DNA from: Ichthyobacteriaceae bacterium
Lineage (GTDB): Bacteria; Bacteroidota; Bacteroidia; Flavobacteriales; JADGDT01
Reading direction: 5' to 3'
Assembly: GCA_023145615.1 (NCBI GenBank)
Contig: JAGLDK010000009.1
Location: 1-35,630, forward strand
Length of the DNA stretch: 35,630 nucleotides
Both the position numbers and the translations under genes were made by a program. The notes beneath the pieces were generated by a model. It worked only from the letters and a program-made list of their open reading frames with translations, was not told the DNA's origin and ran no database searches. Positions 1 to 35,630 of the stretch are shown piece by piece. Every line of letters starts with the position of its first letter. The first letter of the stretch is position 1.

Positions 1-18
1 ATTAGGTGCGAAACTTGA

Positions 19-412
19 GTTAAAAATACGTATGATAATAAAAACAACTCAATTCGCATTGTTGAAACAAATTATTCTAATGGAGATTACAATGGCTCAA
101 AAGAATCTGAGTTTGATAAATTCGGACACAAGACGTTCTTTTCTACAGTAGCCCACAATGGAGATGGTTGGACAACTAGATCTTATTATGATAAAAAGGG
201 CAGAATTACTAGGTTGGAACAGAAACCAATAGGAGATGGAGATGAAGGGTTATCATCAGATTAATGATTCTGATCGGAGTTTAAATCAGGTAGATACGGA
301 AATGTCTAAATCTTCATTTCCTGAAAAAAAGATAATTTTCGACAAAAAAGGAAGTATTATTTCAGGATTTAGTGAATCTTTTTTTATAGAAATTGAGTTA
401 GAGTATTATTAA
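19..412 (+). pseudogene. Frameshifted remnant of a hypothetical protein (VKNTYDNKNNSIRIVETNYSNGDYNGSKESEFDKFGHKTFFSTVAHNGDGWTTRSYYDKKGRITRLEQKPIGDGDEG / YHQINDSDRSLNQVDTEMSKSSFPEKKIIFDKKGSIISGFSESFFIEIELEYY)
   Basis: Open reading in frame 1 (19-264) without an ATG start, with an in-frame TGA at 16-18. Coding-like sequence continues in the +1 frame (about 245-412), which suggests a 1-nt indel. Confidence 0.6.
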
Positions 413-604
413 TCAAAGTATAGTTTAGAAACTAATAAGGTTATAGGAGTGTCTACCTTTGATGTTACAAATAAAAATTGCCCGTAATTCATTTGTACTG
501 TTTTTACTAGGTAGTCCATTGTCCAATACAGTAAGACAAATACTAATAGTACAAAACTTTTGGCATCCAATTTGAATCAGATTTTTAACACAAATAACAA
601 TAAC

Positions 605-1109
605 ATGAAAAAACTAATCTCATTATTTATTACAACTCTTTTTGCATTATCACAAGGTGTGTTATAGCGCAAGAAGTAACACAAAGAAAAGAGCTTACAA
701 GTGCTATTTAGTCTGAATACACAACTAATAAAATAGAAAAATTTGCAAAATAACTTGCAGATGAAGGAAAGAGAAGTGATAGATATATCTCTTCTGATTG
801 GTATTTCAATACCAATTTTCAGGAATATGAAAAGATGAATACTTATGGGATTTTATACTTAGCAACCTTCACTCACGATGCAGATGAATTACCTCTTAAA
901 AGAGTATTCTTCCGAAATAAAAAAGGAATGTAATTTGAATTCAAGAATTATAAAAGATAGCAGAATATAAAATACCTATTAATATGCCAAGTACAAAAAA
1001 AGTATTTGAAGACAATAGAGTTGACTATTACTATTTAATACCACATTTATTGCTTTTTTTTTGTAGCTACCACTTTGATACACTACCAAAAATACTAATG
1101 CAAAGATAA
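605..1109 (+). pseudogene. Decayed secreted-protein gene: signal peptide MKKLISLFITTLFALSQG followed by a frameshift and several nonsense codons
   Basis: Manual translation: signal-peptide-like start at 605, frame change near 655-660, then IAQEVTQRKELTSAI*SEYTTNKIEKFAK*LADEGKRSDRYISSDWYFNTNFQEYEKMNTYGILYLATFTHDADELPLKRVFFRNKKGM*FEFKNYK, then another frame change near 955 to IAEYKIPINMPSTKKVFEDNRVDYYYLIPH. No intact ORF in the track. Confidence 0.65.
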
Positions 1110-1281
1110 TTCATTATAAATTTATCTTGTAAAGTGTTTAAACTATGTAATAGATAAGGTTAGAATAATATAAAATTTTAGAGATGTTTTTGAAAGTGAA
1201 AAAATGGAAGATGCTGTAGGAATGTTTGCGAAGTGGGGGAGCAAGTGTTATAAATTCTAAAATAAAATAAGTGTTAACTAG

Positions 1282-1315
1282 CAAACACCTTTAATATAGT
1301 TATTAAAGGTGTTTG
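1282..1315. terminator. 15-bp perfect stem-loop (CAAACACCTTTAATA-TAGT-TATTAAAGGTGTTTG) downstream of the decayed genes
   Basis: Perfect inverted repeat with a 4-nt loop; no strong T-run. Confidence 0.5.
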
Positions 1316-1480
1316 TAATGCTTTAGTGTTGAAATTTTAAAATGCTGGTAAAAAGATTAAATGGCAAAATACAAGAAGTAAAATATACTACTAGATGTTA
1401 TATAAATTTTATAAACTTCAGAAGTGCAATTTTACTTTTCAATGGTGGATTGAGCCTTTATCTACATAAATAGTGGTAGA

Positions 1481-1535
1481 ACCAAAAAAGTCCAAAACTT
1501 TGAAAGTATTATTTTTTCTACAAGTTTTTGGACTT
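1481..1535 (-). terminator. Intrinsic terminator for the GH3/M23 minus-strand unit
   Basis: AAGTCCAAAACTT / AAGTTTTTGGACTT inverted repeat (one bulge) followed on the minus strand by TTTTTT. Confidence 0.6.
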
Positions 1536-1604
1536 CAAATATTTGTTTTTAAGCTAAACACAGTTAAATTAACCTTTATAAAACTTACAGCAAAATTAAT
1601 AACA

Positions 1605-3101
1605 TTAACACAAATTCAAACTAATTAATTTATCAGCAATATCTCTATTGTTAGCTAATCTCGGAGTTTTATTTTGTCCACCAAGTTTACCTATTGATTT
1701 CATATAATTATTGAATCCATTTTTCTCAACAACTCTTATCTCTAAGTTTTTTAGTACCGATCCTGTTATTAAATCGTTGTAATACGAATTAAAATTACAT
1801 AGATTATTGTTAATTAATTTGGCAAAACCTTCAATGTTTTCTGGTTGATTTTCAAATTCAATAAACCACTCGTGGTATGGTAAACCCGATTTTGGATTTA
1901 TTTGTGGAGCAACTGTAAATTCGTTAATTTTTATATTAGTATTTTTTACAGTTTGCATTATTGAATCTTCAACTTCCTTTGCAATTACATGCTCTCCAAA
2001 GGCTGATATAAAATGCTTTATTCTACCTGATACTTTAATACGGTATGGTTTTGTTGATGTAAATACTATTGTATCTCCAATGTTATAACCCCATAAACCA
2101 GCATTTGTGTTTAGTATTAATACATAATTTATACCTAACTCAACATCTCCAATTGTGTGTCTTTTTGGGTTTTCGTTATAAAATTCGGTTGCTTTAATAA
2201 ATTCATAAAACATACCATTATCTAACAACAATAACATTCCATCTTCTTTTTGAGAATCCTGAAATGCAATAAAACCTTCCGATGCAGGATATAATTCAAG
2301 CACATCAATTTGGCGTCCAATAAGCTCGTCAAACTTTTTACGATAAGGCTCGTAGGCAACACCTCCATTAATAAATAATGAAAATTTAGGAAATAAATCG
2401 CCAATATTTTTACCCGATTTTTCCACAAGTTTTTCGAAATACATAACCATCCATGGTGGAATACCCGAAATTAATCTCATATCTTCATTTATGGTTTCAT
2501 CAACAATGGCATCAACTTTTTCTTCCCAATCGTTAATCATGTTAGTTTCCCAACTTGGCATTCGGTTGCTTTGTAAATACGATGGAACAAAATGAGCAGT
2601 AATACCCGAAAGTCGTCCTATGTTAATACCGTTTTGCATTGTTAATTCTGGACTTCCTTGTAGAAAAATCATCTTTCCATCTACAAATTCAGTATTTCCG
2701 GTTTCGTTAGCATATAAAAGCAGTGCATTTTTTGCAGCATTAATATGATTTGGCATCGACTCTTTTGTAAGCGGAATATATTTCGATCCTGATGTAGTAC
2801 CTGATGTTTTGGCAAAATACAAAGGTTTTCCTGGCCACAAAATATCTTCCTTTCCGGCAACAACTTCATCAACATATATTTTTAAACCTTCGTAATCTTT
2901 TACAGGAACATTACTCTGAAAATCAGCAATGGTTTTTATTTTATCAAAATTATGATTTTTACCAAATTTTGTTGATTTTGCTGTTTTTATCAGATTTTGT
3001 AAAACTTTTTCTTGAGTTTTAACCGGGTTGCTACTCCATTTTTTAGTTTTGTTAGCAACAATTCCGGCGTATATTTTTGTTAAAAATCTTTTAATAGTCA
3101 T
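1605..3101 (-). CDS. GH3 auxin-responsive promoter family protein (acyl-adenylate/amide synthetase-like)
   Basis: 498-aa ORF; motifs such as YFAKTSGTTSGSKYIPLT, LYPASEGFIAFQ and YNIGDTIVFTS..PYRIKVSGRIKHFISAFGEHV are typical of bacterial GH3-family proteins. Confidence 0.85.
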   Translation of the reverse strand: MTIKRFLTKIYAGIVANKTKKWSSNPVKTQEKVLQNLIKTAKSTKFGKNHNFDKIKTIADFQSNVPVKDYEGLKIYVDEVVAGKEDILWPGKPLYFAKTSGTTSGSKYIPLTKESMPNHINAAKNALLLYANETGNTEFVDGKMIFLQGSPELTMQNGINIGRLSGITAHFVPSYLQSNRMPSWETNMINDWEEKVDAIVDETINEDMRLISGIPPWMVMYFEKLVEKSGKNIGDLFPKFSLFINGGVAYEPYRKKFDELIGRQIDVLELYPASEGFIAFQDSQKEDGMLLLLDNGMFYEFIKATEFYNENPKRHTIGDVELGINYVLILNTNAGLWGYNIGDTIVFTSTKPYRIKVSGRIKHFISAFGEHVIAKEVEDSIMQTVKNTNIKINEFTVAPQINPKSGLPYHEWFIEFENQPENIEGFAKLINNNLCNFNSYYNDLITGSVLKNLEIRVVEKNGFNNYMKSIGKLGGQNKTPRLANNRDIADKLISLNLC

Positions 3102-3110
3102 AGTTTGTAC

Positions 3111-3977
3111 TTATTCAAAGTCAATATAATCAATAGGATTTAGCGGATAACCATCTTGCCATAATTCGAAATGAAGGTGAGGTCCTGTACTTAATTCTCC
3201 GGTTGATCCCGAGCTTGCAATAACCTCTCCCGAAGTTACAACATCGCCTTGTTCAACATTTGCCGATGTGTTGTGTTTGTAAACCGAAATAAGGTTATCG
3301 TTATGCATAATAACCACAACATTACCCGTGGTTGAAGTCCATTCCGAGAAAATTACTGTACCATCGGCAACCGATTTTACAGGCGTACCAACAGCGGCTG
3401 CAATATCAATAGCATAGTGTTTGTTCTTTTTTTCGTATCCGTATGATATTGAACCCGAAATAGGAGGAGCCAAAACAAAATTTTCGTTCTTGTTTTTATC
3501 AAAAACACTGTATCTGTTTTTACTTTCAATTTCAATTCTGAATAACGAATCTTCTTTCGATGCCGAAAAATCAACATCAAGTTTATTTTGCATTATCGAA
3601 TCAACACTTCTCGAATAAAAATCTTCAATATCGCTTGAGTCAACTTCTCCGTTAAGTACCTTAAATAAATTATCAACATAAAGCTGATTGTTTTCAATTA
3701 CCTTCTCTAACGAATCGCTTCTTAACATTAAAGTAGTTGCACTTTTACGCAAACCATTGCTATTGTAACCCGGTATATACTGTTTTAGTGGAGTAGCAAA
3801 AATAATAAATACAGTTCCAGCTACCAATAAAATAGACATACTAGCAAATAGTACAAAAATATTTAATCGGTTAAGATGAGTTGAATATTTTTCATCCATA
3901 GTGTCATCATTCATTATAGTTACTCTATAATTAAATGTCCACTTATGTTTCAATTCGTTTTTCAATTTGTTATTCAT
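3111..3977 (-). CDS. M23 family metallopeptidase with N-terminal TM segment
   Basis: 288-aa ORF; one N-terminal TM helix; HYAIDIAAAVGTPVKSVADGTV...GNVVVIMHND...GPHLHFELW is the LytM/M23 signature. Confidence 0.92.
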   Translation of the reverse strand: MNNKLKNELKHKWTFNYRVTIMNDDTMDEKYSTHLNRLNIFVLFASMSILLVAGTVFIIFATPLKQYIPGYNSNGLRKSATTLMLRSDSLEKVIENNQLYVDNLFKVLNGEVDSSDIEDFYSRSVDSIMQNKLDVDFSASKEDSLFRIEIESKNRYSVFDKNKNENFVLAPPISGSISYGYEKKNKHYAIDIAAAVGTPVKSVADGTVIFSEWTSTTGNVVVIMHNDNLISVYKHNTSANVEQGDVVTSGEVIASSGSTGELSTGPHLHFELWQDGYPLNPIDYIDFE

Positions 3978-4464
3978 ATTATTCCTTAAGTAAGTTAGCT
4001 AAAAGTAAATATTGTGCTAAAGTATAACATCAATATAGTAACAATATAACTTCTTATTAAAAATATTTTTATTTTACAGATATAACACGGCTTTAATTCC
4101 TAATTTGTTATGCCTAAATTATATTTAGTTATGTTTTATATTTCATGTACAATTCTGATGTATAGAATGTTATAGTATTAATTGGTAAATAATAATATTG
4201 CCAATATTTCATTTTATTAAAAATATTTATAGCATGTAAAAATTAATATGTAACATAATTAATATGATTTGTAATTCATCATTAAACCTATGTTTGTTAT
4301 GTAAAATTAAAATGCCTAATATTTTTTTAGTTATTACTTAACTAATGTTATAGTTTTAACCGATTTTTGACTTAAATTAATGTATTATATTACTATTACT
4401 TAATATTTAGTTATAAGGATATAATAGTATAACAGAAACTATAATGGTTTGTTTATATATAATA

Positions 4465-4514
4465 TTATTTTCAAGTCTTTTATAATATCTTGATTATAAA
4501 AGACTTGAAAATAA
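4465..4514. repeat. 22-bp perfect inverted repeat with 6-nt loop in the divergent intergenic region upstream of the PorW/SprE-like gene
   Basis: TTATTTTCAAGTCTTTTATAAT - ATCTTG - ATTATAAAAGACTTGAAAATAA. Confidence 0.85.
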
Positions 4515-4576
4515 AAATCTATTTCATTAAATTACTAGATTTGTAATTGAACCTTTACTCTTAGTATTAAAAAAAG

Positions 4577-7174
4577 ATGATAACAACCTTGAAACATATT
4601 TTACTTAAAATTTCGCCCAAAAATAAATTCAAAACTTTTAGTACAATTAAGTATTTAAGTTTTGTTGTTTTATTTATGCTATCGGCTTGTTCTACAAAAA
4701 ATAATAAGTTTATAAACCGTACATACCATAAAACTACTACTACTTTTAATGTTTTGTTTAATGGAAAATACAGTTTAGATAAAGCTGAAAATGTTATTGT
4801 TGATAATTATATTGATAATTTTAATGAAGTTTTACCAATTACACCATTTCGTACAGGTATGGATGCAATGGCTGCAACTTCGTATTTAAAACAAGCTTCA
4901 GAAAAAGCATCAAAAGCTATTCAAAAACACTCAATGTTTATTGCCGATAAAGAAAGGAATAAACGTATGGATGAGGCGTATATGTTATTAGGAAAGACTA
5001 AGTTTTATCAAACTAAATACTTTCCTGCTTTAGAAGCTTTTAATTATGTTAAAATAAATTTTTCGGCAGGTAAGCAATATTATAATGCAAAATTGTGGTC
5101 AGTAAAAACTAATCTTAAGCTCGAAAACAGCATTCAAGCAATTGATGAAATTAAAAAAATGCTTAAGAATAAAAATTTGCCAGAAGATTTAAAACCCGAA
5201 TTAAATGCTCATTATTCCGACGCTTATCTTCAGCAAAAAAAGTACGATTTATCAATAAAATATATGAAACGTGCTATTAGCAAAGAAAAAGATAAGCGTA
5301 TAAAAACTCGTTATTCTTATATATTAGGACAGTTATATCGTTTAAACGATGATTTAGTAAATTCTACCAAAACATTTGAGTTGATAGAGCAAAACGGAAC
5401 TCCATATGAGTATGCTGTTAATGCCCGACTTGAAAAGGCGGAAAACTTTAATCCTGAAATTAACAATCTCAACAAGTATATAGTTGCGTTAGACGAAATG
5501 CTTGAACAGAAGAAAAACATAAAATTTAAAGGCAAAATATACTATCAAAAAGGATCGGTTTATTATAAAAGTAAAAAGTACAACGATGCTGTAGTAAACT
5601 TTAATTCTGCTATAAAACATTCTGAACGAGATTTTTATTACAAAGGAATTTCTTTTGAAAAACTTGGAAACTTGAATTTTGATATTGCAAAGTATTTAAA
5701 TGCAGCTAATTATTACGATAGTACATTGGCGGTAATGCCAAATACTTATATAAATTATAAACCAATACGCAGAAAAAGAAATCAGCTTGATGATGTAATT
5801 AAATTTTTAAAAATAGCAGAAGCAAATGATAGTGTTTTAAAAATATATAACATGAATGATGAAGATCGTATTGCTTTTTTCGAGAATCATGTTAAGTTAC
5901 TTAAAGCCGATGACGAGGCAAAGAAAGAACAAGAGCGTATTGCAATGGAAGAGGCTATGTATAACGAAGAATCGTCTACTTTAATTGTTGGAAAAAAGAG
6001 TAAGTTCTACTTTTATAATTCGGTAACTCTTGAAAAAGGAAGAGCTGAATTTTCTAAAATTTGGGGAGATCGTCCGTTACAAGATCAATGGAGGATTTTA
6101 AATAGTGCAACCGAAGAATTGGTTTCTGATGAAGAACTAAATCAAGAAGATTCTGAAAATAATTCAGAAAATATTGCAGTATCTGATAGTATAAAAAATG
6201 CTACAGCCGATGCTAAATACAATATTGAATTGTATATAAGTAAAATACCTACTAATACCGATACTATAAATAAATTGGTGTACGATAGAAATTACTCGTA
6301 TTATGTTTTAGGACTTATATATAACGAACAGTTTGGTAAATATAAATTATCGGCAGAAACTTTAGAAGAACTATTAAGTTTTGAACCTGAAGAAGATTTA
6401 AAGTTGCCAACTTATTATTATTTATATAAAAATTATTCGGAACTTAATGATGATGTCAATAAGCAGAAGTATAAAAATATTATTATTAACGATTATAGTG
6501 GAAGTAGATATGCCAATATAATTTTAAATCCGGGTAAGCTTAATTTAGGAGATAAAGAAAAAATTGTTATTAGATATGAAGAGGCTATCAAGCTTTATAA
6601 AAATGAAGAATACCGAGAGGCTCTTTTGTTATCTGAGATATTGTTGAAAGATTATTCTACAGGCGAATTAATACCTCGTATTGAATTAATGAAATCAACT
6701 TTACTAGGAAGACTTAAAGCCCGAGATGATTATGAAAAATCGTTGAAGTATATAATTTTTAATTATCCTAACAACGAAGTTTCAGACAAGGCTAAAGTGC
6801 TTTTAAAAGAAAGTAAAGAAAAACGAAATGTTAAATACGAATCGTATAATAAAGAGTATCCTAGAATTGTAATTATTGCCGATTCGGTACAAGATTTTTC
6901 TAAATTACTGAAACGTACAGAATATAGAGTTTGGCAAAAAAGATTAAAAGTTGAAGTAAGTCAATACTCAATTGATAAAGATGTTTTTGTTGTTTACAAT
7001 TTTGATAAATGGGAAACTGCAGAGGCTTTTAAAGAAGAACTTTTTACAACTAAAGTTGTTGCAAAAGATTTGGGAAATAAAAAGTATGATACTTTTATAA
7101 TTTCTAGGTTTAATTTTGATATTTTGCAACGCAGTAAAAATACCGAGGAGTACAAAAAAATATTAGATCAATAA
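4577..7174 (+). CDS. porW/sprE-like: TPR-repeat lipoprotein, T9SS PorW / gliding SprE-like
   Basis: 865 aa; lipobox FMLSACS; TPR-like repeats; the architecture and its position beside bactofilin and atp genes match the Bacteroidota PorW/SprE family. Confidence 0.75.
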   Translation: MITTLKHILLKISPKNKFKTFSTIKYLSFVVLFMLSACSTKNNKFINRTYHKTTTTFNVLFNGKYSLDKAENVIVDNYIDNFNEVLPITPFRTGMDAMAATSYLKQASEKASKAIQKHSMFIADKERNKRMDEAYMLLGKTKFYQTKYFPALEAFNYVKINFSAGKQYYNAKLWSVKTNLKLENSIQAIDEIKKMLKNKNLPEDLKPELNAHYSDAYLQQKKYDLSIKYMKRAISKEKDKRIKTRYSYILGQLYRLNDDLVNSTKTFELIEQNGTPYEYAVNARLEKAENFNPEINNLNKYIVALDEMLEQKKNIKFKGKIYYQKGSVYYKSKKYNDAVVNFNSAIKHSERDFYYKGISFEKLGNLNFDIAKYLNAANYYDSTLAVMPNTYINYKPIRRKRNQLDDVIKFLKIAEANDSVLKIYNMNDEDRIAFFENHVKLLKADDEAKKEQERIAMEEAMYNEESSTLIVGKKSKFYFYNSVTLEKGRAEFSKIWGDRPLQDQWRILNSATEELVSDEELNQEDSENNSENIAVSDSIKNATADAKYNIELYISKIPTNTDTINKLVYDRNYSYYVLGLIYNEQFGKYKLSAETLEELLSFEPEEDLKLPTYYYLYKNYSELNDDVNKQKYKNIIINDYSGSRYANIILNPGKLNLGDKEKIVIRYEEAIKLYKNEEYREALLLSEILLKDYSTGELIPRIELMKSTLLGRLKARDDYEKSLKYIIFNYPNNEVSDKAKVLLKESKEKRNVKYESYNKEYPRIVIIADSVQDFSKLLKRTEYRVWQKRLKVEVSQYSIDKDVFVVYNFDKWETAEAFKEELFTTKVVAKDLGNKKYDTFIISRFNFDILQRSKNTEEYKKILDQ

Positions 7175-7177
7175 CAT

Positions 7178-7600
7178 ATGTTTTCAAAAATTAAAGAGGA
7201 AGGAAAAGGGCAAGTAACTCAGAGCACAGGAAATCAGCGTAATGTTTTGGCTGCCGGAACTACTATTGTAGGAGAAATAAAATCGGACGGAGATTTTAGA
7301 ATTGATGGTACAGTAAATGGTACAATACAAACAAATGGGCGTATTGTGGTAGGAAAAACAGGTAAGATTGACGGAACTGTAAAGTGTGTTAATGCCGAAG
7401 TAGAAGGTAATATATCGGGTAATTTATATGTTAAAGAATTGCTTTCGCTTAAAAATTCGGCTGTAATTACAGGCGATGTTGTTGTTGGAAAATTAGCAAT
7501 AGAACCAGGTGCTACTTTTGATGCAACTTGTAAAATGGATAGTTCATCTACAATTACAAAAAATGAAACAACAAAACAAAAAAGAGAAAAAGTCTCTTAA
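7178..7600 (+). CDS. Bactofilin (polymer-forming cytoskeletal protein)
   Basis: 140 aa; TTIVGEIKSDGDFRIDGTVNGTIQTNGRIVVGKTGKIDGTVKCVNAEVEGNISGNLYVKELLSLKNSAVITGDVVVGKLAIEPGA beta-helix repeats. Confidence 0.93.
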   Translation: MFSKIKEEGKGQVTQSTGNQRNVLAAGTTIVGEIKSDGDFRIDGTVNGTIQTNGRIVVGKTGKIDGTVKCVNAEVEGNISGNLYVKELLSLKNSAVITGDVVVGKLAIEPGATFDATCKMDSSSTITKNETTKQKREKVS

Positions 7601-7811
7601 TAAAATTCTTAAACTGTCGGGAGTTGGAGTTCAGATGGGGCTAGTAATTTACGTTCTTTCCTTATTAGGAAAAAAACTAGATTTGTATTTTAAAACAAAC
7701 TCAAACACCTACACACTTATTTTAGTGATTGTGGGTGTTGTGGTTTCTACATACGGCTTAATTATACAACTTAAAAAGATAGATGAAGATGAAAGTGATG
7801 GCAAAAAATAA
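7563..7811 (+). CDS. atpZ: AtpZ/AtpI family F0F1-ATPase accessory subunit
   Basis: Two TM helices, KILKLSGVGVQMGLVIYVLSLLGKKLD; the likely ATG at 7563 is in frame with ORF 7509..7811. Overlaps the bactofilin end by 38 nt. Confidence 0.75.
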   Translation: MKQQNKKEKKSLNKILKLSGVGVQMGLVIYVLSLLGKKLDLYFKTNSNTYTLILVIVGVVVSTYGLIIQLKKIDEDESDGKK

Positions 7812-8190
7812 CAGTGTAATTATGTTTTGGCTGCGGCTAACTATAATTTTGATAGTAGGCTTTTATAGTCATAAATTAGTATTAAATAACAATGAATTTA
7901 CTGATAGTTTAGTTTTGTCGTATTTTGTAAATGGATTGCTTGCTTCAATCATTTTTACGATTTTAAATGCATTAAAAAATAAGTATAACAATATTTTAGG
8001 CTTCTTTTATATGATTGGGAGCTTTGTAAAGTTTGTTATTTTCTATTTTGTGTTTTATCCAGTATTTAATTCCGATGGCGATTTATCTAGAACAGAATTC
8101 GCTATATTCTTCATACCGTATGTATTAGCATTAATATTAGAAACTACAGAACTTATTAAAATATTAAATAATAAAATAATTACAGAATAA
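7798..8190 (+). CDS. Small 4-TM membrane protein in atpI position (ATP synthase accessory protein-like)
   Basis: ORF 7783..8190; likely start MAKNNSVIMFWLRL at 7798; located between atpZ and atpB. Confidence 0.6.
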   Translation: MAKNNSVIMFWLRLTIILIVGFYSHKLVLNNNEFTDSLVLSYFVNGLLASIIFTILNALKNKYNNILGFFYMIGSFVKFVIFYFVFYPVFNSDGDLSRTEFAIFFIPYVLALILETTELIKILNNKIITE

Positions 8191-8281
8191 ATAGTTTTTT
8201 CCTTTCATATTTTTTTTTTTGTTGTTTCTTTACTGAACCAAAAAAAACGCCATTTGTGTAACATTTGATACTTAAGTAAAA

Positions 8282-9412
8282 ATGACTGGAAAAAAATTAA
8301 CCTTCAAAATTGCTTTTATTTTTATGCTGACTTCTATAATGTCGATGGCAGAACAAGAGCAAGTTTCTCATGAAACTGAAACTAATCATACGGAAACAGA
8401 AGCTATCCATTCGGGGAAAGAGAAACAACAACAAGAGATTAAGGATTTTGTTAATCATCACTTAAAAGATTCTCATGATTTTTCGTTGTACAACTACACA
8501 AACGATGATGGGGAGAAAGAACATATAGGTATACCACTTCCAATAATTTTGATTGATGCAGAAAATGGAGTTACTGCATTTATGTCTTCAGAGTTCCAAC
8601 ATGGAAAAAAAGTTGTAGAAGTAAATGGTAAATATTTAAAACTTTACCACGAAAAAATATATTACACTGATGCTGATGGTACTATTAACTACGATGAAAA
8701 TCATCATGCTACAAACAAAAGGCCATACGATTTTTCAATAACAAAAAGTGTGGTAATGATATTAGTTACATCAATACTAATGTTTATTTTGTTCCGAAAT
8801 TTAGCCTTATCGTATGCTAAAAACGGAGGAGTACCAACAGGTGCTGGTCGTTTTTTCGAGCCAATAATTATTTATATAAGAGACGAAATTGCTATCCCAA
8901 ATATTGGAGAAAAGCATTACAAAAAATATATGAGTTATTTATTAACTGTATTTTTCTTTGTGTGGTTTTTAAACATGACAGGATTAACTCCGCTTGGAGT
9001 AAATGTAACAGGAAACATAACTGTTACTTTGGCATTGGCTTTATTTACATACTTTATTACAACATTTACAGCTAATAAAAATTATTGGTCGCATATATTT
9101 TGGATGCCTGGAGTACCAAAACCAATGCGTATAATTTTAGCACCAATTGAATTATTAGGTACTATAATTAAACCATTCTCGTTAATGATACGTTTGTATG
9201 CCAATATGGTTGCAGGCCATGTTGTATTAATGAGTATAATTGGTTTAGTATTTTTATTTAAAAACTGGTTGGGAAGTAGCCTTTCGTTTGGTTTAGCTTT
9301 TGCTTTATCAATACTTGAAGTTTTAGTTGCCCTTTTACAAGCATATATTTTTACAATGCTATCGGCATTATATTTCGGTTCGGCTGTTGAGGAACATCAA
9401 GAGGAACACTAA
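8282..9412 (+). CDS. atpB: F0F1 ATP synthase subunit a
   Basis: 376 aa; the conserved LAPIELLGTIIKPFSLMIRLYANMVAGH motif carries the essential Arg; N-terminal signal plus a long His/Glu-rich exported region. Confidence 0.95.
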   Translation: MTGKKLTFKIAFIFMLTSIMSMAEQEQVSHETETNHTETEAIHSGKEKQQQEIKDFVNHHLKDSHDFSLYNYTNDDGEKEHIGIPLPIILIDAENGVTAFMSSEFQHGKKVVEVNGKYLKLYHEKIYYTDADGTINYDENHHATNKRPYDFSITKSVVMILVTSILMFILFRNLALSYAKNGGVPTGAGRFFEPIIIYIRDEIAIPNIGEKHYKKYMSYLLTVFFFVWFLNMTGLTPLGVNVTGNITVTLALALFTYFITTFTANKNYWSHIFWMPGVPKPMRIILAPIELLGTIIKPFSLMIRLYANMVAGHVVLMSIIGLVFLFKNWLGSSLSFGLAFALSILEVLVALLQAYIFTMLSALYFGSAVEEHQEEH

Positions 9413-9466
9413 AGGTTAGTAATAATTACTAAAAACAGAATGTTTAATTAATAATTATATATCATT

Positions 9467-9658
9467 ATGGAAATTCCAACTATCGTAGGAGCAGGATTAA
9501 TAGTTATCGGTGCCGGATTAGGTATTGGTAGAATTGGTGGGTCTGCAATGGATGCTATCGCACGTCAACCTGAAGCTTCAGGTAAAATTCAAACAGCTAT
9601 GCTTATTGCGGCTGCACTAATTGAAGGTATTGGATTTGCGGCATTATTTGCTTCATAA
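9467..9658 (+). CDS. atpE: F0F1 ATP synthase subunit c
   Basis: 63 aa; GAGLGIGRIGGSAMDAIARQPEASGKIQTAMLIAAALIEG. Confidence 0.95.
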   Translation: MEIPTIVGAGLIVIGAGLGIGRIGGSAMDAIARQPEASGKIQTAMLIAAALIEGIGFAALFAS

Positions 9659-9822
9659 TCTTAAACTTAAACAAAAAACAACTAGGCTGTAACGGTTGGT
9701 TATAGCCTATTGTTTGATTGTAAAAACATTACTTGCAGTATATTGTTAATTATATTTAAAATATTGTTTCAGCAATTTTACTGTTTATAGACTTAAATCA
9801 GAATTAGTTTAAAAAAATATAT

Positions 9823-10341
9823 ATGGAAAAGTTATTTGCAGATTTTTCATTAGGATTATTCGTTTTTCAATCTGCTATTTTTGTTGGATTGATTCTTTTG
9901 TTAAAGAAGTACGCTTGGATTCCTATACTTGATGCTGTTAATGAGCGTGAGGAAGGTATTAAGAGTTCTTTAGAATCGGCTGATAAGGCTAAAGAAGAAA
10001 TATTACAGCTTCAATTAGACAATAAAAAGATTTTAAAAGAAGCAAGAATTGAAAGAGATTCTATGATGAAAGAGGCTAGAGAAATGAAAGACAAAATCAT
10101 TAACGAAGCCAGAAATGAAGCTCAAGACGAAGCATCTAAATTAAAAGAGATTGCTAAGGCAGATATAAAGCACGAAACTATGGCTGCTATGACTGATCTT
10201 AAAAATCAAATTGCTGATTTATCAATTGATATTGCAGAAAAAATACTTCGTTCGGAACTTAAAGATAAAGAGAGTCATAATGCATTAATTGACGAACTTA
10301 TATCTGAAGGAGAAGATAAATTTACTCAGAAACAAAATTAA
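9823..10341 (+). CDS. atpF: F0F1 ATP synthase subunit b
   Basis: 172 aa; N-terminal TM plus long charged coiled coil; operon position. Confidence 0.93.
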   Translation: MEKLFADFSLGLFVFQSAIFVGLILLLKKYAWIPILDAVNEREEGIKSSLESADKAKEEILQLQLDNKKILKEARIERDSMMKEAREMKDKIINEARNEAQDEASKLKEIAKADIKHETMAAMTDLKNQIADLSIDIAEKILRSELKDKESHNALIDELISEGEDKFTQKQN

Positions 10342-10347
10342 ATAGTT

Positions 10348-10905
10348 ATGAGTAGAAATGCAGTTGCATACCGTTACGCAAAATCGTTGATGACCGTAGC
10401 AAGAAAACAAGATATACTTGAGGAGGTTTATCAAGATATGTTGCTTGTAAAAAACACACTTGAAGAAAATAAAAATTTTCTTGACTATATTGAAAGCCCG
10501 ATTGTAAAAACATCGGCTAAATTAGAAATAGCTGAAAAAATATTTTCTGGTAAAATTAACGAACTATCACTAAACTTTCTTCAACTTTTAGGAAAAAATG
10601 GAAGAGAGGGTTCGTATAGAAAAATTGTAAAGAGATTTGTTTTTCTTTATGATGAAATTAAAGGAATTGAAGTAGCTAAAGTAATTTCGGCAAAGGAACT
10701 TACTGATGATCAATTTAACCGTATTAAAATGCAGGTGGCTAAAATTACCGGTAAAATAATTGATATGGAAATTGAAATTGATTCGAAATTAATAGGTGGT
10801 TTTATACTTAAAGTTGGCGATTATAAATATGATGCCAGTGTAAAACGAAGCATGGAAAGATTACACCGTGAATTTAAAGGTAACCTTTATATATCTAAAA
10901 TTTAA
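10348..10905 (+). CDS. atpH: F0F1 ATP synthase subunit delta
   Basis: 185 aa; RYAKSLMTVA N-terminus and IGGFILKVGDYKYDASVKRSMERL C-terminus. Confidence 0.94.
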   Translation: MSRNAVAYRYAKSLMTVARKQDILEEVYQDMLLVKNTLEENKNFLDYIESPIVKTSAKLEIAEKIFSGKINELSLNFLQLLGKNGREGSYRKIVKRFVFLYDEIKGIEVAKVISAKELTDDQFNRIKMQVAKITGKIIDMEIEIDSKLIGGFILKVGDYKYDASVKRSMERLHREFKGNLYISKI

Positions 10906-11029
10906 AAACGGTTACTTATTATTGATTTTTAATTTTATACTTTTAACAGCGTTTTAAGGTATGAAATTAGCTAAATAACGGTATTTATATTAATAACATT
11001 ACCTTTTTAAGGTTATACTACACTTAATT

Positions 11030-12610
11030 ATGGCAAAAATTAAACCTGCTGAAGTTTCAGCAATATTAGAGGAGCAACTTACTAAACACAGGGTACAAGC
11101 TGAGTTGAACGAAACAGGTACTATACTACAAGTTGGAGATGGTATTGCTCGTGCTTACGGATTATCAACTGCCGAATATGGTGAACTTGTTGAGTTTGCA
11201 AATGGTTCGGAAGGAATGGTACTTAACCTTGAGGAAGACAATGTTGGTATTGTATTATTCGGCGATCCTTCGGAAATTAGAGAAGGAGATACGGTAAAGC
11301 GTACTAAACGTATTGCTTCAATTCAGGTTGGAGAGGAAATTGTTGGACGTGTAGTTAACACACTTGGAGATCCTATTGATGGTAAAGGACCAATTGGAGG
11401 AGAACTTATTGAAATGCCTATTGAGCGTAGAGCTCCGGGTGTTATTTATCGTCAACCAGTAGCAGAACCACTTCAAACTGGTGTAAAAGCTATTGACTCT
11501 ATGATTCCGGTAGGACGTGGTCAGCGAGAGTTGATTATTGGAGATAGACAAACAGGAAAATCTACTGTTGCTATTGATACCATTATAAATCAGAAAGAAT
11601 TTTACGATGCAGGAGAACCTGTTTATTGTATATATGTTGCAATAGGTCAGAAAGGATCGACAGTAGCAAACATTGCACGCGAGCTTGAAGAAAAAGGAGC
11701 AATGGCTTATACTACAATTGTAGCGGCTAATGCATCAGAACCGGCAGCAATGCAGTTTTATTCACCTTTTGCAGGTGCTGCAATTGGTGAATATTTTAGA
11801 GATACTGGTCGTCCGGCATTAATTGTTTTCGATGATTTATCGAAACAAGCAGTTGCCTACCGTGAGGTATCATTATTATTACGTCGTCCACCAGGACGTG
11901 AGGCATATCCAGGAGATGTATTTTACCTTCACTCAAGATTACTTGAGCGTGCGGCAAAAATAAATGCGAATGATGATATTGCTGCAGGTATGAACGATTT
12001 GCCTGAAGGTTTAAAGGGGAAAGTAAAAGGTGGAGGATCGTTAACGGCGCTACCTATTATTGAAACTCAAGCAGGAGATGTATCGGCATATATTCCAACA
12101 AACGTAATTTCTATTACCGATGGGCAGATATTTTTAGAGGGAGATTTATTTAACTCAGGAATTCGTCCGGCTATTAACGTAGGTATTTCGGTATCTCGTG
12201 TAGGTGGATCGGCTCAGATTAAAGCAATGAAAAAAGTTGCAGGTACTTTGCGTACCGATCAGGCTCAGTATAGAGAGCTTGAGGCTTTTGCTAAGTTTGG
12301 ATCGGATTTAGATGCAGCTACTTTAAATGTTATTGAAAAAGGTAGACGAAATGTTGAAATTCTGAAACAAGCCGAAGCTTCGCCTATGAAAGTAGAAGAG
12401 CAGGTTGCTATTATTTACGCAGGATCGAGAGGTTTACTTATGGATGTGCCAGTAAAAAAAATTAAGGAATTTGAAGTTGAATTTATCGAATACCTTAGAA
12501 ATAAAAATGCTGACACTTTAGGTGAACTAAAGAAAGGAAATCTTAGTAATGAGGTAGAAACTGCACTTAAAAATGCGGTTATTGAATTATCGGCAAAATA
12601 CAAAGGGTAA
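11030..12610 (+). CDS. atpA: F0F1 ATP synthase subunit alpha
   Basis: 526 aa; [10 protein letters not shown]-loop; [23 protein letters not shown]. Confidence 0.98.
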
Positions 12611-12701
12611 CAATTATTGTTTAATGTTATTTATTGCTAATTACATTATAAAATAAATAGTGTGTTTGCAATAAGTAACATTAAACTTATAAAATTAAAT
12701 T

Positions 12702-13562
12702 ATGGCTAATCTTAAAGAAATTAAAAACCGTATCACATCTGTTTCTTCAACCCGACAGATTACGAGTGCCATGAAAATGGTTTCTGCTGCAAAGCTAAAA
12801 AAGGCTCAGGATGCTGCGTTTAGTTTAAGACCTTATGCCGATAAACTTAAAGAAATAATACAAAGTATATCGTCGCAAGCCGATGATATATCCGAATTAG
12901 TTTATACTGAAGAAAGAGAAGTAAACAAGGTTTTGATTATTGCAATTTCTTCGAACAGAGGTTTATGTGGTGCGTTTAACGCAAATGTTGGTAAAAAGTT
13001 AAATCAAATAGTTGAAAGTAAATACAAAAACAATACAGTTGAAGTATTAACTATTGGTAAAAAAATAAATGATATTGCTAAAAAGCAGTATACAATTGTT
13101 GAAAATCAAAGCGAGCTATTTGAAGATTTAACTTACGAAAATACTGCAATTATTGCTGATTGGGTTATGAAAATGTTTGCACGTGGATCGTACGACAAGG
13201 TTGAAATAGTTTACAATAAGTTTAAAAATGCAGCAATGCAAATTTTAACAGAAGAGCAAATGTTGCCTATTGTTTCTGCCGAAAGTGAATCATCGGTTGT
13301 AAACGATTATATTTTCGAACCAAATAAAAAAGAAATACTTGTAAATTTAATGCCAACATCATTAAAAATACAATTGCATAAAGCTATTTTAGATTCGGTT
13401 GCAGCAGAGCATGGTGCCCGTATGACAAGTATGCATAAAGCAACAGATAATGCTACTGACCTTATTGGTGACTTAAAATTAACTTATAATAAGGCTCGTC
13501 AGGCATCTATTACCAACGAAATTTTAGAAATTGTTGGTGGTGCTGAAGCATTAAATGGATAA
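12702..13562 (+). CDS. atpG: F0F1 ATP synthase subunit gamma
   Basis: 286 aa; IKNRITSVSSTRQITSAMKMVSAAKL and RQASITNEILEIVGGAEAL. Confidence 0.97.
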   Translation: MANLKEIKNRITSVSSTRQITSAMKMVSAAKLKKAQDAAFSLRPYADKLKEIIQSISSQADDISELVYTEEREVNKVLIIAISSNRGLCGAFNANVGKKLNQIVESKYKNNTVEVLTIGKKINDIAKKQYTIVENQSELFEDLTYENTAIIADWVMKMFARGSYDKVEIVYNKFKNAAMQILTEEQMLPIVSAESESSVVNDYIFEPNKKEILVNLMPTSLKIQLHKAILDSVAAEHGARMTSMHKATDNATDLIGDLKLTYNKARQASITNEILEIVGGAEALNG

Positions 13563-13588
13563 AAAGGTTAATAATAGTTTACATAAAT

Positions 13589-13627
13589 AAAAAAGGGTTT
13601 GATATATAAAATATCAAACCCTTTTTT
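13589..13627. terminator. Bidirectional intrinsic terminator between atpG and the minus-strand barrel gene
   Basis: AAAAAAGGGTTTGATAT-ATAAA-ATATCAAACCCTTTTTT. Confidence 0.85.
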
Positions 13628-13652
13628 TTATAAAATTTGGTAAGTTTAACAA

Positions 13653-14075
13653 TTAAAACTTCATTGTTAAACCAATTCCCTCGTTATGTCCTAAGTTTCC
13701 ACCACCGGCTTCAATAAAAACACCCCACTTTTCGCTCCAAAACCATCTAGCACCAACTTGAAGACCTATATCAAATTTGGAATAATTTTTATAACTATTA
13801 TTTATACCAAAAGCATACCCAGCATTTGCACCTGCGTAAACATCAAACTGCTCGGGTAACTGCATTAAATTATCGAAATAATAATTTGCTTTAACACCTG
13901 CTGTTAACCAATTTAAACTATAGTTAGTTCCTGCAAAAGGTGCAACAGTAATATCTCCAGTAATAGGTATTTCATAATTTACACCTATAAAACCAAAATT
14001 TAATTGACTCCTAGCTTGTCCAAATGTAGCAACTGAAATAAACAGTACTGCTACTAAAAATAGTAATTTTTTCAT
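13653..14075 (-). CDS. Small outer-membrane beta-barrel protein
   Basis: Signal peptide MKKLLFLVAVLFISVATFGQ from an internal Met of ORF 13653..14108; alternating Gly/aromatic strands ending in F. Confidence 0.7.
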   Translation of the reverse strand: MKKLLFLVAVLFISVATFGQARSQLNFGFIGVNYEIPITGDITVAPFAGTNYSLNWLTAGVKANYYFDNLMQLPEQFDVYAGANAGYAFGINNSYKNYSKFDIGLQVGARWFWSEKWGVFIEAGGGNLGHNEGIGLTMKF

Positions 14076-14748
14076 TTGTAATAAATTTATGATTAATAAA
14101 TCTAACATTTAAGGTATAATGTAATATTTATTAGTTGATAGTGTTTCGATTAACGGTTTGTTTGTCGTTTATACTGAATGAATTTTTATTGATTTATGAT
14201 GCCAATCATGTAAAGATACGAAATTTATAATACATTGATAATTAATGAATTAGTACTTGTAGAGATGTAGTGTTTATATATTACATTAAGTCTGCAAGTG
14301 GTTTAGATATTACAAGTTGTAATGTGCGTTAGCATTGTAGCTCAGGAAAAAGTAACACAGGCGTATAATTAAATACGGTGAGTAATTTTTTTAAAATATT
14401 CTTAATGATAACATGCAGTACTGTTTTAGAATATAAACCCATTTGCGTATTTAAGATATTATAATAATGCGTTTAACATATTGTTATATAGTTATTTATC
14501 TATAAATTACATATATGTAATTAATATATAGTGAAATTTTATTTTTAGTAGATTTTACTTGTAGTCTGACGTAATAAACGTGCTGTTATATTTTATTATA
14601 ATAATTTTATTTGATAAAATTAAATACATCACCTAACAAGTTTTTAGCATCTAAATATGTTATAGCACTCAAATGGTTATTTAATTTTAATGATTTATTA
14701 ATAATTATAATTTAACGTACTGTTGAATTCTAATTTTTATTATGAACT

Positions 14749-16293
14749 ATGGAGAAAAAAGATATTAAAAAAGAAGGACAGTCATTTTTAGGAATACAAG
14801 CAAATCCGGGTGTATTTATACCATCGTTACTTATTGTTTTAGTTCTTGTAATAACAACATTAGTAGTAGGAGACCCTATGGCCGATTGGTTTGCAAGTGC
14901 TCAAGATGTAATATCTACAAATATTGGATGGGTTTTTATTCTTATACTGAACTTGCTGTTTGTGTTTTCGTTATTTTTAGGATTCGGAAAATACAGAAAT
15001 ATTAGGCTAGGAGGAGATGATGCAAAGCCCGATTTTACACTTAAAGGCTGGTTTGCAATGTTGTTTAGTGCTGGTATGGGTATTGGGCTTCTTTTTTGGA
15101 GTGTGGCCGAACCTATATCTCATTTCAATGAAAATCCCATGATTGATGCAAATTCTGAATTGTCTGAAAAAGCAACTTCTGCAATGAGTATTACATTTTT
15201 GCATTGGGGTATTCATGTTTGGGCTCTTTATGCTGTTGTTGCATTGGCATTGGCTTATTTTTCGTTTAACAAGAAACTGCCTTTAACAATTCGTTCAATT
15301 TTTTACCCAATATTAAAAGACCGTATTTATGGTAGAATCGGAGATTCAATTGATGTAATAGCTGTTGTTGCAACTTTGTTTGGACTTGCTACTTCTTTAG
15401 GATTAGGAGTTCAGCAAGTAAACGCAGGATTAACATATTTGTTTGGAATGCAAGATAATGCATACGTACAAATAGTATTAATAGTTGTAATTACTGCTGC
15501 CGCAACAATGTCGTTAATATTTGGGCTTGATAAAGGGATTAGAATTGTAAGCGAGTGGAATATGCGTTTTGCCTTAGCATTAATGATATTTATGTTGATT
15601 GTTGGTCCTACGTTATTTATTATGAAATCGTTTATACAAAGTATAGGTCATTATATTTACATATTTTTCGATCAAGGTTTTCATACCTATGCATATAAAA
15701 GTGTTGTAGGAGATAACGAATGGCAAAATAAATGGACTATTTTTTATTGGGCTTGGTGGATTTCATGGTCGCCTTTTGTAGGAGTGTTTATTGCCAAAAT
15801 TTCAAGAGGAAGAACTTTTAAAGAATTTATACTTGGAGTACTATTAGTGCCAACATTACTTACTTTTTTATGGATGTCGGTATTTGGTGGAAGTGCAATT
15901 TATCAAGAATTAATAGGGAATCATACCATTTCCGAAGCTGTAAATAATAATATTGCTACATCAATATTCTACATGTTAGAGCAGTATCCTTTTGTAAAAT
16001 TATCGTCAGGAATTGCAATTATATTAGTAGTTGGATTTTTTGTAACATCATCCGATTCAGGATCGTTTGTTGTTGATACTTTAACAGCAGGAGGAAGATC
16101 TGACGGACCAAAAAGACAAAAAATATTCTGGGCATCGTTACAAGGCGCAATTGCAGGAGCTTTACTTTTAGGAGGTGGTTTAACAGCTCTACAAACAGCA
16201 TCTTTGCTTACCGGTTTACCATTTGCTATAATACTTGTAATAATGTGTTATAGTTTCTATAAATCGCTTTCAGATGAGTTTGACGATAAGTAG
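14749..16293 (+). CDS. BCCT family (betaine/carnitine/choline) transporter
   Basis: 514 aa; GMGIGLLFWSVAEPISHF and WTIFYWAWWISWSPFVGVFIAKISRGRT are hallmark BCCT motifs. Confidence 0.95.
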   Translation: MEKKDIKKEGQSFLGIQANPGVFIPSLLIVLVLVITTLVVGDPMADWFASAQDVISTNIGWVFILILNLLFVFSLFLGFGKYRNIRLGGDDAKPDFTLKGWFAMLFSAGMGIGLLFWSVAEPISHFNENPMIDANSELSEKATSAMSITFLHWGIHVWALYAVVALALAYFSFNKKLPLTIRSIFYPILKDRIYGRIGDSIDVIAVVATLFGLATSLGLGVQQVNAGLTYLFGMQDNAYVQIVLIVVITAAATMSLIFGLDKGIRIVSEWNMRFALALMIFMLIVGPTLFIMKSFIQSIGHYIYIFFDQGFHTYAYKSVVGDNEWQNKWTIFYWAWWISWSPFVGVFIAKISRGRTFKEFILGVLLVPTLLTFLWMSVFGGSAIYQELIGNHTISEAVNNNIATSIFYMLEQYPFVKLSSGIAIILVVGFFVTSSDSGSFVVDTLTAGGRSDGPKRQKIFWASLQGAIAGALLLGGGLTALQTASLLTGLPFAIILVIMCYSFYKSLSDEFDDK

Positions 16294-16326
16294 TTTTATA
16301 AAATTGTTTTAATTTTTATTCAAGAT

Positions 16327-16376
16327 AAAAATAGGGAGTGTATAATATTTGATATTATACACTCCCTATTTTTTTA
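16327..16376 (+). terminator. Strong intrinsic terminator of the BCCT gene
   Basis: AAAATAGGGAGTGTATAATAT-TTG-ATATTATACACTCCCTATTTTTTT. Confidence 0.85.
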
Positions 16377-16533
16377 TGCTGACAACTGTAATTATACTGA
16401 TTCTTTTACAAATACCGTGGTTAGACAAATTATTATAATAGATATAGCGTTATCACTATTTTTTGATTATAACGTTTGTCACTTAGATTCAACTAATAAA
16501 TGCAACTTTTCTATTTAAAAAAAATATACATAA

Positions 16534-16567
16534 ATATAAAAGGGAAGATTTCTCTTCCCTTTTATAT
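16534..16567. terminator. Orphan terminator-like stem-loop in the BCCT/glmS intergenic region
   Basis: ATATAAAAGGGAAGA-TTTC-TCTTCCCTTTTATAT, 15-bp perfect stem. Confidence 0.6.
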
Positions 16568-16677
16568 AGTAAAATGTAGATTGCCACCTTAAATCGCCAA
16601 ACATAAAGTTGCAAATGAGTCATATTACTACAGAGCAACCATGTACTATTTATACAATACTAAACAATAAGATAGCC

Positions 16678-16720
16678 CAAAAAAAATAGTCTTGCTAAAA
16701 ACTAAATTAGCAAGACTATT
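16678..16720 (-). terminator. Intrinsic terminator of glmS
   Basis: AATAGTCTTGCTAA-AAACTAAA-TTAGCAAGACTATT with TTTTTT following on the minus strand. Confidence 0.75.
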
Positions 16721-16750
16721 AAATACAAAAAAAAACTGTTTTATAGTGTG

Positions 16751-18598
16751 TTATTCTACAGTAACCGATTTTGCCAGATTACGAGGCTGATCAACATTAC
16801 AACCTCTCATAATTGCAATATGATAGGAAAGTAATTGTAATGGAATAGTAGAAATTATTGTTGATAATTCTTCAGCCACCTGAGGCATCTCAATACAATG
16901 GTCTGCTATAGCTCTAATTGCTGTATCTCCTTTATTTACTACTGCAATAATTTTACCTTTTCGGGCTTTTAATTCTTGCACATTAGATAATATTTTTTCG
17001 TAATATCCCTTTTTTGTTGCGATAACTACCACAGGCATTTTTTCGTCAATTAACGCAATAGGACCATGTTTCATTTCAGCTGCTGGATAGCCTTCTGCAT
17101 GAATGTATGATATCTCTTTAAGTTTTAAAGCCCCTTCTAATGCCGAAGGAAAGTTATAACCTCTTCCTAAATACAAGAAATTAGGAGAGTCTTTATAAAC
17201 CTTAGCTATTTCTTTTATTGCTTCTTCTGATTTTAATGTTTCCTCAATTTTTTTAGGTATTTCTTGTAAATCTTTTAGTAACTCTTTAACTCTTGATTTT
17301 GAAAGCGCCCCATTTTCTTGCCCCAATTTTATAGCCATCATAGCAAGTACCGTAATTTGAGTGGTAAAAGCTTTTGTTGATGCTACTCCAATTTCTGGTC
17401 CGGCGTGGGTGTAAGTACCTGCATCTGTTTCTCGTGCAATTGTTGATCCTACAACATTACATACTCCGTAAACAAAAGCACCTTTTTCTTTGGCCATTTT
17501 TATAGCCGCTAATGTATCGGCAGTTTCTCCCGATTGCGAAATTGCAATTACAATATCTTTTTCGGTAATAATAGGATTTCTATATCTAAACTCACTACCA
17601 TATTCAACTTCTACCGGAATACGTGCTAAATCTTCAAACAAATATTCGGCAACCAAACCAGCGTGCCACGATGTACCACAACCAACAATAATTATTCTGT
17701 TAGCATTTTTAAATCGTTCAATATTATCTCTAATTCCAGATATAGATATTTTAGAATCTTTTAAATTAACCTTTCCCCTTAAAGTATCGGCAACAGCTTC
17801 TGGCTGTTCATGAATTTCTTTAATCATAAAATGGTCGTAACCACCTTTTTCAATTTGTTCAAGGTTAAGTTCTAATTCCTGAATATATGATTCGGTAATA
17901 GTACCGTCTTGTATTTTTCTAACTTTAATTTCTTCGTTTGGTTTAATAACCGCCATTTCACCATCCTCAAGGTAAATAGCATTTTTGGTGTACTCAATAA
18001 ACGGCGAAGCATCCGACCCAATAAAATATTCGCTAAAATTTTCTCCAATTCCAATAGCCAAAGGGCTACCAAGCTTGGCAACTACTAATTCTTCTTTTCT
18101 ATCAGTATCGTAAACAGCAATAGCATAAGCACCAATTATTTGTGTTAGGGCTAATTGTACAGCTCTACCAATGCTAATGTCGTTTTTAATTTTAATGTCT
18201 TCAATTAAATTAACAAGCACTTCGGTATCAGTATCACTATGAAAAACATAGCCTCTGCCAATTAATTCGGCTTTTATAGTATCGTAATTTTCTATTATAC
18301 CATTATGTATTAAAACAATTTTACCTGAGTTTGAAGCATGAGGGTGAGAGTTTCTATCGCTAGGCTCTCCATGAGTAGCCCAACGCGTATGTCCTATACA
18401 TATTGTGCCATGGGTGTTATGATTTTTAGCTTCATTTTCAAGCTCAATAACTTTACCTTGCTTTTTTATAACATTCATACTTCCGTTTGCAATTGCAACT
18501 CCGGCGCTATCATAACCTCTATATTCTAATCTTTTTAATCCATTAATTACAATTGGGTACGCTTTGCGATGTCCAATATATCCAACAATTCCACACAT
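16751..18598 (-). CDS. glmS: Glutamine--fructose-6-phosphate transaminase (isomerizing)
   Basis: 615 aa; MCGIVGYIGHRKA N-terminal glutaminase Cys; two SIS domains; C-terminal NLAKSVTVE. Confidence 0.98.
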   Translation of the reverse strand: MCGIVGYIGHRKAYPIVINGLKRLEYRGYDSAGVAIANGSMNVIKKQGKVIELENEAKNHNTHGTICIGHTRWATHGEPSDRNSHPHASNSGKIVLIHNGIIENYDTIKAELIGRGYVFHSDTDTEVLVNLIEDIKIKNDISIGRAVQLALTQIIGAYAIAVYDTDRKEELVVAKLGSPLAIGIGENFSEYFIGSDASPFIEYTKNAIYLEDGEMAVIKPNEEIKVRKIQDGTITESYIQELELNLEQIEKGGYDHFMIKEIHEQPEAVADTLRGKVNLKDSKISISGIRDNIERFKNANRIIIVGCGTSWHAGLVAEYLFEDLARIPVEVEYGSEFRYRNPIITEKDIVIAISQSGETADTLAAIKMAKEKGAFVYGVCNVVGSTIARETDAGTYTHAGPEIGVASTKAFTTQITVLAMMAIKLGQENGALSKSRVKELLKDLQEIPKKIEETLKSEEAIKEIAKVYKDSPNFLYLGRGYNFPSALEGALKLKEISYIHAEGYPAAEMKHGPIALIDEKMPVVVIATKKGYYEKILSNVQELKARKGKIIAVVNKGDTAIRAIADHCIEMPQVAEELSTIISTIPLQLLSYHIAIMRGCNVDQPRNLAKSVTVE

Positions 18599-18900
18599 AG
18601 TTTTTTGTATTTGTAAGTGATATTTTCATATCAATTTAAATTGTAATTGAGTTATACATATTAAAGTACGAAATTATTAGTTAAGTAATTTTTAAGGATA
18701 AGTTGCACATTTAGGGTTAAATACTATTGTGCAGAACTAAATAATAGTTATTACTTTATAATATACGGGTATTCAAATAGTTAGGTATTTATTGTGAAAT
18801 GGTGAACACGCACCTTTTTACAATAAATAATAATGGAAGAAATTTGGTGTAATTATTAAACTAATATAGTTTTCATTTTAGTAATAAAATATAAAACACG

Positions 18901-18934
18901 AAAAAACCCCAATACATACGAGTAAAGGGGTTTT
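18901..18934 (-). terminator. Intrinsic terminator downstream of the DUF4270 gene
   Basis: AAAACCCC...GGGGTTTT with A/T-rich flanks. Confidence 0.6.
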
Positions 18935-18959
18935 GATATTAAAGTGTATTTTCTTAAAA

Positions 18960-20390
18960 TTATTTTACTTCTGTATATTTTATTTCAAGCACTAGTGGAT
19001 TTTTTGCTGATTTATTTCCATTAACAATTACTTTATCGAAACTAGAATTAGGCGATTTACTTTCTAGTAAAAGCTTATAGTTTGTGTATTTATTGTTAAT
19101 TACCTGATGTATGTATCGTGTTATTCTAAACTTATAGCACATTTCGTCTTTATCTAAAATACCACCAAAACTGTATTGTTCTGCCAATTCGTCCATTAAA
19201 ACTAAACCGTCATTAAAAGTTCTTAAAGATAATGATTGAGGTAAAGAATTAACGTCAATATTTTTATCAGCAATACTAATTTTAAGAGTAGCCTGATTAA
19301 TTAACCAATTGTTTTTAGTTAAACTATCAATTAAATTTTCTTTGTTGAATAATTTAATTCCAACACCAACACCAGCCATTCCTTGTATGTATAGCTTTTC
19401 TTCTCCTTTTATACTATCAGGTTTTGTTATTGCACGATCTAAATCGGTACCCGAAGTAGTACGGATAAATTTATAGCTATTTATTATATCTGATTCGTTA
19501 CTAAAGTTGAAAGTATATTTTTTAACTTTTTTATCAGCATTGTTTTTGTAGTAAATAACAACAGATGCTTTGTCGGTCATATTAAATGAGTAAACCGATC
19601 CATCAGAACTTTCAGTACTTAATACCAATCCTTTAAACTTTGTTAGTAAATCCGAATTACTATTAAAGTAATTGTAATCATCATCAACAAGATCTTGAAA
19701 AAAGTTAGTATTTAACTTAAATCTAACATTTGGTATTGAATCTTTTTCTTCTCTATTAGTTTGAGTATTGAAATACGTAAACGGAACTCTAAATTTACTT
19801 TCCTCTAACTTAATTAAACTCCCATCGGTTTTTGCATTACTTAAAGGTGCAAAATTTTCGGTGGAATAAAGTTCTTGTCCTAAAACAAATTCTTCGTTCG
19901 AATAGTATACTGTATTATCATCAATAGTTTTATCTAGCAACGATATTTTTAAATTTATTGGTAGTTTCATGTTATTAATACCTCCGTAAATTGAGTCGGT
20001 ATTAAAATTTGCAACAGTAATTGTTGAGTCTCCTGAATCTACAATTTGGTTTCTGCCTAAATATGGAAGTGTAAGCACTACTGAATCAACTTTTGCCGAG
20101 CTTCCGAAATCGAAACCAGAAATAGGCAAGTTAGGTTCAATAGCAAAAGAGTTTTTAATAACACCAAATGTAGCATCGTTATATGCTCCTACCAAAGCAA
20201 AAGCCAATTTGCTTGTAACAACACTATCTACAACATTAAATGCAGTTACTGAGCGGTCAATATAAGTGTCTCCTACAAGTTCATTACCATCAATAAGATT
20301 ATTTCCAATACTATTTGCGTTTTTAGTACAACTTGTAAAAGAAATTGATAGGTATAATGAAAGAAATAATTTTAAGGCATGTTTTCCCAT
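18960..20390 (-). CDS. DUF4270 family lipoprotein
   Basis: 476 aa; lipobox FTSC; N-terminal NSIGNNLIDGNELVGDTYIDRSVTAFNVVDSVVTS pattern typical of DUF4270, next to the GT5-like gene and panC. Confidence 0.75.
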   Translation of the reverse strand: MGKHALKLFLSLYLSISFTSCTKNANSIGNNLIDGNELVGDTYIDRSVTAFNVVDSVVTSKLAFALVGAYNDATFGVIKNSFAIEPNLPISGFDFGSSAKVDSVVLTLPYLGRNQIVDSGDSTITVANFNTDSIYGGINNMKLPINLKISLLDKTIDDNTVYYSNEEFVLGQELYSTENFAPLSNAKTDGSLIKLEESKFRVPFTYFNTQTNREEKDSIPNVRFKLNTNFFQDLVDDDYNYFNSNSDLLTKFKGLVLSTESSDGSVYSFNMTDKASVVIYYKNNADKKVKKYTFNFSNESDIINSYKFIRTTSGTDLDRAITKPDSIKGEEKLYIQGMAGVGVGIKLFNKENLIDSLTKNNWLINQATLKISIADKNIDVNSLPQSLSLRTFNDGLVLMDELAEQYSFGGILDKDEMCYKFRITRYIHQVINNKYTNYKLLLESKSPNSSFDKVIVNGNKSAKNPLVLEIKYTEVK

Positions 20391-20439
20391 TTGTTTATTT
20401 CCGGTATTAAAAGGTTAGGTATAGTTTTTTGAATAAGAA

Positions 20440-20479
20440 ATTCAATCTAAACTTACAATTTTATAAGTTTAGATTGAAT
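20440..20479 (-). terminator. Stem-loop between the GT5-like and DUF4270 genes
   Basis: ATTCAATCTAAACTTA-CAATTTTA-TAAGTTTAGATTGAAT, 16-bp perfect stem. Confidence 0.6.
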
Positions 20480-20496
20480 AAATAAAAGGTAAGTAA

Positions 20497-21309
20497 TTAC
20501 TCTCCTAAAATTTCGTTGTGATAAAACGCATTATATGGCTCTCCAAATGTTTCAACATCTTGAAAACCTAAAGTTGGTTTGTCTGAAGCTTTTATGTAAT
20601 CCGAAAGTTCATCGTTAAGATCTTTACTTCCTTCAATAATACCATCAGCAAAACTCATTGCAAATTTTGTAAGGTTATTAAAAGTAGGCTTTTCAATTAA
20701 ATCAAGTCTTTCGTCAGTAATACCATCAAATTTAATTTTATCAACTAAACCTGCGTTAATTTCTTCGTTGTTATCGTAGTTATAAGCCGATGCAACAATT
20801 TTACAATCAGCAAAAGCCGGATCATCAGCAAATAAAGTTTTAGCATACATAGGTAGCAAACTTGCCATCCAACCGTTTACATGAATTACATCAGGTCCCC
20901 AGTTTAATTTTTTTACTGTTTCTAAAACTCCTTTAGCAAAAAATATTGCTCTTTCATCGTTGTCCTCAAACAACTTCCCATCAGCATCTTTATTAACAAA
21001 CTTACGTTTAAAGTACTCTTCGTTATCTATAAAGTAAACTTGTAATCTTTCTTTCGGAATAGATGCAACTTTAATAATTAGTGGCTGATCAAGGTCATTA
21101 ACTACTAAGTTCATTCCCGATAGACGAATCACCTCATGCAACTGGTGTCTTCTTTCGTTAATAACTCCATAACGTGGCATGAAAATTCTAACTTCATTGT
21201 TCAATTCGTTCATTTTCTTTGGCGCCTCCAAAGACATTGTCGAAACTTGATTTTCTTCAAGATATGGCGTAACCTCCGACGATACGTATAAAATTCTTCT
21301 TTTTTTCAT
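20497..21309 (-). CDS. Short glycogen/starch synthase-like protein (GT5 N-terminal domain only)
   Basis: MKKRRILYVSSEVTPYLEEN start; NEVRIFMPRYGVINERR; GPDVIHVNGWMASLLPMYAKT. About 270 aa, with no C-terminal GT-B half. Confidence 0.8.
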   Translation of the reverse strand: MKKRRILYVSSEVTPYLEENQVSTMSLEAPKKMNELNNEVRIFMPRYGVINERRHQLHEVIRLSGMNLVVNDLDQPLIIKVASIPKERLQVYFIDNEEYFKRKFVNKDADGKLFEDNDERAIFFAKGVLETVKKLNWGPDVIHVNGWMASLLPMYAKTLFADDPAFADCKIVASAYNYDNNEEINAGLVDKIKFDGITDERLDLIEKPTFNNLTKFAMSFADGIIEGSKDLNDELSDYIKASDKPTLGFQDVETFGEPYNAFYHNEILGE

Positions 21310-21413
21310 GTGTAGAAAATGAAATGATTGCATATAATAATTTTGCAAAAGTACAAATTCTATCGATTAAATAACAGCTTTTATGTTAGCTTTGCAATAA
21401 AATTTATAAAAAG

Positions 21414-22256
21414 ATGCTGATTTTCAATTCAAAAGTAGATTTAAACTCGTATATTACTAGTCAAAAATCATTAAATAAAACCATTGGTTTTGTGCCAACA
21501 ATGGGAGCACTTCATAATGGGCATACATCATTAGTAAATTACTCTACAGCTAATAATGACATTACAATTGTTAGCATTTTTGTAAATCCAACTCAATTTA
21601 ATAACCCCAACGATTTAAAAAAATATCCAAGAACCTTAGGTTCTGATTCTGAGTTGTTAGCACAGCATAATGTTGATGTAATTTATGCGCCAACTACCGA
21701 AGATATATACGGAAAAAACGTTGAATCGGTAAAATATAACTTCGATGGATTAGACGAGGTAATGGAGGGGGAGCATCGTATAGGACACTTTGATGGTGTG
21801 GGTACAATTGTTAAGCTTTTGTTTGATAATGTACAGCCTGATAATGCTTATTTTGGAGAGAAGGATTTTCAACAACTCCAGATAATAAAAAAACTGGTAG
21901 AAATTACCGATTTAACGGTTAAAGTGATAGGTTGTGCCATAATTAGAGAAGATGATGGCCTAGCAATGAGCTCAAGAAACGTAAGATTAAGTTCAGAACA
22001 ACGTACAGAATCGCCTTTAATATATAAAACCATAAAGCAAGCTACAGTAATTGCAAAAACCGAATCTATTGATAAAGCAAATGCTTTTGTTGAAAAAACG
22101 TTTAAAGAAAGCAAAACGCTAAAGCTTGAGTATTTCGAAATTAGAGATGAGCAAACTTTGAGTTTACAAACCAATTATAAACAAAATGTAAATTATAGAG
22201 CTTTTGTTGCAGTTTTTGCAGGAGATGTTAGGTTAATTGATAATGTTAAAGTGTAG
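21414..22256 (+). CDS. panC: Pantoate--beta-alanine ligase
   Basis: 280 aa; IGFVPTMGALHNGHTSLV, FVNPTQFNNPNDLKKYPRT, FGEKDFQQLQIIKK. Confidence 0.97.
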   Translation: MLIFNSKVDLNSYITSQKSLNKTIGFVPTMGALHNGHTSLVNYSTANNDITIVSIFVNPTQFNNPNDLKKYPRTLGSDSELLAQHNVDVIYAPTTEDIYGKNVESVKYNFDGLDEVMEGEHRIGHFDGVGTIVKLLFDNVQPDNAYFGEKDFQQLQIIKKLVEITDLTVKVIGCAIIREDDGLAMSSRNVRLSSEQRTESPLIYKTIKQATVIAKTESIDKANAFVEKTFKESKTLKLEYFEIRDEQTLSLQTNYKQNVNYRAFVAVFAGDVRLIDNVKV

Positions 22257-22479
22257 TGTTTATTATATTTTTATAAAATATTCAACAAAAAACACACTTA
22301 TAAATGCTTGATTTTAAGTAATAATATAAGATATTGTGCTTTTTTATTAGGCAATATAATTAATCTAAATTCTAAACTATTTTAATTACTTTTGCACGCA
22401 CAAATAAAAAATAACTAAACGCTTAGTAATATTGGTAGTACATACCAAAATGTTGCTATTGTTTATAAAAAATTATACG

Positions 22480-22827
22480 ATGAATATTGAGGTTGTAAAA
22501 TCTAAAATTCACAGAGTAAAAGTTACAGGTGCCGATTTAAATTATATTGGCAGTATTACTATTGATGAAGATTTGTTAGACGCTGCTAACATTATTGAAG
22601 GAGAAAAAGTACATATTGTAAATATCAATAATGGAAACCGATTAGTAACTTATGCTATTAAGGGAGAAAGAGGTAGAGGCGAAATTAATTTAAATGGTCC
22701 TGCGGCACGTTTGGTTGCTAAAGACGATATTGTAATTATAATTTCTTACGCTAGTATGGAGTTTGAAGAAGCCAAAGAGTTTAAACCTTGGTTAGTTTTT
22801 CCAAACGAAACCGATAATTCTTTGTAG
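22480..22827 (+). CDS. panD: Aspartate 1-decarboxylase
   Basis: Start [38 protein letters not shown]; pyruvoyl processing site Gly-Ser variant [18 protein letters not shown]. Confidence 0.95.
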
Positions 22828-22891
22828 TATTTAACTTGAAAACTTTAATAGATGCTTATTTTTATTAAGTTTACAACGTAAAAACATACCA

Positions 22892-22940
22892 CCGGTAATG
22901 GGATTTGCTAACTTTAGCAAGTTAAATTACCGGATTTTTA
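22892..22940 (+). terminator. Nested hairpin, putative panD terminator or 5'UTR element of the next gene
   Basis: Outer CCGGTAAT/ATTACCGG; inner TTGCTAA-CT-TTAGCAA; followed by ATTTTTA. Confidence 0.6.
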
Positions 22941-22953
22941 ATTTACTATTGAA

Positions 22954-23955
22954 ATGAATAAAAAACTACTATCAACATTAAAGTACTCGATATTTATAAT
23001 TTTAGGTATAGTACTTATATACTTGGTTTTTAAAGATACCGACATTGATAAAATGATTTCGGATTTAGAGCATGCCGATTATAGATATGTGATTTTATCT
23101 TTTGTTTTAGGTTATTTAGCTTACGTATCTAGGGCGTTACGATGGGTTATTTTACTTGAGCCAATGGGATATAAACCAAAAGCAATTAATGCCATAAATT
23201 CTGTTGCAATAACATATTTTACAAATTTGGCATTGCCACGAGCAGGAGAAATTACACGAGCTACCACACTAAGTAAAACCGAAAATATTCCGGTTGAAAA
23301 ACTATTAGGAACTATTTTATTAGAAAGGGTAATTGATTTTATTTTTCTTTTCGGAATACTTGCTGCTACTTTTATATTGCGTTTCGATGATTTTGTTGAG
23401 TTTATAAACATAGTTTTAAATAGTAATGCTGAAACTACTGCCAATTCCGACTCAAATATTTTAATATACTTTTTTGCAATTATTGCTGTTAGTTTTGGAA
23501 CTGCTTTTTTATTACGAAATAAAATTAAAAAAACCAATATATACTTTAAAATACGAGAGTTTGTAAAGGGGTTAATTGAAGGAGTAAAAACAATTAAGCA
23601 CCTTAAAAAGAAATGGTTATTTGTGGCCCACAGTGTATTTATTTGGGTTATGTATTATTTAATGGTTTACGTTGTGTTTTTTGCAATGCCCGAAACCAGC
23701 AACCTTACAATGTCTGACGGTTTGTTTTTAATGGCTGTTGGAGCTTTAGGAATGGTAGCACCTGTGCCAGGAGGACTTGGAGCTTACCACGGAGCAGTTA
23801 TTATTGGTATTAGTTTAATAGGATTGTCGGTTGATACTGGTAGAAGTTTTGCAATTATAGTACATACAACTCAATCGTTAATTGCTTTAATTTTCGGAAC
23901 AATTGCAGTTGTAATGATTTCTTTTGCCAAGAAAAAAAACAGTACTGATAAGTAA
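22954..23955 (+). CDS. Lysylphosphatidylglycerol synthase TM region / YbhN-like flippase-type membrane protein
   Basis: 333 aa multi-TM; GYLAYVSRALRW, NLALPRAGEITRATTLSK, PVPGGLGAYHGAV motifs. Confidence 0.85.
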   Translation: MNKKLLSTLKYSIFIILGIVLIYLVFKDTDIDKMISDLEHADYRYVILSFVLGYLAYVSRALRWVILLEPMGYKPKAINAINSVAITYFTNLALPRAGEITRATTLSKTENIPVEKLLGTILLERVIDFIFLFGILAATFILRFDDFVEFINIVLNSNAETTANSDSNILIYFFAIIAVSFGTAFLLRNKIKKTNIYFKIREFVKGLIEGVKTIKHLKKKWLFVAHSVFIWVMYYLMVYVVFFAMPETSNLTMSDGLFLMAVGALGMVAPVPGGLGAYHGAVIIGISLIGLSVDTGRSFAIIVHTTQSLIALIFGTIAVVMISFAKKKNSTDK

Positions 23956-24003
23956 AGTTTTAAAATAATATTTCTGAGTTTTTTATAAAAAAAAATATAA
24001 TTT

Positions 24004-24420
24004 ATGGATTTAATATCTCTTCATTCAAATTGGTCGTTAGCAGTAATATTATTGTTGCTTATTTCAATTGTCAATTCAATTTTTCGAATTATTACAAAAG
24101 GTGGTTTCGGAATATCAGATAAAAAGTTTAGCAGATACGCACTAATTTCGGTTATTATTCAAGTAGGTTTAGGAATTTACTCGTACTTAAATTCGGTAAT
24201 AACCAAAATGGCAATGAAGGATTTTGGAGGAGCAATGAAAAATTCGGATTTACGATTATATGCCGTAGAGCACCCATCAACAGTTGTGTTAGCAGTAGTT
24301 TCGATAGTTTATGGATTTATTAAGACAAAAACTGCCGAAAATGATAACGCAAAACATAAAAATATTGTTATCTTCTACACTATTGGTTTGGTGTTAATAT
24401 TATTACGAATGCCTTACTAA
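24004..24420 (+). CDS. Small 4-TM conserved membrane protein (often annotated cytochrome B-like)
   Basis: 138 aa, four hydrophobic helices with internal His residues (LHSNWS, VEHPS). Confidence 0.55.
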   Translation: MDLISLHSNWSLAVILLLLISIVNSIFRIITKGGFGISDKKFSRYALISVIIQVGLGIYSYLNSVITKMAMKDFGGAMKNSDLRLYAVEHPSTVVLAVVSIVYGFIKTKTAENDNAKHKNIVIFYTIGLVLILLRMPY

Positions 24421-24476
24421 TTACTACGCTTTACCCAAGCCATTTAATATTGATTAACTTATAAAATAATTAGGTT

Positions 24477-25697
24477 GTGATAGAACAAAATACAATAGTT
24501 TACGAAAGAGCTGTTTTAGTTGGTGTTATTTCTAATAAACAAAACGAAGAACGATCTGACGAATATCTTGATGAATTAGAGTTTTTAGCAGAAACTGCCG
24601 GAGCCGAAGTGTATAAACGATTTAAACAAAGGCTTGATGTTCCACATCCTAAAACATTTATAGGTACGGGTAAGTTAGAAGAATTACGACAATATATTGA
24701 AGGGCATAATATTGATATTGCAATTTTCGACGATGAATTATCTCCTGCTCAAATACGTAATATCGAAAAGGTTATTGAAATAAAAATTCTTGACCGTACC
24801 AACCTTATTCTTGATATTTTTGCCCAACGTGCAACAAGTTCTTATGCACGTACTCAGGTTGAATTAGCTCAATATAATTATCTATTACCACGCCTTACAA
24901 ACATGTGGACTCACCTATCGAAACAAAAAGGTGGTATTGGAATGAAAGGACCCGGAGAAACAGAAATAGAAACCGACCGAAGAATTGTAAGAGACAGAAT
25001 TTCGTTATTAAAAGGAAAGTTAAAGAAGATTGATAGCCAAATGTCGGTGCAACGCAAAAACCGTGGAAAAATGGTTCGTGTGGCACTTGTAGGTTATACC
25101 AATGTTGGTAAATCAACTTTAATGAATGTTTTGAGTAAATCGGATGTATTTGCCGAAAACAAACTTTTTGCAACACTTGATACTACAGTTAGAAAAGTAG
25201 TAGTTGATAATCTACCTTTTTTATTAACCGATACTGTTGGTTTTATACGCAAACTTCCACACCAGCTTGTTGAATCGTTTAAATCAACGCTTGACGAAGT
25301 TAGAGAAGCCGATTTGTTAATACATGTTGTTGATATATCTCATAAAAATTTCGAGGAGCATATTGATTCGGTAAATTTAACATTATCGGAAATTAATAGT
25401 TCGGATAAACCAACAATTTTGGTTTTCAATAAAATTGATGCTTTCTCGTATGTTGAAAAAGAAGAAGACGATTTAACGCCACGTTTAAAAGAAAATAATT
25501 CGTTAGACGATTGGAAAAAAACATGGATGGCTAAAATGGGCAAACATGTAATTTTTATATCAGCAAAAGACAAAGAAAACATAGTAGAACTTAAGCGTTT
25601 AATGTATAACGAAGTACGAAGAATACATATTGAACGTTTCCCTTACAACGATTTCCTTTTCCCTGATTATGAAGGAATGGATACCGAAGAGGAATAA
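24477..25697 (+). CDS. hflX: GTPase HflX (GTG start)
   Basis: 406 aa; GKGMKGPGETEIETDRR-like segment GGIGMKGPGETEIETDRRIVRDRI; VALVGYTNVGKSTLMN; LTDTVGFIRKLPHQLVESFKSTLDEV. Confidence 0.97.
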   Translation: MIEQNTIVYERAVLVGVISNKQNEERSDEYLDELEFLAETAGAEVYKRFKQRLDVPHPKTFIGTGKLEELRQYIEGHNIDIAIFDDELSPAQIRNIEKVIEIKILDRTNLILDIFAQRATSSYARTQVELAQYNYLLPRLTNMWTHLSKQKGGIGMKGPGETEIETDRRIVRDRISLLKGKLKKIDSQMSVQRKNRGKMVRVALVGYTNVGKSTLMNVLSKSDVFAENKLFATLDTTVRKVVVDNLPFLLTDTVGFIRKLPHQLVESFKSTLDEVREADLLIHVVDISHKNFEEHIDSVNLTLSEINSSDKPTILVFNKIDAFSYVEKEEDDLTPRLKENNSLDDWKKTWMAKMGKHVIFISAKDKENIVELKRLMYNEVRRIHIERFPYNDFLFPDYEGMDTEEE

Positions 25698-25751
25698 AAT
25701 TAATTTATAATGGTGTTTTGCAAACAAATAAATGTGTTGTAAAACTTAATA

Positions 25752-25807
25752 TAAAAACAAAAAAGCAGTAAGTTATTAGCTAATAACTTACTGCTTTTTT
25801 GTTTTTA
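25752..25807. terminator. Bidirectional terminator, 56-nt perfect palindrome
   Basis: TAAAAACAAAAAAGCAGTAAGTTATTAGCTAATAACTTACTGCTTTTTTGTTTTTA; 28 bp each side, centre AGCT; between convergent genes. Confidence 0.9.
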
Positions 25808-25861
25808 ATACTTGAAATAAAGCTAATTTTAAATTGTCTTTAATCAAGCTTTAAACTAACC

Positions 25862-26698
25862 TTAAAACAACAAAGATATCATACCCGTTACAACTTTACC
25901 ACTTTCACGGTTAAGTTCCGAACCTAATACACTGTGTGGAATTAAAAATACAGCAAGAGTTGTTATGGCTGCAAATATAAAAAACACTCTATTTTCTTCT
26001 TGAGTTTTGCATTTAAAAATGGCGTATGTCCAAGCAATAAGTGCAATAAGTGTTTTGTTATCGGTTAAATCCCAACCAAACGGAATACCTGTCCAAAACT
26101 CACCAAAAGCATATTTTTGCATAATTGGTCCGAAAATAAAACCGCCAATTATCAACGATATTATAGCATATCTACCCCAAATTTTATAATCTAAACGTCC
26201 GGTAGCTGCACTAAGCCCCGATAAAGTAGAAAGCAACATAGCAAAAAACATAAAGAAAATATGAGGAGCCAAAACACCAATAGGCACCGGATCGCGGTAA
26301 CGTAAAACTATAGGAGTATCCTTTTTCTCAAAAATACTTTCGGTAGGAGTTATTAACTCAATATAATACATAAGTTTACCAGCTGCCGATTGATGTGGAA
26401 GTTCAGCAATTAATTCATTATCATTTCTTTCGAAGTTAATAACAGAATATTCTTCGCCTTCAATAACCGGATAATGTTTGTAATGAACTTTTGCCGATAC
26501 ACTACTGTTTGGCATCTCTATTTTTATAGGAGCTAAAAATTCGCCAGCATTACTTCTCGGAAGCTTATACTTATAAACCTGTCCACTAATATCTGTTTTC
26601 ATCCAATCGGGATGAGTAGGGCCTACCAGTTTCTGAAAAACCGATGCCGAAATGGTAATAAGTACCGACAGTACTATTAATAAATATTTATTATTCAT
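25862..26698 (-). CDS. Conserved membrane protein: N-terminal exported domain plus about 5-6 TM helices
   Basis: Start MNNKYLLIVLSVLI within ORF 25862..26725; GEFWTGIPFGWDLTDNKTLIALIAW motif. Confidence 0.7.
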   Translation of the reverse strand: MNNKYLLIVLSVLITISASVFQKLVGPTHPDWMKTDISGQVYKYKLPRSNAGEFLAPIKIEMPNSSVSAKVHYKHYPVIEGEEYSVINFERNDNELIAELPHQSAAGKLMYYIELITPTESIFEKKDTPIVLRYRDPVPIGVLAPHIFFMFFAMLLSTLSGLSAATGRLDYKIWGRYAIISLIIGGFIFGPIMQKYAFGEFWTGIPFGWDLTDNKTLIALIAWTYAIFKCKTQEENRVFFIFAAITTLAVFLIPHSVLGSELNRESGKVVTGMISLLF

Positions 26699-26960
26699 GT
26701 TTTTTTTTTGATTTAACGGTTGCAATATATTTTATAAAAGCAAATTATTTTGTTTTAATTTCAACAAATATATAGTATGTACATGTATTAATGTGCCATG
26801 ACTTGTATTATATAATTTATTAAGCTATCAAATTTTTTTATTAGAGGAGTGTTTTCAGATAGTGTGTTGTATTAAAAAGCTCAATTAAATACTTGATGGT
26901 TTTGTATTATAAATACCAATATTCACAGTTGTTTTATTTCCATTAAAAGTTTTATCATAT

Positions 26961-26992
26961 TTGTTAGGTGGTTATTATGTGATTGTTAGGTG
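26961..26992. repeat. Direct repeat TTGTTAGGTG x2, 22-bp period
   Basis: TTGTTAGGTG at 26961-26970 and 26983-26992. Confidence 0.6.
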
Positions 26993-27119
26993 AGTTTAAA
27001 TTACAGTAGTTTCATTGTATTATAAAACACGCATAACTACATAATTGCTGATTAATATCATATAATTTATACTGATGTTGAAATAGATTTGAGGAAACAC
27101 AATTCTCGAAAAATATTTT

Positions 27120-27608
27120 ATGAAAACATTTACTGCTATTGATTTTGAAACAGCTACAGGAAGTAGAAATTCGGCTTGTTCGGTTGGAATAATTACTGTT
27201 GAAGATGGGCAAATAACTAACGAGTATCATACTTTAATACAGCCACCACACAACGAGTATAATTGGCATAATACGCAAGTACATGGCATAACATCGCACA
27301 ACACTTTAAAAGCTCCAACATTTGCGCAAGTGTATGCTGAAATTAAAAACTTGTTGCAAAACAGATTAGTTGTAGCTCATAACGAAAGCTTTGATAGAAG
27401 TGTACTTACTAAAACAATGGCTTTGTATGGTTTAAATTATTCGGAGCTAAATTTAAATGATAAATGGGAGTGTACTTATAAAATACATGGCAAAAAGTTG
27501 AATGTTTGTGCCGAAAAATTCGGAATAGAACTAAAGCATCACGATGCTCTTTCTGATGCACGTGCTTGTGCGTTACTGTATCTTAAAAAAGATTTATCAG
27601 CAGTTTAA
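27120..27608 (+). CDS. 3'-5' exonuclease, DnaQ/DEDD family
   Basis: 162 aa; FTAIDFETATGSRNSACSVGIITVEDG (ExoI DxE), VAHNESFDRSVL, HHDALSDARACALL. Confidence 0.92.
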   Translation: MKTFTAIDFETATGSRNSACSVGIITVEDGQITNEYHTLIQPPHNEYNWHNTQVHGITSHNTLKAPTFAQVYAEIKNLLQNRLVVAHNESFDRSVLTKTMALYGLNYSELNLNDKWECTYKIHGKKLNVCAEKFGIELKHHDALSDARACALLYLKKDLSAV

Positions 27609-27791
27609 AGTGTATTTTTAAACAAATTAAATGTTTCTTTTTGATACTGCAGTTTGTATAATATTACAATACTGTAAGCGGTTGTTTTTATTGTAGTTAT
27701 TGTGTTAATTTTTTTTTCTTATAACTAAGTCAAATCAAAAAATATGCTTACACTTGCAACAAATAACAAAAGCTTAATAAAAACTATCGAA

Positions 27792-27836
27792 ATGATAATA
27801 ATTCGCCATCGCCATCATATTATATACTTACCATAG
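27792..27836 (+). CDS. hisL-like: Histidine leader peptide MIIIRHRHHIIYLP
   Basis: ATG ATA ATA ATT CGC CAT CGC CAT CAT ATT ATA TAC TTA CCA TAG; 3 His in 14 codons, immediately followed by attenuator helices and then the his operon. Confidence 0.8.
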   Translation: MIIIRHRHHIIYLP

Positions 27837-27921
27837 GTGAGGTGATGATATATGCGGTTAATTCGGCAAATAATATAAAAATCATACCCCATCTAAGTAA
27901 TTTAGGTGGGGTATTTTATTT
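27834..27921 (+). promoter_or_regulatory. His attenuator: antiterminator arm 27834-27849, shared arm 27881-27895, terminator 27884-27914 plus T-rich tract
   Basis: TAGGTGAGGTGATGAT can pair with ATCATACCCCATCTA (one mismatch, one bulge). ATACCCCATCTA pairs with TAGGTGGGGTAT (7-nt loop, one G-U), then TTTATTTTTA. The two helices are mutually exclusive. Confidence 0.82.
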
Positions 27922-28028
27922 TTACTACATCAAAATAACAATAGTTTACAGTAATAGTTTTTTTTTATAAAAAATAATAATAACATAAAGCTGAAGGCTT
28001 AATTGCCAAAAGCTAAAACCAAAATAAT

Positions 28029-28886
28029 ATGAGTATTTTAAGAATTGCAGTTCAGAAATCGGGAAGACTAAACGAGGATTCTCTTAAAATTTTAAAAGAT
28101 TGTGGAATATCAATTAACAACGGAAAAGGTCAGTTAAAAGCACAATCATCAAACTTTCCGTTAGAAATACTTTATTTAAGAAGTTCTGATATTCCTCAGT
28201 ATGTACAAGATGGAGTTGCTGATATTGCAATTGTTGGAGAAAATGTACTTGTTGATAAAAGAAGTGATTTAAACATTGTAGAAAAACTTGGTTTCTCTAA
28301 ATGTAGAGTTTCTTTGGCAGTGCCTAAAGAAGTTAACTATACTGGTGCAGAATGGTTTGAAGGTAAAAGACTTGCTACATCGTATGTAAATACTGCTCAA
28401 GATTTTTTTGATGCAAAAGGTATTAAAGTCGATTACCATAAAATATCGGGATCGGTAGAAATTGCTCCTAATATTGGGCTTGCCGATGGTATTTGCGATA
28501 TTGTAGAATCGGGTAGTACTTTATTTAAAAACGGACTTAAAGAGGTTGAGGAGATTTTTAAATCGGAAGCTGTTTTGGTTTCAAATAAAAAATTAAGCGC
28601 TGAAAAACAAGCTATTTTAGATAAGTTGGTTTTCAGAATTAAAGCTGTTTTAAAAGGTAAAAAATCGAAATATGTTTTATTAAACATTCCTAAAAATAAA
28701 GTTGAAGAAATTTCGAATTTATTACCTGGAATGAAAAGCCCAACAGTAACTCCGTTGGCAAAAGAAGGTTGGTGCTCAATACAAACAGTAATTGAAGAAA
28801 CCAAATTTTGGGAAGTTATTGATGAGCTTAAAAATGCTGGTGCCGAAGGGATTTTAATTATGCCAATTGAAAAAATTGTGCTGTAA
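28029..28886 (+). CDS. hisG: ATP phosphoribosyltransferase (long form)
   Basis: 285 aa; LRIAVQKSGRLNEDS, ADGICDIVESGSTL, C-terminal regulatory domain. Confidence 0.97.
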   Translation: MSILRIAVQKSGRLNEDSLKILKDCGISINNGKGQLKAQSSNFPLEILYLRSSDIPQYVQDGVADIAIVGENVLVDKRSDLNIVEKLGFSKCRVSLAVPKEVNYTGAEWFEGKRLATSYVNTAQDFFDAKGIKVDYHKISGSVEIAPNIGLADGICDIVESGSTLFKNGLKEVEEIFKSEAVLVSNKKLSAEKQAILDKLVFRIKAVLKGKKSKYVLLNIPKNKVEEISNLLPGMKSPTVTPLAKEGWCSIQTVIEETKFWEVIDELKNAGAEGILIMPIEKIVL

Positions 28887-28920
28887 TTATTATATCAACA
28901 TAAATTAATTATACAAGATT

Positions 28921-30222
28921 TTGGAAAAAATATTCAACCCTGCAAAAAGCACATGGTCGGAAATATTAAAACGACCAACCAAAGAATTATACGAAATAGA
29001 AGAAACTGTTTCGGCAATTTTTAAAGAAATAAAGCAAGAAGGTAATAAAGCTGTAAATAAATATACTTTTAAGTTTGATGGGGTTGATGCTCATGGAAAG
29101 GAAAGTTTACAGAATACTATTTTAGTTTCGGAACAAGAAATTAAAGAAGCCGAATTGTTGGTTGACGATAAGTTGAAGAAAGCAATTTTGGTAGCTAAAG
29201 CTAATATTCTGAAATTTCATGATGCTCAAAAGCTCGAAAAGAAACTTGTAGAAACTATGCCTGGCGTAGTTTGTTGGCAAGAAACTCGTGCTATTGAAAA
29301 GGTTGGATTGTATATTCCTGGTGGAAGTGCTCCTTTGTTTTCATCGGTGTTAATGCTTGGTATGCCTGCTATAATTGCGGGATGTAACGAAATAGTACTT
29401 TGTACTCCTCCAAATAAAGAAGGTAAAATTAATCCTGCAATTTTGTTTACTGCTACTCAGGTTGGAATTACAAAAATTGTAAAAGCCGGAGGAATTCAAG
29501 CTATTGGAGCTATGACTTTTGGTACTGAAACCGTGCCTCAGGTTAATAAAATATTCGGGCCTGGAAATCAGTATGTAACTGTTGCAAAACAATTATCAAC
29601 AAAACACGGTGTTGCTATTGATATGCCGGCTGGGCCTTCGGAAGTTTTGGTTATGGCCGATAAAACTGCTAACCCTGCTTTTGTAGCTGCCGATTTACTT
29701 TCTCAGGCCGAGCATGGTGGAGATTCTCAGGTAATTTTAGTTAGTACCGATAAAAATATTTTGGCTAAAACCGAAGTTGAAGTTGAGAAACAATTAAAAC
29801 AATTATCGAGAGCTGATATTGCACAGCAAGCAATTAATAATTCGAAGCTTTTATATGTTGAAAATTTAGAAGAAGCTATTGAATTATCGAATGAATATGC
29901 ACCAGAGCATTTAATTATTTCGATGGCAAATTTCGAAGAAATAGTTCCGCAAATAAAAAATGCAGGTTCGGTTTTTTTAGGAAATTATACGCCCGAAAGT
30001 GCTGGAGATTATGCATCGGGTACTAATCATACTTTGCCAACAAATGGATTTACAAGAGCATATAGTGGCGTAAATTTATCGGCATATTGCAAAACTATTA
30101 CTTTCCAAAATATATCAAAACAAGGATTGCAAAATCTGGGAGAAACTATTGAGGTAATGGCTGAAGCTGAAGGATTAGATGCTCATAAAAATGCGGTTAC
30201 TTTACGAATTGTTAATGGTTAA
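28921..30222 (+). CDS. hisD: Histidinol dehydrogenase (TTG start)
   Basis: 433 aa; GLYIPGGSAPLFSSVLMLGMPA, IDMPAGPSEVLVMAD, QAEHGGDSQ. Confidence 0.97.
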   Translation: MEKIFNPAKSTWSEILKRPTKELYEIEETVSAIFKEIKQEGNKAVNKYTFKFDGVDAHGKESLQNTILVSEQEIKEAELLVDDKLKKAILVAKANILKFHDAQKLEKKLVETMPGVVCWQETRAIEKVGLYIPGGSAPLFSSVLMLGMPAIIAGCNEIVLCTPPNKEGKINPAILFTATQVGITKIVKAGGIQAIGAMTFGTETVPQVNKIFGPGNQYVTVAKQLSTKHGVAIDMPAGPSEVLVMADKTANPAFVAADLLSQAEHGGDSQVILVSTDKNILAKTEVEVEKQLKQLSRADIAQQAINNSKLLYVENLEEAIELSNEYAPEHLIISMANFEEIVPQIKNAGSVFLGNYTPESAGDYASGTNHTLPTNGFTRAYSGVNLSAYCKTITFQNISKQGLQNLGETIEVMAEAEGLDAHKNAVTLRIVNG

Positions 30223-30298
30223 ACTGTATTGACATTTACATATTGATAATTCACAATTCAGAATTGTACATTGATATTTGCACATTGATATTAAAAAA

Positions 30299-31321
30299 AT
30301 GGAACATTTAGTAAGAGAAAATATAAAGGCATTAAAACCATACTCTTCGGCAAGAGATGAGTTTAAGCAAAAAGCAGAAGTGTATTTAGATGCTAACGAA
30401 AATCCTTATAATAATAGTTTAAATAGATACCCCGACCCATACCAAAAAGACGTTAAAAAATTGATTTCGGAATGGCGTGGTGTTTCTGTTAATAAAATGA
30501 TGTTGGGAAATGGAAGCGATGAGGTATTAGATTTAATATATCGTGCTTTTGTTGAGCCAAAACAAGATAATGCAATTCAGCTTCCGCCAACTTATGGTAT
30601 GTACGATGTGTTGGCTAACATTAATAATGTTGAATTAAGAAGTGTTGGTTTAAACGATGATTTCTCGTTAGATATTGATGCTATTTTAGAGGCTCAGGAC
30701 AATAATTCGAAGTTGCTTTTTGTTTGTTCGCCTAATAATCCAACTGCTAATGTTTTTGATATATCGAAAGTAGAAAAACTTTTGAAAGAGTTTAATGGAG
30801 TTGTGGTTATTGATGAAGCTTATATTGATTTTGCTGAAGGTAAATCGTGGGTTGATAGATTAGACGAGTTTCCTAATTTAATTGTTACTCAAACTTTTTC
30901 GAAAGCACTTGGGCATGCGGCTATCAGACTTGGAATTGCTTATGCATCGGAATATATTATTTCGGTACTAAACAAAATTAAGCCACCTTATAATGTAAAC
31001 GAACTTACTCAGCGTAGAGCTTTAGAAGTATTGAATAAAAGAGATTTTTATTTGCAAATTAAGGCTATAAAAGAGGAGAGAGAAAAGCTAAATATTGAAT
31101 TATTGGAACTTACTTTTGTTGAAAAAGTTTATCCATCGGAAGCCAATTTTATTTTGATAAAAGTTGATGATGCAAATAAGCGTTACGATGAACTTTTAGC
31201 ACAAGGAATTGTTATAAGAAACAGAAGTACTCAATATAAATGCGAAAATACATTGAGAATAAGTATTGGTACTCCTGATGAAAACGAGATTTTAATTAAA
31301 GCAATGAATAAACTGGTTTAA
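30299..31321 (+). CDS. hisC: Histidinol-phosphate aminotransferase
   Basis: MEHLVRENIKALKPYSSARDEF, YLDANENPYNN, VVIDEAYIDFA, FSKALGHAAIRLGIAY. Confidence 0.96.
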   Translation: MEHLVRENIKALKPYSSARDEFKQKAEVYLDANENPYNNSLNRYPDPYQKDVKKLISEWRGVSVNKMMLGNGSDEVLDLIYRAFVEPKQDNAIQLPPTYGMYDVLANINNVELRSVGLNDDFSLDIDAILEAQDNNSKLLFVCSPNNPTANVFDISKVEKLLKEFNGVVVIDEAYIDFAEGKSWVDRLDEFPNLIVTQTFSKALGHAAIRLGIAYASEYIISVLNKIKPPYNVNELTQRRALEVLNKRDFYLQIKAIKEEREKLNIELLELTFVEKVYPSEANFILIKVDDANKRYDELLAQGIVIRNRSTQYKCENTLRISIGTPDENEILIKAMNKLV

Positions 31322-31404
31322 TTGCTTGTTTGATTATGTGTTAATTCGTTTTTGCCGAATACATTATAAACAAATAACAATATAACCTAAACACATAAAC
31401 AGTT

Positions 31405-32529
31405 GTGAAAACAGTATTGAAAAAAGCATTATTTATAGATAGAGATGGTACAATAGTAGTTGAGCCACCTGTAGATTATCAGCTTGATAGTCTTGAAAAG
31501 TTAGAATTTTATCCAAAGGTATTTCAGTATTTGGCACGTATTGCTGCCGAGTTGAATTACGAATTGGTTATGGTAACAAATCAAGATGGTTTAGGAACCG
31601 ATTCTTTTCCTGAGGATACTTTTTGGCCTGCACACAATAAAATGCTACAAGCTTTTGAAGGAGAAGGAATAAAGTTTGATGATATACTTATCGACCGTAG
31701 TTTTCCGGAAGATATGGCACCAACACGTAAGCCACGTACAGGGTTGTTAGAAGAAAAATACATGACCGGTAATTACGATTTGGCAAATTCGTATGTGCTT
31801 GGAGATAGAGCTACCGATATTGAGTTGGCTAAAAATTTGGGTGCAAAAGGTATTTTTATTGCTGATGAACATGCCGAACCTGCCGATGCCGAAACTCAGG
31901 CTTTACAAACTAATGATTGGAAGGTTATTTATGAGTTTTTGAAAAGTAAGGAGCGTATTTCGGTTGTGAAACGTTATACTAACGAAACCAAAATTGATAT
32001 TAAACTTGAATTGCTTGGTAATGGTGGTGGAACAATTGACACCGGAATTAAGTTTTTCGATCATATGTTAGAGCAAATTTCTCGTCATGGAAGCATGAAC
32101 TTGGATGTTAAAGTTGTTGGAGATTTAGAGGTTGATGAGCATCATACAATTGAAGATACTGCTTTGGCATTAGGAGAGGCTTTTAAAATAGCTCTTGGAA
32201 ATAAAATGGGTATTGAGCGTTATGGTTTTACTTTACCTATGGACGATTGCCTGGCTCAGGTTGCAATTGATTTTGGTGGTAGAAATTGGCTTGTTTGGGA
32301 AACCGAATTTAAAAGAGAGTATGTTGGTAAAATGCCTACAGAAATGTTTTTCCACTTTTTTAAATCGTTTAGCGATGCTGCACAATGCAACCTAAATATT
32401 AAAGCCGAAGGAGATAACGAACATCATAAAATTGAAGGTATTTTTAAGGCTTTTGCTAAAACTATGAAAATGGCGGTAAAACAAAATTTTGCGGATATGC
32501 AAATACCATCAACTAAAGGAACGATATAA
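31405..32529 (+). CDS. hisB: Bifunctional histidinol-phosphatase / imidazoleglycerol-phosphate dehydratase (GTG start)
   Basis: 374 aa; N-terminal [17 protein letters not shown]-terminal [17 protein letters not shown] and [16 protein letters not shown]. Confidence 0.97.
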
Positions 32530-32596
32530 CAATTAGAAATTATCAATAAACAATTTTTTATAGGTAGTTGGTAATTGAAAACTGTAAATTGAAAAA

Positions 32597-33175
32597 ATGA
32601 TAGTAATAGTAGATTACGGAGCAGGAAATATACAATCGGTAAAGTTTGCTTTTGAACGTTTGGGTGTTGATGCGGTTTTAACATCGGATGTTGAGGTTAT
32701 TAAAAAAGCCGATAAAGTTATTTTTCCAGGAGTTGGTAGAGCCGAATCGGCAATGGTTAAGTTAAAAGCTACAGGTTTAGATAAACTAATTCCTGCTTTA
32801 AAACAGCCTGTTTTGGGTGTTTGTTTGGGTATGCAACTTATGTGTAAACATACTGCCGAAGACAATATTAATGGACTTGATATTTTTCCGTTAGAAGTTA
32901 AAGAGTTTCCTAAAACATTAAAGGTGCCACAAATTGGTTGGAATCAAATTTCGGAACTAAAAACCGATTTGTTGAAAGATGTTAAAGAGGATTCGTTTGT
33001 ATATTTTGTGCATAGTTTTTATGTGCCTGATAATAGTTTCAGCATAGCATCAACTAACTACGGAATGAAATATTCGTCGGCAATAAAGAAAGATAATTTT
33101 TATGCAACTCAGTTTCATCCTGAAAAGTCGGGAAGTATTGGAGAGCAAATTTTAAAAAACTTTTTGGCCATATAA
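32597..33175 (+). CDS. hisH: Imidazole glycerol phosphate synthase glutaminase subunit
   Basis: 192 aa; VDYGAGNIQSV, GVCLGMQLM, FHPEKSG. Confidence 0.97.
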   Translation: MIVIVDYGAGNIQSVKFAFERLGVDAVLTSDVEVIKKADKVIFPGVGRAESAMVKLKATGLDKLIPALKQPVLGVCLGMQLMCKHTAEDNINGLDIFPLEVKEFPKTLKVPQIGWNQISELKTDLLKDVKEDSFVYFVHSFYVPDNSFSIASTNYGMKYSSAIKKDNFYATQFHPEKSGSIGEQILKNFLAI

Positions 33176-33255
33176 TTTAACCGTTTATGTTGATTTGTTG
33201 AATGTTTATTTATAATGTTTCAACAGCTCAATTATTAAACATTTCAGCAAATAAA

Positions 33256-33984
33256 ATGAGAATAATACCAGCAATAGATATTATAGGAGGTAAATGCGTA
33301 AGACTTACCAAAGGAGATTATAGTACCAAAAAAATATATAACGAAAGCCCGTTGGATGTGGCTTTAGAGTTTCAAGATAACGGAATTGAGTATTTGCACG
33401 TTGTAGATTTAGACGGAGCAAAATCAAGCCACATTGTAAACCACAAGGTTTTAGAAACTATAGCTTCTCGCACAAATTTAAAAATTGATTTTGGAGGAGG
33501 ATTGAAAACCGATGAGGATTTGAAAATTGCTTTCGAAAGTGGTGCTCAACAAATTACTGGAGGAAGTATTGCGGTTAAAAATCCTGAAATTTTTGAAGGT
33601 TGGATTAAAAAATACGGAAGCGATAAAATTATACTTGGTGCCGATGTAATGAATGAAAAAATTGCAGTTGCTGGTTGGCAAGAAGATTCGGGGCTTGATC
33701 TTTATGATTTTCTTGATGATTATACATCGAAAGGAATTAAGAACGTTATTTGTACCGATATTTCGAAAGACGGTATGCTTGAAGGGGCTTCGGTTGCATT
33801 GTATATTAAGATGATTGCAAAGTATAAAAACATAAATCTTACTGCAAGCGGTGGAGTTAGTAATATTGCCGACTTAATGATTTTAAGAGAAAATGGTTTG
33901 GAATCGGCAATTGTTGGAAAGGCTATTTACGAGGAAAGAATTTCGATGAAACAGTTGCAGGATTTTATTTTAAGTAACGGCTAA
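33256..33984 (+). CDS. hisA: ProFAR isomerase
   Basis: [22 protein letters not shown]; internal Met start preferred over 33202. Confidence 0.96.
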
Positions 33985-33995
33985 CATCTATTAAA

Positions 33996-34751
33996 ATGCT
34001 TACAAAAAGAATAGTTCCTTGTTTGGACATAAAAAATGGTAGAACCGTAAAAGGTGTAAACTTTGTTAATTTAAGAGATGCTGGTGATCCGGTTGATTTA
34101 GCAGAAATTTACTCGAAAAATGGTGCCGACGAATTGGTTTTTTTAGATATTTCGGCTACCGAAGAACGCAGAAGAACTCTTGTTGATTTGGTTAAACGAG
34201 TTGCTCAGCGTATTAATATTCCGTTTACAGTAGGTGGCGGAATATCGTCGGTTAGTGATGTTGATAGATTGTTAAAATCGGGTGCCGATAAGGTTTCTAT
34301 AAATTCATCGGCAGTAAAACGCCCAGAGCTTATAAACGAACTTTCGGCAGCTTTTGGTGCACAATGTGTTGTTGTTGCTATTGATGCCAAGCAAATTGAT
34401 GGAGAGTGGATAGTACATCTTGTAGGTGGTAAAGTGCCTACCGAACTTAATCTTTTCGATTGGGCAAAAGAGGCTCAAGATAGAGGTGCAGGAGAAATTT
34501 TGTTTACATCAATGAATAACGATGGAACTAAAGATGGCTTTGCAAACGAGGCTTTGGCACGTTTAAGTAACAATTTACATATTCCTATAATTGCATCGGG
34601 TGGGGCAGGAACAATGCAACATTTTGCCGATACTTTTATTGATGGAAAAGCCGATGCAGCTTTGGCAGCTAGTGTTTTTCATTTTAAAGAAATTGAAATT
34701 GCCGACTTAAAAGCCGAATTAAAAAAACAAGGTATAGCGGTTAGAATTTAA
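33996..34751 (+). CDS. hisF: Imidazole glycerol phosphate synthase cyclase subunit
   Basis: 251 aa; [29 protein letters not shown]. Confidence 0.98.
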
Positions 34752-34838
34752 TAATTTACTAACAATTATAAGTTGTGCAATTACCAATAACTTATAGCTG
34801 TTAATTGCATTAATATGCATATTGATAATTGAAAAAAC

Positions 34839-35501
34839 ATGAAAATAGATTTTAATAAACAAGATGGACTTGTGCCAGCAGTGGTTCAGGATGCCGAAAC
34901 TAATAAGGTTTTAATGTTGGCTTACATGAACGAGGATGCCTACAACAAAACTATTGATACTAAAATGGTTACCTTTTGGAGCAGAAGCCGAAACGAACTT
35001 TGGACTAAAGGAGAAACATCGGGTAATACAATGAAACTTGTTGATATTGCTGTTGATTGCGATAATGATACCCTTTTGGTAAAAGTAATTCCGGTAGGTC
35101 CGGTTTGTCATTTAGGATCTGATACTTGTTGGGACGAAACCAATTCTCGTTTTACAAAGCACGTTACACAAAGTGGAACCGAAATTGTAGATGATAATTC
35201 AGCAAACGAAGGAAAGGAAATAGGCGAATTTATTTCTCATTTAGAAGATGTAATAAAAGAGCGTAGAACTAATATGAGTGATAAATCATATGTAGCATCT
35301 CTATTTAAAAAAGGAATTAATAAAATTGCTCAGAAAGTTGGAGAAGAAGGTGTTGAGGTTGTTATTGAAGCAATGGACAACAACGATGATTTATTCTTAA
35401 ACGAAAATGCCGATTTACTTTTTCATCAATTAATTCTTTTACAAGCAAAAGGATATACTATGAAAGATGTAATTGAAGTGCTTAAAGGAAGAGAAAAATA
35501 A
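34839..35501 (+). CDS. hisIE: Bifunctional phosphoribosyl-AMP cyclohydrolase / phosphoribosyl-ATP pyrophosphatase
   Basis: 220 aa; MLAYMNEDAYNKT, WSRSRNELWTKGETSGN, C-terminal KVGEEGVEVVIEAM. Confidence 0.97.
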   Translation: MKIDFNKQDGLVPAVVQDAETNKVLMLAYMNEDAYNKTIDTKMVTFWSRSRNELWTKGETSGNTMKLVDIAVDCDNDTLLVKVIPVGPVCHLGSDTCWDETNSRFTKHVTQSGTEIVDDNSANEGKEIGEFISHLEDVIKERRTNMSDKSYVASLFKKGINKIAQKVGEEGVEVVIEAMDNNDDLFLNENADLLFHQLILLQAKGYTMKDVIEVLKGREK

Positions 35502-35507
35502 AAAAAA

Positions 35508-35565
35508 AGCATATTAATTATTGGTGGTTGTTTACTTAAATATACACCAATAACTAATATGCTTT
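35508..35565 (+). terminator. Terminator of the his operon
   Basis: AGCATATTAATTATTGGTG ... CACCAATAACTAATATGCT(TTT), 19-bp stem with one non-Watson-Crick position. Confidence 0.85.
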
Positions 35566-35570
35566 TATGA

Positions 35571-35599
35571 AAAAGAGCCAGAGTACTGGTCTGGCTCTA
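35571..35599 (-). terminator. Terminator for a minus-strand gene lying beyond the window edge
   Basis: AGAGCCAGA-GTACTGG-TCTGGCTCT; U-tract (TTTTT-like) only on the minus strand. Confidence 0.6.
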
Positions 35600-35630
35600 T
35601 TATCATGAAATAGTAAAAACTACAATCTAC

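Follow-up and report, generated by a model that had tools for sequence, protein, structure and literature searches.

Is the short histidine-rich open reading frame that precedes a his operon in an Ichthyobacteriaceae bacterium the control element of that operon and, if so, by what means does it act? The DNA analysed here (the window) is the whole 35,630-nucleotide stretch at positions 1–35,630 of the forward strand of contig JAGLDK010000009.1 (assembly GCA_023145615.1), for which an earlier note, made from the sequence alone, had proposed a histidine-responsive attenuator upstream of a Bacteroidota his operon. NCBIfam matches establish that the downstream operon is complete (hisG-D-C-B-H-A-F-IE), and it is the biosynthetic operon for the leader's own amino acid. 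Our analyses indicate that the whole operon is very probably controlled by this element, acting as a histidine-specific transcription attenuator of the ribosome-mediated type. Its component features are as follows.

27120–27608, + strand: DnaQ-like exonuclease gene upstream of the leader, on the same strand
27749–27756, + strand: Bacteroidota-type −7 promoter-like box TACACTTG (consensus TAnnTTTG), identical in both congeners
27792–27836, + strand: leader peptide ORF MIIIRHRHHIIYLP, with its stop codon TAG at 27834–27836 (direct reading of the sequence)
27805–27867, + strand: protector (1:2) hairpin, 27805–27823 with 27845–27867, including a nested hairpin 27827–27832:27836–27841 (minimum-energy and centroid structure)
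27807–27818, + strand: control codons CAT CGC CAT CAT (His Arg His His), at the alignment position of the consecutive His codons in 30 Flavobacteriaceae leaders
27834–27849, + strand: antiterminator 5′ arm (segment 2), pairing with 27881–27895 and corresponding in alignment to the CTCARGCGAG block conserved in relatives
27881–27895, + strand: antiterminator 3′ arm (segment 3), overlapping the terminator 5′ arm (duplex computation, covariation in relatives)
27884–27914, + strand: predicted intrinsic terminator hairpin (segments 3:4), −18.1 kcal/mol (terminator scan; the helix covaries in relatives)
27915–27924, + strand: U tract TTTTATTTTT after the terminator (direct reading, terminator scan)
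28029–28886, + strand: hisG, which opens the operon (matches to NCBIfam TIGR00070 and TIGR03455 exceed cut-off)
28921–35501, + strand: hisD, hisC, hisB, hisH, hisA, hisF and hisIE, the rest of the operon (ORFs, each with NCBIfam matches above cut-off)

Leader, putative promoter and competing folds

The leader encodes 14 residues from the ATG at 27792 (ATG ATA ATA ATT CGC CAT CGC CAT CAT ATT ATA TAC TTA CCA, then TAG). Three of the four codons at 27807–27818 specify histidine (27807–27809, 27813–27815 and 27816–27818), and His clustering of this kind is enriched phylum-wide. At the corresponding place the two congeners, which are the closest relatives, encode MLISRHHHHFYNLPQVS and MFFNHHHHFTTLLK, and hence the RHRHH of the window is, judging from these sequences, a variant of their RHHHH. 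The response to histidine may be weaker in the window than in the congeners with their four consecutive His codons, because it has only three and an Arg codon lies between the first two. The TAG of the window falls at the position of a CAG in the nearest congener, and the peptide ends 9 nt earlier (window CCA TAG GTG AGG TGA, nearest congener CCT CAG GTG AGC TAA).

The spacing between the promoter-like box TACACTTG and the leader is similar in the window and in both congeners, and 80 of 129 leaders in relatives have a TAnnTTTG-like box 8–75 nt ahead of them, compared to 10% of shuffles. No clear −33 element was found at the putative promoter of the window, and scanning for sigma-70 promoters returned no site that clearly exceeded expectation. 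The transcript is predicted to start at approximately 27760–27765, a few bases 3′ of the −7 box.

The region 27780–27930 folds at −41.5 kcal/mol (z = −5.0), which none of 200 shuffles equalled. The antiterminator duplex, at −14.5 kcal/mol, comprises 27834–27839:27890–27895, 27841–27843:27886–27888 and 27845–27849:27881–27885, interrupted by one mismatch (27840 × 27889) and one bulge (27844). The hairpin at 27884–27914 is the sole terminator-like site in 27600–28030, where 0.2 were expected. In the predicted structure the protector hairpin spans all three His codons with its 27805–27823 arm, and both congeners fold a corresponding hairpin over their own His codons; together, the protector and its nested hairpin would conceal most of the antiterminator arm. 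In the window, 114 nt (27915–28028) separate the terminator from hisG, compared to 40–46 nt in the congeners, and this spacer could in principle house another promoter. It also holds a GCTGAAGGCTTAATTGCCAAAAGCT stretch, present once in the window.

The effect of ribosome position was modelled with an assumed front edge of 13 nt and the ribosome placed either at the middle His codon or at the stop. In the window, the probability that the terminator 5′ arm is paired upstream is 0.89 with the ribosome on the His codons and 0.02 with it at the stop, and none of 20 shuffles reached the stalled value. Averaged over 129 loci, the probability is 0.68 (stalled) and 0.13 (at the stop); shuffling the intervening sequence lowers the stalled mean to 0.41. 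The terminator is thermodynamically the stronger of the two helices and, at equilibrium, prevails even when a stalled ribosome occupies the His codons; the switch would therefore have to be kinetic, the antiterminator forming first, as is usual for attenuators.

These results bear out most of what the earlier note had read in the sequence. Direct reading returns its 14-codon ORF with three His codons (RHRHH) and TAG at 27834–27836; the duplex computation agrees with its antiterminator, 27834–27849 with 27881–27895, down to the single mismatch and bulge; and the terminator scan located its hairpin, 27884–27895 with 27903–27914, and the T-rich tract behind it. The geometry it described, with the antiterminator arm free under a stalled ribosome and covered by one at the stop, is reproduced by the stalling model, given the assumed 13-nt front edge. 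The note had also proposed a third helix over the His codons that would hide the antiterminator arm; this role stands, but the pairing itself, CATCGCC (27807–27813) with GGTGATG (27841–27847), was rejected, since the minimum-energy fold gives a larger protector in another register.

Conservation and variation of the leader across the phylum

HisG was used to gather loci from named genomes and from genomes of the window's family, order and class, and the upstream 420 nt were searched for short ORFs with at least three His in any six residues. Such ORFs are present in 194 of 207 distinct hisG upstream regions (94%), compared to 62 of 2070 shuffles (3%). When ATG-started ORFs were counted residue by residue, histidine was the only one so enriched, being found in 93% of regions while the next, lysine, reached 21%. 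An intrinsic terminator was detected behind the leader at 129 of 191 loci, compared to 8 of 573 shuffles (1.4%), and the distance from leader to hairpin is short and fairly constant across loci. Leaders that lack a terminator are concentrated in one group of 36 loci (Algoriphagus and kin); outside it, 128 of 155 leaders are followed by one. Beyond the class, another 20 upstream regions were sampled in the phylum; 13 contain His-rich ORFs, a few of them weak or GTG/TTG-started, and some of the 13 are matches to the R1 model directly before hisG. Second His ORFs in five loci (L109, L116, L125, L132 and L134; MHVNHHI etc.) were discounted, as they overlap the pairing arms 3′ of the true leader.

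Covariation was assessed in an alignment (A1) of 30 Flavobacteriaceae leaders, none from the window's genus. RNAalifold yields only the terminator from these relatives, as expected where helices are mutually exclusive, and the antiterminator was therefore tested as a specified helix. It is 93.7% paired, compared to 21–48% when slid, with two-sided changes in 10 cells and a covariation score that were both reached by none of 500 shuffles; only a few columns carry the strongest covariation (51:112 and, in one sequence, 47:116). Part of the conservation of the arm could be coding, because in relatives it overlaps the end of the leader ORF. The terminator helix likewise covaries in A1, and an independent covariation count that includes the window's genus agrees with the A1 result. 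Strongly shared sequence in the relatives is limited to the codons and the pairing arms.

The covariance model built from A1 matches the window at 27792–27922 with 53.9 bits (E = 9e-11), its only strong match in that genome; the next best score 23 bits (E ~0.07). These lie at C36:21872–21964 on the minus strand and C28:23318–23394 on the plus strand (loci L219 and L220) and could represent either attenuators at other operons or simple terminators. The A1 model also matches ahead of hisG in many further genomes across the phylum, where weak matches (30–40 bits) occur away from hisG as well. The covariance search upstream of hisG that the earlier note had recommended finds arms that covary, and a model made without the window's genus finds the window. 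Homologous hisG upstream regions without a His-rich ORF and complementary arms, which the note had named as evidence against its proposal, are the reverse of what the survey returned (194 of 207, with covarying arms).

Several departures from the common form were observed. Two loci carry two complete tandem His attenuators, each with its own hairpin: MIFTRLHHHHFFLPQVSR then MTFIARHHHHHHLYLLQVNW in L008 (−361 and −179 relative to hisG), and MNTITLHHHHFDTCNQAS then MLFLTQINIHHHFHTCNQASWW in L013 (−346 and −181). The 36 loci mentioned above, mostly from Algoriphagus, Echinicola, Belliella, Cecembia and relatives (e.g. L021, L024, L064, L175), share an HHxHHSS type of leader, approximately 25–29 residues long and ending in HHFHHSS, whose stop codon lies within a conserved hairpin, ATTCCTCCTGAGGAAT; a second conserved hairpin is present in 21 Algoriphagus-like loci. 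The consensus fold of this type is −12.1 kcal/mol compared to −2.5 kcal/mol for column shuffles, a U-tract terminator was detected in one of the 36, and its output is perhaps Rho or translation.

The His leader is preceded by a tRNA-Phe gene on the same strand in 20 loci of Saprospiria-like genomes (L015, L016, L018, L020, L023, L026, L029, L033, L037, L039, L046, L049, L051, L055, L058, L060, L062, L065, L075 and L078), which suggests that tRNA-Phe and the his operon are co-transcribed there; the tRNA gene is absent from that position in L007, L030 and L044 among the Saprospiria-like loci examined. GTG-started leader ORFs with 10 scattered His codons (e.g. MKRTKLHISHPHHDVHHLHQGHHHA) were seen elsewhere in the phylum (L271, L272, L273 and L274), and no obvious terminator was found in L274, the one sequence read among them. 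Four genomes of approximately 0.6 Mb, a size usual for insect endosymbionts, from the same order, which the relatives found suggest to be Flavobacteriales (L148, L149, L150 and L151), retain hisG with no His leader upstream, consistent with a loss of regulation in reduced genomes. It is possible, if on balance a little doubtful, that most of the Bacteroidota possess an uncatalogued and diversified family of His attenuators outside the RF00514 model, occurring as tandem copies, behind tRNA-Phe in Saprospiria, and in Cyclobacteriaceae as a terminator-less form with another output, its His codons placed just before a hairpin-embedded stop.

Proposed mechanism and alternative explanations

Under the attenuation model, transcription would begin near 27760. 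When histidine is plentiful, the ribosome would pass the three His codons and reach the stop at 27834, where its front edge would mask most of 27834–27849; with the antiterminator arm masked, segment 3 would pair with segment 4 and the polymerase would halt near 27920, leaving an RNA of approximately 160 nt. When charged tRNA-His is scarce, a ribosome stalled at 27807–27818 would open the protector hairpin, allowing segments 2 and 3 to pair before segment 4 is made, and transcription would read through into hisG. If no ribosome were present, the protector and terminator hairpins should both form and transcription should end.

Other explanations account for parts of these observations. The hairpin at 27884–27914 might be a plain intergenic terminator for the exonuclease transcript, accompanied by a chance and meaningless His ORF; the exonuclease gene does end on the same strand at 27608, and terminator-like hairpins are frequent between genes. 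We regard this as very improbable, since His-rich ORFs of the same architecture recur in 94% of the regions preceding hisG, compared to 3% of shuffles, at a short and fairly constant distance before the hairpin, and the antiterminator helix covaries, while the leader is separated from the exonuclease gene by a promoter-like box that the congeners retain. There is a slim chance, little greater, that the leader controls hisG translation or mRNA stability, or works through Rho, with no intrinsic terminator involved. The window's hairpin has a good U tract and stands 114 nt before hisG, too distant to mask the start codon, and most leaders outside the Algoriphagus group possess a terminator (128 of 155); the 36 loci, mostly Algoriphagus/Cyclobacteriaceae, that combine a His leader with a single terminator among them nonetheless imply that output differs in part of the phylum. 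Least credible of all is a directly sensed RNA, either a T-box or a metabolite riboswitch, that runs the terminator while the short ORF is incidental. The strong overall folding (z = −5) would suit such an RNA, but no Rfam family reaches cut-off in the window, no T-box appears up to E = 10, and the only strongly shared sequence consists of the codons and pairing arms.

Significance and comparison with known systems

Attenuation by histidine is textbook knowledge in enterobacteria, and the mechanism proposed here is of that textbook kind; what is new is the survey of the phylum, together with the covariation and variant forms, a breadth that is useful and under-catalogued. Bacteroidota have different promoters and mostly no Shine-Dalgarno sequences. 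The near-universal association of His attenuation with hisG across the phylum offers a system in which to test whether the coupling of transcription to translation in Bacteroidota is tight enough to support attenuation, and the breadth of the leader justifies an Rfam family for annotation. The Arg-interrupted His run and early stop of the window provide a natural variant for examining the minimum number of control codons.

Rfam 15 holds no family that reaches cut-off in the window. The His_leader model (RF00514) gives no match there at its gathering score and none up to E = 10 in 27700–28030, nor any at gathering scores in 13 other loci, and for the T-box model no match up to E = 10 is listed in 27700–28030. 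Weak matches in the leader to the trpB motif, the PyrG leader and snoRNAs fall below cut-off and were taken as chance. A comparative study by Vitreschak et al. in 2004, cited in PMC6429828, reportedly predicted amino-acid attenuators in Bacteroidetes/Chlorobi. The Bacteroid-trp motif (RF01692) is a trp leader; it concerns a different operon and has no match in the window. PMC2864571 names it among candidate cis-regulatory RNAs in Bacteroidetes.

The earlier note had called the element unannotated, which holds for Rfam 15, but a transcriptome study of Flavobacterium psychrophilum (ISME Commun 2021; PMC9723704) describes a structured, Rfam-less 5′ element before hisG that is common to other Flavobacteriaceae, and finds strong indications of attenuation by leader peptides at operons for amino-acid biosynthesis. 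That element resembles the window's in the gene it precedes, in its conservation among Flavobacteriaceae and in having no Rfam match, and the two are probably the same, as far as the published description goes; for hisG in particular, the main text of that paper states neither sequence nor leader peptide nor mechanism, and it includes no survey beyond the family. A search of the accessible literature for His leaders of Bacteroidota or Flavobacterium turned up no other report.

Outside the proteobacteria, His attenuators with three to five consecutive His codons have been described in the Bacillus cereus group, Peptostreptococcaceae and Erysipelotrichales (PMC9413887), and Firmicutes examples also in PMC2965389. 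Those of PMC9413887 share with the window exclusive terminator and antiterminator helices and an absence of RF00514 matches; they belong to another phylum, and the likeness lies in the described architecture.

A further parallel is the enterobacterial hisL attenuator (RF00514), which the window resembles in its His-codon leader, in its protector, antiterminator and terminator helices, and in the his operon downstream. The hisL leader has a run of seven His codons, whereas that of the window has three, broken by Arg, and the core CTCARGCGAG block is a Flavobacteriales feature. Because the RF00514 model gives no match, the element lies outside that family, though it works, on our reading, like an RF00514 attenuator.
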